This document shows positions 1 through 64,000 of a stretch of DNA of 64,000 nucleotides, piece by piece. Both the position numbers and the translations under genes were made by a program. How positions within the stretch are numbered: position 1 is the first letter of the stretch; every line of letters begins with the position of its first letter. Location: positions 1-64,000 of the forward strand of contig SLBA01000072.1 of assembly GCA_007126575.1 (NCBI GenBank). The letters run 5' to 3'. The stretch is from Gemmatimonadota bacterium (GTDB taxonomy: Bacteria; Gemmatimonadota; Gemmatimonadetes; Longimicrobiales; Gaopeijiaceae). The notes beneath the pieces are model-generated. The model was given only the letters and a program-made list of their open reading frames with translations. It did not search any database and had not been told where the DNA came from.

Positions 1-294
1 GGGCGCACCGGGACAGGGTCTTGCGCGACCCACGCGCGGGGCGCGTGTGTGCCCGGGTCAAGGCGGTTCGCTGAAGGCGATGCACTAGCATCGGTGAAGC
101 GGGCCAACGAAGATCCAGGGCCGCAACCCCCTGTCCCCCTTCGGGTTGGGGCCGCAGGGGCCCCACTCGGTCGTTGGTTCGCCTCGACGTAGCTTCCGCT
201 ATGCCTTCGACGAACCGCCCGACCCGCCTACGGCGGGTGCCCCGTGGGGCCCCTGGGGCTCCCAACGGTTCGCCCTGTATTTCTTCAACAGCCT
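1..294. other. Structured intergenic region, no gene recognised
   Basis: No convincing gene is visible here. The stretch is dominated by inverted repeats: two oppositely oriented 50-base elements (61-110 and 171-220), then a short hairpin with arms at 222-228 and 232-238 and further GC-rich palindromes up to about 265. It lies downstream of the nadC stop, so the last hairpins could help end the nad transcript, but there is no T-run. A structured RNA cannot be excluded; I do not recognise RNase P RNA, tmRNA or 6S RNA. Confidence 0.5.
61..220. repeat. REP-like element doublet in inverted orientation
   Basis: Positions 61-110 and the reverse complement of 171-220 align without gaps over 50 bases, with 34 identities. 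Each copy is an imperfect palindrome that can fold into a hairpin. In the stem, the arm pair CGATGC/GCATCG of the first copy is replaced by TAGC/GCTA in the second, so pairing is kept while sequence changes. Two inverted REP-like hairpins around a 60-base spacer match the layout of a REPIN or BIME. No further copy was seen in this window, and whether it is repeated elsewhere is unknown. Confidence 0.6.
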
Positions 295-1140
295 CTAGAA
301 GGCCCCCAGCTTCAGGTCGAGGGAGACGTCGAGGGAGCGAGCGGAGTGGGTCAGCCACCCCAGCGAGATCAGGTCGACACCGGTTTCGGCGATCGATCGG
401 ACCGTGTCGGGGGTGATTCCGCCCGACGCCTCGAGGACCGCCCGTCCGGCGGTGATCTGGACCGCTTCACGCAGCAGGTCGGGCCCCATGTTGTCGAGAA
501 GGAAGACGTCGACGCCCAGGGCCAGCCCCTCGCGCAGCTCCTCGAGGGTGTCGACCTCGAGCTCGATCGTGACCATGTGTCCGGCCCGCTCCCGCGCTCC
601 CTCGATCGCCGGACGCACCCCCCCCGCCAGACGCCGGTGGTTGTCCTTGATGAGGATCCCGTCGTCGAGTCCCGTCCGGTGGTTCGTGCCACCACCCACC
701 CGGACCGCGTACTTCTCGAGGGTCCGCAGGCCGGGGGTGGTCTTGCGGGTGCAGACGATCCGGGCGCCGGTTCCCTCGACGGCGTCGACTACGGCCCGGG
801 TCGTGGTGGCGACCCCCGACAGGTGGCCGAGGAAGTTCAGCGCCGTGCGCTCGGCGGCGAGCAGGCTCCGGGCGTCGCCCTCGAGCCGGGCCAGGGTGGT
901 GGCGGGCTCGACGGTGGTCCCGTCGCCGACCTCGACCTCGACCGTGACGTCGGGGTCGAGAGCGCGAAAGGCGAGAAGCGCGACCTCGAGCCCCGCCACG
1001 ACCCCGGCCTCGCGGACCAGGAGGGCCCCGGAGCCTCGGGTCCCGGGGGGGATCGTGGCCTCGCTCGTCAGGTCTCCCCCGCGTCCCAGGTCTTCACGGA
1101 GGGTTCGGCGGACCAGGTCTTCGTAGAGGAGCTGGATCAT
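295..1140 (-). CDS. nadC: Nicotinate-nucleotide pyrophosphorylase (carboxylating), NadC
   Basis: This 281-residue protein is quinolinate phosphoribosyltransferase. It joins quinolinate to PRPP and releases CO2, giving nicotinate mononucleotide in de novo NAD synthesis. It has the expected N-terminal sandwich domain and then the barrel with the signature CTRKTTPGLR, followed by the KYAV and GGGTNHR segment and KDNH. Length is normal for the family. The start ATG overlaps the nadB stop by 4 bases (ATGA), which implies translational coupling. It is the last gene of nadA-nadB-nadC, and no strong terminator follows, only the inverted repeats at 61-238. Confidence 0.95.
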   Translation of the reverse strand: MIQLLYEDLVRRTLREDLGRGGDLTSEATIPPGTRGSGALLVREAGVVAGLEVALLAFRALDPDVTVEVEVGDGTTVEPATTLARLEGDARSLLAAERTALNFLGHLSGVATTTRAVVDAVEGTGARIVCTRKTTPGLRTLEKYAVRVGGGTNHRTGLDDGILIKDNHRRLAGGVRPAIEGARERAGHMVTIELEVDTLEELREGLALGVDVFLLDNMGPDLLREAVQITAGRAVLEASGGITPDTVRSIAETGVDLISLGWLTHSARSLDVSLDLKLGAF

Positions 1141-2825
1141 GGGGTGGCCGCGGTGCGTGTGGTGGGAAAGTCCCGGCGGAAGTGGCTGCCCCGGCTCTCC
1201 TCGCGAGCCAGCGCCGAGACCGTGATCTGTCGGGCGACCTGCAGGGCGTTGCGAAGTCGACGCCCTCTCGAGGAGTCGGGGAGGGCTCGCTCGGCGAGTT
1301 GATCGATTACGCGGAGCGCGTCGCGCAGTCCCCCGGCGTCGCGCACCACCCCCACTCGCTCCCAGAGGACCCTGCGCAGGGTCTGCAGGTCGGCGTCCAG
1401 TTCCCCCTCCTCGCCGGGGTCCCCTGAGTTCGTCGATGCCGTCGAGCCCGTCGCGGTCTCGGTGGTGCGCGGCGCGGTGAGGGGGGCGGATTCGGGCGGG
1501 GCGAGGGGGGCACGGGCCGGCGAGCGCCGACCCCCGGTATCGGCGGGCAGCCCGCGGCGGGCCGAGTCTCCGGCCCGGGCCCCGAAGACGAGCCCCTCGA
1601 GCAGGGAGTTGCTGGCCAGCCGGTTGGCCCCGTGGACCCCGGTCGAGGCGACCTCGCCGGCGGCCCAGAGCCCCGGCAGGGTGGTGCGACCCTCCTCGTC
1701 GACCTCGATCCCGCCCATGTGGTAGTGGGCGGCGGGCGTCACGGGGATCAACGCCACGCGAGGGTCGATCCCGTGCCGCCGGCAGAGCGAGAAGACCCCG
1801 GGAAACCGCTCCGGAAAGTCGGCTCCCGGGGTGTCTCGGGCGTCCAGAAAAACCTCTCCACCGGCACGGGTCAGGTCCCACAGGACGCGGGCGACGACAT
1901 CGCGCGGCGAGAGCTCGCCGCTCTCGTCGGGAAAGTCGATTCCGTGGCCCGAGGCGTCGACCAGCCGGGCCCCCTCGCCGCGCAGTGCCTCGGTGACGAG
2001 CGGGAGGGGGTCGGCGTCGACGGCCATCGCCGTGGGGTGGAACTGCACGAACTCCATGTCGGCCACCGACGCCCCGGCGCGCATCGCCATGGCGATCCCG
2101 TCGCCGGTCGTGGATTTCGGCGTCGTCGTGCGCTGGTAGAGGTGACAGAGTCCCCCGGTGGCCAGCACGACGGAGTGGGCGTGAAGCTCTCCGGCCGAGC
2201 CGTCGGGCCGGCGAATCCGAAGTCCGCAGACCCGGTGCCCGTCGGTCAGCAGGTCCTCGGCCTCGATCTTCTCGAGGATCGTGATCGAGGGCAGGCGGCG
2301 CACCGCCCGGGAGAGGACCTGGGTGACTTCGGCGCCGGTGCGGTCTCCCCGCGCGTGAATGACCCGGCGCCGCGAGTGCGCCCCTTCCATGGCGAGCTGG
2401 AGCGAGCCCGAGGCGTCGCGGTCGAAGCGGGCGCCCAGCCCGATCAGTTCGCGCACCCGCCCCGGTCCCTCGGTGGTCAGGATCGCGACCCGGTCCTCGC
2501 GGCTGAGCCCGGCGCCGGCCAGGACGGTATCGAGGGCATGAAGCTCCGCGGAGTCGGCGGCGTCGAGGGCGGCGGCGACCCCGCCCTGGGCGAGCGGCGA
2601 GGCCCCGTCGCGCCCGAGGTGGCCCCGTGTGAGCAGGAGGACCCGAACCGGATCCGGTTCGGCCGACGGCGCGCGGCCGAGGGGACGGCCGGATGGTGCA
2701 GGAGGCTCGGAGTCACCCGAAAGGGCAGCCACTCCCCCCGCTGCCGCCAGGGCCGCCGAGAGGCCGGCGGCGCCCGCACCCACCACGAGGATGTCGGCGT
2801 CGACCTCGCCGCTCGAGGGAGTCAA
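1137..2825 (-). CDS. nadB: L-aspartate oxidase, NadB
   Basis: This 562-residue FAD enzyme oxidises L-aspartate to iminoaspartate, the substrate that NadA condenses into quinolinate. The Rossmann motif VVGAGAAGLSAAL lies near residues 14-26, the HARGDRTGAEV segment near 157-167, and the flavin-binding GEVASTGVHGANRLASNSLLEG segment appears in two parts in the C-terminal third. It is longer than most NadB. An Ala/Pro-rich insert follows the first helix (about 31-60), and a low-complexity Ala/Pro/Thr linker (about 420-475) separates the flavoprotein part from the helical C-terminal domain. It starts 4 bases after the nadA stop. Confidence 0.94.
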   Translation of the reverse strand: MTPSSGEVDADILVVGAGAAGLSAALAAAGGVAALSGDSEPPAPSGRPLGRAPSAEPDPVRVLLLTRGHLGRDGASPLAQGGVAAALDAADSAELHALDTVLAGAGLSREDRVAILTTEGPGRVRELIGLGARFDRDASGSLQLAMEGAHSRRRVIHARGDRTGAEVTQVLSRAVRRLPSITILEKIEAEDLLTDGHRVCGLRIRRPDGSAGELHAHSVVLATGGLCHLYQRTTTPKSTTGDGIAMAMRAGASVADMEFVQFHPTAMAVDADPLPLVTEALRGEGARLVDASGHGIDFPDESGELSPRDVVARVLWDLTRAGGEVFLDARDTPGADFPERFPGVFSLCRRHGIDPRVALIPVTPAAHYHMGGIEVDEEGRTTLPGLWAAGEVASTGVHGANRLASNSLLEGLVFGARAGDSARRGLPADTGGRRSPARAPLAPPESAPLTAPRTTETATGSTASTNSGDPGEEGELDADLQTLRRVLWERVGVVRDAGGLRDALRVIDQLAERALPDSSRGRRLRNALQVARQITVSALAREESRGSHFRRDFPTTRTAATP

Positions 2826-2829
2826 CGGA

Positions 2830-3885
2830 TCAGCCGCCGCTGCCCCGGCCCACGGCGAGCATGCGTTCGACCGCGTTCTTCGCCCGCTCGGCCATCTCGG
2901 GGGCGACCTCGACCTTGTGCTCCATCGTCTCGAGCGAGCGGAGGATGCCCGGAAGAGTGATCCGCTTCATGTGAGGACACAGGTTGCATGGGCGCACGAA
3001 CTCGACGTCCGGGTTCTCGGCGGCGAGGTTGTCGCTCATGGAGCACTCGGTGATCATCACGACCCGCTCGGGCTGACGGTCCCGGACGTACCCCATCATC
3101 CCGGCCGTGGAGCCCACGTAGTCGGCCTCGTCGAGCACATCGGGGGGGCATTCGGGATGGGCGAGCACGACCACGTCCGGGTACCCCCTGCGGTACTGAC
3201 GGATCTCTTCAGCGGTGAAGCGCTCGTGCACCTCGCAGGTCCCGTCCCAGCGGATGATGTCGACGTCGGTCTGGGTGGCGACCCACTTGGCCAGGTACTC
3301 GTCGGGAAGGAAGATCACACGGTCCACGCCGAGCGATTCCACCACCTGCACCGCGTTCGACGAGGTGCAGCAGATGTCGCTCTCGGCCTTCACGTCGGCC
3401 GACGTGTTCACGTACGTCACCACCGGAACCCCGGGGTACCGGGCCTTGAGCTCCCGCACGTCGGCTCCCGTGATCGACTCCGCCAGGGAGCATCCGGCGC
3501 GCAGGTCCGGAATCAGGACTGTCTTGTCCGGGTTCAGGATCTTGGCGGTCTCGGCCATGAAGTGAACGCCGCAAAGAACGATCACGTCGGCCTCGGCGGT
3601 GACCGCCTCCTGTGCGAGCCCCAGCGAGTCTCCCACGATGTCGGCGACCCCGTGAAAGATCTCGGGCGTCTGGTAGTTGTGGGCCAGGATCACGGCGTTG
3701 CGCTCTCGCTTGAGCTCCTCGATCCGGGCGATGTAGGGCGCGTGCACCGCCCATTCGACCTCGGGGATCACACCCTTGAGGCGCTCCCAAATCGCACGGG
3801 TCGCCTCGGCCACCTCCGGGGTGAGTGCCGGGGGCGCGTTCGGGGGAGAGCTGGGTGTCTGATCTGGGGTCGTTACGGGAGCCAT
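2830..3885 (-). CDS. nadA: Quinolinate synthase, NadA
   Basis: This 351-residue [4Fe-4S] enzyme condenses iminoaspartate with dihydroxyacetone phosphate to quinolinate. The three repeated domains are recognisable. The cluster cysteines sit in [19 protein letters not shown] and CNLCPHMKR, and the AHNYQTPEI motif is present. The first 25 or so residues are a Pro/Thr-rich extension. The start is fixed by GAGGAG located 4 bases before ATG. It is first in the nadABC operon, and a perfect-arm palindrome lies directly upstream at 3898-3916, consistent with repression by the NrtR encoded next door. Confidence 0.95.
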
Positions 3886-3897
3886 CGTCTCCTCACT

Positions 3898-3916
3898 TAT
3901 ACTCAATGTGAGTATA
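3898..3916 (-). promoter_or_regulatory. Candidate NrtR operator at the nadA promoter
   Basis: A 19-bp palindrome has arms TATACTCA and TGAGTATA around a 3-base centre (ATG), in an AT-rich island between nrtR and nadA. Read on the minus strand, its first arm contains TATACT, a good -10 hexamer 30 to 40 bases before the nadA ATG, so a bound repressor would cover the promoter. Its size and symmetry fit an NrtR-type operator, and the nrtR gene is adjacent. The assignment to NrtR is inference from context. Confidence 0.75.
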
Positions 3917-4001
3917 TGGGGTAGCAAAAAATGCGGCGGGGTACGCCGTATCAAAATTGTAAACCATGCGCTCGGCGAGGGGAAGGGGAGCCCCCCGGGT
4001 G

Positions 4002-5045
4002 TCAGGTTCCGGGGAGGCCTACACCGGGCGCCCGACGTTCGCGGAGCACCTCCTTGCGGAACCGGAAGAGCTCCGCCGGTCGGCCACCGGTCTGGCTGTC
4101 GACGGCCCCGGTGCCCTCCACGAGTCCCCCCCGCTCCACCAGCCGACGAAAGTTCTGCTTGTGGGTCTGGACACCGGCGAGCGCCTCGACCACCCGCTGC
4201 AGCTGCAGGAGGGTGAAGCGGGGCGGCAGAAGCTCGAAGACGACCGGACGGTATCGGGTCTTTCCGCGGATGCGCCCGAGCGCCGTGGCCAGCATCCGTC
4301 GGTGGTCGAGGGCCATGGGGCGCCCGAGGGTGAGCGAGGGGGGATCCGGACCGGGAAGACCGCGGTCCCGGAAGGCCTCCTCGACCAGCCCCACGCTGTA
4401 GAGCAGCTCGTAGCGGTCGAGCACCCGGTCGCCGTCCCAGTCGGCGCTCTCGAGCCCGAAGGCGATGGCGGCGCGGAGCCGGCGTTCCTCGCGGGACCGC
4501 GAGTCCGGGGCATCGTGGATCCACCCTTCGAGATGAGGCGCGATGACGTTGGAGATCACGGGGGGCCGTCCCCGGCGCCAGTCCTCCCAGGGCAGGTAGC
4601 CGTAGACGTCGCGCCAGACGGCGGCGTCGGAGCGCTCCGCCTCGGTCTCGCGCACCAGGGCCAGGTAGGCGATCGAAAGGGTCCGGCTGGACGCGTCTCC
4701 ATGCCCCAGCCCCCGGTCCCGGTCCCCAAAGGTGTAGAGCTGCTCCACGTAGCCCAGGTCGAATCCCGTGCGCTCCCGGACCCATCCCCGCAGTGTGAGC
4801 TCGAGGGTGCGGTCGCCCGCGGGGTCGAGAGGACCGAAGGGGAGGGTGTCGAGCGCCGCACCCCCGGACGTGGGTGCGGATTCCCGGTCGGACCGACCGT
4901 GCGAGCCTGGATCTCCACCCCCATCCTCACCCGAGATCGTGAGAATGCGGGGACGCTCCTCGGTCACCGCCACGATGACCGCGTTGAGCCCCACCGAGAG
5001 GGGCCCCGAGCGGTTCGAGGCCACGCCGGAATCCGGTTGGTCCAT
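4002..5045 (-). CDS. nrtR: NrtR-family regulator of NAD metabolism (Nudix fold plus winged helix)
   Basis: The 347-residue product has a Nudix-like N-terminal half and a C-terminal winged helix at about 262-335 ([20 protein letters not shown], then [15 protein letters not shown]). This is the NrtR arrangement, in which an inactive Nudix domain senses ADP-ribose and the helix-turn-helix represses NAD genes. The Nudix box around residues 80-96 (GWVRERTGF) lacks the EExG catalytic core, as expected for a sensor. An extra insert of about 30 residues (40-70) is unusual. It lies upstream of nadABC on the same strand, with the palindrome between them. The start is uncertain: no strong Shine-Dalgarno is visible, and an upstream ATG at 5093 is possible. 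Confidence 0.85.
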
Positions 5046-5198
5046 CCGATTCAAGGTTGAACGGCCTTTGCCTGGGGGATCGCGACAGGGCATATTGAGC
5101 CGGAACGAATCCCGTACCGCTTCGAACCGTCTCCCCGACTCCTCGCAATCTAATATGAAGGGCGGGTGCCCCGCGGCCCCGTCCGTTCCGGAGGTTGA

Positions 5199-7034
5199 AT
5201 GGACGGTTCGCAGCGTCCTTCCGTGCGATTGGCGGCTGGATATTTCATTCTGGTTCTGGCCGTGGCGGGCATGTTGGGGGTCACCCTCGTTGGGATGCAG
5301 GCGCAGGGGGCCGTGCGGGTCCTGCTGCAGTCCGAAAGCCGGTGGTCGGTCGAGGTCCGCGACGCGGTGATCCACCTGCAGACTTTCTCGTTGACGGGGG
5401 ATCCCGCCGAATGGTGGGAATACGAGTCGTCGCTCGCCTATCCCCGAGCTGTGCGGCGCCCGCTCGAAGTCGTCCTGGAATCCCCGGGCGATGCGGATCG
5501 GCTGGAAGAGGCCCTCTCCGCGGACCCCCTCACTTCGGGTAACATCCCCGCGCTGAGACGCTTTACCCAGCTGTTCGCCGGACGGGACCAGACGCGCGAA
5601 GCGCTGGGGCTGTGGCTCGAGGCGGACCGGCAGCTGCAGCGAATCGAGGGGCTCGCCGACGAGATGCTGGAGGCGGTCGAGCTGTCGGGTCCGGGCTCCC
5701 CCGAGAGCGTGGCGCTTCAGGAGGAACTCGACCGGCTGCACCATGACCTCATGGAGGTGGACACCCGGTTCGCCGAAGTGATCACCCAGTGGGTGACGGG
5801 TCTGGAGCGGACGGTCCGGATCGCGCTGGTGGTGTCGTCGCTGGTGCTCGCGATCCTGGGCACGCTCCTGATGTGGGTCGCCGGAGCACGCCTGCGTCGA
5901 TCGCGTGCCGCCCTCGAGGAGAGCGAGGAGCGCTTCCGACAGGTGAGCGAGGCGATCCGCGAGGTGTTCTGGCTGACGGATCGGAAGAAGTCCCGAATGC
6001 TCTACGTGAGCCCGGGCTACGAGCGGATCTGGAGGCGATCTCGCGACGAACTCATGGCCGATCCCTCGAGCTGGCTCGACCCGGTCTACCCCGAGGACCG
6101 GGGGCGCGTGGAAGCGGCGGTCGAGGGGCAGGTTCGCGGCGAGTACGACGTGGAGTATCGGATCGAGCTTCCCGACGGGGGAATGCGCTGGATAAGGGAC
6201 CGGGCGTTTCCCGTGCGGGACCGCCATGGCGAGGTGACGCGGATCGCCGGGATCGCCGAGGACATCACGTACCGCAAGGAGATGGAGCGGGAGCTGCTGC
6301 AGTCCGGCACGGTGCGGGCCATGGCCCAGCTGTCCGGCGTCGTGGGCCATGAGTTGAACAACCTTCTCACCGTGGTCCAGAGCCACGCCCAGCTCGCGCT
6401 CTCGGACGTCGACGCCGGGAGCCCGGTCGCCGAGGACCTGAGGGCCGTGACCGAGGCGGCGGACGGCGCGGCGGGCCTGGCCCGAAAGCTCCTCTCGATC
6501 TCGCGACAGCAGCTACTGGTACCGCGTCCGACCCACCTGGAACGCCTGCTCGGCGAGTCGCGCGAGATGATTCGGGCGGTACTTCCCGAGGGCGTCCGCT
6601 TCTCGCTCGAGGCCCCCGTGGACCTGCCACCGGTCTGGGTGGATCCCGGCTACCTGCGGGAGGCGATCTCGGCCTTCGTCGCGTACTCCGGTGCGGATCG
6701 GCCCGACGTCGTGTGGGTCGAGCTGGATCGGGCCGATTCCGGGGAGCCGGTGCCCGTCCATGGTGGGACGCTGCCACCGGGGGAGTTTCTGCGGATCGTC
6801 GTCGGGAACAACTCCGAGGGGGGTGTCCGGGGTGAGCCCGACGAGCTCTTCGCTCCGATGGGGGTGCAGGAGGCGGTAGCCGAGGGGCTGGTCGCTTTCG
6901 GGCTCCCGGCGGCCCAGGGGATTCTGGAGCAGAGTGGGGGCGGCGTTCGACTGGCTCCAGAGGCCGGAAGCTCCCGCGCCTGCTTCCTGATCTTCCTGCC
7001 ACTCTGGGAAGGCCGGCCCCCACGGGCCCCCTGA
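5199..7034 (+). CDS. Membrane histidine kinase with PAS domain and degenerate ATPase domain
   Basis: The protein has 611 residues. TM helices at about 11-31 and 206-228 enclose a helical periplasmic sensor region. A PAS/PAC domain spans about 241-360, then a HisKA domain with an intact H-box (VVGHELNNLLTVV, His384). The C-terminal HATPase region has decayed. The expected N-box Asn is missing around 486-497, the DxGxG motif reads GNNSEGG (536-542), and the GTGLGL lid is absent. ATP binding is therefore doubtful. No response regulator is adjacent. It could be a phosphotransfer or scaffold partner in a multi-kinase network. GGAGG lies 4 bases before the ATG. Confidence 0.85.
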   Translation: MDGSQRPSVRLAAGYFILVLAVAGMLGVTLVGMQAQGAVRVLLQSESRWSVEVRDAVIHLQTFSLTGDPAEWWEYESSLAYPRAVRRPLEVVLESPGDADRLEEALSADPLTSGNIPALRRFTQLFAGRDQTREALGLWLEADRQLQRIEGLADEMLEAVELSGPGSPESVALQEELDRLHHDLMEVDTRFAEVITQWVTGLERTVRIALVVSSLVLAILGTLLMWVAGARLRRSRAALEESEERFRQVSEAIREVFWLTDRKKSRMLYVSPGYERIWRRSRDELMADPSSWLDPVYPEDRGRVEAAVEGQVRGEYDVEYRIELPDGGMRWIRDRAFPVRDRHGEVTRIAGIAEDITYRKEMERELLQSGTVRAMAQLSGVVGHELNNLLTVVQSHAQLALSDVDAGSPVAEDLRAVTEAADGAAGLARKLLSISRQQLLVPRPTHLERLLGESREMIRAVLPEGVRFSLEAPVDLPPVWVDPGYLREAISAFVAYSGADRPDVVWVELDRADSGEPVPVHGGTLPPGEFLRIVVGNNSEGGVRGEPDELFAPMGVQEAVAEGLVAFGLPAAQGILEQSGGGVRLAPEAGSSRACFLIFLPLWEGRPPRAP

Positions 7035-7058
7035 TCACGAGGGCCCGTGGGGGCCGGC
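7012..7058 (+). terminator. Long perfect stem-loop at the kinase stop codon
   Basis: Arms 7012-7029 and 7041-7058 are perfectly complementary over 18 bases, with an 11-base loop that contains the TGA stop of the kinase gene. No T-run follows, so it may act as a strong hairpin between convergent genes or protect the 3' end rather than be a classical intrinsic terminator. Confidence 0.6.
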
Positions 7059-7064
7059 AGTAAC

Positions 7065-7090
7065 ATAAACAAAACTTTGATTCTGTTTAT
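7065..7090. repeat. AT-rich inverted repeat between convergent genes
   Basis: ATAAACA at 7065-7071 pairs with TGTTTAT at 7084-7090. This is a sharply AT-rich patch of about 30 bases in a GC-rich region, 4 bases from the end of the next gene. Its function is unknown. Confidence 0.45.
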
Positions 7091-7093
7091 TTG

Positions 7094-8422
7094 TCAGAGC
7101 GCCGGACCCGCTCCGAGCGCAGCGAAGGCGGCGACCGACGCGGACGCATCGACCTCGGTGGAGACCTCGGAGGGGAGGGTCGCGATCCAATCCTGGACCC
7201 GTGCCTCGAGGTTTGCAGCCCAGCTGCTGGCGGCGGTAGCCTTGGCCTCGGCGGATGCCGCGGCCTCGAGCGATGCCCAGAGCCAGGCCTGTGCAAGGGC
7301 GGCTTCGAGCTGGGTCTCGATCGAGGAGATGAGTTCGATCGAGAGGTCGGGAAGTCCGGCCACCACCGCGCTGGTCAGACGGGCGTCCGTTCCGGCGCGA
7401 GTCTGCGCAAGCGCGGCGCGCAGCTCCGCGACGCTCGTGGCGGCTTCGACGTCGGTCCTGAGGTCGGCGAGTACCTGCGCCGCCACGTCCGCGACCCCGG
7501 CGGTCCCTCCTTCGGCCTCGGCCCGGGCCTGGAGCCGGGTACGGGCTTCCAGGTTGGCGCGCATGCGGGTGCGGAGCGATTCGAAGTGCACGGCATCGTC
7601 GCTGCTCAGGCGGGCCTGAAGGGCGGTCCCCGCCGCGGCCTCGGCCGCCGCCATGCTCCGGGCGTCGACCCCCGCCTCGATGAGGGCCGAAATGGTGCCC
7701 TCGACGAAGGCGCGATGGGCCGATTCGAAGTGCGCTCCCGCGCCGAGGGTCTGCTCGAAGTCGACCATCGCAGCCAGGATCACCTCTGCGCGGGCGGCAG
7801 CGTCGAGCTCGGAGCCGAGCGATGCGAGCACGGCGGCTTCGGCATTCTGGGCCGAGGCGACGGCGCTAGCCAGGGTGCTCTTCTGTCCCTCTTCCAGGGC
7901 GCTCGAGGCTTCCGACGAGGCCATCATCCGGAGCGCGACCTCGGCCGACGCCGCGGGATCCGGGTTTCCGCCATGGATTGCAAGCACGACGTGTGCATGA
8001 AGAGAGGAACTCGCATTGATCGGGGCGACCGAGGTTTCGGCCTCGGCGACCGTCTCCTGGTGGACGATCACCCGGCCCACCTCGTCCCCGGTCTCGGACT
8101 CGGCCCGAACCACGAGTCCGGCTCGGCCCGCGGGGACGCCCTCGATTCGAAAGCTTCCGTCGGCCGCAACCTGCGCCTCGGCCAGGACGTCTAGGCTCCC
8201 GTCGCCGCGAAGCGTTCCGGCGCTCGCGACCGTGGCCTGGCCGGTGGTCTGCCCCGCGTCCGCGAGGATGGCCTGTGCCTCGCCACCGTCGACGGTGCCC
8301 ACCAGCACTGCGGAGCGATCGCCGGTGCTGCCACTGGGGTCGGAGTCACACGCGGGTAGGACGAGCAGGGCCCCCGCGAGCGCGACGGCCATGAGTCGGG
8401 TCGTGCATGGATATGTCTTCAT
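7094..8422 (-). CDS. Alanine-rich secreted lipoprotein of unknown function
   Basis: The protein has 442 residues with a lipoprotein signal ending in LVLPAC (Cys25). A short beta-type segment (about 38-130) contains GSFRIEGVPAGRAGLVVRAE, which resembles a carboxypeptidase-regulatory-like fold. The remaining 300 or so residues are almost entirely Ala/Glu/Leu/Ser-rich amphipathic helix with no proline-rich breaks, as in apolipoprotein-like or coiled proteins. I recognise no catalytic motif. It is monocistronic, convergent with the histidine kinase. The leader towards 8560 shows no obvious promoter. It could be a structural lipoprotein of the outer membrane; I do not assign a function. Confidence 0.8.
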   Translation of the reverse strand: MKTYPCTTRLMAVALAGALLVLPACDSDPSGSTGDRSAVLVGTVDGGEAQAILADAGQTTGQATVASAGTLRGDGSLDVLAEAQVAADGSFRIEGVPAGRAGLVVRAESETGDEVGRVIVHQETVAEAETSVAPINASSSLHAHVVLAIHGGNPDPAASAEVALRMMASSEASSALEEGQKSTLASAVASAQNAEAAVLASLGSELDAAARAEVILAAMVDFEQTLGAGAHFESAHRAFVEGTISALIEAGVDARSMAAAEAAAGTALQARLSSDDAVHFESLRTRMRANLEARTRLQARAEAEGGTAGVADVAAQVLADLRTDVEAATSVAELRAALAQTRAGTDARLTSAVVAGLPDLSIELISSIETQLEAALAQAWLWASLEAAASAEAKATAASSWAANLEARVQDWIATLPSEVSTEVDASASVAAFAALGAGPAL

Positions 8423-8921
8423 TCGTTCGAATCTCCCTCGAGCGATGTGGACGTCGTGAGGTGTGACACCTCCGGACTCCTCGTAAAGCGCAAGAGAGGT
8501 GCCGCGAGCGGTTCGGGCCGATCGGGACGGATCCGCCGCGAGGTGCCCGACACCGGGCTGGGCTGAATGTCCCGGTCGGACCGGTACTTAGCAGGACTCC
8601 CTCCGCACCGGAGCCAGAGGGTCAGGGGGCGGGGAGGAGGGATCGAGCGGTTCGGCCCGCGGGGGACAAGGAAGTCCTCTCACCCCCGACCGGGAAAGTT
8701 TTGCCTGCCACGCCCCTCGCCACTCGACCGTGTCGGACCCCCGTCCTATATTCAATCCGGACCGAGAGCACGGGTTCTCGGGAAGCACGGGGCGCTTTGA
8801 CTACGACAGCTTGGCGGGCCTCGTCCTTCCTCCTTTTCGGGGAGGCCGCACTCCGCCTAAAGCGTCGGAGGGCCACGATGGCCTTTCGGCTTCCTTGCAT
8901 CTCATGCATCAGGAGGCTTCC
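8423..8921. other. Divergent intergenic region with promoter and long leader
   Basis: There are 499 bases without a supported gene between two divergent genes. The right half holds a good sigma-70-type promoter (8724-8752) and a leader of about 160 bases with several GC-rich complementary segments (for example GCGCTTT near 8790 and AAAGCGT near 8860). The left half, upstream of the lipoprotein gene, shows nothing recognisable. The GTTCGAATC at 8425-8433 looks like a tRNA T-loop, but no tRNA folds there. Confidence 0.5.
8724..8752 (+). promoter_or_regulatory. Predicted sigma-70-type promoter
   Basis: TCGACC (4 of 6 matches to TTGACA) at 8724-8729, a 17-base spacer, and TATATT (5 of 6 to TATAAT) at 8747-8752 point to the gene starting at 8922. 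The start site would lie near 8759, leaving an untranslated leader of about 160 bases. Confidence 0.5.
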
Positions 8922-9587
8922 ATGCCGCACGATTCCTTTCCCTCCCCCGTCGCGCTGGACTTTCGTCCGGCCAGCTACACCGACTTCGGAGACCCCGTCT
9001 CCCTCGCACTCAACGGCATCTCGGGCCAGTTGCGCCGCGCGATGGTGCGCGACATGCTCACGTCGGTGGGCGCCGAACGCATGGCCCAGGATGCGCTTCT
9101 AGGCCCCATCGAGCCCGATATCCTTGAGGAGCGCGCCTCGGAGGCCTTCCGGTCCACCATGGTCTCACTCGCAGGTCCCACCTGGATGGGCGGAGAGTAC
9201 CTGCCTCCACTCCTGGCGGGAGAGGTCGAGATTGCCCGGATCGTCCTCCGCTCCTCGACGATGGATGTCTCGGCCGTGCGGGCCCGCTGGAGAGGCGGCC
9301 GCTATCACTACCGGATGGTCGACGAGTACGACAACGAGCTGGAGCTCGGCCAGAAGACCTCGCGTCGCCCCCTGACGCTGGGCCGACTCATCGAACTCCT
9401 CGAGTCGGCGGGAGCGGTGACGCAGTGGTGGGAGCAGCAGTGGGGCTTCGGTGACCCACCCGAGGAGTGCACGGCCTTCGCGACCGTGGAGTCCGAGGTC
9501 TACCCCGGGCTCGCCGTCTGGTACGCGGCTCGGGCGGCCGCCTGGGAGGCGATGCGCGGGGCGGAGGATCCGGGTCGCACGCGCTGA
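8922..9587 (+). CDS. Protein of unknown function
   Basis: A 221-residue soluble protein with no signal peptide or membrane segment. The start is set by AGGAGG at 8911-8916, 5 bases before ATG. It contains a central beta-rich part (ARWRGGRYHYRMVDEYDNE, residues about 120-140) and a Trp-rich motif, VTQWWEQQWGFGDPPEEC, at about 167-184. I recognise no family. It is monocistronic, with its own promoter and a long leader, and is followed by a hairpin. Codon use matches its neighbours, so it looks native. It ends at the convergent hairpin shared with the TonB receptor gene. Confidence 0.75.
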   Translation: MPHDSFPSPVALDFRPASYTDFGDPVSLALNGISGQLRRAMVRDMLTSVGAERMAQDALLGPIEPDILEERASEAFRSTMVSLAGPTWMGGEYLPPLLAGEVEIARIVLRSSTMDVSAVRARWRGGRYHYRMVDEYDNELELGQKTSRRPLTLGRLIELLESAGAVTQWWEQQWGFGDPPEECTAFATVESEVYPGLAVWYAARAAAWEAMRGAEDPGRTR

Positions 9588-9600
9588 TCCCCGGGGAGGA

Positions 9601-9639
9601 CGGGGGCCGGACGCTCGTTGCCGGGTGGCCCGGCCCCCG
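9601..9639. terminator. GC-rich hairpin between convergent genes
   Basis: CGGGGGCCGG at 9601-9610 pairs perfectly with CCGGCCCCCG at 9630-9639 around a 19-base loop. It sits between the convergent ends at 9587 and 9661 and could serve both genes. No T-run follows. Confidence 0.5.
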
Positions 9640-9660
9640 GCAGCTCCCGGGAACGGCCTT

Positions 9661-12027
9661 CTAGAAGCGGAGGCGGTAGGTCAGCTGAACATTGCGCCCG
9701 GGCTGTGGGGCGATGTCCTTGATCCGGGAGAGGTGGTTCCGCCAGACCGTGTCGGTCAGGTTCCGGACCTGGAGGGTCACGTTGTGCCGGAAGGGCCCCG
9801 CGTCGAAGCTGCGGCCCCCGGACAGGTGCAGCAGAGTGTACGCGGCGGTGGGCAGCTCCGGCTCCTCTACGATGTCCTCGATCTCAACGGGGCCGGGGAC
9901 CCGGTTCTGGGCCGCGGAGTGGTCGACGGTGACCCCTCCGAAGTACCCTCCACGCTCGTACCGGAGTTCGGTGTTGATCGAGAAGGGGGGGATCTGCGGC
10001 AGGGGGTCGGCATCGGTCCGCCGCTCCGCCCGGGTGTACGAGGCGGTGGCATCGAGGATGAGCCCGGTGAAGGCCTCCCACTGGATCCGGCCCTCGGCCC
10101 CGACGAACAGCGCGTCGGTGCCCTGCGCCTCGTAGACCGGGGTGACGCGGGGGCGGGCCCCCTCACGGATAACCCGCACGGTCTCACCGGTCTGCAGGTA
10201 GAAGATGTAGTCGTCCATCCAGTTCAGGTACGCGGCGAATTCGGTGCTGAGCCCCGGTCGGTCACCCCGCACGAACAGGTCGAGCCCGATCCCGACCTCG
10301 GGGTCCAGATCGGGGGTTCCGATATCGAACGAGAAGTCGGCGACGTGGGGTCCCTCCGAGAACATCTCCTCGATCGAGGGATTCCGGAAGGAGCGGGCGA
10401 CACTCGCCCCCCCCGTCCATTCGCTGGAAAAGCTCCAGAGCCCGGCGATCGATCCCGACAGGGAGTGGAACGTCCGTTCCGAGACGGGCTTCAGGATGCG
10501 CCGCTGCTGCGTGCGGATGTCCAGGTCGGAGAAGTCGCCCGGGGTGACCCTGCGGTAGTCGTATCGGGCACCGAGCTGGAGGCGGAACCGAGTCCACTCG
10601 AACTCCTCGTAGCCGAAGATCGCGGCTCCCCAGTCCGTGCCCGACCGGGTTCCCGGGTTCGTTCCCCCCGACCACAGGTCCCGGCCCTGGAAGGAGAAGC
10701 CGATGGCACCCTCGGCGCGCAGGATCCCGGTCGGATGATCGTGACCGGTGTGGTCGTGGTCGGCGAGCAGATTCACTTCTCCGCTCGTCTGCCGGAACTG
10801 GGCGCCCGGAATCGCCTCCCCTGCGATGAACGCCTCGATCTCGTCGTGGCTGTAGTGGGTGAGGTTCGCATCGAGTTCGACCGACTGGAAGAAGTCGAGG
10901 AAGGGCCGCTGATAGGATGCGCGCAAGCGTCCCAGATGACGGGTCGCCTCGATGTCGACGCCCCCCGGATGCGCCCCCGGAATGAGCTCCCCGGCAAACT
11001 CCCCGGGCACCCCGTACTCACTGTCGTAATAGCGATAGGCGGCTCCGACGAAGCCCCAGTCCTGGATCAGGCTCGAGCCCAGGCTGGCATTGTTCACCTG
11101 CATCCCCGACGATTCGAGTCGACCCTCGGGCGTGTTGGCATCGTTCATGTGGCGTGAGGTGAACTCTCCCCTGAGGCTGAGTGGGCCGGCGGGGCCCTCG
11201 AGGAGGAGCCCCCCGGTGACTCCGTCGCTGACCGACTCGAGCTGGGTCGAAAGGGTCGTCGAGAGGCGATCGGTTCGGAGCCGGGGGATGTCGTCGCGGA
11301 TCACGTTGACGACCCCACCCAGGGCGTTGGACCCGTAGAGGAGCCCGGCCGGCCCGCGTACGACCTCCATGCGGCGGGCGGTCAGCGGTTCGACCATCAC
11401 CCCGTGGTCCGAGGCGGTCTGGTAGAGGTCCCCCGTGCGCTGCCCGTCTTCGAGCATGAGGACCCGGTCCCCGCTCATCCCGCGGATCGAGGGGCTCGAG
11501 GCCCCCGGCCCGTTGTACTGGGAGGCGAAGCCGGGCACCCGCTCGAGCGTCTGGGGCACGCTTCCTGCCAGCGCACGATCGAGTTCGGCACCGGAGATCA
11601 CCGAGGTCGGACGGTAGAGGTCCGCCGCCCCCCGCTCCCGGCCGGTTCCCGTCACGACGACTCCGGGGAGCTGGATCGGACTCGAGGTGAGCGAAAAGGA
11701 GATGCTCGTGGTTTCGTCCGCCTCGACGGTGACCTGCTCCTCGCTGGGAGCGTACCCGATCAGCTCCGCCAGGACCCGGTAGGAGCGGGCGGGAACGGAC
11801 TCGAACGCGAACCGTCCGTCCGGGCCCGACACCTGGGTGCGGTCGAGCCCACGGATCCGGACCGTCGCCGCCGCGATGGGGCTTCCCGTCCTGGCGTCGA
11901 GGACCTGCCCCTCGATCCTCCCGTCCTGAAGTGCCGAAGCCGTGTCGGGTGTCGCGATGAACCCGAACATGGCGCACGCGAGGATGGCCGGAAGGAAGCG
12001 GAGTCGCGGTCTCGAGATCGGAGGCAT
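9661..12027 (-). CDS. TonB-dependent outer-membrane receptor with His-rich loop (zinc-receptor-like)
   Basis: The protein has 788 residues. A signal peptide of about 36 residues is followed by a carboxypeptidase-regulatory-like domain (GQVLDARTGSPIAAATVRIR, about 42-61), a TonB plug (about 120-240) and a 22-strand barrel ending in the aromatic-terminated strand YRLRF. A predicted loop at residues 423-431 reads DHDHTGHDH, a histidine cluster like those of ZnuD-type zinc receptors. Zinc as substrate is an inference. It could also carry a siderophore or cobalamin. The ATG chosen gives a clean signal peptide; in-frame codons further upstream lie in an AT-rich promoter region. A palindromic box at 12101-12116 precedes it. 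Confidence 0.88.
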   Translation of the reverse strand: MPPISRPRLRFLPAILACAMFGFIATPDTASALQDGRIEGQVLDARTGSPIAAATVRIRGLDRTQVSGPDGRFAFESVPARSYRVLAELIGYAPSEEQVTVEADETTSISFSLTSSPIQLPGVVVTGTGRERGAADLYRPTSVISGAELDRALAGSVPQTLERVPGFASQYNGPGASSPSIRGMSGDRVLMLEDGQRTGDLYQTASDHGVMVEPLTARRMEVVRGPAGLLYGSNALGGVVNVIRDDIPRLRTDRLSTTLSTQLESVSDGVTGGLLLEGPAGPLSLRGEFTSRHMNDANTPEGRLESSGMQVNNASLGSSLIQDWGFVGAAYRYYDSEYGVPGEFAGELIPGAHPGGVDIEATRHLGRLRASYQRPFLDFFQSVELDANLTHYSHDEIEAFIAGEAIPGAQFRQTSGEVNLLADHDHTGHDHPTGILRAEGAIGFSFQGRDLWSGGTNPGTRSGTDWGAAIFGYEEFEWTRFRLQLGARYDYRRVTPGDFSDLDIRTQQRRILKPVSERTFHSLSGSIAGLWSFSSEWTGGASVARSFRNPSIEEMFSEGPHVADFSFDIGTPDLDPEVGIGLDLFVRGDRPGLSTEFAAYLNWMDDYIFYLQTGETVRVIREGARPRVTPVYEAQGTDALFVGAEGRIQWEAFTGLILDATASYTRAERRTDADPLPQIPPFSINTELRYERGGYFGGVTVDHSAAQNRVPGPVEIEDIVEEPELPTAAYTLLHLSGGRSFDAGPFRHNVTLQVRNLTDTVWRNHLSRIKDIAPQPGRNVQLTYRLRF

Positions 12028-12100
12028 GGAAACGTCGGCGAGAGTGGAATGGGTGGCACATGAGACTCGGCAGACGGACGCTTCAGCCCGAGTCCACAAA

Positions 12101-12116
12101 TGATATTCTATAATCA
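12101..12116 (-). promoter_or_regulatory. Possible Zur/Fur-type box upstream of the TonB receptor
   Basis: TGATATTCTATAATCA is an imperfect palindrome in an AT-rich patch 74 bases before the receptor ATG. It resembles the Zur consensus TGTTATAnTATAACA in most aligned positions and the Fur consensus less well. The match is partial and the regulator is not in this window. Confidence 0.4.
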
Positions 12117-12265
12117 AAAGCTATCGGGGTTCCCTTTCGGGGACAACGGCGAGCCCCGGCGCGCCCCCGACTTGCCCGCTCGCCGAAACCCAGAGACCTT
12201 CCGGGAGTGGGCCGAACGCGGCCCGGACATGGTTCAACCCGCAACCCCGAAGGTTTGCTCCCCCG

Positions 12266-13084
12266 ATGACGGAATCCCCACTCGCCCCCCTGGTTCTCGA
12301 CGGCTGGTTCGTGCTCCATCAGTTCGTACGCATCGTCCCCGGGGCCGAAGCCGACGAGAACGCCTCGGCGCGCCTTCGTGCGCTGGCCGACCTGGTGGCT
12401 CGCCACGAGTCTCCCGACGACGAGGGGTGGACGGGCGTCTACCGGATCGTCGGAGGCGGAACCGACTACATGATCATGCATTTCCGGCCCTCTCTCGAGG
12501 CCCTTGGCCGGGCCGAGCGGGAGTTCGCACGGCACCCGGGCTGGCAGGAGTTGATCCCCACCGGCGACTACCTTTCCGTGGTCGAGCTGGGGCTGTATCA
12601 CGTGTCGGCCGCCCTGGTCGAGGAGGCCGCGGGGCAGGGTATCGAGCTGCATTCGCCCGGGTGGGCCGCCCTGGTCGAGGCGCGCATGAAGGCCGAGCTC
12701 GAGAAGCGCTATGTGCAGTCGCGTCTCAAGCCCGAGCAGCCCGAGGAGATGCCGTACGTCTGCTTCTACCCGATGGACAAGCGGCGGGCCGTGGGCCAGA
12801 ACTGGTACGAGCTGCCACTCGAGGAGCGGGCGCAGATGATGGCCGAGCACGGTTCCGTCGGGCGGCGCTACGCCGGACGGATCTCTCAGATCATCTCGGG
12901 CTCGGTGGGCTTCGACGACTGGGAGTGGGCGGTGACCCTGTTCGCCGCGGACCCTCTCGACTTCAAGTCGCTGATCACCGAGATGCGCTACGATCGGGCG
13001 AGTTCGGTCTACGCCGAGTTCGGTCCCTTCTGGACCGGCTACCGGATCCCGGTCGCCGAGCTTGCCGCGGAGTGGACCGGCTGA
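12266..13084 (+). CDS. hemQ: Coproheme decarboxylase (HemQ/ChdC, chlorite-dismutase family)
   Basis: The 272-residue product carries out the last step of the coproporphyrin-dependent heme pathway, turning coproheme III into heme b with peroxide. The family hallmarks are YPMDKRR (catalytic Tyr168), MAEHGSVGRRYAG (proximal heme ligand His195) and GSVGFDDWEWAVTLF. The 27-residue Tyr-His spacing equals that of characterised HemQ. It is cytosolic, with no signal peptide. No other heme gene is nearby. It is divergent from the TonB receptor across 238 bases. This implies a coproporphyrin-type rather than protoporphyrin-type heme route. Confidence 0.93.
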   Translation: MTESPLAPLVLDGWFVLHQFVRIVPGAEADENASARLRALADLVARHESPDDEGWTGVYRIVGGGTDYMIMHFRPSLEALGRAEREFARHPGWQELIPTGDYLSVVELGLYHVSAALVEEAAGQGIELHSPGWAALVEARMKAELEKRYVQSRLKPEQPEEMPYVCFYPMDKRRAVGQNWYELPLEERAQMMAEHGSVGRRYAGRISQIISGSVGFDDWEWAVTLFAADPLDFKSLITEMRYDRASSVYAEFGPFWTGYRIPVAELAAEWTG

Positions 13085-13136
13085 CGCCACGCCGGCGATC
13101 GGGCGCGGGGCCCTCGCGAGAGTGGCCTGGACCCGT

Positions 13137-14108
13137 TCAGTCCAGGGGCGTGAGGCCGCGAACGATCTCGTCGCGGCGGGACTCCAGAAAGGGTGGGAGG
13201 GCGATCCGTTCGCCCAGTTCGTCGATCGGTTCGTCCACGTCGAAGCCGGGCCCGTCCGTCGCGATCTCGAAGAGAATCCCGTTGGGTTCCCGAAGGTAGA
13301 GGCTTCGGAAGTAGAAGCGGTCCACCTTTCCGCTGTTCGGGATCCTCAGCCTCTGGAGTCGGTCCGCCCACGCGTCGTAGCTCGCCTCGTCCGGGGTGCG
13401 AAACGCGACATGGTGCACCCCACCCGCGCCCGGACGAGCGGGTGCCAGGTCGGGCTGGATCGCCAGGTGGACCTCGGCGTGCGGCCCCCCGTCGCCCATC
13501 ACGAAGACGTGTACCGTGTCCGAGCCGCTCGTGAAGCTGGTCGACTCCGACATCCCGAGCACCTCGGTCAGGATCGTGCGGGTGGGTCCGGCGGTGGGGA
13601 CGCTTAGCACGATGGGGCCGAGCCCGCGGATCTGGTGCTCCGGGGGAACCGGACTCTCCTTCCATGGGGTCGGCTCATCGCCCGCGCCCCCGTCGTCGAC
13701 CAGCGCCAGACGCTGGCCCTCGGGGTCCTCGAAGGGGAGCGTCGCGCGTCCGAGCACCTCCTCGATCGACCCCACCCTGAGTCCATCGGCGGTCCTCTCC
13801 TTCAACCGCTCGGCCCACCAGTCGAGAGAGGCCCGGGATCCGACGCGCAGGTGGGTCCGGACGATGCTGTGCGTGCCCCGTCGCTCGGGTGGGACCGTCC
13901 AGTCGAAGAAGGTCAGGTCGGTCCCTGGCGTCCCGACGCCGTCGGCGTAGAAGAGGTGATAGGCGCTCACGTCGTCCTGGTTCACGCTCCGCTTGACGAG
14001 CCGCATGCCCATGAGGTCGGTGTAGAATCGGTAGTTCAGCCGGATCTGCGACGAGACCGCGGTCAGGTGGTGAATTCCGGTCAGCGGCGGGGGCGACTCT
14101 TCACTCAC
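13137..14108 (-). CDS. Ring-cleaving dioxygenase (VOC superfamily, MhqO-like)
   Basis: A 323-residue protein with two vicinal-oxygen-chelate modules, at about 10-150 and 160-310. Metal ligands are apparent in GIHHLTAVS (residues 11-19), GVHHVAFRT and GILFEIATD. The family includes hydroquinone-specific extradiol dioxygenases such as MhqO. The likely job is cleavage of quinol or catechol compounds, possibly detoxification, but the substrate cannot be read from sequence. It is convergent with hemQ (52 bases between) and divergent from the M14 gene. Confidence 0.85.
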
Positions 14109-14140
14109 GTGGTGGCTCCTGCGCTGTGGTCCGTGGGGCG

Positions 14141-14170
14141 CGGCGGATTCGACACCGGCGGATTCGACAC
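14141..14170. repeat. Two perfect 15-base tandem repeats
   Basis: CGGCGGATTCGACAC occurs at 14141-14155 and again directly at 14156-14170 in the divergent intergenic region between the dioxygenase and M14 genes. A third, degraded GGTTCGATTC follows. It may be an operator or simple slippage. Confidence 0.5.
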
Positions 14171-14322
14171 CCCGGGGTGGTTCGATTCAGCCTACCCGGA
14201 CCCGGGCGTCCGGGTCCCCGATTCACCCTGTTGGCGCGGGTCCCCGTGCCTTAGTCTGTCCGGGGCATCGACGTCGGTGCCCCACGTCACTCCTGTCCAC
14301 CCCGCGATCACTGCGAGGTCCC

Positions 14323-17300
14323 ATGTTCGCTCCTTCGTTTCGAGTCTGCGGTCGGGTCCGTTCGGCCCTGTCGAACGCCCTGTCGGTCACCGTGCTCCTC
14401 ATGGCCCTGGCCGCAGCGCCGGCAGTGGGCCAGGTCGGTGGCGCCGACGAGCCCCTCCGGACGCACGCCGAGGGTGCGGGCTGGAACGACCTCACTCCCC
14501 ACGAGGCGGTCGTCGCCTTCTACGAGGAGCTGACGGCGCGGTCGAGCGACGTGCGGGTGCGGGAGTACGGGCGCAGCGCGGCCGACCGCCCGCTGCTCGA
14601 AGTGGTACTCTCTCGGCCCCTCGTGACGAGCCCCGCCCAGGCGCACCAGACGGGCAGGCCGATCGTGCTGGTCAACGCCCAGGTGCACGGTGACGAGCAG
14701 GCGAGCAAGGAGGCGCTGATGCTCTTCGCCCGCGACCTCGCCCTGGGAGACCTCAACTTCCTGCTCGACCACGTCATCTTCGTGCTGAGTCCGCAGCTGA
14801 ACCCCGATGGAGCCGAGGCCGGGGACTGGGGTTCCCGGAACAACCTTCGAAACCGGAATGTGAACCGCGACTACCTGCGCCTGGACAGCCCCGAGACCCG
14901 GGCCTTCGTCTCCGAAGTGATCTCGGCGTGGCGCCCCCATGTGATCGTCGACTCCCACGAACTCGTGGGCCCCCCGAGGATCTACGACTTCTACACCAGC
15001 TTCCCGCGCAGCATCGAGGGGCCGACCCTCGCCTACGACCTGACGCGGCACGAGGTGGTGCCCGCGATCGTCGAGGCGCTGGCCGAAGCCGGCTTCGACC
15101 ACTTCCCCTATCACCGGGTTACGAGCGCGCTCGTCGAGGATCCGTCGGTGGGGGTCTCGGCCGGAACCTACGGGGCGCGGGCACTTTCGTCCTACGGCGG
15201 GGCGCGGGCCGCGGTCACGATCCTCTACGAAAGCATGCGTCCTCGCGACGCCCGCGAGAACCTCGAAAGTCGGACCCATCGGCACCACGTCGCCATGCGC
15301 GCGATGGCCGAGTACGTGGGCCAGAATCCGGAGCGGGTCGTCGAGACCGTCCGGCGGGAGCGGGCCGAACTGGTGGAGCGAGGCGCCACCTGGGACCCCG
15401 CGGATTCCATGGCCATCCGGCTCGAGCAGCTCGCGAGTCGCGAACTCGACTACCGGATGGAGTGGGAGGGGGATACCCTCGAGTTCGCGGTGCCCCTCCT
15501 GGACAGTACCCGAATCGAACTCGGGCGCTCGCGACCCGTGGCCTACCTGATCGAGCCCGAGGGGGTCGAGGCGGCTCGCCACCTCGCCCTGCACGGGGTG
15601 CAGGTCGAACGGTTGCAGGCCCCGGCCCGTCTCGAGGCCGAGAGCTACCGGGTAACCAGCGTTGACCGGGCGTCGGCATCGTACGAGGGATACGTGCAGC
15701 GTACCTTCGAGACCGAGCTCGAGACCGGGGAGCTCGAGGTGGCGGCGGGCACCTACCTGGTCCGGATGGATCAGCCCGATGCCAGGGTGATCGGGCACCT
15801 GATGGAGCCCGAGGACGAGAACTCGCTGGCCGCAATGGGGTGGTTCGCCACGAGTGAGCGAACGGGGGCCGTGCTCGGCGTCCATCGACTCCGGGCGCTC
15901 CCGAGGGTGCCCGCCGAGCTCGTCACCCGGGTCGACGGAGAGGGCCGGACGCACTGGGTCGACCGCGAGGACCAGGCCCCGGTCCGCTGGAGTTCGGCCG
16001 CCCTCGAAGGGCCTCTCAGAAGCTACGCGGAGCGAAACGACTGGGCGCTGACCCCGCACGAGGAGGTGCTCGACTTCTACCGCACCCTCGCCGCGCGGTC
16101 CCCTTGGCTTTCGATGCGCGAGATCGGCAGGACGCGTCAGGGCCGCCCCCTGCACCTGGTGACCCTGGCCAGGCCCGGGGCCCTCACCCCCCAGGACGCC
16201 CACGCCTCCGGGCGCCCCATCCTCTTCGTCGGGGCGCAGGTGCACGGCGACGAGCCCGCGGGCAAGGAGGCGCTGATGCAGTTCACACGGGATCTCGTCG
16301 AAGGCCCCCTGGAGCCGCTACTCGACGAGGTGATCTTCCTCTTCGTGCCGCAGATGAACCCCGACGGCGCCGAGACGGGCCCCTGGGGACTCCGCAACAA
16401 CACGGCGGGATTCAACCTGAACCGGGATTACCTCCGGCTCGACAACCCCGAAAGCCGTGCGATCGTCGAAGAGGTCCTGGTGCCCTGGCAGCCCGACGTA
16501 GTCGTCGACGCGCACGAACTCGGGGGGCCACCACGGGTCTACGACTTCTACACCTGGCACCCGACCAACCCCCACGGCCCGGCCGGACCGATGATGCTCA
16601 CGGGCGACCGCCTCATCCCCTCGATCGTCGAGGCGCTCGAAGCCGACGGGTTCTCGCACATCATCTACCACACCCCCGGCGGACTGACCCGCCTGGCGCA
16701 GGAGCCCGAAACCGGAATCGCCGTACCGGTCTACGGTCGCACCCTGAACGACTATGCCGCGTCGCGGGGGCTCTCGACGATCCTCTTCGAGAGCCTTCGG
16801 GAATCCGACGCCCGGGTGGGAATCGAGGACCGCGCGCGTCGACAGTACGTTTCGATGGAGGCGCTCGCCCGCGAGATGGCCGCCCGGCCGACCGAGGTGC
16901 GCGAGGCCCTCCTGGACGGGGCGCGGGAGATGGCCGAGCGCGGAAGCCGGTGGGACCCGGCCGATTCGATCGCGGTGCTCCGGGAGCCGATTCCGAGTCG
17001 TACCGTCGCCTACGACGTGGCGGAGTTCCGGCTGGTGGAGACCGACGAGGGGAGTTCGTGGGAGCCCACCGGCGAGATCATCACCGTCGACGCCCCGCTC
17101 TACGACAGTTCGCGGGTGGTCCTCGGCCGCACCCGGCCGGTGGGGTACCTGATCGAGCCTCATCGCGGAGATCTCGTCGAGGCGCTGCGGACGCACGGGA
17201 TCCGGGTGGATCGACTCCTGGTGGGTGCGACCCTCGAGGTCGAGAGCTTCCGGATCGACTCCCTCTCGCTCGCGTCGAGCGTGTACGAGGGTTACGTCCC

Positions 17301-17532
17301 CCAGCAGTTCCGCACGCACCTCGAAGAGCGAACCGTGGAGGTCGATGCCGGCAGCTGGCTGGTCAGGGCCGATCAGCCCGCCTCGGCCCTCGTCTTTCAC
17401 CTGCTCGAGCCCGACGACGAGAACTCGTTCGCGATCACGGGGGCCTTCCTGTCGGAGGCCCGGGTCGGCGGGGTGCTTCCCGTGCACCGGCTGCGGGAGC
17501 TCCCCCGGGTGCCGAATCGCGCCGTGCCCTGA
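14323..17532 (+). CDS. Secreted protein with two tandem M14 zinc-carboxypeptidase modules
   Basis: A 1069-residue exported protein (signal peptide about 1-38, ending near AVGQ). Two homologous halves of about 520 residues each carry a full M14 active site. Half one has QVHGDEQASKE (His122, Glu125), VDSHEL (His212) and TILYESM (Glu303). Half two has QVHGDEPAGKE (His641, Glu644), VDAHEL (His731) and TILFESL (Glu823). The motif spacing between halves is 519-520 residues, so the gene arose by internal duplication. Each half also ends with a similar beta-rich tail (ending LPRVP). Both copies look catalytically competent. Likely role: extracellular or periplasmic peptide trimming. Confidence 0.9.
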   Translation: MFAPSFRVCGRVRSALSNALSVTVLLMALAAAPAVGQVGGADEPLRTHAEGAGWNDLTPHEAVVAFYEELTARSSDVRVREYGRSAADRPLLEVVLSRPLVTSPAQAHQTGRPIVLVNAQVHGDEQASKEALMLFARDLALGDLNFLLDHVIFVLSPQLNPDGAEAGDWGSRNNLRNRNVNRDYLRLDSPETRAFVSEVISAWRPHVIVDSHELVGPPRIYDFYTSFPRSIEGPTLAYDLTRHEVVPAIVEALAEAGFDHFPYHRVTSALVEDPSVGVSAGTYGARALSSYGGARAAVTILYESMRPRDARENLESRTHRHHVAMRAMAEYVGQNPERVVETVRRERAELVERGATWDPADSMAIRLEQLASRELDYRMEWEGDTLEFAVPLLDSTRIELGRSRPVAYLIEPEGVEAARHLALHGVQVERLQAPARLEAESYRVTSVDRASASYEGYVQRTFETELETGELEVAAGTYLVRMDQPDARVIGHLMEPEDENSLAAMGWFATSERTGAVLGVHRLRALPRVPAELVTRVDGEGRTHWVDREDQAPVRWSSAALEGPLRSYAERNDWALTPHEEVLDFYRTLAARSPWLSMREIGRTRQGRPLHLVTLARPGALTPQDAHASGRPILFVGAQVHGDEPAGKEALMQFTRDLVEGPLEPLLDEVIFLFVPQMNPDGAETGPWGLRNNTAGFNLNRDYLRLDNPESRAIVEEVLVPWQPDVVVDAHELGGPPRVYDFYTWHPTNPHGPAGPMMLTGDRLIPSIVEALEADGFSHIIYHTPGGLTRLAQEPETGIAVPVYGRTLNDYAASRGLSTILFESLRESDARVGIEDRARRQYVSMEALAREMAARPTEVREALLDGAREMAERGSRWDPADSIAVLREPIPSRTVAYDVAEFRLVETDEGSSWEPTGEIITVDAPLYDSSRVVLGRTRPVGYLIEPHRGDLVEALRTHGIRVDRLLVGATLEVESFRIDSLSLASSVYEGYVPQQFRTHLEERTVEVDAGSWLVRADQPASALVFHLLEPDDENSFAITGAFLSEARVGGVLPVHRLRELPRVPNRAVP

Positions 17533-17589
17533 CCCATTCGGGGAAACGGGAATTCACTACATTCAGCTCAGGAAAGCGAGAGATACGTG

Positions 17590-18264
17590 ATGAGAACTCG
17601 ACAAGCGATGACCGTCCTGATCGGACTCCTGTTGATCGCGGGCTGTGGCGAGGTGGCCGATCCCGACGCGGGTCAGGTCCCCCCGCCCGACCCGGGTGTC
17701 GAGGCCGCGGCCGAGGCCGTCGAGGAGCTGGGTGGCGATACGGAACTCGCCTCGGAACAGGAGGCTTTCTGGGCCCGCTTCGAGGCGCACTGCGGCCGGG
17801 CCTACCCGGGCACGGTCTCCGACGTCACCCCGCACTATGAGGATGGGGTGGTGGGGGCCGAGATGGTGATGCACCTGATGCGTTGCGAGGAGGACCGCAT
17901 CCACATCCCCTTCCACATCGACGACAACCGCTCCCGCAACTGGATCCTGACCCGGGTAGACGGGACGATCCGTCTGAAACACGACCATCGCAACCCGGAT
18001 GGCACCGAGGAGGAGATCAGCCAGTACGGAGGAGACGCCCCGCGCCCGGGGCTGCCGACGCGTCAGATCTTCCCGGCCGACGAGCACACCGCCTCGATCC
18101 TTCCCGATCGGGCCGACAACTTCTGGTTCTTCGACTTCATCGACGACGAGACCCTGCAGTACGGGGTGCACTGGCCCCGGTTCGGGCATTCGATACGGGT
18201 CGAGTTCGACCTCAGCGACCCGATCGATCCGCCGCCGGCGCCCTGGGGGTACGAGGACGGCTGA
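17590..18264 (+). CDS. Lipoprotein of unknown function
   Basis: A 224-residue product with lipobox LLIAGC near residue 19-20, a Pro-rich spacer and a compact globular domain (about 55-224). Two cysteines in the domain (HCGRAYPG and LMRCEEDRI) could form a disulfide. No family is recognised. It lies 57 bases after the M14 gene and probably shares its transcript. A GTG just before the chosen ATG could also serve as start. Its last 53 bases overlap the 3' end of convergent prmA. Confidence 0.75.
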   Translation: MRTRQAMTVLIGLLLIAGCGEVADPDAGQVPPPDPGVEAAAEAVEELGGDTELASEQEAFWARFEAHCGRAYPGTVSDVTPHYEDGVVGAEMVMHLMRCEEDRIHIPFHIDDNRSRNWILTRVDGTIRLKHDHRNPDGTEEEISQYGGDAPRPGLPTRQIFPADEHTASILPDRADNFWFFDFIDDETLQYGVHWPRFGHSIRVEFDLSDPIDPPPAPWGYEDG

Positions 18265-19138
18265 CCCAGAGCCCACTCCACCAGCCGTCGACCACCCGTT
18301 CCGCCACGACGTCGAGCGGCTCGGAGTCGAGGGCCCCCCGCAGGGTCGGCAGCTCCGATGTGGGGATGCCCGAGAGGAGAACCCAGCCGCCCGGACGCGG
18401 CCGGCGGGCAAGTGATGGGACGAGGGGGAGGAGGGCACCGGGCTCGAGGTTGGCGATCACCCCGTCGACCGGATCGGAGCCCGGGGACGTCCGGAGGCTC
18501 TCGGGGGTCACTTGGGCCTCGATCACCTCGACCCGCGATTCGACGTGGTTCAGCTCCCGGTTCCTGATCGCGGAGCGACAGGCTGACCTGTCGACCTCGT
18601 ATGCCTCGACATGGGCGGCCCCCAGGAGAGCGGCGGCGATCGCCAGGACTCCCGAGCCGGTACCGATGTCGATCAGGCGCTCGCCGGGTCGGACACAGGA
18701 GTCCAGCAGCTCCAGACAGCTTCTCGTGGTCGGGTGTGACGGGGTCCCGAAGGCGAGGCTCGGTGACAGCCGGAGAACCGCGGGGTCGCGGGGGCCGACC
18801 GAGTCCGAGGGGACGACCCGAAGCCGTGGGGAGGCCTGGAAGGGCCGTACGTCGCGCTGCCAGGCCTCGTCGATCTCGGATTCGGATATGGGCGACCACT
18901 CGATCGACTCGACGCCCAGAGAGGTCGAGGCTCGCACGGCCGCCCGCAGGTCGGCCAGAAGCTCGCCGGGGTCGGGGTCGTGGCAGGCGAGGAGGGCCAC
19001 GATCCTGCCTCCACGTCGCGTGATGTGCCTCGCCCCCAGCCGATGCAGGGCGTCTACCAGGAGAAACCCTTCTGCGGCCGGGGGCGGAGGCAGCGTGACT
19101 CGCAGCCACTGCGGCGAGTTGTGGGACCGGGGACTCAA
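18212..19138 (-). CDS. prmA: Ribosomal protein L11 methyltransferase-like protein (PrmA family)
   Basis: The 308-residue protein has an N-terminal alpha/beta domain and a SAM-dependent methyltransferase domain. The PrmA hallmark LAFGTPSHPTTRSCLELLD (about 128-146) precedes the SAM motif IDIGTGSGVLAIAAALLGA (156-174). VIANLEPGALLPL replaces the usual NILA motif, so it is a diverged member. The expected role is N-methylation of L11. Its ATG overlaps the infC stop by 4 bases, indicating coupled translation. The C-terminus, rich in Pro and Arg, runs 53 bases into the convergent lipoprotein gene. Confidence 0.78.
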   Translation of the reverse strand: MSPRSHNSPQWLRVTLPPPPAAEGFLLVDALHRLGARHITRRGGRIVALLACHDPDPGELLADLRAAVRASTSLGVESIEWSPISESEIDEAWQRDVRPFQASPRLRVVPSDSVGPRDPAVLRLSPSLAFGTPSHPTTRSCLELLDSCVRPGERLIDIGTGSGVLAIAAALLGAAHVEAYEVDRSACRSAIRNRELNHVESRVEVIEAQVTPESLRTSPGSDPVDGVIANLEPGALLPLVPSLARRPRPGGWVLLSGIPTSELPTLRGALDSEPLDVVAERVVDGWWSGLWVSRPRTPRAPAADRSGR

Positions 19139-19650
19139 CCGGTGTTCAACGGCTCCAGTCTGGCCACCAGCCTGCGGCCCTCGATTCTCTTCGAGAGCTG
19201 CTCGACCTGGGCGATGTCCTTGGTCGACTCGAGCATGCGCTCGAGCGTCTCGACACCGACCTCGGGTCGACGCAGTTCACGGCCCCGGAAGCGCAGGACG
19301 ACGCGAACGGCGTTGCCGTCTTCGAGGAACCGCCGGGCGCGCTTCAGCTTCGTCTGGAAATCATGATCGTCGGTTCTCGGACGCAGCTGGATCTCTTTGG
19401 TCTCCTGGGTCTGCTGGTTCTTGCGGGCTTCCTTTGCCTTCTTCTGCTGCTCGTACCGATAGCGGCCCCAGTCCATGATCTTGACGACCGGCGGACGGGC
19501 GCGATCCGCGACCTCGACGAGATCGAGTTCGGCCTGATCGGCCATCTCCCGGGCCTTGTCCAGCGATACGATGCCCACCTGCTCTCCATCGGCGTCGATG
19601 AGACGGACGGGGCTGATCCGGATCTGTTCGTTTACGCGTGGGTCGGAAAT
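19135..19650 (-). CDS. infC: Translation initiation factor IF-3, with AUU start codon
   Basis: The 171-residue IF-3 begins ISDPRVNEQIRISPVRLIDA and shows both domains with the basic linker (YEQQKKAKEARKNQQ). No ATG, GTG or TTG fits. An ATT codon at 19648-19650 sits 6 bases after the strong Shine-Dalgarno GGGAGG (19657-19662) at exactly the point where homology begins. AUU is the rare start used by infC in Escherichia coli for autoregulation by IF-3 itself. The gene is followed not by rpmI-rplT, as usual, but by prmA. Its leader (19651-19848) holds a GC-rich inverted repeat and no clear promoter. Confidence 0.93.
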   Translation of the reverse strand: MSDPRVNEQIRISPVRLIDADGEQVGIVSLDKAREMADQAELDLVEVADRARPPVVKIMDWGRYRYEQQKKAKEARKNQQTQETKEIQLRPRTDDHDFQTKLKRARRFLEDGNAVRVVLRFRGRELRRPEVGVETLERMLESTKDIAQVEQLSKRIEGRRLVARLEPLNTG

Positions 19651-19662
19651 CAGATGCCTCCC
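19648..19662 (-). promoter_or_regulatory. infC Shine-Dalgarno and AUU start
   Basis: GGGAGG occupies 19657-19662 on the minus strand, followed by a 6-base spacer and ATT at 19648-19650. An in-frame CTG directly before the ATT is a less likely alternative because it would leave only 3 bases of spacing. Confidence 0.85.
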
Positions 19663-19848
19663 TGCTTGAGAAACGTGCGTGAAATGGGGGGTGGCCCGCG
19701 CGCAGGATCGCGCCTCGGGACACCCATCCTCTATCCGGGTACTCATGAAGCCCGAAAAAGTCCCGATCCGAGCGGGGGGACTGCCGGGAGCCCCCCCGGG
19801 GCGTGTACCTTTTCAGCTTCTGAAACGACCGGAGCCGAGCCCACGCCG

Positions 19849-20379
19849 ATGTCCATACCCGACGAAACCGAACTCGCCCCGCCATCCGTGCCGGAGAGCG
19901 TCGAGCCCCGAGAGCTCGAATCGCGGGTGTTGACCCTCTGGTGGATCACCGCGTCCGCCCGGGCCGTTCTCATCTCCACGGCGATCTTCATGGCGTTTCT
20001 CCTGTTCGTTCCGAACATCAACGCGTTGAGCTGGCTCCTCCCGGTGGGTCCTGGCCCCTTCGTGGTCGCCGTGGTGGTGTGGGCGATCATCGTGCCGCCC
20101 CTGCGGTTTCGGCGCTGGCGATATGCGCTTCGGTCCGACGACCTCTGGATCCGGCAGGGACTCCTGTGGCGGTCGGTGAGTGTGATCCCGTACCGACGCC
20201 TTCAGTTCGTCGACACGCGACAGGGACCGCTCGAGAACCTCTTCGACCTGGCCCAGCTCGTGGTGCACACCGCGGCGCCGGGGACCTCGGGGCAGGTCCC
20301 GGGGCTCGATCGCGCCGAGGCCGAGACCATCCGTGAGCGCCTGGCCGCCCTCGCGGGGGAGACCGATGATCCCGTCTGA
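19849..20379 (+). CDS. Bacterial-PH-domain membrane protein (YdbS-like)
   Basis: A 176-residue protein with two TM helices (about 40-60 and 68-88) and then a bacterial PH-like domain: RYALRSDDLWIRQGLLWRSV, IPYRRLQFVDTRQGPLENLF. The YdbS family is membrane-anchored with the PH fold on the cytoplasmic face; its ligand is unknown. It overlaps the next gene, a larger YdbT-like protein, by 14 bases. The two-gene arrangement matches ydbS-ydbT of Bacillus, where the pair confers bacteriocin resistance. Here that role is only a possibility. Confidence 0.8.
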   Translation: MSIPDETELAPPSVPESVEPRELESRVLTLWWITASARAVLISTAIFMAFLLFVPNINALSWLLPVGPGPFVVAVVVWAIIVPPLRFRRWRYALRSDDLWIRQGLLWRSVSVIPYRRLQFVDTRQGPLENLFDLAQLVVHTAAPGTSGQVPGLDRAEAETIRERLAALAGETDDPV

Positions 20380-22045
20380 GTCCGACGCCGAGCCCGAGGG
20401 CGCGGGGCCGGTCCTCGCTCGTCCCGATGGGGGCGAGCCCGAGCCGGACGGATCCGGGTTCGAGGGAGAGGCGAGCCCGGAAGAGGAGACGCACCCCGCG
20501 CTGCGAGGGATCGCCACCCGCCTTCCCCCCTCGGCCCTCGGAATCTGGGTGGCGCAGTCGTTGATCGGACTGATTCCCCTCGCCCTGGTGGTTCTTGTCG
20601 GGACGATGTCGGTGCGCCTGATCTTCGTTCTGGTGGTCGCCTTTCAGGTAGGGCACGTGATCACCTGGCTCCGGTTCACTTGGCGCCTCGACGAGAGTTC
20701 GCTGATCATCGAACGCGGACTTCTGATGCGACAGCGGCGGGTGATTCCGCGCGATCGGATCCAGACCGTCGACCTGGAGCGGACCCTCATCCACCGCATG
20801 CTGGGTGTGACCGAAGTGAGGGTCGAGGCAATCGGAGCCGGAGACACCGAGGGCGCGCTGCCCGCACTCGAGCCATGGCTGGCCGATCGACTCCGGCGCG
20901 ACCTTCTGGGGGGGCGTGGCCGACCTTCCGGCCGAGGCGGCGCCGAGGGTGCTTCGGTCCACCGGGGCGCCGATGCGCCCGCATCCCCCGGACCGGACGA
21001 AGTGGAGGGCTCGGTGGAGTTGGAACGGATCTCTGCGCGCAACCTCCTTCTGGCGGGGGTGACCGGGGGTCGAGTGGGGGTCGGAGCGGCCATCCTGGGC
21101 CTGGTCAGCCAGGTGGCGCCGGCCGAGTGGGTGGCGAGAATCCTTCTGCCGGGGCTGGAGCAGTTTCCGGATCCGATGAGCATGGCGGGCCTTCGGCTCC
21201 TTCTCTTCCTGGTCGGGATGGCCTTTCTCGTCGGCTTTCTCACCTCATTGATCGCGACCCTGCTGGTCCACTGGCGCTTCACGCTGACCCGGACCCCCTC
21301 GGCACTGCAGGTCACCCGCGGGCTTCTCACCGAGCACCGCGATACGGTCCCGTTTCGGAGGATCCAGGCGGTCCGAATCGAAGAGAACTGGATCCGGCGG
21401 ATCCTCGGCCTCGCGTCTGTGAAGGTCGTCGTGGCCGGGCGGGCGGGCAGTGCGCAGGGTGGAGGTGCGGACCTGGTCCTCCCGATCGGCACCCGCCGGC
21501 GCGCCTTCGAACTCGCCGGGATGGTGGTCGGGATCGAAGACGTCGGCGTGCCCGAATTGACCTGGATGCCGGATCAGGCCCGACGGCGGCGGCTGCTGCG
21601 GGCGGTGCTGGTGTCCCTGCTGCTGGGTGTGAGCGGGGCGATTGCCGCCACCCGGGTCGAAGCCTGGTCGCCCGAGATGGTCGGCCCGGTCTTCGCCGGT
21701 GTGTCGCTCCTGCCCTCGTTGATCCTCGCCCACCTGGCGTGGAGAGGACTGGGCTGGGCCGATCTCGGGAGCCATGTCGTCGTTCGCGAGGGTGCGCTGA
21801 CCCGTCGGTGGGTACTGCTCCCGCTCGCTGCCACCCAGGAGTTGCGGACGGTCTCGAACCCCCTTCAGCGTCGCCGCGGCCTCGCCACCCTCGAGTTGCA
21901 CATTGCCCGGCCCGTCGGGGTGCTCGGAGCCCCGCGTGCCGTCGATCTGACCGAGGAGATGGCGGGCGAGCTTCGGGAACGCTGGGCGCTCCGCCTGGCC
22001 CGGGCATCCGGCCGCAGGGGGGGGCGGGCCGATGAACCGGGCTGA
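20366..22045 (+). CDS. Multi-PH-domain membrane protein (YdbT-like)
   Basis: The 559-residue protein starts with a Pro/Glu-rich disordered segment (about 1-45), followed by three units of paired TM helices plus a bacterial PH domain. Repeat hallmarks are IIERGLLMRQRRVIPRDRIQ, VTRGLLTEHRDTVPFRRIQ and VREGALTRRWVLLPLAATQ. The three domains line up with the single domain of the upstream gene, so the pair is likely one membrane complex. The end overlaps the start of the flavoprotein gene by 14 bases, giving a three-gene overlapping unit. Confidence 0.82.
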   Translation: MIPSESDAEPEGAGPVLARPDGGEPEPDGSGFEGEASPEEETHPALRGIATRLPPSALGIWVAQSLIGLIPLALVVLVGTMSVRLIFVLVVAFQVGHVITWLRFTWRLDESSLIIERGLLMRQRRVIPRDRIQTVDLERTLIHRMLGVTEVRVEAIGAGDTEGALPALEPWLADRLRRDLLGGRGRPSGRGGAEGASVHRGADAPASPGPDEVEGSVELERISARNLLLAGVTGGRVGVGAAILGLVSQVAPAEWVARILLPGLEQFPDPMSMAGLRLLLFLVGMAFLVGFLTSLIATLLVHWRFTLTRTPSALQVTRGLLTEHRDTVPFRRIQAVRIEENWIRRILGLASVKVVVAGRAGSAQGGGADLVLPIGTRRRAFELAGMVVGIEDVGVPELTWMPDQARRRRLLRAVLVSLLLGVSGAIAATRVEAWSPEMVGPVFAGVSLLPSLILAHLAWRGLGWADLGSHVVVREGALTRRWVLLPLAATQELRTVSNPLQRRRGLATLELHIARPVGVLGAPRAVDLTEEMAGELRERWALRLARASGRRGGRADEPG

Positions 22046-23306
22046 CGAGGTCAGGGACCTGGTCGTCGTGGGCGCTGGCGCGGCGGGTCTGATGGCCGCG
22101 ATCGCCGCCGGGGAAGACGGCACGCGGGGTACGCTCGTGGTGGAGCGGAGTCGCGATGGGGGACGAAAGATCCTGATCAGTGGGGGTGGGCGCTGCAATG
22201 TCCTGCCCTCACGGCTGAGCCCTCGACAGTACCTGACCGAATCCTCGCCTCACAGCCTGCGAAAGCTCCTGCTTTCATGGCCTCTCGCGGAGCAGCGCGC
22301 CTACTTCGAGGGGCCGCTCGGGATCCCCCTGGCACTCGAGGCCGAAACCGGAAAGCTCTTTCCGGTGTCGGGGCGGGCGCGGGACGTCCGCGATGCACTG
22401 GTCGAGCGGGCGAGGGCCCTGGGGGCTGAATTCCACTTCGAGCGGTCGGTCGAGGGGCTCACCCTGGACGCCGAGGCCGACGAGTGGATCCTCGAGACGA
22501 CCCCGGGAGGACCGGTCCGGGCCCGCACCGTGATCCTCACAACCGGAGGGCTTTCGGTTCCCGCGACGGGCAGCGACGGGACCGGCCTTCGGCTGGTCGA
22601 GACCCTCGGCCACTCCATTCACGATCTGTATCCGGCGCTGACTCCTCTGGTCAGCGCCGACGCGCCGCACGCCGACCTGGCGGGGGTGTCGCTCGAGGTG
22701 ACCCTCGTGGCGCCCGGCGTCCGAGGGGCCCCCGAGGCACGGGGCGGATTTCTTTTCACGCACCGGGGGTATTCCGGCCCCGCCGTTCTGGACCTCTCGC
22801 ACTTGGCGGTTCGTAGTGCCCATCGGGAGCGCCGGGAAGCGCTCCACGTCCGGTGGACGCACGAGGATCAGGCGGCCTGGGACCGCCGGCTCGCCGCGGC
22901 TGGGCAGTCCGAGGGAGCCTCGACTCCTGTGAGTGCGCTCCTCCGCAGGGCTCTCCCGCAGCGACTGGCCGATCGGATGATGAAGGAGGCGGGCGTCGAG
23001 GGCTCGGTTGCCCTTGCCCGGCTTCGAAGGGAGGACCGCGGGGCGCTCGCCGGGGTGCTCGGCGCGTATCCCCTCCCCTGGACCGGGGACGAGGGCTACC
23101 GGAAGGCGGAGGTGACCGGGGGTGGGGTTTCGCTGGCCGAGGTCGATCCACGCTCGCTGGAGAGTCGGGTCCAGCCCGGGCTCTTCCTGGCCGGAGAGAT
23201 TCTCGATGCCTTCGGCCCGATCGGGGGCTACAACTTCGCGTGGGCCTGGGCTACGGGTCGGATGGCGGGGCGGGGGGCGGCGGCGCGGGTCTCCCGAGCA
23301 GGGTGA
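22032..23306 (+). CDS. NAD(P)/FAD-dependent oxidoreductase (HI0933/YhiN family)
   Basis: A 424-residue flavoprotein with the N-terminal dinucleotide motif VVVGAGAAGLMAAIAAG (about 10-26), the family signature KILISGGGRCNVLPS (about 47-61), FPVSGRARDVRDAL, and the C-terminal EILDAFGPIGGYNFAWAWATG, which closes the FAD site. Physiological substrate is unknown for the family. It overlaps the PH-domain gene upstream and its 3' end overlaps the convergent RNA methyltransferase gene by 56 bases. Confidence 0.88.
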   Translation: MNRADEVRDLVVVGAGAAGLMAAIAAGEDGTRGTLVVERSRDGGRKILISGGGRCNVLPSRLSPRQYLTESSPHSLRKLLLSWPLAEQRAYFEGPLGIPLALEAETGKLFPVSGRARDVRDALVERARALGAEFHFERSVEGLTLDAEADEWILETTPGGPVRARTVILTTGGLSVPATGSDGTGLRLVETLGHSIHDLYPALTPLVSADAPHADLAGVSLEVTLVAPGVRGAPEARGGFLFTHRGYSGPAVLDLSHLAVRSAHRERREALHVRWTHEDQAAWDRRLAAAGQSEGASTPVSALLRRALPQRLADRMMKEAGVEGSVALARLRREDRGALAGVLGAYPLPWTGDEGYRKAEVTGGGVSLAEVDPRSLESRVQPGLFLAGEILDAFGPIGGYNFAWAWATGRMAGRGAAARVSRAG

Positions 23307-24459
23307 CCGCGATCCCGCCGTTTCGCGTCTTCACCAGGGGGTCGAGCGGGCCCGCCCCCCTGCGCGAAAGCTCCCGACGCAGCGCACCCTCCAGCACGGG
23401 ATCACTCACGTAGGCGCTGAAATCCCAGGCGCTCCACGGGCCGGCCAGCTGTGCGCCCAGGGACCGATAGAGGGGGCGAAGCTGGGACCGTTCGCCGAGT
23501 CGCCCGCCGTAGGGAGGGTTCGTGACGATCCAGCCGGGATCCCCGCCCGTGTTCGAGGCCGTGCTCATCGATGCCTGCCGGACCGAGAGGTCGTCCTCGA
23601 CCCCGGCCGCCCGGGCGTTCCCCGCCAGGGCCTCGAGGCTGCGGGCGTCCCGATCCGAGGCGAGGATCGGGGCCGGCGCACCCGGCAGAATCCGCTCGCG
23701 GGCGTCCTCGATCATCGTGGTCCAGGTCGCGGCGGGGGCCCCCTCCCACTCCAGAAAGGGAAAGTCGGGAGGACGGCGGGACGCGGTCGCGAGCGCCGGA
23801 GGGATGCGCCGAGCGATCAGGGCGGCTTCGATCACGATCGTCCCCGATCCGGCGAAGGGGTCGAGTAGGGGGCGGTCGAGGGGCCAGCCCGAGGCCCGGA
23901 GGGCGGCGGCGGCCAGGGTCTCGCGGAGGGGGGCCGAGCCGGTGAGGCGCCGGTAGCCCCGACGGTGCAGGTGGTCTCCGGTGGCGTCCAGCGAGATCGT
24001 GATGGTATCCCGGTGGACGCGCACGTGCAGCCGCCAGGGCTCGGGGGAGGCCTTCGCGGTCGAGGGCCCCGCGGTCTCCCATCCGATCGCCCGGAGCACC
24101 CGCTCCCGGACCGCACCCTCGTGATACAGGCGGGAGCGTCGACAGCTGACCTCGACCGGGATCGGGTGGGAGAGATCACCGCGTCGCTCCGGCGGGAGCC
24201 AGGCTGCCCAGTCCACATCTCCCGCCTTCCGCTCGAGTTCACCCAGTGCGCGGGCTCCGAAGCGCGCCACCCGCACGAGGACCCGGCTGGCGATCCGCGA
24301 GTGGAGGTGGGCGGCCATCAGCCCCTCCCATCCGGCGGACCACGAGAGTCCCCCGCGCACGACCTCCACCGGGTGGCCGGCGTCCCGAAGCTCGGCGGCC
24401 GCGAGGGCCTCGAGTCCGGGGGGAACCACGACGAAGAGCTCGAAGGGGGGCTTGGGCAT
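23251..24459 (-). CDS. THUMP-domain class I RNA methyltransferase (RlmL/Trm11-like)
   Basis: A 402-residue protein with a THUMP RNA-binding domain (about 50-160) and a Rossmann methyltransferase with DPFAGSGTIVIEAALIARRI (200-219) and the catalytic VTNPPYGGR (312-320). NPPY marks N-methylation of a base in RNA, typically guanine N2. Target (23S rRNA or tRNA) is not decided by sequence. The C-terminus ends in a Pro-rich tail that overlaps the convergent flavoprotein gene by 56 bases. The start is chosen at the first residue of the family alignment; no strong Shine-Dalgarno is seen. Confidence 0.85.
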   Translation of the reverse strand: MPKPPFELFVVVPPGLEALAAAELRDAGHPVEVVRGGLSWSAGWEGLMAAHLHSRIASRVLVRVARFGARALGELERKAGDVDWAAWLPPERRGDLSHPIPVEVSCRRSRLYHEGAVRERVLRAIGWETAGPSTAKASPEPWRLHVRVHRDTITISLDATGDHLHRRGYRRLTGSAPLRETLAAAALRASGWPLDRPLLDPFAGSGTIVIEAALIARRIPPALATASRRPPDFPFLEWEGAPAATWTTMIEDARERILPGAPAPILASDRDARSLEALAGNARAAGVEDDLSVRQASMSTASNTGGDPGWIVTNPPYGGRLGERSQLRPLYRSLGAQLAGPWSAWDFSAYVSDPVLEGALRRELSRRGAGPLDPLVKTRNGGIAVTLLGRPAPPPPAPPSDP

Positions 24460-24545
24460 GAGGGGAAAGCTGGCGATATTCGTGCAGAATCGCGAGCGAT
24501 GGGCGAACATTCCCCCCGATCGGGGACTGCTGCGGGAGGGAGCGG

Positions 24546-24983
24546 GTGACACGACCGAGCGAGACGGAAGGTGGGGAGAGGGAACACCAGGCGTCGGACC
24601 TTCCCCCCCCTCCCTCGATCTGGAGCTTCGCCGAGCGGGGACCGGGACGAATGGGACTCGAGGCGGCGCTCGGGGGGGCCGCGGGGTATCTTCTCGCAAC
24701 GCCTCTGGGGCTCGAGGAGCTGCGCCTGAGCCTGGCTCTCCTGGGTGCGGTCGCCGCGCCGCTGTCCCTGACGCTGACACCCGTCGTGGGCCCCCCGGCA
24801 TACCGGGCGATGCGGTATGGGATGGCGCTGGCCGTGATCCTCACCCTGGTCGTCTCCTTCGCGGGCCAGGGGCGGGAGCGACCGATCGGAGAGCTCCTCT
24901 ACTGGGGGGCATTCTTCTTCATCGTCGGTGCGATCGCCCACGGGGCCATGGCGCTCACTCTCGACCGGAGCGAGGGGCGGTGA
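24546..24983 (+). CDS. Small membrane protein of unknown function
   Basis: A 145-residue protein starting with GTG, preceded by GGGAGGGAG. After a charged N-terminal segment there are four hydrophobic segments, at about 37-52, 57-78, 88-106 and 116-136, so it is likely an inner-membrane protein. No motif is recognised. It is divergent from the RNA methyltransferase gene. Confidence 0.65.
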   Translation: MTRPSETEGGEREHQASDLPPPPSIWSFAERGPGRMGLEAALGGAAGYLLATPLGLEELRLSLALLGAVAAPLSLTLTPVVGPPAYRAMRYGMALAVILTLVVSFAGQGRERPIGELLYWGAFFFIVGAIAHGAMALTLDRSEGR

Positions 24984-25122
24984 CCGGGCAGGGTAGGGGG
25001 TGGTCCGGAGCCAAACGCGGAAACCGTAGACATTCGCGCCGGGAAGTCGTACGTTAAGGGTGCGTTATGAGGGGTCGGTTCGACCGGCTTCTCCGTGAAC
25101 ACCATGCGGGAATGGAGGAATT

Positions 25123-25506
25123 ATGCGTCGGTCGGTTCTGCTGCTCGGCTTACCGATTTTCCTTATCGTGGGCCTTCTGGGCTGCGATTCGGCAACGGAC
25201 CTGGCGGAAGTTACGGTCAGCGGTCACTGGGATGGCGTGGGTGCCATGCAGGAGACCTTCTCGGGGGCCCGCCTGGACCTGACCCAGACGGCGGACGGCG
25301 TCATCTCCGGTACCTGGAGACGTGGCGGGCTCACCGGCGGCGTCACGGGAATGAACCAGGGCGGCGATCTGGAGATCACCCTGCTCAACTTCCAGGTGGG
25401 GACCGTCACCTTCGAAGGGCGCTTCACCGACCGGTATCGGATGGAAGGGGCGCTGAACGGCAGTTCGCTCGATGGACCCGCCGTGTTCCGACGAGTGACC
25501 TTCTGA
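25123..25506 (+). CDS. Small lipoprotein of unknown function
   Basis: A 127-residue product with a clean lipoprotein signal ending LLGC (Cys21), preceded by GGAGG 5 bases before ATG. The mature part is a short beta-rich domain (SGHWDGVGAM, GVISGTWRRGG, VTFEGRFTDRYRMEGAL), with alternating strands like a lipocalin-type or small barrel fold. Function unknown. It is followed by an intrinsic terminator, so it is monocistronic. Confidence 0.75.
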   Translation: MRRSVLLLGLPIFLIVGLLGCDSATDLAEVTVSGHWDGVGAMQETFSGARLDLTQTADGVISGTWRRGGLTGGVTGMNQGGDLEITLLNFQVGTVTFEGRFTDRYRMEGALNGSSLDGPAVFRRVTF

Positions 25507-25570
25507 TCGTCTGAATTCCGATCGGTACGACCGGCGAACGATCACGGTCGACCCGATGCAGGACGCAGGA

Positions 25571-25613
25571 GCGTGGCCCCGGAGAGATTCGTCTCCCGGG
25601 GTCGCTTTTTTTT
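25571..25613 (+). terminator. Intrinsic terminator after the small lipoprotein gene
   Basis: A GC-rich stem (GGCCCCGGAGA with TCTCCCGGGGTCGC) around a short loop is followed by eight T residues. It is the only textbook rho-independent terminator in this window. It sits 65 bases after the lipoprotein stop and 26 bases before the next start. Confidence 0.85.
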
Positions 25614-25638
25614 GAATCCCGAACCAACGGACCTCCCG

Positions 25639-27210
25639 ATGACACGCATCCGGTCGCACCCCCCGACACTCTGCGCGCTTCTCGCGGCTTTTCTCCTGGT
25701 CGCACCGGGGCTCCTCGGGGCCCAGCCGGCTCCGATCGAGGGTCTCGATCAGTTCGTCGAAGCGGGAATGGCGGAGTGGGGGATCCCGGGGCTGGGGTTG
25801 GCGATCGTCCAGGATGGAGAGGTCGTCTACGCAAGGGGGTACGGGGTCCTGAGAAAGGGCGAGGAGACTCCCGTCGACGAGAACACCCTCTTCGGGGTGG
25901 CCTCGGTGTCGAAGGCGTTCACCGCCGCCGCCGTCGGCCTCCTGGTCGAGGACGGCCTCCTCGACTGGGACGATCCGGTGGTGAAGCATCTGCCGGGCTT
26001 CGAACTGTACGATCCCGCTGTGACCCGGACGGTGACGATTCGGGATCTGCTGAGCCATCGGGTGGGGATCGGTCGCATGACCGGAAACCGGCTCCAGTGG
26101 CTTCCCAACCGGGATCGCTCCGAACTCGTCCATCGGATGCGGTATGCCGAGCCCGAGCAGTCGTTTCGAAACGGCTACGTCTACTCCAACGTGATGTACA
26201 TGGTCGCCGGTGAGGTGATCGAGGCCGTGTCGGGCATGAGCTGGGGGGACTTCGTCGAGGCCCGGATCTTCGCCCCGCTCGGCATGGAGCGGAGCAACAC
26301 CTCGATCACCCGGATCGGAGACGATCCCAACGCGGCCTGGCCACACCAGGAGATCGACGGAGAGGTCGTCGAGATTCCCCGACGGAACTTCGATGCGGTC
26401 GGGGCCTCGGCCTCGGTGAACACCTCGGTACAGGAGCTGACCACCTGGATGCGTCTGCATCTGGGTGACCCCGGCGAGGTCGACGGCGTGCGTCTGCTCG
26501 ATCCGGCGACCGTGCGCGAGATGCATCGTGCGCAGAACCGGATCCCGGATCAGGGGATCACGGGAGACCTCGCCTCCTACGGCCTCGGCTGGCGACTGTC
26601 GACGTACGAAGGCCACCGGACCTCTCAGCACGGCGGGGCGACCGATGGGATGAACACGAACCTGGTCCTGGTGCCGGGACGGAACCTGGGGGTGGTCGTC
26701 ACCACGAACACCTTCAATTCCTTCATGGACGCCCTTGCGAACCGCGTCGTGGATCGCTTCCTCGGGATCGAGGATCGGCCGTGGGACCAGATCTACCGGC
26801 AGAACTACCTTGGGGCCTACGAGCGGGCCCGGGCGGCCCGGGACTCGATTCACGCCGCCCGGCAGGAGGGGACGAGTCCCTCGGTGCCCATGGAGGCCTT
26901 CGCGGGGACCTTCGTCGACTCTCTCTACGCCGACGCCCGGGTGCGGATGGGCGAGGAGGGGCTGGTGCTGGAGTTCTGGGGGGACGAGAGTCAGACCCTG
27001 GACCTCGAACACTGGCATCACGACACCTTCCGGGCATCGTATCGCAATCCCGCCCAGCGCGAGAAATTCGTCTGGTTCACCAGGGATGACCGCGGCGATA
27101 TCGATGCGCTGCACGTGCGCTGGACCCTCAGACCCGATCTCCTGCAGGTGGGACTCTACCCGGCGTGGTACACCCGCGATGTCACCTTCCGGCGGGTGGA
27201 TGACCGCTGA
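25639..27210 (+). CDS. Secreted serine hydrolase (beta-lactamase / S12 peptidase family) with C-terminal domain
   Basis: The 523-residue protein has a signal peptide (about 1-29, ending LLGAQ) and a penicillin-binding-like domain. The active-site motifs are SVSK (Ser89, Lys92), YSN (Tyr182, Asn184) and QHGG in the KTG position. A C-terminal domain of about 110 residues (420-523) is typical of this family (DUF3471-like). Possible activities are D-aminopeptidase, esterase or beta-lactam hydrolase. The ATG is chosen because it gives the signal peptide. The end overlaps menH by 11 bases. Confidence 0.85.
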   Translation: MTRIRSHPPTLCALLAAFLLVAPGLLGAQPAPIEGLDQFVEAGMAEWGIPGLGLAIVQDGEVVYARGYGVLRKGEETPVDENTLFGVASVSKAFTAAAVGLLVEDGLLDWDDPVVKHLPGFELYDPAVTRTVTIRDLLSHRVGIGRMTGNRLQWLPNRDRSELVHRMRYAEPEQSFRNGYVYSNVMYMVAGEVIEAVSGMSWGDFVEARIFAPLGMERSNTSITRIGDDPNAAWPHQEIDGEVVEIPRRNFDAVGASASVNTSVQELTTWMRLHLGDPGEVDGVRLLDPATVREMHRAQNRIPDQGITGDLASYGLGWRLSTYEGHRTSQHGGATDGMNTNLVLVPGRNLGVVVTTNTFNSFMDALANRVVDRFLGIEDRPWDQIYRQNYLGAYERARAARDSIHAARQEGTSPSVPMEAFAGTFVDSLYADARVRMGEEGLVLEFWGDESQTLDLEHWHHDTFRASYRNPAQREKFVWFTRDDRGDIDALHVRWTLRPDLLQVGLYPAWYTRDVTFRRVDDR

Positions 27211-28036
27211 CCCGGATGCCGTCGGAGGCCTCCGGATCCGCCATGTGCACCCTCGGGGGTCCGGCCGGACTCCCCTGGTCCTGCTGCACGGCTTCACGGG
27301 GTCGGGCGAGAGCTGGGGCGGCGACCTCCTCGAGGGCCTCTCCGAGATCGGGCCCCTCCTGGTCGTGGACCTGCCGGGGCATGGGCAGTCCCGCGCCCTG
27401 AACCCGCTCGATCCCGAGGCCCCCCCGCGCTTCGAGGAGGTCGTGGGGGCCCTGGCGGCGATTCCGGCGGCCTTCGGCTATCCCCGCGCCCACTGGATCG
27501 GGTATTCGATGGGGGGCCGACTCGCGATGGCCGTCGCGATCGAGAGCCCCGACGTCGTCTCGCGGCTGGTGCTCGAGGGGGCCTCGCCCGGACTCGCCAC
27601 CGAGTACGAACGCGCCGAGCGGAGGCGTGCCGACGCGGCGCTGGCGGACCGGATCGTCGACGAAGGCATCGAAGCCTTCGTCACCTTCTGGATGGACCTG
27701 CCCCTCTTCGAATCCCAGAAGCGCATGTCCGGGTCGAAGCGTGAGGCGATGCGCCGGATCCGGATGCGCAACGATCCCCACGCGCTGGCCGCGGTACTCC
27801 GGGGGATGGGTACCGGTCGGCAGCCGTCGTACTGGGACGAGCTGCCCGACCTCATGCATCCGGTCCTGATCGTGACCGGAGCGCTCGACACCAAGTTCGA
27901 GGCGATCGCCCTACAGATGAGGCGACGGCTGCCGCGAGGGGAGCGGGCCTCCCTGCCCGGAGCGGGGCACACGACCCACCTCGAAACCCCCGCCACCTGG
28001 CTGGAGTCGGTCCGCGGGTTTCTGAACGGGGACTGA
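27200..28036 (+). CDS. menH: 2-succinyl-6-hydroxy-2,4-cyclohexadiene-1-carboxylate synthase (MenH-like hydrolase)
   Basis: The 278-residue alpha/beta hydrolase has LLHGFTGSGESW (oxyanion region), the nucleophile elbow GYSMGG (Ser103), TGALDTKF (Asp) and GAGHTTHLETP (His). The segment SPGLATEYERAERRRAD and the later LRGMGTGRQPSYWDEL are characteristic of MenH, the step that forms SHCHC in menaquinone synthesis. No other men gene is in the window, so a generic hydrolase remains possible. Its start overlaps the serine hydrolase gene by 11 bases. Confidence 0.78.
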   Translation: MTADPDAVGGLRIRHVHPRGSGRTPLVLLHGFTGSGESWGGDLLEGLSEIGPLLVVDLPGHGQSRALNPLDPEAPPRFEEVVGALAAIPAAFGYPRAHWIGYSMGGRLAMAVAIESPDVVSRLVLEGASPGLATEYERAERRRADAALADRIVDEGIEAFVTFWMDLPLFESQKRMSGSKREAMRRIRMRNDPHALAAVLRGMGTGRQPSYWDELPDLMHPVLIVTGALDTKFEAIALQMRRRLPRGERASLPGAGHTTHLETPATWLESVRGFLNGD

Positions 28037-28072
28037 GCCCTGCCCGGTCTGGACTTCGGCCCGGGTGGCCGG

Positions 28073-28774
28073 TCAGAGCTCCTCGACGATCGAGCCGAGC
28101 CAGGGGTCGAACGACTCCTGGAAGATCTCGAAGTGGACCGCCTGGCCGATCTGTTCGAGGGGTCGGGTCTGCTCGATCACCTCGTGGTAGCTGACGTAGC
28201 AGGCCAGCGCCCGCTTGGCGATCTCCAGGTCGCCCTCCGAGAAGACCTCGGCGGCGTCGATCTCCTCGTCCGAAGAGGAGTTGAGGCGGAACTTGCCCTC
28301 CGGGCGCTCCCGGTCGGGGAGGGTGAACAGCGCCAGCCGCCGGGGGGCGGGGTGCTCGTCTCGCAGTTCGCAAAAGACCCGCTTCACGACCGCATGGGTC
28401 ACGAGGTGGTCCGGAAAGCCGCTCACACCGTGCACCGCGTAGGTCACGATCACGTCGGGTTTGACATCGAGGATTCCCTGCCGGACCGTGGCCTCGATCT
28501 TCCTGGGGTCCATGCCCGAGAGCCCGGAGTCGGGCAGGTCCAGCACGACCATTCCGTGAAGTCCGAGCGCTCGTTCGACCTCGAGCATCTCCCGATACCG
28601 GACCTCTCCCATCGCCTCGATCGAGAGATTCAGCCGGTGGCGCTGGCTGGTCGCACCGCCCTGGGTCAGGGTCAGCAGATGCACCTCGTGGCCGAGTCTG
28701 ATCTGGCGCGCGATCGCGGGCGCCGGGCCGAAGCACTCATCGTCCGGGTGGGGAAAGATGTACAGGATTCGCAT
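28073..28774 (-). CDS. PIG-L family deacetylase (LmbE/BshB-like)
   Basis: A 233-residue zinc-dependent N-deacetylase. The motif HPDDE is at residues 9-13 and the third metal ligand is in PDHLVTH (His123, with His127). This family removes acetyl groups from N-acetylglucosaminyl compounds, including thiol cofactor precursors (BshB, MshB). It is convergent with menH (36 bases between) and shows no partner gene for bacillithiol synthesis here, so the substrate is undetermined. Confidence 0.85.
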   Translation of the reverse strand: MRILYIFPHPDDECFGPAPAIARQIRLGHEVHLLTLTQGGATSQRHRLNLSIEAMGEVRYREMLEVERALGLHGMVVLDLPDSGLSGMDPRKIEATVRQGILDVKPDVIVTYAVHGVSGFPDHLVTHAVVKRVFCELRDEHPAPRRLALFTLPDRERPEGKFRLNSSSDEEIDAAEVFSEGDLEIAKRALACYVSYHEVIEQTRPLEQIGQAVHFEIFQESFDPWLGSIVEEL

Positions 28775-29061
28775 GGGGCCTCGTCACGATCGGGGAGAGG
28801 GGTCTCCGGAGGATTCAAAGTGGGTCGGCCCCCTCTCTCCCCACAAGGTCGAGGCCTGGGGCGGAGGACCGTACGGAGGGCCGCGCGGGGGGTTGGAAAT
28901 TCGCGGCACCGTTGACGGGAGGCGCCACGACCGGCACCATGAGCGTCGGTCGACAGGTCGTACGTGGTTGCCGGAGAGGCCGGCTCGTGCGAACCACGGG
29001 GCGTGGCCCGAGCACGGGCGACCCCCGGCATGATAACTCGGACAGGCTCAGGGAGTGACGT

Positions 29062-30159
29062 ATGTTCGGAAGAGAAGGACACGATGTGGGATCCGATTGG
29101 CTGCGCCGGGCGCGCATCTCCGTGCTCCTCGTCGGACTGTCGGTCTTCGTGATCGTCGGTTGTGAGGACAATTCCGCCGATGCCCCCGGCACCACCACGG
29201 CCGGAGAGCCCGGTGCGGAGTTCGGGCTGGTGATCCACGGGGGGGCCGGGACCATTACCCGCGAGAGCATGACCTCCGAACTCGAAGAGGGCTACCGACG
29301 CTCCCTCGAAGCTGCGCTCGAAGCCGGCTACGCGATCCTCGAAGATGGGGGGAGCGCCATGGACGCGGTCATTGCCGCGGTCATGGTCATGGAGGACGAC
29401 TCGCTCTACAACGCGGGACGCGGCGCCGTCTTCACCAGCGAGGGCACCAATGAACTCGATGCCGCGGTCATGGACGGGGTAGATCGCAACGCCGGTGCCG
29501 TCGCCGGTGTGACCCGGGTGCGAAATCCGATCGAGCTGGCCCGACTGGTGATGGACGAGTCGCCGCACGTGATGATGGCGGGCGAGGGCGCCGAGGTCTT
29601 CGGGGAGCAGTTCGGAATCGCGCAGGTCGACGCCGACTACTACTACACCGAGCGCCGCTGGGAGGCGCTCGAGCGTGCCCGGGAGGACGAAGAGATCACC
29701 CTGAGCTGGCACCTCGAGGACGACCGAATGATCGGCACGGTCGGAGCCGTCGCGAGGGACCGTGACGGGAACCTCGCCGCCGCCACGTCGACCGGGGGAA
29801 TGACGAACAAGCGATTCGGCCGGGTCGGCGATGTCCCGGTCATCGGGGCCGGTACCTATGCCTCGAACGAGTCGTGCGCCGTATCCGCGACCGGGCACGG
29901 GGAGTACTTCATACGAAATGTGGTCTCCCGTGAGGTATGCGCCCGGATGGAGCACCGGGGAGAGTCGCTGCAGGAGGCCGCCGAGGCGGTCGTCATGGTC
30001 CAACTGGCCGACCACGGCGGGACGGGTGGTGTGGTGGCGGTCGATCGCGACGGCCACTTTTCGATGGTGATGAATACCCCCGGGATGTATCGGGGCCACT
30101 ACATGGCCGGCGGGACTCCGTTCACCGCGATCTACGCCGACGAGGGGGACGGCCGCTGA
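29062..30159 (+). CDS. Isoaspartyl peptidase / L-asparaginase, lipoprotein form
   Basis: The 365-residue N-terminal-nucleophile hydrolase has the family hallmarks VIHGGAGTI, NAGRGAVFTSEG and the autocleavage site GTVGAVARD (Thr226, the nucleophile after cleavage). STGGMTNKRFGRVGD and IGAGTYA follow. Unlike cytosolic IaaA, it begins with a hydrophobic stretch ending VIVGC, a lipobox near residue 34, so it is probably membrane-anchored. It degrades isoaspartyl dipeptides or beta-aspartyl peptides. GGGAG lies just before the start. Confidence 0.88.
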   Translation: MFGREGHDVGSDWLRRARISVLLVGLSVFVIVGCEDNSADAPGTTTAGEPGAEFGLVIHGGAGTITRESMTSELEEGYRRSLEAALEAGYAILEDGGSAMDAVIAAVMVMEDDSLYNAGRGAVFTSEGTNELDAAVMDGVDRNAGAVAGVTRVRNPIELARLVMDESPHVMMAGEGAEVFGEQFGIAQVDADYYYTERRWEALERAREDEEITLSWHLEDDRMIGTVGAVARDRDGNLAAATSTGGMTNKRFGRVGDVPVIGAGTYASNESCAVSATGHGEYFIRNVVSREVCARMEHRGESLQEAAEAVVMVQLADHGGTGGVVAVDRDGHFSMVMNTPGMYRGHYMAGGTPFTAIYADEGDGR

Positions 30160-30167
30160 GCCCGAGA

Positions 30168-30485
30168 TCAGCGAAGGTAGCGGTACATCAGCTCGAGAAG
30201 CTCGTCGCGCATCGCTTCGGCAGCCTCGCCGCCCCGGGCCTGTGCATCGGCGGCGCAATGCGCCAGGTGGTTGCGCATGACCTCGCGGCTCACCGCTCGC
30301 AGCGCCTCCTGGACCGACGAGATCTGGACCAGGATCTCGGGGCAGTAGCGATCCTCGTCGACCATGCGGTGTAATCCCCGGATCTGTCCTTCAATTCGCC
30401 GGAGCCGGGTGAGGTTGCCGGCCTTGATGTCGGGGTCGATCGCCGACGGGTGTTCGGGGGTATCAGGCGCTGAGGCGGAAGTCAT
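30168..30485 (-). CDS. csoR: CsoR/FrmR-family metal-sensing repressor
   Basis: A 105-residue helical repressor. The copper-binding triad of CsoR is complete: Cys48, His73 and Cys77, with the 25 and 4 residue spacings of Mycobacterium CsoR. IEGQIRGLHRMVDEDRYCPE is the typical N-terminal helix. It likely senses Cu(I), though a nickel or sulfur sensor cannot be excluded. No copper exporter is nearby. It is divergent from the next gene across 88 bases containing an inverted repeat. Confidence 0.85.
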   Translation of the reverse strand: MTSASAPDTPEHPSAIDPDIKAGNLTRLRRIEGQIRGLHRMVDEDRYCPEILVQISSVQEALRAVSREVMRNHLAHCAADAQARGGEAAEAMRDELLELMYRYLR

Positions 30486-30544
30486 GGTGGTCTCTGCGGT
30501 GGAGCGAACCGGGTGTGAGTGAATCGTCGAAAAGCATAGAACGA

Positions 30545-30571
30545 GCCTGGTTCCCGGACAAGGAACCGGGC
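30545..30571. repeat. Inverted repeat between csoR and the next gene
   Basis: GCCTGGTTCC at 30545-30554 pairs with GGAACCGGGC at 30562-30571, ten pairs with one G-U. It ends two bases before the GTG of the following gene, so it covers its ribosome-binding site, and it lies upstream of csoR. It could be a CsoR operator or a translational hairpin. Confidence 0.4.
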
Positions 30572-30573
30572 CG

Positions 30574-31377
30574 GTGACGGACGATCGTGGGTCCTCTCTC
30601 CCGCTGAGTCGGGGGGAGCTGGATCGAGTGATCCGACGCGCGACGGAGCTCCAGTTTCGTGAGGGGGCCGTCGACGAGGGAGAGCTCTCCGAGGCCGAGG
30701 TGCTTCGGATCGGTCGCGAAGTCGGCCTCGACTCCGATTACGTGCGGCGGGCGCTGGGTGAGGTCCGGGCCGAGGCCATGGTCCCCGCCCTCGCCCCGGA
30801 CTCGGGTGTCCTGAGGCGCCTGATCGGTCCGGCCCACGTTCGGGCCGACCGGGTGGTTCCCGGGGAGGCCCGCGAGACCGAGGAGCGTCTGGTCCACTGG
30901 TTCTCGGAGGCCGAGAGCCTTCATCTGGTCAGACGGCGGGCCGGGTTTTCCCTCTGGGAGCCGGCCGAAGGGTTCGTGGCCCAGCTTCAGCGAGGGCTGA
31001 AGTGGCACGGTCAGCGGTACGAGTTGGCGCAGGCCCGGCAGGTGGAGCTTTCCGTACAGGACCTCGAGGACGGGTTTTCTTTCGTGACACTCACAGTCGA
31101 TCTGCGGAATCTGAGAATGGAACTGGGAGGAGGACATATCGCGGGGTTCGGCTTCCTCGGGGGCGGCCTTGCGCTCGCGGTTTCGGCCGCGGTTCTGGCT
31201 CCACCGGCGATCGTCGGAGCGGGTGCGATCGGGATCGCCACCGGCGCGCTCGGAGGCCTGGGCCTCGGGCGGTCCTCGTTCCGCGGCAAGGAGGAGCGGA
31301 TCCGGTTGGCGGCCGAGGGGCTCCTCGATCGACTCGAACGGGGAGAACTCAAGGGCCCCCCGGGAGCCCGCCGGTGA
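30574..31377 (+). CDS. Membrane protein of unknown function with N-terminal helical domain
   Basis: The 267-residue protein starts with GTG. An N-terminal helical module (about 12-65) includes the segment ELSEAEVLRIGREVGLDSDY. A middle beta-rich region (about 95-185) and two TM helices (about 190-222 and 228-250) follow. The C-terminus is charged. I do not recognise a family. It overlaps the serine hydrolase gene downstream by 4 bases (GTGA), so the two are coupled. The divergent CsoR might control it. Confidence 0.65.
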   Translation: MTDDRGSSLPLSRGELDRVIRRATELQFREGAVDEGELSEAEVLRIGREVGLDSDYVRRALGEVRAEAMVPALAPDSGVLRRLIGPAHVRADRVVPGEARETEERLVHWFSEAESLHLVRRRAGFSLWEPAEGFVAQLQRGLKWHGQRYELAQARQVELSVQDLEDGFSFVTLTVDLRNLRMELGGGHIAGFGFLGGGLALAVSAAVLAPPAIVGAGAIGIATGALGGLGLGRSSFRGKEERIRLAAEGLLDRLERGELKGPPGARR

Positions 31378-32591
31378 ACGCCGCGAACAGGACGGCCGGG
31401 CTCGTGCCGACCCCCCGCCGCGTCGTCTGGGTGCTCCTGTCGATCGCCCTGCTGGGCGGGCTCGTGCCCGACGCCCATCTCCGGGCCCAAGCGCCCGGAG
31501 ACATCCGGACCGACCGGGTGGTGCGGGAGCTCGAGCCGGAGATCCGGCGGGCGATGACCGAAGGGCGGATCCCCTCTCTCACCATCGCGCTGGTCGCCGG
31601 CGAGGAGATCCTCTGGAGCCAGGGGTACGGCTACGCCAACCTGTACACCCGCTCACCGGCGACCCCCAGTACCGTCTACATGGTCGCCTCGACCTTCAAG
31701 ACGATGTCGGCCAGCGCGATCCTGGGTCTCTGGGAGGAGGGGCGCTTCGATCTCGACGACCCGGTCCGCGACTACCTCGGGGACCTCGAGATCCCCGGCG
31801 AGAACCCCAACCGTCCGATCACCTTTCGACAGCTGTTGACCCACACGTCGGGTCTGCCGTCGGGGTTCTCGCCCGTTCCGGTCTGGAATGACACAGTCCC
31901 GACGCCCATGGCCGCCTTCCTTCGATCCGAGATGAAGGTGCGAAGCGCGCCGCTCGAGCGGGTCCAGTACTCGAACATGGGATACACGCTCCTGGCGTAT
32001 CTGGTCGAACGCCTGACCGGAATCGAGTTCCGCACCTGGGTTCGCAACCGGATCTTCGGGCCCGTCGGGATGGGCAGCACCGACTTCGTTCCCTCGGCCG
32101 AGATGGTCGAGCGGATGGCGATTCCGTACATGCCCGAAGATGGCGATGGCCCCCTGCGCCCCGCGGACCGGTTGCGTTTCGCAGAGTGGCCGGCCGGCCA
32201 GGTGTGGGGCACGGTGCAGGATCAGGCTCGCTGGCTCGCCGTGAACCTGAACGACGGGGTGCATCAGGGCCGGCAGATCCTGCAGCCCGAGACCCTTCGC
32301 GAGGCGCATTCGCACCAGTTCCGGGACTTTTCCGGTCCCATGGCGGGGGGATGGGGAGGGGAGGACGCGGGCTACGGGCTGGCCTGGTGGACCTCTACGC
32401 GCGAGGGGGAACGCTACATCGCACACTCCGGGAGTGTGAGGGGGTACACCGCCTTCCTGCACGGAAACGTCGACCGCCAGGTGGGGGTGGCGATTCTGAC
32501 GAACGGGCATCGTGCACATCCACACCTGGTGCGCCTCTCCTACCTGGCGACCGATCTGATGGGCGAACACATCCGGGGCCGGGACCAGTAG
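31374..32591 (+). CDS. Secreted serine hydrolase (beta-lactamase / S12 family)
   Basis: A 405-residue exported protein (signal peptide about 1-39, ending LRAQA). Active-site motifs: STFK (Ser106, Lys109), YSN (Tyr199, Asn201) and HSG in the third position. A GTG start overlaps the upstream stop (GTGA), as with other coupled genes here. It is a separate, shorter relative of the S12 protein at 25639-27210 and lacks its C-terminal extension. Likely a periplasmic D-peptidase or esterase. Confidence 0.83.
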   Translation: MNAANRTAGLVPTPRRVVWVLLSIALLGGLVPDAHLRAQAPGDIRTDRVVRELEPEIRRAMTEGRIPSLTIALVAGEEILWSQGYGYANLYTRSPATPSTVYMVASTFKTMSASAILGLWEEGRFDLDDPVRDYLGDLEIPGENPNRPITFRQLLTHTSGLPSGFSPVPVWNDTVPTPMAAFLRSEMKVRSAPLERVQYSNMGYTLLAYLVERLTGIEFRTWVRNRIFGPVGMGSTDFVPSAEMVERMAIPYMPEDGDGPLRPADRLRFAEWPAGQVWGTVQDQARWLAVNLNDGVHQGRQILQPETLREAHSHQFRDFSGPMAGGWGGEDAGYGLAWWTSTREGERYIAHSGSVRGYTAFLHGNVDRQVGVAILTNGHRAHPHLVRLSYLATDLMGEHIRGRDQ

Positions 32592-32631
32592 CCTCGGGGG
32601 ATGGAGGCCGGGTCGAGGCCCCCGTCCGCCT

Positions 32632-33075
32632 TCAGTGTGCTTCGATCTGGGCCGGGGTGCGGACTTCGATCCGGGGTACATTTCGGTGGGAGGTCACCCG
32701 TCCCGCCACACAGATGGATCGGTTCGCGTACAGGAACTCGGGAGGCGAGGGAAAGCGATCCCGGTCCCGGCCCCAGATCACGGCATCGAAGGGCTGGTCG
32801 GGATACGGTCTTTCGAAGTTCAGGTACGTCGGCTGGCCCCCGGTCTCGGTTGCGAAGGTCGTGTTCACCACCTCTCCGCACACGATCGCCCGCTCCCCTT
32901 CATACTGGGCCGCGTCTTCGGCCACCACCCAGACCACGTCGTCGTAGTCCGCGGGGTTGAAGCGCTCTTCGCCATCGGGGATCAGCCCCGCGCGTCGGAT
33001 GAAGAAGAGCAGGAGCACCGTGACCCCCACGATCGCGAAGAGGAGTCGACGGGAACGGGGTCGGCGGGAGCCCAT
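32632..33075 (-). CDS. Single-TM protein with OB-fold-like domain
   Basis: A 147-residue protein with an N-terminal TM helix (about 11-28, LLFAIVGVTVLLLFFI) and a beta-barrel-like domain with alternating strands (GERAIVCGEVVNTTFATETG, FDAVIWGRDR, SICVAGRVTS). This pattern resembles OB-fold proteins that act as secreted or anchored nucleic-acid or ligand-binding domains. Function unknown. It is last in the minus-strand run and convergent with the S12 gene. Confidence 0.65.
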   Translation of the reverse strand: MGSRRPRSRRLLFAIVGVTVLLLFFIRRAGLIPDGEERFNPADYDDVVWVVAEDAAQYEGERAIVCGEVVNTTFATETGGQPTYLNFERPYPDQPFDAVIWGRDRDRFPSPPEFLYANRSICVAGRVTSHRNVPRIEVRTPAQIEAH

Positions 33076-33113
33076 CGTCGTCGGCCTCGAACCCTACGGA
33101 GTCGGGCCGGCGT

Positions 33114-34793
33114 TCATCGGACGAGCTTCCGATACTGGATTCGTCTCGGCATCTCGGCCTCGGCGCCCAGTCGCCTGCGGCGGTCCTCCTCGTACTCCTG
33201 GTGGTTCCCCTCGTACCAGCGGACCTCGCTGTCTCCCTCGAAGGCCAGGATGTGGGTGGCGATCCGGTCGAGGAACCAGCGGTCGTGCGAGATGATCACC
33301 GCGCATCCGGGAAAGTCCAGGATCGCGTCCTCGAGGGCCCGCAGCGTGTCGACATCGAGGTCGTTGGTGGGCTCGTCGAGGAGGATCACGTTCCCACCCG
33401 ACTTGAGCAGCTTTGCCAGGTGCAGACGGTTGCGTTCCCCCCCCGAGAGCACTCCCACCTTCTTCTGCTGCTCGGGCCCCTTGAAGTTGAACGAGGACAG
33501 GTAGGCGCGGGAGCTCATCTCGCGCCAGCCGAAGTCGAGGACGTCGTGGCCGCCCGAGACCTCCTCCCAGACCGATCGGTCGGGGTCGAGGTCGGCCCGC
33601 GACTGGTCGACGTGGGCGAGCCGGACCGTGGACCCGATCCGGATCTCGCCGTTGTCCGGCTCCTCGTCTCCCACGATCATCCGGAAGAGGGTGGTCTTTC
33701 CCGCCCCATTCGGTCCGACGACCCCGACGATGCCTCCGCGCGGAAGCCGGAAGGAGAGGGAGTCGATCAGGAGTCGGTCGTCGTACCCCTTTGAAACGTC
33801 CTCGAAGATCACGACGTCCTCGCCCAGCCGCTCGGGACGGGGGATCAGGATCTCGGCGGTTCCCTGTCGCTCGGTGGGACCCTGGCGGAGGAGCTCCTCG
33901 TACGAGTTGAGCCGGGCCTTCCCCTTCGACTGCTTGGCCTTCGGGCTCATCCGGATCCACTCGAGCTCGCGTTCGAGGGTCTTCTGGCGCGCCGACTCCC
34001 GCTTCTCCTCGAGGGCGAGGCGAGCCCTCTTCTGCTCGAGCCACGAGGAGTAGTTGCCCTCGTACGGGTGACCCTGCCCCCGGTCGAGCTCGAGGATCCA
34101 CTGCGCCACGTTGTCGAGGAAGTAGCGGTCGTGCGTGATCGCGACGATCGTACCCGGAAACTCGGCCAGATGCTGCTCGAGCCACGCGACGGACTCGGCG
34201 TCCAGGTGGTTGGTGGGCTCGTCGAGCAGGAGGAGGTCGGGCTCTTCGAGCAGGGTGCGGCAGAGGGCCACCCGACGCTTTTCTCCCCCGGAGAGGTGGG
34301 TCACGGCGGCGTCCGGCGGCGGAAGCCGGAGGGCCTCCATGGCAATCTCGACCTTTCGGTCCAGTTCCCATGCCCCGGCCGCCTCGATCCGGTCCTGCAG
34401 CCGGGACTGCTCCTTGAGCAGCGCCTCCATCTCCTCGTCGGTCGAGACGTCGCCGAAGGCCATGTTGACCTCTTCGAAGCGGCGGAGGAGGTCACGGGTG
34501 CCCTGCACCCCCAGCTCCACATTGCCGCGCACGTCGAGAGTGTCGTCGAGTTCCGGTTCCTGCGGCAGGTATCCGATCCGCGTGCCCTTCGCCGCCCACG
34601 CCTCGCCCTGGAAGTCCTTGTCGACGCCGGCCATGATGCGCAGGAGGGTGCTCTTTCCGGATCCGTTCGGGCCGACCACACCGATCTTGGCGCCGGGATA
34701 GAAGGAGAGCCAGATGCCCTTGAGGATCTCGTTTCTGGGGGGGACCACCTTGCGGAGGTCCTTCATGACGTAGATGAACTGGGGGCCGGCCAT
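33114..34793 (-). CDS. ettA: Energy-dependent translational throttle protein EttA (ABC-F)
   Basis: A 559-residue cytosolic ABC-F ATPase that binds the ribosomal E site and gates translation according to ATP level. Two ATP-binding modules have Walker [10 protein letters not shown] (41-49) and GPNGAGKTT, and signatures [13 protein letters not shown] and [13 protein letters not shown]. EttA rather than other ABC-F proteins is favoured by the segment [21 protein letters not shown] and the overall length. The start follows directly on [14 protein letters not shown], typical for the family. Confidence 0.93.
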
Positions 34794-34902
34794 GGTTCGG
34801 ATCGAACTCCTGGAATTGGGGCTGGACGGTTCGTGGTTTACGACACAGTCGAAGATAATCGCTCGCGCCCCATCGTGAAGCGTCGGGCGAGAGGACGTGG
34901 GC

Positions 34903-36240
34903 TCAGGGCTCCGAGATGCCCCGTCGCAGAAGGGACCGCGCGACGAGCCCCGCCAGGAGGATGCCGGTGCCGGTGGCCCAGACGGGCACGGGCACCTGGA
35001 AGGCCAGGACGAGGCAGCCCAGGAGCCCGATCGCCGGAACCCAGCGCGGATAGCGGCGCTGCTCGGGAGGGAGCCGGAAGGCGGCCAGGTTCGTGATGCC
35101 GTAGTAGATGAGGACCGTGAAGGCGGAGAAGGTCCAGGTGAGGCTCACGTCGCCGGCGAGGACGAGGAGGAGGATGACGCCTCCCACCGTGAGCGTCGCC
35201 ACCCGGGGGGTCCCGGAGTCGGAGTGGACCCTGGCGAGCCCCGGGGGCAGGTCGGTGCGGCGGCCCATCGCGAGGGCGACCCGCGAGAGCCCCAGGATCA
35301 GGTTCAGGAGGACACCGAGCATGGCGGTGACCGCCGCGACTCCCACGAAGAAGGCGAGCCCGGGGGCCTCGAGCATGGCGGCGGCAGCCTGGAGGGGGGC
35401 GGCGGTCTCGCGGGTGATCTCGGCGAAGTCCGAGGCGCCCAGGGTGCCGAGAGCGACCATGGCGACGGCCGTATACAGGAGGGCCACGACCCCCAGGGTG
35501 ATCCAGATCGCCCGGGGGATCGTGGACTCCGGATCGCGGACCTCCTCGCCCAGGGTGGCGATCCGCCCATAGCCCGTGTAGGCGACGAAGAGGAGCGCCG
35601 TGGCGTGCAGGAGTGCACCGGGGCGGGATCCGAACGGGTCGAAGGGTTCGGACCCGCCGCCGCCCGACCCTTCGGCCAGCGATCGCAGGGCCTCGGGGAG
35701 GCCCATGACGAGAAACCAGGACAGGACCGCGAGGGTGATCCCCACGATCAGGATGTTGGCCCGGTTGGTCCTCCGGATCCCCCCCAGGAGAAGCACCGTA
35801 AGGACAACGACGGCTCCTGCGGCGAGGGTGACCCGGAGGGCGCGCGGGGCCTCGAAACCGCCCACCAGGAGCAGGTATCCCGCGAGTCCGAGGGCCGCGG
35901 TCGCCGCCGAGGCCCCCTTGGCCAGCAGGAACATCCAGCCGGCCGAAAACCCGAGGGCCGGGTTGAGGACGCGGTACCCGTATTCGTAGGTGCCTCCGCT
36001 GACGGGGTGCGCCGCCGCGAGCTGCGCCGACGAGAGACCGTTGCAGAGGGCGAGAAGGGCCGCCAGGGGGAGCGCTAGGAGGATGCCGTCGCCCACGACA
36101 CCCGCCGCGATCCCCAGCGAAACGAAGAGGCCTGTGCCCACGATGGATCCCAGCCCCATGAACACGGCCCCGGGAAGTCCGACCCCACGGACCAGGGCCG
36201 AGGGCGGGTCCTGGGCCGGCGTGGCCCCCGGGGCATTCAC
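34903..36240 (-). CDS. APC-superfamily amino-acid permease
   Basis: A 445-residue integral membrane protein with 12 predicted TM helices. The APC hallmark [19 protein letters not shown] lies in TM1, and [14 protein letters not shown] lies between TM2 and TM3. It should couple substrate uptake to protons or Na+. The substrate is unknown. Its ATG overlaps the pncA stop by 4 bases, so it is translated with a nicotinamidase, which raises the possibility of a linked substrate. Confidence 0.87.
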
Positions 36241-36950
36241 GGTGCCATCTCTGTGCTGTTCAGGATGCGGGCTCCCCGGTCGGAAAGCTCGGTGCGGAGC
36301 GCCTCGTCACCGGAGGGGTCCACGGAGCGGGTGAGGTCCCAGAGGAGGGTGACGTCGAATCCTTCCTCGAGCGCGTCTTCGACGGTCCATCGGACGCAGA
36401 AGTCACGAGCGAGCCCGCAGACCACCAGGTGCCCGACTCCCCGTTCGCGAAGGAGCCCGCTCAGGCCGGTGGCCGGGCGGCTCCCACCCGGGCCCCAGTT
36501 GTTGCGAAATCCGGAATAGGAATCGACCGCGGGGTCGAGACCCTTCCGGATGATCGCCGAGACGTGCTGCCAGGGGAGTTCGGGGTGGAGTTCGGCACCC
36601 GCGGTGCCCTGTACGCAGTGGTCGGGCCAGAGGACCTGCGGGTGCCCGTGCAGGGTGATCTCGTCGAAGGGCTCTGCGCCCTCGTGGTTCGAGGCGAAGG
36701 ATCGGTGGTTCGGCGGGTGCCAGTCCTGGGTGGCCACCTGAAGCGGGTGCGCGCCCGACTCCATCAGCTGCTGCACGCCGGAAAGGATCCGGTCTCCCTC
36801 GCCCACGGCGAGGCTGCCCCCCGGAAGGAAGTCCGGCTGGATGTCGACCAGGATCAGCGCCGAATTCGCACCTTCGGATCCGGAACGGGATTGCTCGGCG
36901 GCCGGGCTCGGTCGGGAAGACGATTCGGCGGCGTCGATGGACATGCTCAT
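36237..36950 (-). CDS. pncA: Nicotinamidase (PncA-like isochorismatase fold)
   Basis: A 237-residue enzyme that turns nicotinamide into nicotinate for NAD salvage. The catalytic triad is present: Asp36 (VDIQPDF), Lys136 (IRKGLDP) and Cys185 (GLARDFC). The metal-site motif DWH (Asp76, His78) and DSYSGFRNN are also present. The first 28 residues are a low-complexity Ser-rich extension. It overlaps the permease and lies 29 bases after lgt. With nadABC at the other end of the window, both de novo and salvage arms occur. Confidence 0.88.
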   Translation of the reverse strand: MSMSIDAAESSSRPSPAAEQSRSGSEGANSALILVDIQPDFLPGGSLAVGEGDRILSGVQQLMESGAHPLQVATQDWHPPNHRSFASNHEGAEPFDEITLHGHPQVLWPDHCVQGTAGAELHPELPWQHVSAIIRKGLDPAVDSYSGFRNNWGPGGSRPATGLSGLLRERGVGHLVVCGLARDFCVRWTVEDALEEGFDVTLLWDLTRSVDPSGDEALRTELSDRGARILNSTEMAP

Positions 36951-36979
36951 CCCTACCGCCGATGCCCCCGGCCGTTCCG

Positions 36980-37804
36980 CTATCGGCTGCGCCGGCCGGC
37001 CTGCGGTGGGGGCTGCTTGCGGGTCAGCACCCAGGCGAGCATCACGACCCCCAGGAGCCCCATGAGCCCCGAGAAGATCTGCGAGAGGGTGAGGTCCATC
37101 CAGACCGTCCGCTCCTCGCGCACGTACATGAGGAGAAAGCGGATGATGCCGTACCCCGCCACGAAGGACCAGGTGAGGGTCCCAGGAGGCGGCTTCACCC
37201 GCTCGCGGACCATGAGGAGCACCCCCGCCATCCCGAAGTTCTTGAGGGACTCGTAGAGCTGCGTGGGGTGTCGGCAGCCCTCGGGCGGCTGCGCCATGTA
37301 CTCGCTCTGGGAGTAATCCACGCAGAAGGCCCCGTCGTAGAGGGTCCCGTACATCTCTGCGTTGATGAAGTTCGCGATCCGTCCGAGCCCCAGGGCGACG
37401 AGCACGGGGACGGCGATCCGGTCGGTCAGGCTGTAGACGGGAATCCGGTGCCGACGCGAGAACCAGAAGGTCACGAGAAGGATCCCGGCCAGCCCTCCAT
37501 GGAAGGCGAGTCCCCCCCGCCAGACCGCGATCCACGCCGCCGGGTCGAAGCCGTAGCGATCGAACTCGAAGACGAAGACGTGAAAGAACCGGGCGCCGAT
37601 GAGGGCGCCGGCGATCGCGAGGAGCACGAAAGTCTCGGCGCCCTCCTCGGTGAGGTTCTCGATCCGGTTCTGGAGCGAGGCCTTCCGAAGGGAGAGGTAG
37701 ACGATCACCATCCCCAGGATGTAGGGGATGGAGTACCAGCGGATCCCGAACCCATCCGTGAACCGGATGAGGAAGGGGTCGATGTTGTGGATTATGGGAT
37801 CCAA
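36980..37804 (-). CDS. lgt: Prolipoprotein diacylglyceryl transferase, Lgt
   Basis: A 274-residue inner-membrane enzyme that adds diacylglycerol to the lipobox Cys of prolipoproteins. The signature GRIANFINAEMYG and WRGGLAFHGG (conserved His) are present, with seven TM helices. Many lipobox proteins in this window are potential substrates. It lies 3 bases after the AraC-type regulator gene and 29 bases before pncA, so it belongs to the minus-strand run. Confidence 0.93.
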   Translation of the reverse strand: MDPIIHNIDPFLIRFTDGFGIRWYSIPYILGMVIVYLSLRKASLQNRIENLTEEGAETFVLLAIAGALIGARFFHVFVFEFDRYGFDPAAWIAVWRGGLAFHGGLAGILLVTFWFSRRHRIPVYSLTDRIAVPVLVALGLGRIANFINAEMYGTLYDGAFCVDYSQSEYMAQPPEGCRHPTQLYESLKNFGMAGVLLMVRERVKPPPGTLTWSFVAGYGIIRFLLMYVREERTVWMDLTLSQIFSGLMGLLGVVMLAWVLTRKQPPPQAGRRSR

Positions 37805-37807
37805 AGG

Positions 37808-38626
37808 TCAGCGCTTCTCGGCCTGCGGGTCGTGGAGTCGGTCGAGCTCTGCGAAGAACGCCTCGGATACCGTTTCGAAGGCTCCCATCTCGCGCAACTC
37901 CGAAGGGGTGTACGGGAGGATCGCCCGGATCGCCCGTCGCAGCGCCTGGTCACCCGAATATCCGCACGCCTTGCCCACACTCGACACGGAGTGGCCCGGA
38001 TCGTCCAGGAGGGCCGAGGCGAAGAGGATTCGCATCCACAGGAGGAGTCGGCGCGGGGTCGGCAGCTGTGAGCGCTCGCACCAGCGCAGCAGGGTCGAGG
38101 GAGAAAAGCCGAGGGTCCTGGCCAGTGCCCTCGGATGCTCGCCGCGCATGACGGTCTCGACGGCGGCGTCGAGGATCGTGCGGGCTCGGCCCGTCAGGCG
38201 GTAGCTCTGCTCGGACGCCAGGAGGCGGCGGAGGGGCTGGGCCCGCGTCTCCCTGAGACGCCGCCGCAGGGCGACCTCGCTCGCGTCGTCGTCGGTCTGC
38301 ACGATTTCCGAGATGCCCCACTCTCCCAGCTTCCAGAAGACGTGGTGGTGCGATGGCGGGCTCTGTATGGCGGCGAGAACCGTGCTCGACGGAAACGATT
38401 CCAGGATCTCCTGGAGCTCCGCCGAGGGGGTAACCTTCGAGCGGGTCCCGTAGAACGGGTCCACCAGAACCAGAGCGGCGGGGGGAGCCGACTCCAGGGT
38501 GGTGCGTAACTCGGGCCAGTCACGGACACGCGACAGTGAGAACCGGTCCGACGAAGCGTCACGGATACGCCGAGTGAACTTCCGGTCGGAGTGAAGGAGG
38601 AGGAGAGGGCGACGTTGTTCCTGCAT
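37808..38626 (-). CDS. AraC-type regulator with receiver-like N-terminal domain
   Basis: A 272-residue protein. The N-terminal 125 residues have a CheY-like pattern: PLLLLHSDRKF, a putative phospho-acceptor in VLVDPFYG (Asp56), AAIQSPPSHHHVFW and a WGISEIVQTDDD end. The usual acidic pair and the conserved Lys are absent, so phosphorylation is uncertain. The C-terminal 110 residues (about 150-255) form an AraC-type helix-turn-helix pair (LARTLGFSPSTLLRWCERS and VGKACGYSGDQALRRAIR). It lies between the helical-repeat gene and lgt. Confidence 0.78.
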   Translation of the reverse strand: MQEQRRPLLLLHSDRKFTRRIRDASSDRFSLSRVRDWPELRTTLESAPPAALVLVDPFYGTRSKVTPSAELQEILESFPSSTVLAAIQSPPSHHHVFWKLGEWGISEIVQTDDDASEVALRRRLRETRAQPLRRLLASEQSYRLTGRARTILDAAVETVMRGEHPRALARTLGFSPSTLLRWCERSQLPTPRRLLLWMRILFASALLDDPGHSVSSVGKACGYSGDQALRRAIRAILPYTPSELREMGAFETVSEAFFAELDRLHDPQAEKR

Positions 38627-38678
38627 GGGTCGAGTCAGCCTTTTTCGAGAGTGGTCTCTGGCGACGCCGGAAGGTGGT

Positions 38679-39953
38679 TCAGCCCGGTTCGTTCAGAAGC
38701 CGAACCAGGTGATTGGCCAGAGCGGATTGTCGTCCGTCCAGATCGGTGCTTGGCTCAGGGCGAGTATGGCGATCCTGTTCGGATTTGTCGAGTAGCACGC
38801 CTGCCAGGAACTCGACCTGGCTGCCCGGGCCCTGCCGGGAGTGGCGTCGCGCCCGGTTCACCGCCCCCTCCGCCGCCTCGGAATTTCCGAGCTGAATCGC
38901 CGCCCGAGCGACGTCGAGCCAGGCCTCGGCGACGCCGGGGCCCCCGGAGAGCTGGGAGAGCCGATTCCGGGCCTCCTCGAAACGCTCGATGTCGGGAGTG
39001 GCCGCCGCAGCGCGGGCCATGCCCCCGAGGATGGTCGGAAACTCTGCGCGCTGGGCCTGTCGGCTGACCGCTGCGAAGACGTCGAGTGCCTGGGGGAAAT
39101 AGCCATTGCGGAGCCAGAAGAAGGCCAGGTCCCGGGCCAGTGGCACGAGGTCCGGATGCCCGGATCCGAGCAGGTCGATGGCCTGACCCGCGAATTCCGA
39201 CGCCTCGTCGGGATCTCCGGCGGCGTCCTCGAGCGAGAACAGGGAGTGGAGCGCCCGGGCCTTCGTCTCCTTGAGGCCCTGACGGCTGGCGCGCCGGAAC
39301 CCCTTCAGGAAACTTTCGCGAGCCGATGGGATCGCGCCGCGGTCGAGCATCATGGAGCCGTGGGCAAGGTAGGCCTGGATGTACGGAGGCCAGTCGGATA
39401 CCCGGCGAGCGAGTCCGATCGTCCGGAAGTACCACGCTTCGGCCACTGCCGGGCGCATTCGATCCCGCGCCGCATCGGCCACGCCCAGCGCGAGGCGGGG
39501 GTTCGCAGGGTCGGCCGCGGCGGCGACCCGCAGGAACTCGAACTCGGTGTCGGGGGCCGATTGGGATCGCGCCCAGGTCGCGATGCGACGCGCGGCCTTG
39601 CCGACGTCGCTCGCCTTCATCGCTTCCGGTTCGGCCAGCATCTCGAGGGTGACCGCGAGCGGCTCGCGGAGTTCGACGTCGTGCTCTTCCAGAACGGAAT
39701 CGACGTCGGTGGTTCTCCCCTTCGCGACACCCGACCCGAAGAGCCCGACGCGCTCCTCTTCGGACGTCTGCCCCCAGAGGAGGATCGAGCGGTATGTCTT
39801 CCACAGGAGCCCTCCGAGTGGGGAGGCGAGTTCGCCCACGATCACCAGCCCCTCGGGGCCGGGTGCGTCGGCATCACGCAGAAGAGGGGGCGTGGGAGCC
39901 CAGCGGCGCTTACCGTCGCCGTCTTCTCCCGGGCCTTCCCTGTTGCGAGGCAT
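38679..39953 (-). CDS. Helical-repeat (TPR-like) protein
   Basis: A 424-residue protein made of paired amphipathic helices with TPR-like periodicity from about 105 to 395. It has no signal peptide and no catalytic motif. The start is set by AAGGAGG, 4 bases before ATG (GCAAGGAGGGAATATG). An AT-rich region with the short palindrome GAATGTCGCATTC (39997-40009) lies upstream and may hold its promoter. It is followed 52 bases later by the receiver-AraC gene, so the two are likely functional partners: possibly a sensor scaffold and a regulator. Confidence 0.72.
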   Translation of the reverse strand: MPRNREGPGEDGDGKRRWAPTPPLLRDADAPGPEGLVIVGELASPLGGLLWKTYRSILLWGQTSEEERVGLFGSGVAKGRTTDVDSVLEEHDVELREPLAVTLEMLAEPEAMKASDVGKAARRIATWARSQSAPDTEFEFLRVAAAADPANPRLALGVADAARDRMRPAVAEAWYFRTIGLARRVSDWPPYIQAYLAHGSMMLDRGAIPSARESFLKGFRRASRQGLKETKARALHSLFSLEDAAGDPDEASEFAGQAIDLLGSGHPDLVPLARDLAFFWLRNGYFPQALDVFAAVSRQAQRAEFPTILGGMARAAAATPDIERFEEARNRLSQLSGGPGVAEAWLDVARAAIQLGNSEAAEGAVNRARRHSRQGPGSQVEFLAGVLLDKSEQDRHTRPEPSTDLDGRQSALANHLVRLLNEPG

Positions 39954-40155
39954 ATTCCCTCCTTGCAGGGGAACATCTGTGACGAATCAATTGTTGGAAT
40001 GTCGCATTCTAGCCTGCGAACCGCCCGTTCGTCCAGCCTGAACGAAATCGTGACTTTTCCGACTCCCCGGAGTGTGTTACCTCTTCCCGCACCTTTGTAA
40101 GGGTCGAGAGGGACAGCTTCGTGAAGTTCGAGCACACCATTCCGGGAGGTTGAGG

Positions 40156-41703
40156 GTGAGTCAGGGACGTCCGGGGGAGCCAATCGAGGATCGGGGAATC
40201 GTGACGAGGGGAGCGGACTGGGCGCTCAACTTCGTGGAGCGCACGGGGAACCGGCTGCCCGATCCGATCACCCTCTTCGTGATCTTCATGGGGATGGTGC
40301 TTCTGGCGTCGTGGATCGCGACGTGGCTCGATCTGAGTGCGGTGCATCCGGGAACCTCGGAAGAGATCAATGCGGTGAACCTCCTGACCGCCGAGAGTAT
40401 CCGGAGGATCCTGGTCGAGATGCCACGCACCTTCACCGACTTTCCGCCGCTGGGACTCGTTCTGGTGGTGATGATCGGGATCGGGGTGGCGGAGCGTACC
40501 GGGCTCATCGAGACTTCGCTGAAGGCGTTCGTGAGCAGCGTTCCGAACTGGCTGGTCACCACCGCGCTCGTGCTCGGCGGGCTCCTCTCGTCGCTGGCTG
40601 TCGACGCGGGATATGTCGTGCTGATTCCCCTCGGGGCCGTGATCTTTCACGGGATGGGCCGGCACCCGATCGCGGGGCTCGCAGCCGCCTTCGCCGGCGT
40701 GTCGGGCGGATTCAGCTCGAACCTCATTCTGACCGCCCTCGACCCGCTCCTGGCGGGCTTCACCGAGCCGGCGGCCCAGGTGGTCGACCCGACCTACACG
40801 GTGGCCGCCACCGCGAACTGGTACATCATGGCGGCGCTCGTTCCGGTCTTCACCATCGGGGGCACCCTGGTGACCGAGAAGATCCTTGAGCCCCGTCTCG
40901 GCGAGTATACGGGGGGCCTCGAAATCGAGGAGCAGGAGGCGCTGACGATGGTGGAGCGACGGGGGCTGTGGGCGGCGGGGCTCACGGTGCTCGCGACCCT
41001 GGCGGTGATCGGGTGGATGGCGATCCCCGTCGATGGCGTTTTGCGGGGCGAGGGGGGCGAGATCGACCCGCTGCTCTCCTCGATCGTGGCCCTGATGCTC
41101 TTTGTCTTCTTCCTCCCGGGACTCGTCTACGGCATGGTCACGGGGAAGATCAAGAGCGACAAGGAGGTGGCGTCGATGACCTCCGAGACCATGGCCTCGA
41201 TGGGGGCGTACATCGTCCTGGCCTTCGTGGCCGCCCACTTCATCGCCTTCTTCAACTGGTCGAACCTGGGGTTGATCCTCGCGATCTCCGGCGCCGACGG
41301 GCTGCGGGCGATCGGCTTCACGGGGCTGCCCCTGATCACGGCCTTCATCCTCGTCTCCGGCTTCATCAACCTGTTCATCGGGAGCGCCTCGGCGAAGTGG
41401 GCGATCATGGCGCCGGTCTTCGTGCCGATGCTCATGCTCCTGGGGTATTCGCCCGAGCTCACCCAGGCGGCCTACCGGATCGGCGATTCCTTCACGAACA
41501 TCCTGACCCCGCTTCTGCCCTACTATCCGCTGGTCATCATCTTCGCGCAGAAGTACGAAAAGGACATCGGGCTCGGAACCCTGATCTCGGCCATGCTCCC
41601 CTACTCGGTCGTCTTCGCCTTCACCGCCGTGCCGATGCTCCTGCTCTGGGTCTGGCTGGGGATCCCGCTCGGGCCGGACGCCCCCCTGGAGTACATCCCG
41701 TGA
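40156..41703 (+). CDS. AbgT-family transporter
   Basis: A 515-residue membrane protein with about 11 TM helices. Family hallmarks include the N-terminal NFVERTGNRLPDPITLFVIF, DAGYVVLIPLGAVIF, and INLFIGSASAKWAIMAPVFV. AbgT carriers move p-aminobenzoyl-glutamate or act as drug exporters. The GTG start is set by GGGAGGTTGAGG directly before it. The gene overlaps the next one (a deacylase) by 4 bases (GTGA), arguing for uptake of N-acyl or dipeptide-like compounds cleaved outside the cell. Confidence 0.9.
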   Translation: MSQGRPGEPIEDRGIVTRGADWALNFVERTGNRLPDPITLFVIFMGMVLLASWIATWLDLSAVHPGTSEEINAVNLLTAESIRRILVEMPRTFTDFPPLGLVLVVMIGIGVAERTGLIETSLKAFVSSVPNWLVTTALVLGGLLSSLAVDAGYVVLIPLGAVIFHGMGRHPIAGLAAAFAGVSGGFSSNLILTALDPLLAGFTEPAAQVVDPTYTVAATANWYIMAALVPVFTIGGTLVTEKILEPRLGEYTGGLEIEEQEALTMVERRGLWAAGLTVLATLAVIGWMAIPVDGVLRGEGGEIDPLLSSIVALMLFVFFLPGLVYGMVTGKIKSDKEVASMTSETMASMGAYIVLAFVAAHFIAFFNWSNLGLILAISGADGLRAIGFTGLPLITAFILVSGFINLFIGSASAKWAIMAPVFVPMLMLLGYSPELTQAAYRIGDSFTNILTPLLPYYPLVIIFAQKYEKDIGLGTLISAMLPYSVVFAFTAVPMLLLWVWLGIPLGPDAPLEYIP

Positions 41704-43463
41704 CGCGCCCGCCCCTCTCACACGCGGTCTCGCGTTCGGCCGGGCTCGCCGGGTGTGCGGCCCTGGCGCTGGTCTTCTCGCTGCTTTCGCCCCCGGGTGT
41801 GGATGCCCAGGCCGGGCCCACCGGGAGCACGGCCCCCACCACCCTGGATCTCATCCTCCGCGGTGGACAGATCCTGGATGGGACCGGCAACCCGTGGTTC
41901 CACGGGGACGTGGGTATCCGCGACGGACGGATCGCGGCGGTGGGGGACCTGTCGGGCGTGACCGCGACGAACGACGTCGATGTGTCCGGGCACATGGTGG
42001 CCCCGGGGTTCATCGATATCCATTCGCACGGAGACGGGCGCCTGATGCACGAGGATCCCCGATACCGCGCCGCCCCCTCCCTCGTGGCCCAGGGGATCAC
42101 GACGGTGGTGATCAACCAGGATGGCCGCTCGCCCTGGCCGATCCGGGACCAGGTCGCGACCCTGGTCGAACGGGGGCACGGGCCGAACGTGATCGTGCTC
42201 GTGGGTCATGGTCAGGTGAGGCGGCTCGCCATGGAGGACGATGTGGATCGTCCCGCGACCTCCGACGAGATCGAACGGATCCGGGAGCTGGTGCGCGAGG
42301 GGGTGGCCGATGGCGCATGGGGCATCTCTTCGGCGCTCGAGTACAATCCGGGCCGCTGGGCCGAGACCGACGAGGTGGTGGCGGCGGTCGGGGAGGTCTT
42401 TGCGGGCGGAGGGGTCTACGTGGCCCATCAGCGCAGCGAGGGCTCCGACCCGATGTGGTACTGGCCGAGTCAGGACGAACCCGGGCCACCGACGCTGATC
42501 GACGCGGTGCTGGAGACGATCGAGATCGCCGAACGGACCGGAGTGCCCTCGGTGGCCTCCCACCTCAAGGCCAAGGGCTCGCACTACTGGGGCACCAGCC
42601 ACACGGTGATCCAGCTCATCGAGTCCGCACGGGAGCGGGGGGTCCCGATCTACGGCGACCACTATCCCTACGAGACCACGGGAAGCGACGGGAATACGGT
42701 GCTGATCCCGGGCTGGGCCTTCGCGCGGGGCCGGGAACTGCTGGGCGACGCCGACGCGAGCAACGCCGACGCCATCGAGGCGGTTCTGGCCGTCGAAGAG
42801 CAGGCCGTGGCGCTTCGGGGCGACGTGGCCCACGAAATCCGGCGACGGGGCGGGCCCGATCGACTCCTGATCCTGAGCCACCCCGACGAGTCGCTCGACG
42901 GCCGTTCGGTCGAGGAGCTGGCCCGTGAGTGGGAGCTCGATCCGGTCGATGTCGCGTTTCGCCTCCAGTCCGAGGGAGACCGGAGTCGACGGGGAGGGGC
43001 GCACCTGCGGGGATTCTCGCTGCACGAGATGGATTTCGAGGCCTACGCGAGCCGGGACTGGATGCTGACGGCCTCCGATGGAGGGATCGCCGTACCCGAA
43101 GACGGGTTCGTGCACGTCCGATTCTACGGGACCTTCCCCCGCAGGATCGGCCACTATGCACGGGATCGCGGGGTGCTCTCGGTTCCGCACGCCGTGCGCT
43201 CCGCGACCTCGCTGCCCGCGCAGGTGCTGGGTCTGAAGGACCGGGGTCAGGTCAGGGAGGGCTTCGTGGCCGATCTCGTCGTCTTCCATCCCGACGACCT
43301 CGAGGACCGGACGACCTTCTTCGAGCCGCACCAGTTCCCGGCGGGCCTCCCTCATGTCCTGGTCGAGGGGACCTTCGTGGTTCGGGACGGTGAACTGACC
43401 GGAGCACTTCCCGGACGCGTGCTCACGCCGACCGAGGACCGGGGACTCCCGAGACTGCCCTGA
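41700..43463 (+). CDS. Secreted N-acyl-D-amino-acid deacylase-like amidohydrolase
   Basis: A 587-residue protein with a signal peptide (about 1-36) and the amidohydrolase barrel. The metal motif HSHGDG is at 108-113, and SHLKAKGSHYWGT, GDHYPYETTGSDGNTV and LTASDGGI match the D-aminoacylase group. It would release D-amino acids from N-acyl or peptide forms, probably in the periplasm. The GTG start overlaps the AbgT stop, so the transporter and hydrolase are translationally coupled. Confidence 0.85.
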   Translation: MTRPPLSHAVSRSAGLAGCAALALVFSLLSPPGVDAQAGPTGSTAPTTLDLILRGGQILDGTGNPWFHGDVGIRDGRIAAVGDLSGVTATNDVDVSGHMVAPGFIDIHSHGDGRLMHEDPRYRAAPSLVAQGITTVVINQDGRSPWPIRDQVATLVERGHGPNVIVLVGHGQVRRLAMEDDVDRPATSDEIERIRELVREGVADGAWGISSALEYNPGRWAETDEVVAAVGEVFAGGGVYVAHQRSEGSDPMWYWPSQDEPGPPTLIDAVLETIEIAERTGVPSVASHLKAKGSHYWGTSHTVIQLIESARERGVPIYGDHYPYETTGSDGNTVLIPGWAFARGRELLGDADASNADAIEAVLAVEEQAVALRGDVAHEIRRRGGPDRLLILSHPDESLDGRSVEELAREWELDPVDVAFRLQSEGDRSRRGGAHLRGFSLHEMDFEAYASRDWMLTASDGGIAVPEDGFVHVRFYGTFPRRIGHYARDRGVLSVPHAVRSATSLPAQVLGLKDRGQVREGFVADLVVFHPDDLEDRTTFFEPHQFPAGLPHVLVEGTFVVRDGELTGALPGRVLTPTEDRGLPRLP

Positions 43464-43555
43464 TCGTCCCGGTCCCGCCCGTCTTGCCTCGTCATGTCCG
43501 CAGGTCCTACTATGTTCGCATTCCCGTACCCCAACAATCTGCAGGAGACCGACCC

Positions 43556-46150
43556 ATGACCTTCGACGCTTCCCTCGTCGGGGGCCTCCGCCGGAGCCTT
43601 TTCGCCGGGTTGGCCCTGGCGTTTCTGCTGCCCTTCGGACTCGAGGCCCAGAGCGCCGCCCTTCAAACCGAGGGCTACCTCGAACCTTCGCCCGAGATCG
43701 CGGCGCTCGTCGATGCTCCGCGTCACGAGAACGTCCTGCTCACGAACCTCAGCCCGGACGGGCAATACTTCCTGGACTCCGAGAGCGAGGGGCTGCCCCC
43801 CCTCGAACTCTTCGCCCGCACGTACTACCGGCTGGGTGGCGTCGAGATCGACCCGGTCGCGAACCGCTCGCGGAACCTGACCACTCGGGGGTCGGCCGGC
43901 TTCCGCCTGATGAACGCCGAGACCGGTGAGCCGCGCGAGATCCAGGTTCCCGCCGGACACTCGGTCACCGGTGCCTCGTGGTCGCCCGACGGGAGCCGGA
44001 TCGCCTTCCTGGCGCATTCCGACACCGAGACGCACCTGTTCGTGGCCGATGTGGCGACCGGCGAGTCCCGGCAGCTCTCCACGAGCCCGCTCCTGGCGAC
44101 CCGGGTCACCTCCGCCCAGTGGAGCGGGGATGGCCGGAACCTGTTCGCGGTGGGAGTCCCGGCGGATCGCGATGTCGAGCCGATGCGGCCTGCGGTGCCC
44201 CGGACGCCTCTGATCCGGATCACCTCCGAAGAGGAGAACACCCTTCGCACGTATGCGTCGCTCCTCAGGGACCCCCACGAGGAAGACCTCCTCGAGTACT
44301 ACACGACCGGCCAGCTGATGCGCTTTCCCGCAGATGGAGGGGATCCGGTGGCCGTCGGTGCGCCCTCGATGATCGAGTCCGTCGACGTGTCGCCTGACGG
44401 GATGAATGTCCGGGTGCGGAGCACGCAGCGCCCCTTCTCGTACATAGTGCCCGCTTCGCTCTTCGGCGATCTCGACGAGATCTGGGACCTCTCCGGAGAC
44501 GTACTGCTCGAAGTCGAGCGTCGTGAGCTCCGTGATGGATCGCAGAACGGGAACGAAGACGACGACGAAGAGGAGCCCCGTCGCTCGATCAGCTGGCACC
44601 CCGGTGGCGAGGGGATCACCTTCCTGCAGCGGGATCCCGAGCGCTCCAACGACGAGGACACCGGCGACGAGGACACCGGCGACGAGGACGCCCGCAACGA
44701 CGGACCCCGCATGGACCGGGTCCTGCACTGGCTGCCCCCGTATGATGCGGGCACCGAGATCGAGCTGTTCGCGAGCGAGCGGGAGATCCGCAGCGCCCGG
44801 TTCTCGCCCGAGGCCGACTGGCTCTTCGTGACCGAACGCCGACAGGGCACCGAGACGCTCTTCGCGGTCGAGCTCGCCGACACCGAGACGCGGCACGAGA
44901 TCTACCGATGGCAGCTCGACGAGTTCTACGAGAACCCCGGAAACCTGATGGGCACGTCGAACGATCTCGGCGTGTCGGTGGTACGGCTCTCGTCCGACGG
45001 AGAGCATGTCTACCTTTCCGGGACCCGGTACTTCGAGAACCCCGATGAGGACGCCCCCCGGCCCTTCGTCGACCGGGTCGCGATCCGGAACGGTGATTCG
45101 GAGCGGATCTTCGAATCCGACGCCGATGTGTTCGAGCGGATCACCGGAGTCCTCGACGACGACATGAACCGCCTGGTCCTGGCCCGAGAGGCTCCGACGA
45201 TGATTCCGGACTCCTGGCTCCTCGACCGGAGCAGTGGGGATCTGCGTCAGCTCACTCGCAACGTGGATCACCACGAGCCCGTGACCAACGCGATCCGGGA
45301 GCGGATCATGGTCACGCGGGTCGACGGAATCTCGTTCAAGGTGGATGTGACCCTTCCGGCCGATTACCAGGAGGGCACCCGCCTGCCGGCGATCTTCTGG
45401 CACTACCCGCGCGAGTACTCCGATGTGGAGTCCTACGAGAACACCCTGAGGACCTACAACAGGAACAGCTTCCCCTCGGTGGGTGCACGCAGCATGGAGA
45501 TTCTCACCGTGGCGGGCTACGCGGTGATCCAGCCGGATCATCCCACGATCGGGCCGTCGAACCGGATCAACGACAACTACCTGGTCGATCTGCGCGCCAA
45601 CCACCTGGCGACGATCGACGCACTCGACGCCCGTGGGTGGGTGGACCGTCAGCGCCTGGCGCTGGGGGGACACTCGTACGGCGGGTTCGGGACGATCAAC
45701 GCGATGGTCCACACCCCGTACTTCCGGGCCGGGATCGCCGGAGCCCCGAACTCGAACCGGCTGCTCACGCCGCTGGGATTCCAGACGGAGCGTCGGAACC
45801 TGTGGGATGCGCGCGAGACCTACAAGAACCTCTCTCCCTTCCTCTGGGCCGACCAGCTCAACGGCGCCCTCCTGATCTACCACGGTGAAGACGACCAGAA
45901 CACGGGGACCTTCCCCGACAACTCCTGGCGCCTGATCCACGCGTTAAACGGGCTGGGCAAGACCGCGGCGCTCTACATGTACCCCTATGAGGGGCACGGA
46001 CAGGCCACGCGCGAGACGCTCCTGGACATGTGGACCCGCTGGGTGGCGTGGCTCGACCACTACGTGAAGGATGCCGACGTGAACCAGCCGGTCGCACCGA
46101 TCACGAGTGTGGTCGACGACTCGGATGCCGAGAACGAGTCTCGCCGGTAG
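43556..46150 (+). CDS. Secreted S9-family prolyl-oligopeptidase-like peptidase
   Basis: The 864-residue exported peptidase has a signal peptide (about 1-33, ending FGLEAQ), a seven-bladed propeller domain and a C-terminal alpha/beta hydrolase domain. The catalytic Ser is in GHSYGG (Ser707), the Asp in HGEDDQ (779-780) and the His in YEGHGQ. A repetitive acidic linker (DEDTG repeats) interrupts the propeller at about 365-380. Likely cleaves oligopeptides outside the cytoplasm. CAGGAG lies 5 bases before ATG. Confidence 0.9.
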   Translation: MTFDASLVGGLRRSLFAGLALAFLLPFGLEAQSAALQTEGYLEPSPEIAALVDAPRHENVLLTNLSPDGQYFLDSESEGLPPLELFARTYYRLGGVEIDPVANRSRNLTTRGSAGFRLMNAETGEPREIQVPAGHSVTGASWSPDGSRIAFLAHSDTETHLFVADVATGESRQLSTSPLLATRVTSAQWSGDGRNLFAVGVPADRDVEPMRPAVPRTPLIRITSEEENTLRTYASLLRDPHEEDLLEYYTTGQLMRFPADGGDPVAVGAPSMIESVDVSPDGMNVRVRSTQRPFSYIVPASLFGDLDEIWDLSGDVLLEVERRELRDGSQNGNEDDDEEEPRRSISWHPGGEGITFLQRDPERSNDEDTGDEDTGDEDARNDGPRMDRVLHWLPPYDAGTEIELFASEREIRSARFSPEADWLFVTERRQGTETLFAVELADTETRHEIYRWQLDEFYENPGNLMGTSNDLGVSVVRLSSDGEHVYLSGTRYFENPDEDAPRPFVDRVAIRNGDSERIFESDADVFERITGVLDDDMNRLVLAREAPTMIPDSWLLDRSSGDLRQLTRNVDHHEPVTNAIRERIMVTRVDGISFKVDVTLPADYQEGTRLPAIFWHYPREYSDVESYENTLRTYNRNSFPSVGARSMEILTVAGYAVIQPDHPTIGPSNRINDNYLVDLRANHLATIDALDARGWVDRQRLALGGHSYGGFGTINAMVHTPYFRAGIAGAPNSNRLLTPLGFQTERRNLWDARETYKNLSPFLWADQLNGALLIYHGEDDQNTGTFPDNSWRLIHALNGLGKTAALYMYPYEGHGQATRETLLDMWTRWVAWLDHYVKDADVNQPVAPITSVVDDSDAENESRR
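44651..44695 (+). repeat. In-gene 15-base tandem repeat coding DEDTG
   Basis: GACGAGGACACCGGC occurs twice exactly (44651-44665, 44666-44680) and a third time with two changes (44681-44695). It encodes DEDTG-DEDTG-DEDAR in an acidic surface loop of the S9 peptidase. The copy number is likely variable between strains. Confidence 0.8.
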
Positions 46151-46174
46151 GCAGCCCGGTGGTTGAAGATGGTA

Positions 46175-46204
46175 CGGGGCGGGTCCGCGGACGGACCCGC
46201 CCCG
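46175..46204. terminator. Bidirectional hairpin between convergent genes
   Basis: CGGGGCGGGTCCG (46175-46187) and CGGACCCGCCCCG (46192-46204) form a perfect 13-bp stem with a 4-base loop, in the 67-base gap between the S9 and M14 genes. It is followed on the plus strand by a T-containing but weak tract, so it may work as a terminator for either gene. Confidence 0.65.
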
Positions 46205-46217
46205 CTTCATTTTCCAC

Positions 46218-47819
46218 TCAGGGCAGCTCGGTCACCCGGAAGATCGGGAAGGGCCCCTCGGTCGCGAGCGATTCGAAGCGATCGTAGCGCAGGAGCCCGT
46301 GCATGGACTCCGGCTCGAGCGCGGTCGCCACCATCAGTCCCCGCAGCTGCGCGGTGCGCACCAGCACGTCGCCCTCGGCCGTCCGGTAGTTCCCCTCCTG
46401 TGCCCGGGTTTCGGGAATCTCGACCATGCCCTCCAGGTCGTGGGGGATGAACCCCAGAATGGTCAGCTGCTCGACCGTGAGGTTCATGTCGGCGTCGAGG
46501 ACCTCGATCTCCACCTGATGGGCTTCCAGCAGGGCGATCACCTCGTCCTGACCGGCCGGGATCAGGTACGCCGGCGGAAGGGGGATTACCCGGTCGGCCA
46601 CGATGTCGGGGAGCCAGCCCTCGATCCGGGCCGTTACCGTGTCTCCGACGACCCACTCCCCGTCCTCATCCCGGTGGACCGATTCGACGGGGATCTCGAG
46701 GGGGCCGTCGCCGGCCTCCCGTCGCATGGTGAGGACGAAGTCCTCGACCTCGCCCTCCCGGACCCGCTCGCGCGCGCCCCGCACCGTATTCAGAATCTGG
46801 ATTCTGTTTTCGGCCGAGAACCGCAGAAGCGACTCGAGGGTGAGTCGCTGTACCTCGGCTCTGCGCCGCATGTCCTCGGCCCGCGGCTCGGAGCGCTTCC
46901 CCTCGACGATGAACGAGAGAGTGTTGAGTATGGCGAGCCCCTGGCGCCCGTCGTTCACATTGGTCGTCGACCAGCGGAGGGACTCGGGGCTGCCCACGAT
47001 GTAGTTGTGCGCGGTGAAGCCCTTCCCTTCGAGTGCCTCGGTGGCGAAGGCGAGGAAGCCGTCGTGGGCCAGGTCGCGGATCTCTTCGGGGACGTTGAGG
47101 TTCGTGGGAAGGCCGATCTGCATGTCGAAGAGCCGGAGCCACCCCTCGTCGAGCCAGGCCCCGCTCCAGGGGCTGTACTCGTGGATGTCGACCGCCACTT
47201 CGGGCTCCCATCGGTGGAAGAGTTCACGGAGGGCTCGGGACTCGGGGCCGTCGAGGATCAGGTGGCTCCGGTTCAGGTCGACACCCTCGGCGTTCTGACG
47301 CTGGTGGATCTCGCCCCCGTCCGGATTCACCTGGGGGACGAGGATCAGGTCCACATGCCGCAGGAGCTCGTCGTGGTCCCCACGGGCGAGCTCGAGTGCC
47401 AGCTTCAGCGCGCCCTCCTTCCCTGCGGGTTCGTTCCCGTGCTGCTGGGCGAAGGCGAGCACGAGCACCCGATCCTCGCGCTGCGCTCCGAACTCCCCGA
47501 GCCCGACCTTCAGGTAGGGAATCGAGCGTCCCTCGACCGAGGTGCCCAGGGTGTCGAGCGTCACGCGGGGGCTGACCGCGAGGGCCTCGACGAACTCCAT
47601 GAGCGGCTCGTACAGGGTGAGCTCGGAGTAGTCCGCCCCGGCCAGCGGGGTCTGGGTGGGGAGGGCGGCGAGGGCCTCTTCGGCGATTGGATCGGGCTCC
47701 GGCAGCGGATCGCCACACCCGGCGAGCACGAGCAGGAAGGCGACCAGGGAGAGCCGTGGGCGCCACCCGGGGCGCGCGGAGGTCGGGGGATCGAGGGGGA
47801 CCAGGGGGTGAATCGGCAT
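46218..47819 (-). CDS. M14-family zinc carboxypeptidase lipoprotein
   Basis: A 533-residue protein with a lipobox LAGC (Cys35). The M14 metal motif is QQHGNEPAGKE (His128, Glu131) and the third ligand is in VDIHEY (His214). A C-terminal beta-rich domain of about 180 residues (355-533) follows. The peptidase would act at the periplasmic face or outside. The ATG chosen here is preceded by an in-frame TTG 6 bases earlier. Confidence 0.87.
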   Translation of the reverse strand: MPIHPLVPLDPPTSARPGWRPRLSLVAFLLVLAGCGDPLPEPDPIAEEALAALPTQTPLAGADYSELTLYEPLMEFVEALAVSPRVTLDTLGTSVEGRSIPYLKVGLGEFGAQREDRVLVLAFAQQHGNEPAGKEGALKLALELARGDHDELLRHVDLILVPQVNPDGGEIHQRQNAEGVDLNRSHLILDGPESRALRELFHRWEPEVAVDIHEYSPWSGAWLDEGWLRLFDMQIGLPTNLNVPEEIRDLAHDGFLAFATEALEGKGFTAHNYIVGSPESLRWSTTNVNDGRQGLAILNTLSFIVEGKRSEPRAEDMRRRAEVQRLTLESLLRFSAENRIQILNTVRGARERVREGEVEDFVLTMRREAGDGPLEIPVESVHRDEDGEWVVGDTVTARIEGWLPDIVADRVIPLPPAYLIPAGQDEVIALLEAHQVEIEVLDADMNLTVEQLTILGFIPHDLEGMVEIPETRAQEGNYRTAEGDVLVRTAQLRGLMVATALEPESMHGLLRYDRFESLATEGPFPIFRVTELP

Positions 47820-47864
47820 CGACAAACTCTCGAAAATGATGGGGAAAGGGGGCGGGGAGTCCGG

Positions 47865-49298
47865 TCAGCCGAGCTCGGCCTGCAGGTTCCGGATCTGCCT
47901 CGCAAGTTCACGCTGTCGTTCCAGGAGCCGGCTTCGAATATCGTTTCGTCCCTTCAGCACAAGGAACCGGCGGAGGTCTCCGGCCGCGTCGCCCCAGCGT
48001 TCCCGGATCCGCAGGGTGAGGAGGCCGAGCAGGGGCAGGATGATGAGGGAGCCCACGGCGAATCGCCACCCCCACACGTAGAAGATCAGAGCCGCGAAGA
48101 GGAGGACCCAGAGCCCGAGCGTCACGATCCCCCCGAGCACCTTGTAGGTCGCCCTCCGATCGTCCGGCAGGTCGAACCGGGGCTCAGCCCACCCGACGAT
48201 CCTCCAGGGAAGGAGAAAGATCAGGGTGCCGATCAGCGCGAGGGGCGCGGCGAGCCCGAAGAACCCCAGGTTCATGAGGGTCCAGCGCCAGGCGACCGAG
48301 GCGCGGGGCCGGGTATGCAGGTCCCGTGGGTCGAGCGCCAGGCCGTCCAGGATGCGGGCGTGGCTCTCGAGTTCCTCGGCAAGGTGGGCGACGCCCGCGG
48401 CATCCCGTTCCCGGGCCTCGTCGAGTGCCACCGCGGTCCGCCTCATGCGAGCGAGCCAGCGGACGGGATTCTGGGTGTGACCACGCCCGAACTCGGCCGT
48501 ATGGACCGCCTCGGCCGTCTCGACGAGGGGAAGGTCTTCCCACCGCTCGAGGTTCACGGTGACGCGCGAGAGCCCGGCGTGAATCCGCTCGGTCAGCTCT
48601 CGCACGGCGATCCCTTCATCGCCCCCCTCGGCCCCGTTCCGGGCCTTCCGGGCGAGATCGGTCCAGCGAATCGGCTTTCCGATCAGGAGCAGCGCCTCGG
48701 AGCGGAAACGCTCCTTTCCGCCGCGGAAGGTCAGACCCACGGGAAGGATCGGGAAGGGCTCGTCGATGAACCGCATGGCACCCAGCGCGATTCGGGCGGA
48801 TCCGGTCTTCAGCGGGGCGAGGGAGGGGGCCGAGTGCGAGAGGCCCTCCGGGAAGATCCCCACCGCCGAACCCTCGCCCAGTGCATTCCAGACCGCTTCG
48901 AAGGTGGCGCGGTTCCGGCCCATGAGCTCGGGGGCGTCCTCGCGGCGGTAGATCGGCAGGGCCCCGAGCCCACGAACGGCCCAGCCGATGCTGCGCTTCT
49001 CGAAGAGGGGGGCCTTGGCCAGGAAGCGCACGGGGCGATCCGCAGCCACCGAGACGAGCGCGGCATCGAGAAGCGAGTTCGGGTGGTTCGCCACGATCAG
49101 GACCGGTCCCCGGGGGGGAACCGGGCTGCCCGCGACGGTCACCTGGTAGTAGGTCCTCGCGGCGAAGGAGATGAAACGGTGCAGATTCCGATGCCAGCGG
49201 CCGGTACTCCCGTCGGGGGCGACCGCCGGGAATCCGGAATCGGACCGGGATCTCCCCCCCGGCCCGGGGGCCGAGGGGGATCCGGAGTGTGGGGGCAT
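47865..49298 (-). CDS. Lysophospholipid acyltransferase (PlsC superfamily) with C-terminal membrane domain
   Basis: A 477-residue protein. The acyltransferase domain has NHPNSLLD (His72 and Asp78, an H-x5-D spacing rather than the usual H-x4-D) and the glycerophosphate-binding FPEG (149-152). Two or three TM helices and a basic C-terminal coil follow (about 340-477), making it larger than classical PlsC. It probably acylates glycerophosphate or a lysolipid. It lies 4 bases after the M14 gene upstream. Confidence 0.8.
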   Translation of the reverse strand: MPPHSGSPSAPGPGGRSRSDSGFPAVAPDGSTGRWHRNLHRFISFAARTYYQVTVAGSPVPPRGPVLIVANHPNSLLDAALVSVAADRPVRFLAKAPLFEKRSIGWAVRGLGALPIYRREDAPELMGRNRATFEAVWNALGEGSAVGIFPEGLSHSAPSLAPLKTGSARIALGAMRFIDEPFPILPVGLTFRGGKERFRSEALLLIGKPIRWTDLARKARNGAEGGDEGIAVRELTERIHAGLSRVTVNLERWEDLPLVETAEAVHTAEFGRGHTQNPVRWLARMRRTAVALDEARERDAAGVAHLAEELESHARILDGLALDPRDLHTRPRASVAWRWTLMNLGFFGLAAPLALIGTLIFLLPWRIVGWAEPRFDLPDDRRATYKVLGGIVTLGLWVLLFAALIFYVWGWRFAVGSLIILPLLGLLTLRIRERWGDAAGDLRRFLVLKGRNDIRSRLLERQRELARQIRNLQAELG

Positions 49299-49302
49299 CG
49301 GG

Positions 49303-52299
49303 TTAGCGGTCCTCCTCGGCGATCGTGCTTCCCGCGTGCAGGTTGCCGTGATGCAGGAGGGCGTTGAAGACCAGTCCGTACGAACCGAGCGTGCCACTCC
49401 TCCAGAACGGGTTGAAAGAGAAGAGGATCACATGGCCATCGCCGACACGCGTGTCGATGAGCGCGGGGGTGCCGGTGAGTTCCCTCGGGGCCACCAGACC
49501 GCCCGAGATCAGGAGCTCCGTCGGCTCGGAGTGGTACCTGAAGATGGTCCGCACCTCGCTCGAGGAGCTGCCGCCGCCCCAGCCGGCTCCACCCCCCCCG
49601 GTCGACTCCTCTTCCTGGCGAGCCTCCCAGGCTTCGATGCTCTCCCGACCCCAGTCCCGACCGTGGCCCTGGACCACGTCGTCCTCGTCCACCCCGCCTC
49701 GGCTGGAGAGGCGCTGGGTGGTGCTTCCGTCGGGCTGGCTCGCGACCTGGGCTCCGGGCCGGGAGCGGCCGTCGGTCAGAAGCGGACTCTGGTTCTGGTT
49801 GAAGTAGACCCCCAGGGACTCCCCGTATCCGTAGGCCAGGGGGCTGGAGTCATCGGTACGGTCGGCCCGGAAGACGCCTCCCGGCGCCCAGAGGTCGGAG
49901 CTGTTGCGCTCACCGACTCCGGCGGCGATCCCGAAGTGGATCGGGAGCGCGCTCGAGTTGGTCAGGGTGATCAGCGTCCCGCCTTCCTCGACGAAGCGCT
50001 GCAGGTTGATGACCCCGGTGAGCTCCAGCCCGCCCCGGATGTCGGATGTCGATGCCTGGCGGCCGATGTTCGGGGTGACCTCGGTCGCCTCCCACGGGAT
50101 CGCCTCGTCGCCCTGTACCCCGTGCAGGTGCTGCAGCGCGTTTCCGGTCGAGGGGCCGAAGAGGAGGACGTCCCAGCGGCTCCCCAGATCCGGCGTGTCC
50201 CGGATCTCGTGGACCGACACGTAGTCGTAGGGGATTCCGTATTCGTCGAGGCCGATCCGGAGCCATCCCTCGTTCTGGGTGGTCAGCCAGGTATGGACCA
50301 CGGCGATCCTGGGAAGGGCCACGGGGTGCGTCGACACCGAGGGGAGGCTTGTCACGGCGTGCGCGGTGAATCCGTACTCCCGGCCGGCGTCGTCGAGGAG
50401 CTGGCCGAGGTCGCCCGGATTCCCGTCGACCGGAACGATGAAGCTTCCTGGACCGAAGTCCTCTCCGGCGGCCTCGAATCCCTGGCGGGCGGCCTGCATC
50501 GAAAGCTCGCCGTGTGCGAAGCGGAAGGCCGCGAGGTTGTTGTCGGCGTTGTAGCGGATGACGAAGGCCGCCGTTGCGTCGCTGTCGGCCTCGACCACAC
50601 CGCCGTCGACCGCCACCGGGCCCTCCACCCGCTGCATGGGGGCCTCGAGGAGCGCCACGTCGTCGACGCGGACGGTGGTGGCGTTGTAGAGCGGGCCGTA
50701 GGTCCACCCCACATCGTCGTACGGACGCGGGTCGTCGGGGCTGTAGTACTGGCGGTCGAGGAGCATGTCCGCCCCCCGCGAATACGGCTGATCCATCCGG
50801 ACCACGTAGCTGCCCGACGGGAAGGTGTCGTCGCCGATCGTCACCGACGCCGTGGTGCGGTGCACCTCGACGCCGTGTCCCTGGAGGTTCTGGAGGAGCC
50901 GGGCCTGCTGGCCGGGCCGGGGGTCATCCCCGGGGAGGACGTACCCGGCGGGCCCTTCCATATGGGCCTTCGCGACCGCCCGCTTGCTCTTCGTCCAGAA
51001 GTTGGTGAGGTATTCCTCGCGGTTGTTCGCGACCTCGTTGAGTGCGATCAGAAGCGCGCTCTGCATTAGGTTCGTGTTGTTCCGGATCGACCAGACGACC
51101 TCGCGAAGGGGGGTGTTGGGGCGGTGCCAGGCCCGGTCGACGTTCGTGCGCAGGACGTAGTCGGCGGCGTTGCGCGCGGCCTGCGTCTCGTAGAAGCGAC
51201 CGATCGAGTTGTGCAGGTGCGCGACCCAGAACATGTAGTTCGGTGTCCACCCGTCGTAGAAGTCGTGGGTGTAGACCCCCGGAACCCCGAAGGCGGTCAT
51301 CTCCCGGACCTCCTTGTGCGCCAGCCGGTTCCACTCCGAGATCGTCATGGGGTCGAGCCAGGCGTTGTAGGGGCCCCGGCCCGTCGACGTGTAAAGGTAC
51401 GAGGCCGACTCGTGCAGGTCGTGGACCACGACCGGGTGGTATTCCAGGTAGGTCCCGGTGATCGCTCTCGAGAGGTTGAGCGACAGGGACATCCCGTCAC
51501 GGTTGTTGGAGTGGTAGACGTACTGGCCCCAGTAGAGGGTTCGGGTCGGGTTGATCCCGTCCGGGTTCCGGCGGGGTGCCATGTGGACATCCACGACCTT
51601 GTTGCGGCCATCGGGCTCCACGACGGGGGTGACCATCACGATCATGTTGTCGCGGATCGATCGGATGAACTCTCCCTCGTCGACGGCCAGCCGGTAGACC
51701 AGCTCCATGAGCATCTCGGGGGACCCGGTCTCGGACGAGTGGATCGCGCCCGTGGCCCAGTACATCGGCTTGACGGTCGAGATGATCTCCGAGGCCTCCT
51801 CTTCGGACATCCCGCGCGGGTCCGCCAGGCGGCCCATCAGCTCCTTGTGGGTCCCCAGCTCCCGGATCGTGTTCTCGTCGGAGACGAGGACCAGGAGGAT
51901 CTCGCGTCCCTCCTCGGACGTGCCGATCGTCTCGACCGTGACCCGCGGGGACACGTCGGCAACGGCCCGCATGTAGCGGTGGACGTCTTCGGCGTAGGTG
52001 AGGCTGTCACGGGTGCCGCTGATGTACCCGATCACATCGAGAGGGGTGGGGACCACGTCGGAGGCCGGCAGATGATCGACCAGAGGGGTCAGGAAGAAGT
52101 CCTCGGTCGTGAACTCATGGATCAGGTCGGTATACCGCTGGTCGATCGCCTGCTGGGCCGCGGCGGCCGATGGCAGTACGACCAGGAGGATCAGGAGTCC
52201 GAGGGTCGCCGAGAGCGCGGTGCCGATGCGCCGGGGGGCCGGAGACGATCCGGCGGTTGTGCGACCCGTGGGGCCGGAGCGTGACGAAGGGGAAGCCAT
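49303..52299 (-). CDS. Large secreted M14-family metallopeptidase
   Basis: A 998-residue exported protein with a signal peptide ending near residue 49 (AAAAQQ). The M14 motif is IHSSETGSPEM (His187, Glu190), followed by VVEPDGRN and a His-rich VVVHDLHES (His293, His296). A long C-terminal beta-rich part, with a Gly/Ser-rich linker at about 905-925, contributes half of the length. AAGGAG lies 7 bases before ATG. A 9-bp perfect hairpin sits in the leader at 52337-52360. Likely degrades peptides in the periplasm or outside. Confidence 0.85.
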   Translation of the reverse strand: MASPSSRSGPTGRTTAGSSPAPRRIGTALSATLGLLILLVVLPSAAAAQQAIDQRYTDLIHEFTTEDFFLTPLVDHLPASDVVPTPLDVIGYISGTRDSLTYAEDVHRYMRAVADVSPRVTVETIGTSEEGREILLVLVSDENTIRELGTHKELMGRLADPRGMSEEEASEIISTVKPMYWATGAIHSSETGSPEMLMELVYRLAVDEGEFIRSIRDNMIVMVTPVVEPDGRNKVVDVHMAPRRNPDGINPTRTLYWGQYVYHSNNRDGMSLSLNLSRAITGTYLEYHPVVVHDLHESASYLYTSTGRGPYNAWLDPMTISEWNRLAHKEVREMTAFGVPGVYTHDFYDGWTPNYMFWVAHLHNSIGRFYETQAARNAADYVLRTNVDRAWHRPNTPLREVVWSIRNNTNLMQSALLIALNEVANNREEYLTNFWTKSKRAVAKAHMEGPAGYVLPGDDPRPGQQARLLQNLQGHGVEVHRTTASVTIGDDTFPSGSYVVRMDQPYSRGADMLLDRQYYSPDDPRPYDDVGWTYGPLYNATTVRVDDVALLEAPMQRVEGPVAVDGGVVEADSDATAAFVIRYNADNNLAAFRFAHGELSMQAARQGFEAAGEDFGPGSFIVPVDGNPGDLGQLLDDAGREYGFTAHAVTSLPSVSTHPVALPRIAVVHTWLTTQNEGWLRIGLDEYGIPYDYVSVHEIRDTPDLGSRWDVLLFGPSTGNALQHLHGVQGDEAIPWEATEVTPNIGRQASTSDIRGGLELTGVINLQRFVEEGGTLITLTNSSALPIHFGIAAGVGERNSSDLWAPGGVFRADRTDDSSPLAYGYGESLGVYFNQNQSPLLTDGRSRPGAQVASQPDGSTTQRLSSRGGVDEDDVVQGHGRDWGRESIEAWEARQEEESTGGGGAGWGGGSSSSEVRTIFRYHSEPTELLISGGLVAPRELTGTPALIDTRVGDGHVILFSFNPFWRSGTLGSYGLVFNALLHHGNLHAGSTIAEEDR

Positions 52300-52336
52300 G
52301 AACCCACTCCTTGAAGCTGCGGGGACCGCCGAACTT

Positions 52337-52360
52337 CCCACCCCGGAGATACGGGGTGGG
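52337..52360 (-). promoter_or_regulatory. Hairpin in the leader of the large M14 gene
   Basis: CCCACCCCG and CGGGGTGGG are perfect 9-base arms around a 6-base loop, 38 bases upstream of the start codon. A perfect TTGACA (-35-like) lies further upstream on the minus strand (52418-52423), although no good -10 follows at 17 bases. It may be a translational or attenuation element. Confidence 0.4.
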
Positions 52361-52446
52361 ACGTTCGCGGAGACGTTAATGTCAGGAATGGTTCAGATTG
52401 GGCGCTCGGCCCCGGGGTGTCAATGATTCGGTGAGCCCCGGAAGGC

Positions 52447-53250
52447 TCAGCGGGAGCCATCCTCCGATCCGACGAGTGTCTGGATCGGAGCGGGGAGGGT
52501 GAACTGGTCGGGGCTGATCTCACGGTACTCCACCGAGTTCACCACCAGGATCTGCTCCTGGCCCGATGACCGCTGGATCATGCGGCCGGGCAGGAGTCGG
52601 CCGTCGAAGTCCTGGTAGTCCTGGTAGATCGTGGTGGCGCGAATCTCTCCCATCGGCGAAGCCTGTGTAGTCTCCGAGGCGAGCAGGAGGCCGGACTCCG
52701 TCGAATAGCAGTCCGTGGATTCCCGTCCCGAGGCCCAGGTCAGGGCCACGACCCAGCAGGTCTCGCCCTCGTACTCCGACTGCTCCACGGTCTCGCGGCC
52801 CGGCACGACCGATTCATCGCGGAGGGCTGCGGCGAGGACCGCCTGCTCCCGAGTCTGCGCCAGCTCCGCTCCTTCCATGATCTGCGGCCCCATCAGGGGG
52901 TTGAGCGACCATCCCACCTCGCCGTTGTAGCCCTGCTGGATCTCGCCGATTCCCGGCAGGTCCATCCGCATGACCATCTGATCGGGTGGCGACTGAAAGA
53001 TTTCGAAGGTGCCCTGAAGGCCCATCGCCGGCATGCTGATCGTGCCGGTGGTGTGCGAGCCGACCTCCGAGAAGGCGGCCTCTCCACCGATGAGCTCGAC
53101 ATAGCGGTCGATGAGGTCGTCGGCGGCCGGGAGGTCCTGAGCGTGGACCGGGCCCGTGGTCAGGAGAGCCGCGAGAGCGAAGAGTGGAATCGTGGTGGCA
53201 AGCCGCCGAACGCCCGGGGCGGGGCGGTACCGGGTCGTGGAATCGCGCAT
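52447..53250 (-). CDS. Exported LolA-like lipid-carrier-fold protein
   Basis: A 267-residue protein with a signal peptide (about 1-38, VHAQ). The mature part is a series of beta strands in the LolA/LppX-like pattern: TISMPAMGLQGTFEIF, ETCWVVALTWASG, ATTIYQDYQDFDGRLLPGRM. This fold carries hydrophobic ligands in the periplasm. Only fold similarity supports the call; sequence identity to LolA is low. It lies 15 bases from the S41 peptidase gene and may share its transcript. Confidence 0.65.
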   Translation of the reverse strand: MRDSTTRYRPAPGVRRLATTIPLFALAALLTTGPVHAQDLPAADDLIDRYVELIGGEAAFSEVGSHTTGTISMPAMGLQGTFEIFQSPPDQMVMRMDLPGIGEIQQGYNGEVGWSLNPLMGPQIMEGAELAQTREQAVLAAALRDESVVPGRETVEQSEYEGETCWVVALTWASGRESTDCYSTESGLLLASETTQASPMGEIRATTIYQDYQDFDGRLLPGRMIQRSSGQEQILVVNSVEYREISPDQFTLPAPIQTLVGSEDGSR

Positions 53251-53265
53251 CGTGTAGTTCCTTGT

Positions 53266-54732
53266 CTAGTGAGGTCTGGGTCGAGTCGATCCCTGCGGAT
53301 CGGTTCGGGTGCCCGGGTGGTTGGATTGAGCCACGTCCTCGATCCAGGCCAGCGCGGCCTGAAGCGCGGGGTCGCGGCCCTCGAGAAGCGCCGCCCGGGT
53401 AAGGGGGGCGCTGTGGTCCGGCAGGACCCCGCGGCCCTCGAGGCGAGTGCCGTCGGGGGCTGCGAAGTCCGCGATCGCGTGCATCAGGCGATCGCCGTTC
53501 GGAAGCGAGACGATGAGTGCGGGCAACGCCTGTCCCGGGGTCGGCTCGCCGAAGACGCGAGCCCGGTCGAGAGCCTGCAGCCCACCCGCGAAGATCTCCG
53601 ACGTGCTCACCGAGAGCCCGTCCACCAGGATCGCCACGGGGCCTGCGAACGGGGTGACCCGGGACCCGTCGGGACCCACGCGCTGAGGGTTCACGGCGAA
53701 GCGGAGCGTGCTCTCCCGCGTCGTGAGTTCACCCAGGTGCACGGACTCGTCGAAGAGGTGGCCGGCGATCCCCATCACCAGGCCACCCACCCCGCCCGGA
53801 TTCCCGCGCAGGTCGAAGATCAGACCGCTCGCCTGTCGGTGGGTGTCGACGGCCTCGGCGATGGCGGGAACGACCACCGGGAACCACGACGAGAGGCGGA
53901 TCAGGCCTGCGTCCGGACCACCCGAGGGGAGCGGGATCGATTCGGAGGTCACCTCGACCCGAATGGTGCCCAGGTTGCCGAAGGTGACCCGGCTCCCGCC
54001 CGGTTCGCTCCGGGAAAGGTCGAAGAGATGGCGCTCATCGGCTCCGTCGCTGAACTCGACCTCGACGTCGGTCCCCGAGGGGCCCCGAAGGCGGGCCTCG
54101 ACGGCGGCGGGCACATAGAGCGGAAGAAGCCGGTCCCGGTCCTCCCGGGCGGCGAGCGCCTCCTGTATCTCGAGTGTGAGCTCCGAGACCGGGAGATCTC
54201 CGACGCGGACCACCTCCCAGCCTTCGCCGACACCCGCCTGCACGGCGGCGGCGTCGGGCCGCAGTCGGCTCACGAGCACACGACCCTCCACCAGGCGAAG
54301 GGTGATGCCGGGGTCGGCGTCTCCGACGGGCTCCGCATCCCCGCCCGAGTCGAGGGCATCGGCGGCGACACCGTCGAGGATGGCGAAGTGGGACTCCCCC
54401 AGCCGGTCGAGCATCGAGCGCAGGACGCTTCGCAACTCGGGCATCGAGGCAGCCGATACGGCCTGCGGGCGCAGCTCGTCACGAATCCCTTCCCAGTCCA
54501 GCCCGCCCAGCTCGGGGTCGAAGTGGGTCTCGGCGATGCGGGACCAGACGGTATCGAAGGTCTCGGCGGCCAGCGCTTCCGTAAGCTCCGGAGTGGCCGG
54601 GGTGTCCTGCGCCAGCACGGCGCCGGCGGGCAGGAGGAGCGCGGTCGGAAGAAGGGCCGCAACGATGAGCACCAGCCGCCCGAGGTTCGATCGGGACGGT
54701 CCGTTGGGGAAGGCGGTGGGGCGGATCATCAT
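53266..54732 (-). CDS. S41-family (C-terminal-processing / tricorn-like) peptidase
   Basis: The 488-residue exported protein has an N-terminal signal (about 1-42, AVLAQ), a helical N-domain, a PDZ-like part and an S41 domain. The catalytic Ser is in SVSTSEIFAGG (Ser378). The Lys of classical CtpA (in GKG) is replaced: PTPGQAL, as in IRBP- or tricorn-type members, so the catalytic mechanism may differ. It could be a periplasmic housekeeping protease. Confidence 0.82.
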   Translation of the reverse strand: MMIRPTAFPNGPSRSNLGRLVLIVAALLPTALLLPAGAVLAQDTPATPELTEALAAETFDTVWSRIAETHFDPELGGLDWEGIRDELRPQAVSAASMPELRSVLRSMLDRLGESHFAILDGVAADALDSGGDAEPVGDADPGITLRLVEGRVLVSRLRPDAAAVQAGVGEGWEVVRVGDLPVSELTLEIQEALAAREDRDRLLPLYVPAAVEARLRGPSGTDVEVEFSDGADERHLFDLSRSEPGGSRVTFGNLGTIRVEVTSESIPLPSGGPDAGLIRLSSWFPVVVPAIAEAVDTHRQASGLIFDLRGNPGGVGGLVMGIAGHLFDESVHLGELTTRESTLRFAVNPQRVGPDGSRVTPFAGPVAILVDGLSVSTSEIFAGGLQALDRARVFGEPTPGQALPALIVSLPNGDRLMHAIADFAAPDGTRLEGRGVLPDHSAPLTRAALLEGRDPALQAALAWIEDVAQSNHPGTRTDPQGSTRPRPH

Positions 54733-54937
54733 GGGGTGGGCCGTCCGGTCGGTTCGAGATGGGGTGCTGACAGCGGGGCTCCGAGAACCCCCGATTCCCC
54801 CCTGATACGTTCAACCGGGAGCATTCGTTCAACTTCGATGCCGGGGTGACTGGCCCTGCGATCGGGCTTCGGGTAGGATAGGCGCATCCATGCTGGGAAA
54901 TCCCGCGCCGAGGTTCGCCCCCAAGGAGTCAGCAAAC

Positions 54938-55237
54938 GTGCCCCACGATCGAAGCCACGATCCGAATGCGACGCACGGACGAGCCCCCTCGGACGAGGAG
55001 CTCGACGCCTACATCCGCACCCGACTGGCGCTGATCGGGATCGACCTGTCGGTCCTTCCCGAGGAGGACTCCGACGCTCCGGCGGATCGCGTCAGTGTTC
55101 ATCGGTCCATCCGGAATTTTCTGCGCAACACCGTGCCCGCACTGTCCGCGTACGAGCTGGATCCGCAGGCGTGGCCTCCGGTCCTCTACCCGGCAGCGCT
55201 GCCGCCGGTGGGAGAGGAGCGCCTCCGTGAGCGATGA
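54938..55237 (+). CDS. Small protein of unknown function
   Basis: A 99-residue soluble protein. A GTG start at 54938 is favoured by AAGGAG (54923-54928) 9 bases before it; a start at 54890 has no such site. It has an acidic, helical centre (SDEELDAYIRTRLALIGIDLS) and a Pro-rich C-terminus. It overlaps the amidase start by 11 bases, so it is coupled to that gene. Function unknown. Confidence 0.6.
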   Translation: MPHDRSHDPNATHGRAPSDEELDAYIRTRLALIGIDLSVLPEEDSDAPADRVSVHRSIRNFLRNTVPALSAYELDPQAWPPVLYPAALPPVGEERLRER

Positions 55238-56873
55238 GCCGCAGGACCGTCGGGTCGACCGGCGTGCCTTCCTGGCCCGGATGGGCGCGCTGGGGGCGGC
55301 GGCGGCGCTGGGTACGCCCTTCGCCGCATCCGGCTCCGACGGCTTGGGCAGCGCAGGCCTTCGGATGTCCGGCCTCGAGGGGGCCGAGGAGTTCTGGCAG
55401 GAGGTGAAGCGAACGCTTCCGACCACGGTCGACTCTCCCGCCGAACTGACGGCGTCCGAGGCGGCGGCCCTTGTCCGGGAGGGCACGCTCGACCCGATGG
55501 AACTCGTCGAGGCCTGCCTGGACCGGATCGGGCGATGGGACGAGCGATACCTCGCCTTCAATACGGTGCTTGCCGAAGAAGCTCGAAGCTCGGCGCGAGC
55601 GTTGAACGTGGAGGGCGATGACGGCGGGCTCCTCCGCGGGGTCCCGCTGGCGGTCAAGGACAACTTCTACACCGAGGGTGTCCTGACGACCGCGAACTCC
55701 CACATCTTCCGGGACTTCCGGCCGGAGTGGGACGCCGAGGCCGTGCGCAGGCTCCGGTCCGCGGGGGGAATCGTGATCGGCAAGACGCAGATGGGACCCC
55801 TGGCGACCACCCGGGCCCTGACCCCGGACGGCCAGGTCACCACCGTCAACGCATGGACACCCGGGAATCCCTCGGTCAGCCCCGGCGGATCCTCGAGCGG
55901 CTCCGCGACCGCGGTGGCCGCCCGAATGGCCTCGAGTTCGATCGGTACCCAGACCGGGGGCTCGATCACCGTGCCCGCGCTGGCGCAGGGGCTGACCGGG
56001 CTCAAGCCCACGATGGGCAGGGTGTCTCTGCGAGGGGTGATTCCGCTCACCTACTCCCGGGACCATCCCGGCCCGATCGCCCGTGACGCGAGCGACGCCG
56101 CCCTGCTCCTGCAGGTCATGGCCGGACCCGACCCCGCCGATCCCAGGACGCTGGGGCTTCCGCCGGTGCCGGACTATCTCCGGGCGGCGACTCCCCAGGG
56201 GCGTCCGGAAGGCGCGAAGATCCGCTGGCCTACCCGTCTGGGCGTGCTCCCCGGGTGGGACGCGGGGGACGACCCCGCCGCTTCCGGCCGGCGGGCCTTC
56301 CTGAGGGAGATGGAGGCCGCCGGGGTCCGGATGGTCGAGGTGACCCCCTCGCAGCGATGGAACGAGCTGTCATCCTCTCTGATGAACGCGGTCCGGCTGC
56401 CGGAGCGGACCGAGCCCTTCCTCGAGTACCTGCGGGAGGACGTCCGCCTCTTCGGGGTCAGCCTGAACTCGTGGATGCAGGGGCTCTTCCTCTCGGCCGA
56501 CGAATACCTGAAGGGGCAGCGCGCCCGACACGCCCTCCTGGCGAGCACCCTAGACGAGATCTTCGGCCAGTGTGACGCGGTGGTCCAGAGCGGTCACGTG
56601 CCCTTCGACATGATCGGCCTTCCCCTGCTGGCTCTGCCCACCGGCCACCGTCAGACCGAAGACGGCCCGCGTCCCCACGGTATCCTGCTCGGCGCACCTC
56701 CCTTCGGCGAGGAACGCCTGCTTTCGATTGCAGCGGCCTGGCAGGCCCGCACCGAGCACCACCGGGTGCGCGCCCCGGTCCTCGACGCGCTGCGCGAGGC
56801 CCGCGCCCTCCCGCCCGCGGGTGCGTCCCGCGGACGGCTCAGTGCCGAAGACGTGGCGGAGCGGTCGCAATGA
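55227..56873 (+). CDS. Tat-exported amidase (amidase-signature family)
   Basis: A 548-residue enzyme with a Tat signal (RRAFLARMGALGAAAALG, residues 12-29). The Ser-cisSer-Lys triad of amidase-signature enzymes is present: Lys144 (AVKDNF), the GGSSSG segment (221-225) and the nucleophile in TGGSI (Ser246). Substrate is likely an amide or acylated amino compound. It starts 11 bases inside the small upstream gene and its own stop overlaps the uppP start (ATGA). Confidence 0.85.
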   Translation: MSDEPQDRRVDRRAFLARMGALGAAAALGTPFAASGSDGLGSAGLRMSGLEGAEEFWQEVKRTLPTTVDSPAELTASEAAALVREGTLDPMELVEACLDRIGRWDERYLAFNTVLAEEARSSARALNVEGDDGGLLRGVPLAVKDNFYTEGVLTTANSHIFRDFRPEWDAEAVRRLRSAGGIVIGKTQMGPLATTRALTPDGQVTTVNAWTPGNPSVSPGGSSSGSATAVAARMASSSIGTQTGGSITVPALAQGLTGLKPTMGRVSLRGVIPLTYSRDHPGPIARDASDAALLLQVMAGPDPADPRTLGLPPVPDYLRAATPQGRPEGAKIRWPTRLGVLPGWDAGDDPAASGRRAFLREMEAAGVRMVEVTPSQRWNELSSSLMNAVRLPERTEPFLEYLREDVRLFGVSLNSWMQGLFLSADEYLKGQRARHALLASTLDEIFGQCDAVVQSGHVPFDMIGLPLLALPTGHRQTEDGPRPHGILLGAPPFGEERLLSIAAAWQARTEHHRVRAPVLDALREARALPPAGASRGRLSAEDVAERSQ

Positions 56874-57754
56874 CCTTTTGGGAGGCGGTGCTCCTGGGGA
56901 TCATCCAGGGGATCTTCATGTTCTTCCCCGTGAGCTCGACCAGTCACCTGGTGCTCATGCAGCACTGGCTCATCGAGCGGGGCTCCGAGATGCCTCCGCC
57001 GGAGTCGGCGGAGATGATCTTCTTCGACCTGATCGTCCATGTCGGAACCCTGGTCTCGATGGCGGTCGTCTTCAGAAAGCCGCTTGGGCATTTCCTGGGC
57101 TCCCTGTTCACCGGGGTCGGATCGGGGTGGCGCAGGGAAGGGGGCCCGGGAGACCGGGAGCGCCTCACCCTGAAGCTCGCGATCCTCGGGGTCTTCGCCG
57201 TATTCATGACCGGGCTCATCGGCTTTCCGCTGAAGGCCGTCTTCGAGGGGGTCTTCGCCCGTCCCCAGATGATCGCGGGCACCCTCGTCATCACGGGGAT
57301 CCTCCTGTGGTGGACCGATGTGCTCCCTCGACGCACCCGCGGGCTGCGCGAGATCGGGCCGGGAACGGCGGCCGTGGTGGGGATCGCGCAGGGGCTCGCA
57401 CTCCTCCCGGGCCTCAGTCGGAGCGGCACCACGATCGCGTTCGGGCTCTTTGCCGGGATGAAGCGACGCTGGGCCGCCGAGTTCTCGTTCTTCATCGCCT
57501 TTCCCACGATCCTCGGGGCGAGCCTTCTACAGTTTCTCGAGCTGATTCGGCTCGATCTGGCCGGGAGCATTCAGCTCCTGCCCCTGGTCACCGGTTTCGT
57601 CGTCGCCGCCGTCGTGGGGATCGGTGCCCTTCACGTGGTGCTTCACCTGCTCTACCGGGCCCGCTTCCGGTACTTCTCGTACTACGTCTGGGCGCTGGCG
57701 GCTCTCATCCTGGTCGGCACCCACCGGGGATGGCTGGGCGGCGCTTTCCACTGA
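56870..57754 (+). CDS. uppP: Undecaprenyl-diphosphate phosphatase family protein (UppP/BacA)
   Basis: A 294-residue membrane protein with 7-8 TM helices. It has the family motifs IIQGIFMFFPVSSTSH and PGLSRSGTTIAFGLFAGM. The essential second Glu of the E/QxxxE motif in E. coli BacA (Glu21) is Met17 here, with Gln13 in place of the first Glu. The rest of the site (SSTSH, LSRSG) is intact. It may still recycle undecaprenyl pyrophosphate, but the missing Glu makes its activity uncertain. It overlaps the amidase gene by 4 bases. Confidence 0.8.
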   Translation: MTFWEAVLLGIIQGIFMFFPVSSTSHLVLMQHWLIERGSEMPPPESAEMIFFDLIVHVGTLVSMAVVFRKPLGHFLGSLFTGVGSGWRREGGPGDRERLTLKLAILGVFAVFMTGLIGFPLKAVFEGVFARPQMIAGTLVITGILLWWTDVLPRRTRGLREIGPGTAAVVGIAQGLALLPGLSRSGTTIAFGLFAGMKRRWAAEFSFFIAFPTILGASLLQFLELIRLDLAGSIQLLPLVTGFVVAAVVGIGALHVVLHLLYRARFRYFSYYVWALAALILVGTHRGWLGGAFH

Positions 57755-57766
57755 TCGCCGGCTTCA

Positions 57767-58744
57767 TCACGGCTCGAGTTCGGCCACATGCACGAGCGCG
57801 TCCCCCCGGTTCACGTGCGGCTGGCGGGTCAGGCCGATCACGATCCCGGGCACTCGCGAGCGCACCCGCAGGATCCGGTCGCCGAAGGCGTCCTTGATCA
57901 CCCCGAGGCGTGCACCCTTCTCGACCCGGTCCCCGGGCTCCACGTCGAGCCGGACGAGACCGCTGCGGCCGGCCCGGATCCAGCTGCTCCGCTCCGATCG
58001 GAGGGGAGGCGGGGGGCTCGGGGCGCCCGACGAGGCCTTCCGCATCCCGAGGGCCTCCATGACGCGAAGGACCCCCCGGGTGCCCTGATCGATCGCGGCC
58101 CGATTGAAGCGACCGGCCTCTCCCCCCTCGAAGACCAGGACATGCGCCCCGGCCGCGGTGGCCGCGGCTCGAAGGGAGCCGTCGCGGCTCGCGGCCTGCA
58201 CGATGATCGGTGGAGCGAAGGCGAGGGCGAGACGACGGGTCTCGGGGTCCGTGAAATCGCCCCTGAGCTGGGCGAGGTTCGTACGGTCGTCGGAGCCGGT
58301 GTGCAGGTCGATCCCGGCCTCGCACCCCTCGACCACTTCGTTCATCAGCAGGTGGGCGAGCCGGGCGGCGAGCGAGCCCCGCCGGGATCCGGGAAAAGAT
58401 CGGTTCAGGTCCCGCCGGTCGGGAAGGTATCGGGACTGCGTGATGAAGCCGAAGACGTTCACGATCGGTACGGCCAGCAGGGTCCCGTTGAGCCTTCGGG
58501 GCGGGGACTCGGCCAGCACCTGCCGGATGATCTCGATGCCGTTCAACTCATCGCCGTGGATCGCGGCCGAGAGCCAGATCCTGGGACCCGGACGGGTGCC
58601 GCGGATCACCTCGACCGGGATCGAGATCTCGGCGCCCGTGGCCAGCCGGCCGGCGGGGAGCTGGATCCTGCGTCGTTCTCCGGGAGGGACCTCGACGCCA
58701 CCCACCACGACGGGAGCGCCATCCCGTTCGACCCCCGGGGTCAT
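57767..58744 (-). CDS. Succinylglutamate-desuccinylase/aspartoacylase-like deacylase (AstE family)
   Basis: A 325-residue zinc enzyme. The metal motif is [10 protein letters not shown], with DLNRSFPG and [11 protein letters not shown] further on. An additional C-terminal domain of about 85 residues (240-325) has a biotinyl-like beta fold ([20 protein letters not shown]). Such proteins accompany RimK in some bacteria. Reaction: removal of an acyl group from an amino acid or peptide; target unknown. Its ATG overlaps the rimK stop by 4 bases. Confidence 0.85.
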
Positions 58745-59670
58745 GCGCGGACCCGGTCCTTGCGATTGCCACGGGGTGCGCGGTTCTCGATGAACTCGAT
58801 GATCTTCCCGGCCACGTCGATCCCGGTCGCCTTCTCGATCCCCTCGAGGCCCGGCGAGGAGTTCACCTCGATCACCACGGGCCCGCGCTCCGCCCGAAGC
58901 ATGTCGACCCCCGCCACCGAGAGGCCCAGCGCCTTGGCGGCCTGGGCCGCGGTCTTCTTCTCGGTCGCCGTGAGCTTCACCGCCTCGGCACGCCCCCCGC
59001 GGTGAAGATTCGACCGGAATTCCCCCGGCGCCGCGTGCCGCACCATCGCGGCCACCACCTTCCCGTCGATCACGATCACGCGCAGGTCGCTTCCCCCCGC
59101 CTCCTTGATGAATTCCTGCACCAGGATGTTCGCATCCAGCTGCCGCAAGGCGCCGATCACGGACTCGGCGGCCTTGCGGGTCTCGGCCAGGACCACGCCG
59201 AGCCCCTGGGTGCCCTCGAGGAGCTTGACGATCAGCGGGGTGCCCCCGACCCGGTTGATGAGGCCCTTGGCGTGCTTCGCGTCGTGAGCGAAGGTCGTGA
59301 TCGGGAGTCGGACCTTCGCCCGAGACAGGATCTGGATCGAGCGCAGCTTGTCGCGGGCCCGGGTGATCGCCTGCGACTCGTTCGCCGTGAAGACGCCCAT
59401 CATCTCGAACTGTCGGACCAGGGCTGTCCCGTAGAAGGTGTACGAGGCTCCGATCCGGGGGATCACCGCGTCGAACTCCAGCTCCTCCTCGGTGGCGTTC
59501 CGGTCGGCGACGAGATCCTGGTACAGGACCCGCGGACGTGCCTCGTTGATCTCCATGTAGGCCCGCAGGTAGTTGATCACCCGGACTTCGTGGTCGCGCT
59601 CGAGGGCGGCTTCCACCAGCCGGTTGGTCGAGTACAGCGAGGCCTTTCGCGAAAGGATTCCGATCTTCAT
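58741..59670 (-). CDS. rimK: RimK-type ATP-grasp ligase
   Basis: A 309-residue ATP-grasp enzyme. RimK adds glutamate residues to the C-terminus of ribosomal protein S6 in E. coli and Pseudomonas. ATP-grasp hallmarks are [40 protein letters not shown] and the C-terminal magnesium site [18 protein letters not shown]. Length matches RimK. It overlaps the zinc protease upstream and the AstE-like gene downstream by 4 bases each, forming a tight module. Confidence 0.9.
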
Positions 59671-60152
59671 GGGCTGGGCTCCGTTCGATCCGGAGTGTCC
59701 GGTCGAGGGTTCTGGAGGTAGGAGCTGCCGGCATCCACGAGGAAGCGGCGGCGAAGGGCGGTGCGTCCGATCAGCATGCGGAATCCCATCCGGTCGCGCC
59801 GGGTGAGGGTGAGTTCGACCGGAAAGGTCGATTCTCCGATCCGGATCGGGGTCAGGATCACGGGTCGGCGCTGGGATTCGCCCGTCGACGAGCGCACGTC
59901 CCGCTCCTCGACGAGGGGGGCCGAGACACGCAGGTGGCCGGCCGTCGAGCGCTGGAGCGGGTACACTGTGAACTCGACGATGTCCCGATCGTCCCGACGA
60001 GTGATCCGGAGGTCGGCCGCGTGCAGCGATGACGTCCGGGCTCCCGTGTCGACCTTCGCCTTGATCGACGCGACTCCCAGGTCGGGAAGGGCGGCCCACT
60101 CCCGCCATCCGACCAGGGGGAGCGAAGAAGACGGCGAGAGTTTCTGGCTCAT
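59667..60152 (-). CDS. Retropepsin-like ATP-dependent zinc protease (RimB-like)
   Basis: A 161-residue protein of the RimK-associated protease family (Zn_protease, retropepsin-like fold). The motif [13 protein letters not shown] near residue 33-45 carries the catalytic [18 protein letters not shown] lies near the C-terminus. The Pseudomonas rim locus encodes a related protease that works against RimK glutamylation. It is first in the module. The ATG at 60152 is chosen; a GTG at 60167 is possible. It might trim the poly-glutamate tail. Confidence 0.83.
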
Positions 60153-60248
60153 GATGGGTCCGGGCACGCTGAGAAGGGCTCACGCCGGGGCCCCTGGGTC
60201 CTCCGTCGGGGGGCTCCCGGGATCTCACGAATTCCACTGCCCCCGAAA

Positions 60249-60467
60249 CTAACCATCCCTCGGGGTTTCCAGGAGGGCGCTCCGTCCGCACGAAGGGCAC
60301 AGGAGCCAGTGCCGACGCCTCACGTACGCGACCTGGGGGTTCGGCTCGATCCGCTCGGCAAGGAGCGTCCGATCGCACCGCGGGCACCGTGCCGTCCGCG
60401 AATGTGCCCATTCCTCCCGGATCCCCACCATTTCCATGCGCGAAAAGACGCTGGGCTCTTCGGTCAT
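60249..60467 (-). CDS. Small zinc-ribbon protein
   Basis: A 72-residue protein with two Cys pairs, CPRC and CPSC, 28 residues apart, which form a zinc ribbon. The N-terminal part ([20 protein letters not shown]) is a short helix. No DNA-binding or enzymatic motif beyond the ribbon. It could be a small regulatory or accessory factor. The start ATG at 60467 is based on the family-like domain beginning. Confidence 0.65.
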
Positions 60468-60961
60468 CGGCCCCTCCGTCGTCGCAGGGGTCGGTCCGAG
60501 GCGGCCCGGATGCAGCCCGGGGGTCGTGCGCTCATTGTGCGGCTCGTGAGAGGGGACGCCGGGGATGGTGGACTCGGCGGGCAGTCGGGATTCTGGATTG
60601 CATGGTATCCTGTAAGTCCTTGCCTGGCAACGATATGGGGATGGTCTGGGCGGCCTGGAGCCGTTCGAGGTGACCGGCGCTCGGTCTTTCCCCGACGTCA
60701 TCCGTTTCCTCCGTGGGCCGCCCGAAAGCCAGTATTCAAGCGATATTCCGCCCGATTCGTCTCTTGACGGGCTCGTGGGTGGCCCTTACCCTTCGGACTC
60801 AACTTTCGGCACGCTCCGTGGGAGCTGTCCTGAGGCCGGAAGCACCATGGCGCGGCCCGGGACTTCCACCCTACGGTCCGTGTACAGATGAGGGTCGGCC
60901 GAACCCGAACGATTTCGGGGCTGCCCAGATCCATCACCATCACCCTAGAGGAGTGATCCTG
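60468..60961. other. Intergenic region upstream of HU
   Basis: 494 bases without a supported gene between the divergent zinc-ribbon gene and HU. It holds a promoter-like element (60764-60792), a leader of about 160 bases before HU with a short hairpin near 60813-60825 (GCTCCGTGGGAGC), and an AT-richer patch with ATTCAAGCGATATTC near 60733. The left half has no recognisable feature. Confidence 0.5.
60764..60792 (+). promoter_or_regulatory. Predicted HU promoter
   Basis: TTGACG (60764-60769), a 17-base spacer and TACCCT (60787-60792), upstream of the HU gene. The -35 is good, the -10 only fair. The leader to the ATG would be about 160 bases. Confidence 0.4.
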
Positions 60962-61246
60962 ATGAACAAGTCCGAACTCGTGGATGCCCTGGCGAATGAA
61001 ACGGGAATGACGAAGGCCGACTCCGGTCGGACCATCGACGCCCTGTTCGCCACCGACTCCGGGATTATCGCCAAGGCCCTCAAGAAGGGGAACCGGGTTC
61101 AGATCACCGGATTCGGAACGTTCGAGAGCAAGAAGCGGAAGGCCCGCACCGGTCGCAACCCCCGCACCGGTGAGACGATCAAGATTGCAGCCACCAAGAC
61201 GCCGAGCTTCCGCGCCGGCAAGGGGCTGAAGGACGCCGTGAAGTAA
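60962..61246 (+). CDS. HU-family DNA-binding protein
   Basis: A 94-residue nucleoid protein with the HU hallmarks [38 protein letters not shown] (the DNA-binding arm, in part) and [12 protein letters not shown]. It shapes and compacts DNA as a dimer. GAGGAG lies 8 bases before the ATG. It is monocistronic, followed by a strong hairpin. Whether it is HU or a specific IHF-like paralogue is not decided by sequence. Confidence 0.93.
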
Positions 61247-61288
61247 GCGCTGCGTGATCGCCGGTTCCCGATGCAGGGGACCTCACCG

Positions 61289-61323
61289 AGGCCCCGCTCC
61301 CGAACACCGGGAGCGGGGCCTTT
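61289..61323. terminator. Terminator hairpin after HU
   Basis: AGGCCCCGCTCCCG (61289-61302) and CGGGAGCGGGGCCT (61308-61321) form a perfect 14-bp stem with a 5-base loop, then TTT. It lies between HU and the convergent helicase-like gene, 5 bases from the end of the latter, and may serve both. Confidence 0.8.
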
Positions 61324-61327
61324 CGGT

Positions 61328-62968
61328 TCAGCGGTCGCGTGATCCGCGGCCCGGTCCTCGACCGGCTCGCCCGCCCGAAGCGCGCGGACCGGAATCCTTC
61401 CCGCCGGCGCCGGGGTCACCGCGTCCGGCGGACCGGTCGTAGTCGGCCCGCACACTGCGGCCCTTCACCGTGATGCCGTTGAGCGCCTCGATCACCCGGG
61501 CCGCCACCCGCTCCGACACGTCCACGCGGGAAAAGGTGTCGCGGATGTCGATGCGGCCGATCTCGTCGCCCTTGACCCCCGCCTCCCCCGTGATCGCGCC
61601 GACCAGATCCCCGGGGCCGACCCCGTCCCGGCTACCGATCGAGAGGAAGAGGCGCAGGAAGGGTACCGGTGCGCCCGGTGCGGCGGGGCTTCGCTCCGGT
61701 TCCGATCCCACGGCGCTCGTCTTCGGTCCGCCGCTGCGGCTGCGCAGGAGCCAGGCGAGGGCGGCACTCACCTGCGGGGAGCCGAACTCGCGCACGGCGG
61801 GCTCGAGGAGTCCGTGATACGGGGCCAGGTCCGCCTCCTCGACGGCCCGCTTCACCATGTCGTGCATCCGCCGGGCGGCGTCCTCCGACGCCCGGTTCGG
61901 GGGCGAGAAGAAGTCGAGCGCGTAGCCGGCCTCGCTTCCGATCCGCCGGAGGTGAGGCACCTGGCGTGCCGGGGCGAGCACCACCCCTCCGGCGCGTGAG
62001 CCCCCGTGCCTGCGGTCGAGCTCGTCGACGTCGGTCGGCGAGCCCACCGACACGGCCACGATCGAGCCCTCGTCCGCCTCGGTGTCGATGGCGCGCCGAG
62101 CTTCCAGTGCGTCGACCGCGAGCCAGACGGGAAAGTCCGTCTCACCCGGTGCGCCCGACAGGAAGCCGTGCAGCGCCAGGAGGTCGGCGGCGTCGGCCGC
62201 ACGGTCCTCGCCCCGAAAGAAGAGGAGGGCATGGTGGGCCTCTCCGTCTCCCAGGAGCCCGTCCACGAGATCGACGAGGTCCTGTCCGGCCCCCTGCTCG
62301 GTGGCGAGGACGCGAAGGCTGCCCCGGCGGACCGGCGCCTCCTCGGGCTCAGCCGGTGTGGCCGCATCGGAGGGGATGTGGACGGCGCGGGGAAGATGGG
62401 CCTGGACGAACGCCCGGACCTCGGTCGTGATCGGGTCCGCGATCACGATCCCCTGAGCCTCTCCGGTCGGAACGGCCTCGAGCGCGTCGGAGAGGACCGT
62501 CGCCGCATGCGGGTCCTCGACGAGAGCGGCCGCCCCGTCCAGCACCCAGGCGGTCACCTGATCGAGCTTGACGTCGGCGGTGCGGGTGGCCGCCAGGAGG
62601 TCGGCGGGGGTGGCGAAGAGGATGTCGGCCCGTCCCGGGAGCGCGAAGCTCCCCGAGAGCGCCGCCACGCGGTGCCCGGTCGTGATCGCGGCCCGAGCGA
62701 GCGCTCGCGCCTTCCGCACCGCCTCCGGGCGCTCGGGCACCAGAACCACGGCAAGGGGGCTCCCACTCCCGGTGTCGAGCCGATCCAGGAGCGCGGTGCC
62801 GTACGCCACCAGGACGCCGGCGCCCGGTCCGCCTCGGACCAGGGCGGAGTTGCCCTTGCGAAGCGTCGGAATCGCCTCTTCCTGAAGATGGGTGGGTTGC
62901 TCGATCCCCTCGGCGATAAGACTCTCGATCAGCTCGGGCCTCAGCCCGAGATCCTCAAACGATTCCAT
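61328..62968 (-). CDS. DEAD-box-helicase-like protein with lost ATPase motifs and DbpA RNA-binding domain
   Basis: A 546-residue protein aligned with DEAD-box RNA helicases. The Q-motif region is kept (PTHLQEEAIP, 25-34). Walker A is GGPGAGVL (46-53), without the Lys-Thr. DEAD is DGAA (144-147). The SAT and HRxGRxGR motifs are not recognisable. A C-terminal DbpA-like domain (about 440-515) is intact: LFLSIGSRDGVGPGDLVGAI and IGRIDIRDTFSRVDV. A basic Gly/Arg tail follows. ATP hydrolysis is unlikely, so it may work as an RNA-binding chaperone for rRNA or ribosome assembly. Confidence 0.85.
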   Translation of the reverse strand: MESFEDLGLRPELIESLIAEGIEQPTHLQEEAIPTLRKGNSALVRGGPGAGVLVAYGTALLDRLDTGSGSPLAVVLVPERPEAVRKARALARAAITTGHRVAALSGSFALPGRADILFATPADLLAATRTADVKLDQVTAWVLDGAAALVEDPHAATVLSDALEAVPTGEAQGIVIADPITTEVRAFVQAHLPRAVHIPSDAATPAEPEEAPVRRGSLRVLATEQGAGQDLVDLVDGLLGDGEAHHALLFFRGEDRAADAADLLALHGFLSGAPGETDFPVWLAVDALEARRAIDTEADEGSIVAVSVGSPTDVDELDRRHGGSRAGGVVLAPARQVPHLRRIGSEAGYALDFFSPPNRASEDAARRMHDMVKRAVEEADLAPYHGLLEPAVREFGSPQVSAALAWLLRSRSGGPKTSAVGSEPERSPAAPGAPVPFLRLFLSIGSRDGVGPGDLVGAITGEAGVKGDEIGRIDIRDTFSRVDVSERVAARVIEALNGITVKGRSVRADYDRSAGRGDPGAGGKDSGPRASGGRAGRGPGRGSRDR

Positions 62969-63114
62969 AACCCGCTCCCATCCTCTGCCTCAAATGGCAC
63001 CATGACCCGTGAATGTACCGGCCCCCATCCGGGACCGGGGTACTGCCGGGGGAGTACCGCCCCCGTGAATCCGTCACCTTCGACGCTCCGCGCCGCGACC
63101 CGAGCGGTGGCCGC

Positions 63115-63417
63115 TCAGGTGGGGTCGCCGGAGCCCGGTCCCCCCGTGTCCTCGGGCTCGTAGGGGAGCCGGTTCAGGAAGCGCTGAATCTCGTAGTCCA
63201 TGCGCGAGGTTCGCAGGCGATCGGTTTTCGCGACCACCTCGGTGTAATGGTAGTGGGGATGGGCCTCGAGCGTCACCGTCCCCTCCTCGCCGGAGTAGGT
63301 TGCGGAGTGTCCCGAAGCCTTCTTGCGGCTGAGTCCGATCCGCTCGGGCAGAATCTCTTCGGCCCGCTCGAGAACCTCACCGGGACTGATCGCGGTCTTC
63401 CGTGCATACCCTGCCAT
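63115..63417 (-). CDS. Small protein of unknown function
   Basis: A 100-residue soluble protein. The ATG is set by GAGG 6 bases upstream. It has a basic helical start (KTAISPGEVLERAEEIL), a central histidine-rich strand (LEAHPHYHYTEVVAKTD) and a C-terminal helix (DYEIQRFLNRL). The histidines could bind a metal, but no family is recognised. It lies 19 bases downstream of the DsbA-like gene and could be co-transcribed. Confidence 0.65.
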   Translation of the reverse strand: MAGYARKTAISPGEVLERAEEILPERIGLSRKKASGHSATYSGEEGTVTLEAHPHYHYTEVVAKTDRLRTSRMDYEIQRFLNRLPYEPEDTGGPGSGDPT

Positions 63418-63436
63418 GGCATTCCTCGCAGCTGAT

Positions 63437-64000
63437 CTAGGAGCGTCCTGCATCGCTCAGGAATATCTGTACCTTGTCGGCGCCGTGGAACCCCTCGAGC
63501 CGAGACGCCCCCTCGATGAGGGTGGGAGTCCCCCGAACGGCCTCCCCGAACAGAGCCTCCCGGCACGCTTCGACATCGGGTTTGAACCGGTCGACCCCGA
63601 GGACGGTCCGGCACTCCGCGGGGTCGAGTCCCTCGGCTTCGGCGATCGACACGAGTTCGTCGATCCGACCCAGGTCCCGGCGCTCGACGAAGCGGGCGTG
63701 GAAGAGGGCCGAGTGGATCTCCTCGAACGCGCCCTGCTCGCGGGCGTGGAGCACGAGTTCCATCGCCTTGCGGGTGCGGGGGATGGAGGAGGGAGGGTCG
63801 AAGGGGATCTCGAGCGAGCGGGCCTCCTCGGCGAGGTGCCGGGACATTTCGCGCCAGTCGGGGTCATCGGGATCGAGCAGCGGACGCCCGGGTGGACGCA
63901 GCTCCAGGGGAATCCACTCGACCCGCACGCGCTCTTCGGGATCGAGCCAGCGCTCGAGTAGGGCGTGGGTCAGATAGGAGCCCGGGTCCACGTAGTCGAA
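63437..64000 (-). CDS. DsbA-family protein, cut by the window edge
   Basis: At least 187 residues are present and the N-terminus lies beyond 64000. The sequence FDYVDPGSYLTHALLERW at the visible start matches the DsbA/FrnE/isomerase fold, whose active site normally has CxxC at this point. Here the Cys positions read DPGS, as in 2-hydroxychromene-2-carboxylate isomerase-type members. The C-terminal cis-Pro loop GTPTLIEGASRLEGFHGAD is intact. It probably binds glutathione-like or thiol compounds. Product name and substrate are uncertain. Confidence 0.75.
   Translation of the reverse strand, partial: FDYVDPGSYLTHALLERWLDPEERVRVEWIPLELRPPGRPLLDPDDPDWREMSRHLAEEARSLEIPFDPPSSIPRTRKAMELVLHAREQGAFEEIHSALFHARFVERRDLGRIDELVSIAEAEGLDPAECRTVLGVDRFKPDVEACREALFGEAVRGTPTLIEGASRLEGFHGADKVQIFLSDAGRS

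Follow-up and report, generated by a model that had tools for sequence, protein, structure and literature searches.

The infC gene in the 64,000-nucleotide stretch of DNA analyzed here (hereafter, the window; contig SLBA01000072.1 of a Gemmatimonadota bacterium) is very probably an anciently diverged second gene for translation initiation factor IF3. It belongs to an order of Gemmatimonadota, starts with AUU behind a strong Shine–Dalgarno (SD) sequence, and exists beside a standard infC1-rpmI-rplT operon. We refer to the window gene as infC2, to its product as IF3-2, and to the operon copy as infC1. On comparative grounds, infC2 is an old second IF3 that seems capable of substituting for the first. 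IF3 and its AUU start are known; new are the old second copy and the loss of the first copy from its operon in some genomes.

A second infC gene in the window

From the DNA sequence, a minus-strand IF3 gene had been predicted whose end lies at position 19135, and profile searches confirmed it. The product scored 205.8 bits against the infC equivalog TIGR00168 (cut-off, 60) and exceeded the curated cut-offs of both IF3 domains (PF05198, 105.6 against 26.9; PF00707, 98.5 against 34.8). The predicted 3′ end was correct, but the 5′ boundary, placed at 19662, falls inside the SD run, and the ATT codon lies downstream of it. The strong SD site, the lack of rpmI and rplT 3′ of the gene, and the four-base overlap with a prmA-like gene, in which the infC2 stop codon and a TTG codon share TTGA, were all found as described. 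Coordinates are given in Table 1. The genome that contains the window (G000) comprises 3.68 Mb in 205 contigs, and is 96.5% complete and 1.1% contaminated.

Table 1. Positions of infC2 and associated features in the window
Feature	Position	Strand	Remarks
infC2 (second IF3, IF3-2)	19135..19650	minus	171 codons from ATT; TIGR00168, PF05198 and PF00707
infC2 AUU start codon	19648..19650	minus	ATT in 20/23 copies, ATC in 3/23
SD-like site AGGGAGG	19657..19663	minus	six bases 5′ of ATT; anti-SD duplex −10.9 kcal/mol
In-frame ATG 5′ of infC2, rejected as start	19744..19746	minus	ACG in G001; weak SD
Candidate attenuator-like hairpin with T-run, 5′ of infC2	19755..19802	minus	T-run position common to the genus
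TTGA stop–start overlap, infC2/prmA2	19135..19138	minus	readable in G000, G001 and G002
prmA2, second PrmA-like methyltransferase	18212..19138	minus	PF06325 cut-off exceeded; TIGR00406 cut-off not reached

The T-run of the hairpin upstream of infC2 keeps its position, about −120 relative to the RVN codon, throughout the three genomes of the genus, and the hairpin energies vary (−22.9, −11.6 and −8.9 kcal/mol).

Distribution and ancestry of infC2

A profile built from ten infC2 proteins detected 23 infC2 copies in 22 of the 121 family genomes, with scores of 277–339 bits; the other listed matches scored 232 bits or less. In a survey of the class, an infC match was obtained in 287 of 295 genomes, the remaining eight belonging to families f6 and f7. 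A tree of 99 rows united all 23 infC2 rows in one clade (support, 100/99) apart from infC1, and this clade was joined by six extra copies from families f2 and f3 (100/96). Because infC2 and these extra copies stand together apart from infC1, the split is old, and probably goes back at least as far as the order itself. The presence of infC2 is patchy, requiring seven changes on a thrS/L35/L20 tree, which indicates several events in which the gene was lost or passed on. One genome, G011, carries two infC2 copies (L037 on contig C140 and L038 on C171) whose proteins are 98% identical. Their coverage is 26.4 and 5.8, respectively, so the second copy may be a strain variant.

Outside Gemmatimonadota, IF3 looks nearly always single-copy: among 50 genomes reached by similarity to IF3-2 (one of unstated phylum), 48 gave one infC match, one gave two, and one gave a match plus a fragment. 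The genome with two full matches is G337, whose copy at locus L072 has W70 and R137, residues also found in IF3-2. A search of the open-access literature, with subscription papers mostly outside its reach, found no report of a second bacterial IF3 gene.

It is quite possible, though not the origin that we favor, that infC2 came from an old transfer out of another phylum rather than from duplication within Gemmatimonadota. In the tree, three Acidobacteriota IF3s and an f4 copy group with the infC2 clade, W70 and R137 are common to infC2 and several Acidobacteriota rows, and the infC2 products have R129 and E134 in place of the M129 and Q134 of most infC1 products. However, the support for this grouping (91/88) is below the level at which branches were starred, and the Acidobacteriota rows carry M129. 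The infC2 clade also covers three families, so that any transfer must have been old, and some genera have neighboring genes in common (g1 with G021, and g5 with G018), which suggests vertical inheritance since then. The five Acidobacteriota IF3s that share W70 and R137 with IF3-2 (L073, L074, L077, L084 and L087) differ from infC2 in having M129 and V102 and in being the only infC match in their genomes. Two of these loci are titled Thermoanaerobaculum or Thermoanaerobaculaceae. L073 and L077 have ATC with an SD-like site, as well as, in L073, an ATG four codons before it.

The IF3-2 protein

IF3-2 and the infC1 product of its genome share 57% identity. An AlphaFold model of IF3-2 had a mean pLDDT of 86.9 and a pTM of 0.51, the latter leaving the relative placing of the two domains unsure. 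The best matches of the model in the PDB were IF3 structures, and by domain the N-terminal part matched 1tif (TMt, 0.94) and the C-terminal part 1tig (TMt, 0.88). The dN/dS values of ten infC2 pairs were 0.02–0.08, indicating that infC2 is under purifying selection. Of the E. coli IF3 residues that we take to be 30S-binding sites (R99, K110, R112, R116, R147 and R168), the window protein keeps all except R112, which is replaced with K. IF3-2 would most likely bind the 30S subunit in the manner of any ordinary IF3.

Several positions (E. coli numbering) distinguish IF3-2 from the infC1 products. W70 was present in all 23 infC2 copies and all six extra copies of f2 and f3, the residue being Y in 49 of 50 infC1 rows; R137 was present in 20 of 23 and six of six, with H in 48 of 50 infC1 rows. 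Q97 and V127 were found in 23 of 23 infC2 copies and likewise differ from the infC1 products. The Y70W and H137R changes may reflect an altered role. W70 and R137 also occur together in the five Acidobacteriota proteins mentioned above, each from the sole infC found in its genome; these changes by themselves therefore do not demonstrate a new function.

Operons that have lost infC1

In genome G017 (92% complete, 6% contamination), thrS, a leader with a terminator, rpmI and rplT follow one another on a single contig uninterrupted by infC, and the single infC match in the genome is infC2. The same gap between thrS and rpmI was observed in G306 and G312, where the IF3 search of the whole genomes used a cut-off under which the infC1 of some relatives falls. 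These infC1-less loci are L256 (G017), L265 (G306) and L267 (G312). We examined 21 rplT loci, of which L257 ends before the place of infC, and L271 and L272 hold a cut infC at contig ends; no rplT was obtained for G305 and G012. Among the 18 readable loci (17 from infC2 carriers, and that of G003), infC was missing from three, all from infC2 carriers. The losses amount to three changes, forced by starred branches of the thrS/L35/L20 tree. The other infC1 loci in this tree were mostly fetched via infC, and the tree consequently does not show the rate of loss in genomes without infC2.

IF3 is essential (PMC5472188). As infC2 was the only IF3 gene found in G017, IF3-2 probably suffices there, and the gene content is most simply explained if IF3-2 is able to act as the IF3 of the cell. 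By backing up infC1, infC2 would have allowed infC1 to be lost from the operon in three lineages.

An unlikely alternative is that IF3-2 is a specialised ribosome factor, acting in stress, start-codon choice or hibernation together with the second PrmA, and not a general IF3. The fixed differences from the infC1 products (W70, Q97 and V127, each in 23 of 23 copies) and the pairing of infC2 with prmA2 in one genus would fit such a role. Against it stand G017, which shows no other IF3 gene and has an operon without infC1, the co-occurrence of W70 and R137 in single-copy Acidobacteriota IF3s, and the lack of any neighbor of infC2 kept in most genera.

The start codon of infC2

Initiation at AUU, as originally proposed, was supported by conservation: the start codon is ATT in 20 of 23 infC2 copies and ATC in the other three (G082, G322 and G325). 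In ten of the 22 copies scored, no in-frame ATG, GTG or TTG occurs back to a stop codon, and in G021 only five codons separate the upstream stop from ATT. The predicted anti-SD duplexes of the 22 scored copies ranged from −5.9 to −13.9 kcal/mol. Start and SD scoring omitted rows in which the anchor motif was missing (G316, P. putida, Clostridiaceae, Faecalicatena and Lactobacillus), and the infC2 start of G316 was read separately. In the three genomes of the window's genus, GGAGGCATCTGATTTCCGACCC is identical, and the stretch 5′ of it contains indels. ATT accounts for only 54 of the 682 Ile codons in window genes (called with our own script), and this rarity argues that the conservation of ATT is not due to codon bias. 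The six extra copies of f2 and f3 have ATC (five copies) or ATA (one copy) with SD-like sites, two of which are weak. Comparative evidence thus indicates that the AUU start of infC2 is real.

A canonical start had been described as absent; in fact, the frame stays open 5′ of ATT as far as an in-frame ATG (Table 1), which is not credible as a start. It is very improbable that translation begins at this ATG or at the CTG just 5′ of ATT, which would make AUU control inapplicable. Both codons are in frame with infC2, and the SD strength for CTG (−10.3 kcal/mol) is close to that for ATT (−10.9 kcal/mol). For the ATG, however, anti-SD complementarity is weak (−3.5 kcal/mol). The sister genome G001 has ACG in its place, and alignment of the two genomes shows an indel of one base between ATG and ATT, so that the frame is not kept; the upstream ATG was accordingly rejected as a start. 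A CTG lies directly 5′ of the start in only four of the 22 scored copies, against ATT or ATC in 22 of 22.

infC1 and its operon in the same genome

The genome contains three infC matches, located on contigs C13 and C92 and in the window. The original prediction held that the infC-rpmI-rplT operon was broken and suggested locating rpmI and rplT in the genome. Both were found on C92 behind an infC of their own, with thrS upstream, and this rplT is the only match in the genome; the operon is therefore intact, it is infC1 on C92 that belongs to it, and the window gene is an additional copy at a site of its own. Contamination by C92 is unlikely, because four of its proteins are 97–100% identical to proteins of G001, a member of the same genus. 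That the window gene is the only infC, displaced from a broken operon as its lack of downstream rpmI and rplT might suggest, can be dismissed, since C92 holds another infC with both genes and the tree places the window gene in a clade separate from infC1.

The C13 gene (G000:C13:13121-13618, L200) gave the best infC score of the genome, 259 bits. It was rejected as a third paralog, because the tree grouped it with Pontivivens (Paracoccaceae; 79% identity, support 100/96), and it is probably a foreign sequence contaminating the bin. Despite this probably foreign contig, there is next to no likelihood that infC2 itself stems from faulty binning or is a duplicate in decay, as its flanking genes are the same in G001 and G002, it is present in the single-contig genomes G006 and G082, and its dN/dS values are low.

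Among 50 infC1 rows, 47 have an AUH start candidate (35 ATC, 8 ATA and 4 ATT); the others are G065 and G059, both with GTG, and G054. In 20 of these 50 rows, the frame holds no ATG, GTG or TTG between the preceding stop and the candidate start, and in 13 rows such a codon lies at most 16 codons away, making the start less sure there. The 50 rows, labeled canonical, include one probable extra copy, from G084: its copies on C105 (canonical) and C33 (second) were labeled by score, and a leader match and the tree suggest the reverse.

A leader RNA upstream of infC1

Of 50 infC1 rows, 45 carry a terminator-like hairpin with a T-run 43–96 nt 5′ of the RVN codon, against none of 22 infC2 rows, and TTGAC occurred at −300 to −195 from the infC1 start in 42 of 47. 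In the window's genome, this conserved structured leader of infC1 spans L002:1303-1376 (G000:C92:10084-10157). Six of the 50 rows gave no leader, either for want of a T-run in reach or because the contig was too short. We aligned 27 of 44 leaders, dropping divergent ones and one near-duplicate, so that the pair counts lean to similar leaders; on this alignment, RNAalifold predicted 24 pairs, at 16 of which one or more sequences differ on both sides. All 27 leaders share an invariant AA and a run of two C-G pairs. These are the two marks of the L20 leaders (PMC7247131), which are described from Firmicutes, Gammaproteobacteria and Deltaproteobacteria (PMC7247131, PMC6097659); the infC-rpmI-rplT operon of B. 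subtilis is regulated by attenuation under L20 control (PMC6097659, PMC10931766). The infC1 leader shares these marks with the L20 leaders, followed by a terminator-like hairpin, but differs in having no Rfam family match and in being absent before infC2.

With stricter filters and E ≤ 0.01, a covariance model of the leader matched once in each of 41 genomes out of 121 from the class, and gave no match at this threshold in the other 80. By coordinates, 30 of the 41 matches lie just upstream of a listed infC, and 11 were not placeable from the lists. Upstream of infC2, the model found the leader at none of 23 loci, its two weak matches lying elsewhere, and its best match in the window scored 16.4 bits at position 43782. 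At E values of up to 1, Rfam matched none of 14 infC1 and infC2 loci, and a search of the window and six loci assigned to Actinomycetota by title returned nothing relevant and one tRNA overall. Among 18 loci of actinobacterial type (by title or tree), 11 showed weak matches to the model beginning about 170–265 nt upstream of the infC match (E, 0.001–0.6), suggesting that the leader motif may be wider; these were L078, L080, L090, L096, L100, L102, L103, L104, L106, L112 and L116. In an antiterminator comparison that used 42 of 44 leaders, and in which the script picked wrong hairpins at many loci, the leaders' own pairing scored 5.52 and shuffled pairing a mean of 4.98 (maximum, 5.40).

Where infC1 has been lost, the leader was detected before rpmI-rplT in G017 (43.6 bits) and, weakly, in G312 (19.0 bits); in G306 the model gave a stray match only, though a similar sequence is visible. 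Retention of the leader before rpmI-rplT without infC1 favors L20 over IF3 as its ligand. No report of such a leader in Gemmatimonadota was found in the open-access literature (subscription papers were mostly outside the search).

Possible regulation of two IF3 genes

IF3 represses non-canonical starts, and infC is autoregulated, with ATT as its start codon in E. coli and ATC in Streptomyces (PMC5472188); in S. aureus the infC start is AUA (PMC13009471). The E. coli infC adjoins rpmI-rplT (PMC10931766). infC2 resembles E. coli infC in both IF3 domains, in AUU with an SD site, and in most of the 30S-contact residues. The E. coli AUU gene stands with rpmI-rplT, whereas in the window's genome AUU opens a second copy at a separate locus and AUC opens the first. 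The Streptomyces and S. aureus genes have AUH starts like infC1 of Gemmatimonadota, and a second infC is not mentioned in the accessible portions of the reports on them (PMC5472188, PMC13009471).

The two Gemmatimonadota genes both start with AUH codons, mostly AUC or AUA in infC1 and mostly AUU in infC2. Considering that IF3 destabilises initiation complexes on AUH codons, either IF3 would lower the expression of both genes, and joint feedback on the pair would set the total IF3. IF3 thus probably represses both infC1 and infC2. The original suggestion that infC2 preserves autoregulation is plausible; with two AUH-started IF3 genes, control would be shared or crossed. As a more tentative idea, for which we see some but not prevailing reason, the pair may be mutually repressing and may have collapsed repeatedly to IF3-2, infC1 being excised and its leader left in control of rpmI-rplT; the start-codon stringency set by IF3-2 might differ through W70 and R137. 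If true, switching between two IF3s would retune initiation genome-wide. An old second IF3 with an IF3-repressed start offers a natural test of AUU feedback acting on two genes, and the persistence of infC2 where infC1 left the operon offers one of the replacement of an essential translation factor.

prmA2 and the neighborhood of infC2

On sequence comparison, the prmA-like gene that overlaps infC2 is a second copy of prmA (prmA2). Its product has the PF06325 domain (159.9 bits) in common with PrmA, the L11 methyltransferase, but differs from the PrmA equivalog in scoring only 140.8 bits against TIGR00406 (cut-off, 183.15). The product of the dnaJ-linked prmA of the same genome (C18) scored 207.3 bits, compared with 159.4 for that of prmA2, and the two proteins are 37% identical. 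Among the loci compared, infC2 and prmA2 are adjacent only in the window's genus (G000, G001 and G002), where infC2 is probably the first gene of a two-gene unit; a joint function of the two would be a guess. Elsewhere, a prmA2 homolog was found downstream of infC2 at about 6 kb in G011, 3 kb in G316 and 25 kb in G021.

Gene calls around 24 second-IF3 loci revealed no neighbor kept in most genera: after IF3 itself (22 loci), the largest cluster of neighbors comprised seven loci. Shared genes were found between g1 and G021 and between g5 and G018, and prmA2 is common to g1, G011 and G316. These calls were made with a crude home-made gene caller, which missed the window infC2 and the copy of G026. 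Elsewhere in the window, positions 14323-17532 encode a 1069-aa protein that gave two overlapping matches to each homolog, one at about 48%, and that probably contains an internal duplication.

What the first reader, a model, noticed from the sequence alone, without database searches (positions are those of the whole stretch)
61328..62968. Pseudo-DEAD-box protein that keeps its rRNA-binding domain
Walker A, DEAD, SAT and arginine-finger motifs are all lost, while the DbpA-type RNA-binding domain and Q-motif region remain. A helicase fold without ATPase motifs next to HU, and with an intact rRNA-binding domain, suggests an unrecognised ATP-independent ribosome assembly factor.
Basis: seen in the sequence. 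Interest (0 to 1): 0.65.

Follow-up and report, generated by a model that had tools for sequence, protein, structure and literature searches.

The report
Ancient catalytically dead bacterial RNA helicase
A protein shaped like an RNA-unwinding enzyme, but without the parts needed to burn ATP, has been kept under selection across a whole class of bacteria, together with its RNA-gripping domain, so it probably works as an RNA-binding scaffold rather than as a motor.

Summary
Window 61328-62968 (-) encodes a 546-aa DeaD/CsdA-type protein: two RecA-like domains, a helical dimerisation-type region, a Pfam DbpA RNA-binding domain (RBD) and an R/G-rich tail. The Walker A Lys, DEAD Glu, SAT, motif V and HRxGRxxR are gone. 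It is not decay: none of 55 close relatives or 16 more diverged orthologues keeps a usable catalytic set, yet dN/dS is about 0.1-0.3 over both RecA domains. The family splits from intact Gemmatimonadota DEAD-DbpA paralogues with full support, and the same gene, tail-to-tail with HU, recurs in distant families, so it is an ancient orthologue. In the window's genome and eight single-contig relatives it is the only DbpA-domain protein: the inactive copy persists where the active one is absent.

rRNA targeting and ribosome assembly remain inference. Eukaryotic Utp25 is the nearest precedent; I found no bacterial one described.

The parts
61328..62968 (-). Pseudo-DEAD-box (DeaD/CsdA-derived) protein gene, 546 aa
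62354..62968 (-). RecA1-like domain (residues 1-205): Q motif kept (F4, P25, T26, Q29); P-loop degenerate GPGAG (Lys lost); motif II DGAA; motif III lost
   Evidence: AF2
61934..62353 (-). RecA2-like domain (residues 206-345): motif V replaced, motif VI reduced to DRRH
   Evidence: AF2
61733..61933 (-). Helical region (residues 346-412) matching the DeaD dimerisation domain in relatives
   Evidence: PF25399 in 22 of 36 family members; hhalign to intact paralogues. The window protein itself gave no PF25399 match at the threshold used.
61445..61654 (-). DbpA-type RNA-binding domain (residues 439-508)
   Evidence: PF03880 E 2e-25; only copy in the genome; guanine-pocket residues I470, G471, I473 kept
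61331..61438 (-). R/G-rich basic C-terminal tail (residues 511-546)
   Evidence: sequence; tail composition
61286..61330 (.). Strong GC hairpin between the convergent HU and pseudohelicase genes, terminator-like but without a clear T-tract
   Evidence: fold -37 kcal/mol, z -6.4; not called by the terminator scan
60962..61246 (+). HU-family DNA-binding protein, convergent neighbour, conserved position
   Evidence: PF00216; synteny
63115..63417 (-). Upstream co-directional 100-aa protein of no known family, conserved neighbour of the locus
63437..64000 (-). DSBA-like thioredoxin-fold protein (runs past the window edge), conserved upstream neighbour
   Evidence: PF01323; synteny

Best explanation
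The gene encodes a pseudohelicase: a DeaD/CsdA-type DEAD-box protein that lost ATP hydrolysis and strand-separation motifs near the base of its class and was kept as a non-enzymatic RNA-binding protein. SHOWN here: full-length homology and predicted fold of a DeaD-type helicase; loss of every catalytic motif across the family; split from intact paralogues; purifying selection on the folded domains; an RBD with its guanine-binding pocket; a conserved locus. INFERRED: it dimerises through the helical region, binds structured RNA (rRNA being a plausible target) through its RBD and basic tail, and uses the dead RecA pair as a rigid scaffold or clamp that holds or chaperones RNA, or recruits partners, without hydrolysing ATP. 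In type-A members the adenine pocket may still bind a nucleotide and set the clamp's state.
For: Pfam, NCBIfam and PDB matches; orthologues in 71 of 73 same-family genomes by my count; motif tables; profile-profile homology of both pseudo groups to intact paralogues (E 3e-68 over 510 columns and 1e-55 over 472); tree without motif columns, pseudo/intact split SH-aLRT 100; dN/dS 0.08-0.31 overall; AF2 pLDDT 85.8 and Foldseek top hit DbpA 7pli E 9.6e-23; PF25399 in relatives; RBD pocket; synteny; only DbpA-domain protein in the genome.
Against: No expression, RNA-binding or phenotype data. Dimerisation is inferred from domain homology, and the window protein itself gave no PF25399 match. No link to any ribosome component was tested. 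The RBD type also occurs in helicases of broader RNA substrate range, so rRNA is not compelled.
Confidence: 0.6

Rival explanations
1. ATP-independent ribosome assembly factor that docks at 23S rRNA hairpin 92, as DbpA/YxiN do, and acts as a placeholder in 50S maturation.
For: The RBD keeps the Ile/Val-Gly-x-Ile backbone pocket that reads a guanine in the YxiN and Hera complexes (PMC3695512) and has the same T-G-[DE]-x-G loop as E. coli DbpA. Utp25 shows that a pseudohelicase can be an essential ribosome factor (PMC9539457).
Against: The protein descends from DeaD/CsdA-type helicases. Hera, with the same pocket, does not read the hairpin 92 loop, so specificity cannot be predicted from these residues. 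YxiN K427 is G here.
Confidence: 0.3
2. Nucleotide-sensing pseudo-ATPase: it binds an adenine nucleotide without hydrolysis, and nucleotide status switches its RNA grip.
For: F4, P25, T26 and Q29 of the Q motif and G49, G51 of the P-loop all rank in the top 10 of 205 RecA1 positions by conservation, while the Lys, Thr, Glu and SAT positions are not. Families f3 and f9 keep GxGKT (7 of 8) with the motif II Glu lost, a set expected to bind but not hydrolyse ATP. The diverged group B aligns full length without the Q motif (0 of 16), so that motif is not simply needed for the fold.
Against: The Walker A Lys is lost in all f1 and f2 members, which usually weakens phosphate binding greatly. Conserved glycines and prolines can be structural.
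Confidence: 0.3
3. Regulatory subunit that pairs with an active DEAD-box helicase of the same cell and modulates it.
For: Dimerisation-type region retained in relatives; an active RhlE-like helicase is encoded about 4 kb away in the window genome and near the locus in several relatives.
Against: The intact DeaD-type paralogue with the same domains is absent from the window genome and from eight single-contig genomes. The RhlE-like proteins lack the DbpA-type RBD.
Confidence: 0.15
4. Decaying pseudogene or mis-predicted ORF.
For: Loss of all catalytic motifs; high-GC genome in which long spurious ORFs are common.
Against: Purifying selection on the folded domains; present in 71 of 73 same-family genomes; confident fold; conserved position.
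Confidence: 0.02

Closest known systems
DeaD/CsdA-type DEAD-box RNA helicases (core + dimerisation domain + DbpA-type RBD)
   Same: Full-length architecture and homology, including the helical dimerisation region and RBD
   Different: All catalytic motifs and most core RNA-binding motifs lost
DbpA / YxiN
   Same: RBD family PF03880, guanine-pocket residues; best fold match 7pli
   Different: DbpA and YxiN have active ATPase motifs; the pseudohelicase has a dimerisation-type region before the RBD and its target RNA is untested
Hera (Thermus thermophilus)
   Same: Core, dimerisation domain, RBD and basic C-terminal tail in the same order (PMC3695512)
   Different: Hera is an active helicase; its RBD has an extra N-terminal subdomain
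Utp25/Def, eukaryotic SSU processome pseudohelicase
   Same: DEAD-box fold with dispensable or lost motifs, conserved RNA-related protein (PMC9539457)
   Different: Eukaryotic, accessory region at the N-terminus rather than a C-terminal DbpA-type RBD, essential small-subunit factor; independent origin is inferred

Membership tests
DEAD-box RNA helicase (active) | Walker A GxGKT | tested here: not met
   GPGAGVL in the window protein; Lys in 7 of 55 type A, 0 of 16 type B, 24 of 24 intact
DEAD-box RNA helicase (active) | Motif II DEAD with catalytic Glu | tested here: not met
   DGAA; Glu 0 of 55 type A, 1 of 16 type B
DEAD-box RNA helicase (active) | Motif III SAT and motif VI HRxGRxxR | tested here: not met
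DEAD-box RNA helicase (active) | Q motif | tested here: met
   F4, P25, T26, Q29; Gln in 55 of 55 type A
DEAD-box RNA helicase (active) | RNA-dependent ATPase and unwinding | not testable with these tools
   needs biochemistry
DeaD/CsdA lineage (by descent) | Two RecA domains, dimerisation domain, DbpA-type RBD | tested here: met
   hhalign over 510 columns; AF2; PF25399 in 22 of 36 relatives, though not in the window protein itself
DbpA/YxiN hairpin-92 binders | PF03880 RBD with guanine pocket I-G-x-I | tested here: met
DbpA/YxiN hairpin-92 binders | Specific binding of 23S hairpin 92 | not testable with these tools
   needs a binding assay
Pseudohelicase (Utp25-like concept) | Helicase fold, catalytic motifs absent across orthologues, gene kept by selection | tested here: met
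Pseudohelicase (Utp25-like concept) | Function independent of catalysis shown in vivo | not testable with these tools
   needs genetics

The most novel reading that the evidence does not exclude
A class-wide bacterial pseudohelicase whose former ATPase site became a non-hydrolytic adenine-nucleotide sensor controlling an RNA clamp, working with an uncharacterised 100-aa partner encoded just upstream.
Probability: 0.25. Interest if true: 0.75.

Novelty: new variant of a known kind. Interest (0 to 1): 0.58.

Why it matters
Bacterial DEAD-box proteins are normally discussed as ATP-driven remodelers. A class-wide lineage that discarded catalysis but kept the fold, the RNA-binding domain and (in type A) the adenine-reading residues, and that persists in most genomes of its family without the active paralogue, offers a natural separation of the RNA-binding role from the motor role. 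The genus Gemmatimonas appears to carry it (L014, a Gemmatimonas phototrophica MAG) and, to my knowledge, has cultured members, so the idea can be tested directly.

Tried and rejected
Pseudogene or spurious ORF: rejected by dN/dS, synteny and fold. Descent from DbpA proper: rejected in favour of the DeaD/CsdA type. HU operon link: rejected, convergent genes. Repeated independent loss in groups A and B: disfavoured by the tree without motif columns and by the shared HU locus. Fold and family searches for the upstream 100-aa protein gave nothing significant. A sigma-70 promoter scan found nothing. One IQ-TREE run timed out and one script failed on a thread setting. A first neighbour search used HU in a wrong frame and was redone. 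Sampling of other phyla through L015/L016 was not possible, so absence outside Gemmatimonadota is not shown. The plasmid collection held no full-length relative. Papers: no bacterial pseudo-DEAD-box family found in the searches made.

Full report
What is there. The ORF at 61328-62968 (-) encodes 546 aa. Pfam sees the DbpA RNA-binding domain strongly and the DEAD domain weakly. NCBIfam gives matches far below the curated cut-offs to DbpA, CshA and DeaD, and phmmer against the PDB matches DEAD-box proteins over the first 200 residues. The genome is a 3.68 Mb assembly in 205 contigs, 96.5% complete; its nearest named relatives are Gemmatimonadota MAGs.

The loss. Against the intact alignment the motifs read: Q PTHLQ (kept), I RGGPGAGVLV (Lys lost), II LDGAAA (Glu lost), III ADP, VI DRRH. 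Across 55 type-A relatives (families f1, f2, f3, f9) the Walker A Lys is kept in 7, the DEAD Glu in 0, the SAT Thr in 1, and motif VI Arg2 and Arg3 in 0. The 24 intact DEAD-DbpA proteins keep all of these. The seven with Lys are all in f3 (5 of 5) and f9 (2 of 3). Because all of type A lacks the Glu while only f1, f2 and one f9 member lack the Lys, loss of hydrolysis probably came before loss of the P-loop Lys (inference).

A family, not a wreck. A search of 298 phylum genomes with the protein gave matches better than any intact paralogue's in 71 of 73 same-family genomes (my count, a few of them fragments at contig ends; the two without are G096 and G233). A more diverged group B lives in families f4, f5 and f7. 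Profile-profile comparison links A to intact proteins over 510 columns (E 3e-68), A to B over 464 (E 7e-79) and B to intact over 472 (E 1e-55). A quick maximum-likelihood tree with the motif columns removed separates A+B from intact proteins at SH-aLRT 100; the branching of f9 between A and B is unresolved there. An earlier FastTree agrees in outline. Pairwise dN/dS is 0.08-0.31 for the whole gene, with both RecA domains similar and the RBD lower (0.035-0.175). Some pairs have high or saturated dS, so the close pairs carry the weight.

Position. A DSBA-like gene and a 100-aa gene lie just upstream on the same strand in nearly all f1 loci and in many f2 loci. HU is convergent downstream in many f1 loci and in f2, f3 and f9, and also in group-B loci of f7 (L073, L075) and f4 (L095, L096); none of the intact paralogue loci shows HU nearby. 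This makes A and B positional orthologues. A 13-pair GC hairpin sits between the gene and HU (z -6.4); it lacks a T-tract, and the terminator scan did not call it.

The inactive copy persists alone. PF03880 occurs once in the window genome, in this gene, and once in the single-contig genomes G017, G058, G070, G075, G165, G157, G183 and G124, in each case at the pseudohelicase. By my count, 12 of 73 f1 genomes have more than one DbpA-domain protein. The window genome still holds intact DEAD-box helicases without this domain, such as C203:67264 and C108:6080.

Fold. AlphaFold2 on 36 family members gives pLDDT 85.8 with two RecA-like domains, a helical bundle and the RBD; the linker and tail are low-confidence. 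Foldseek's best PDB match is full-length DbpA (7pli, E 9.6e-23), with CshA also near the top. The high rmsd probably reflects different domain orientation, which one model does not settle. PF25399, the DeaD dimerisation domain, matches 22 of 36 members but not the window protein at the threshold used.

RNA and nucleotide sites. In YxiN and Hera the RBD reads a guanine through backbone amides of I436, G437, I439 and V461, G462, V464 respectively (PMC3695512). The window protein has I470, G471, I473; the Gly is invariant in 55 of 55 A and 16 of 16 B, and position 472 is Arg or Lys in all A, as in E. coli DbpA. Target specificity cannot be read from this: Hera has the same pocket but does not read the hairpin-92 loop. 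In RecA1 the best conserved positions include Q29 (1st), F4 (4th), P25 (7th), G49 (8th), G51 (9th) and T26 (10th of 205), while the Lys, Thr, Glu and SAT positions rank between 64th and 142nd. Random sets of RecA1 positions never reached the mean conservation of the pocket set in 20,000 draws, although the positions were partly chosen after looking at the invariant list, so this number is biased. Group B lost the Q motif and still aligns full length, which argues against a purely structural role.

Reading. The best-supported account is a pseudohelicase kept as an RNA-binding scaffold, possibly dimeric, and in type A possibly still nucleotide-binding. The ribosome is a plausible but untested target. 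The eukaryotic precedent is Utp25 (PMC9539457). Searches of the held library found no bacterial counterpart, which is weak evidence of novelty because most subscription papers are missing.

Noticed in passing
window 63115-63417 (-): A 100-aa protein of no Pfam or NCBIfam family, about 60-76% identical across family f1 and more conserved than the pseudohelicase, sits directly upstream in most loci; AF2 predicts a confident beta-alpha-beta4-alpha fold (pLDDT 89) with no significant PDB match.
   Followed up: partly
window 63437-64000 (-): The DSBA-like neighbour begins FDYVDPGSYL in the part seen, without a CxxC there, so it may be of the HCCA-isomerase/FrnE type rather than a thiol oxidase.
   Followed up: no
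L087 7120-8433 (contig C203 beyond the window): An intact RhlE-like DEAD-box helicase lies about 4 kb upstream of the pseudohelicase; a homologue of 57-75% identity also lies near it in about ten other loci.
   Followed up: partly
window 58741-60411 (-): A RimK-like ATP-grasp ligase (by sequence) and a small protease-like ORF lie on the far side of HU; the RimK-like gene is near the locus in G100 and G093 too. RimK modifies ribosomal protein S6 in E. coli (own knowledge).
   Followed up: no
L071, L076, L078, L080, L082, L085, L098, L099, L114: In family f5 the diverged pseudohelicase is no longer beside HU, while intact DeaD-DbpA paralogues are common there.
   Followed up: partly
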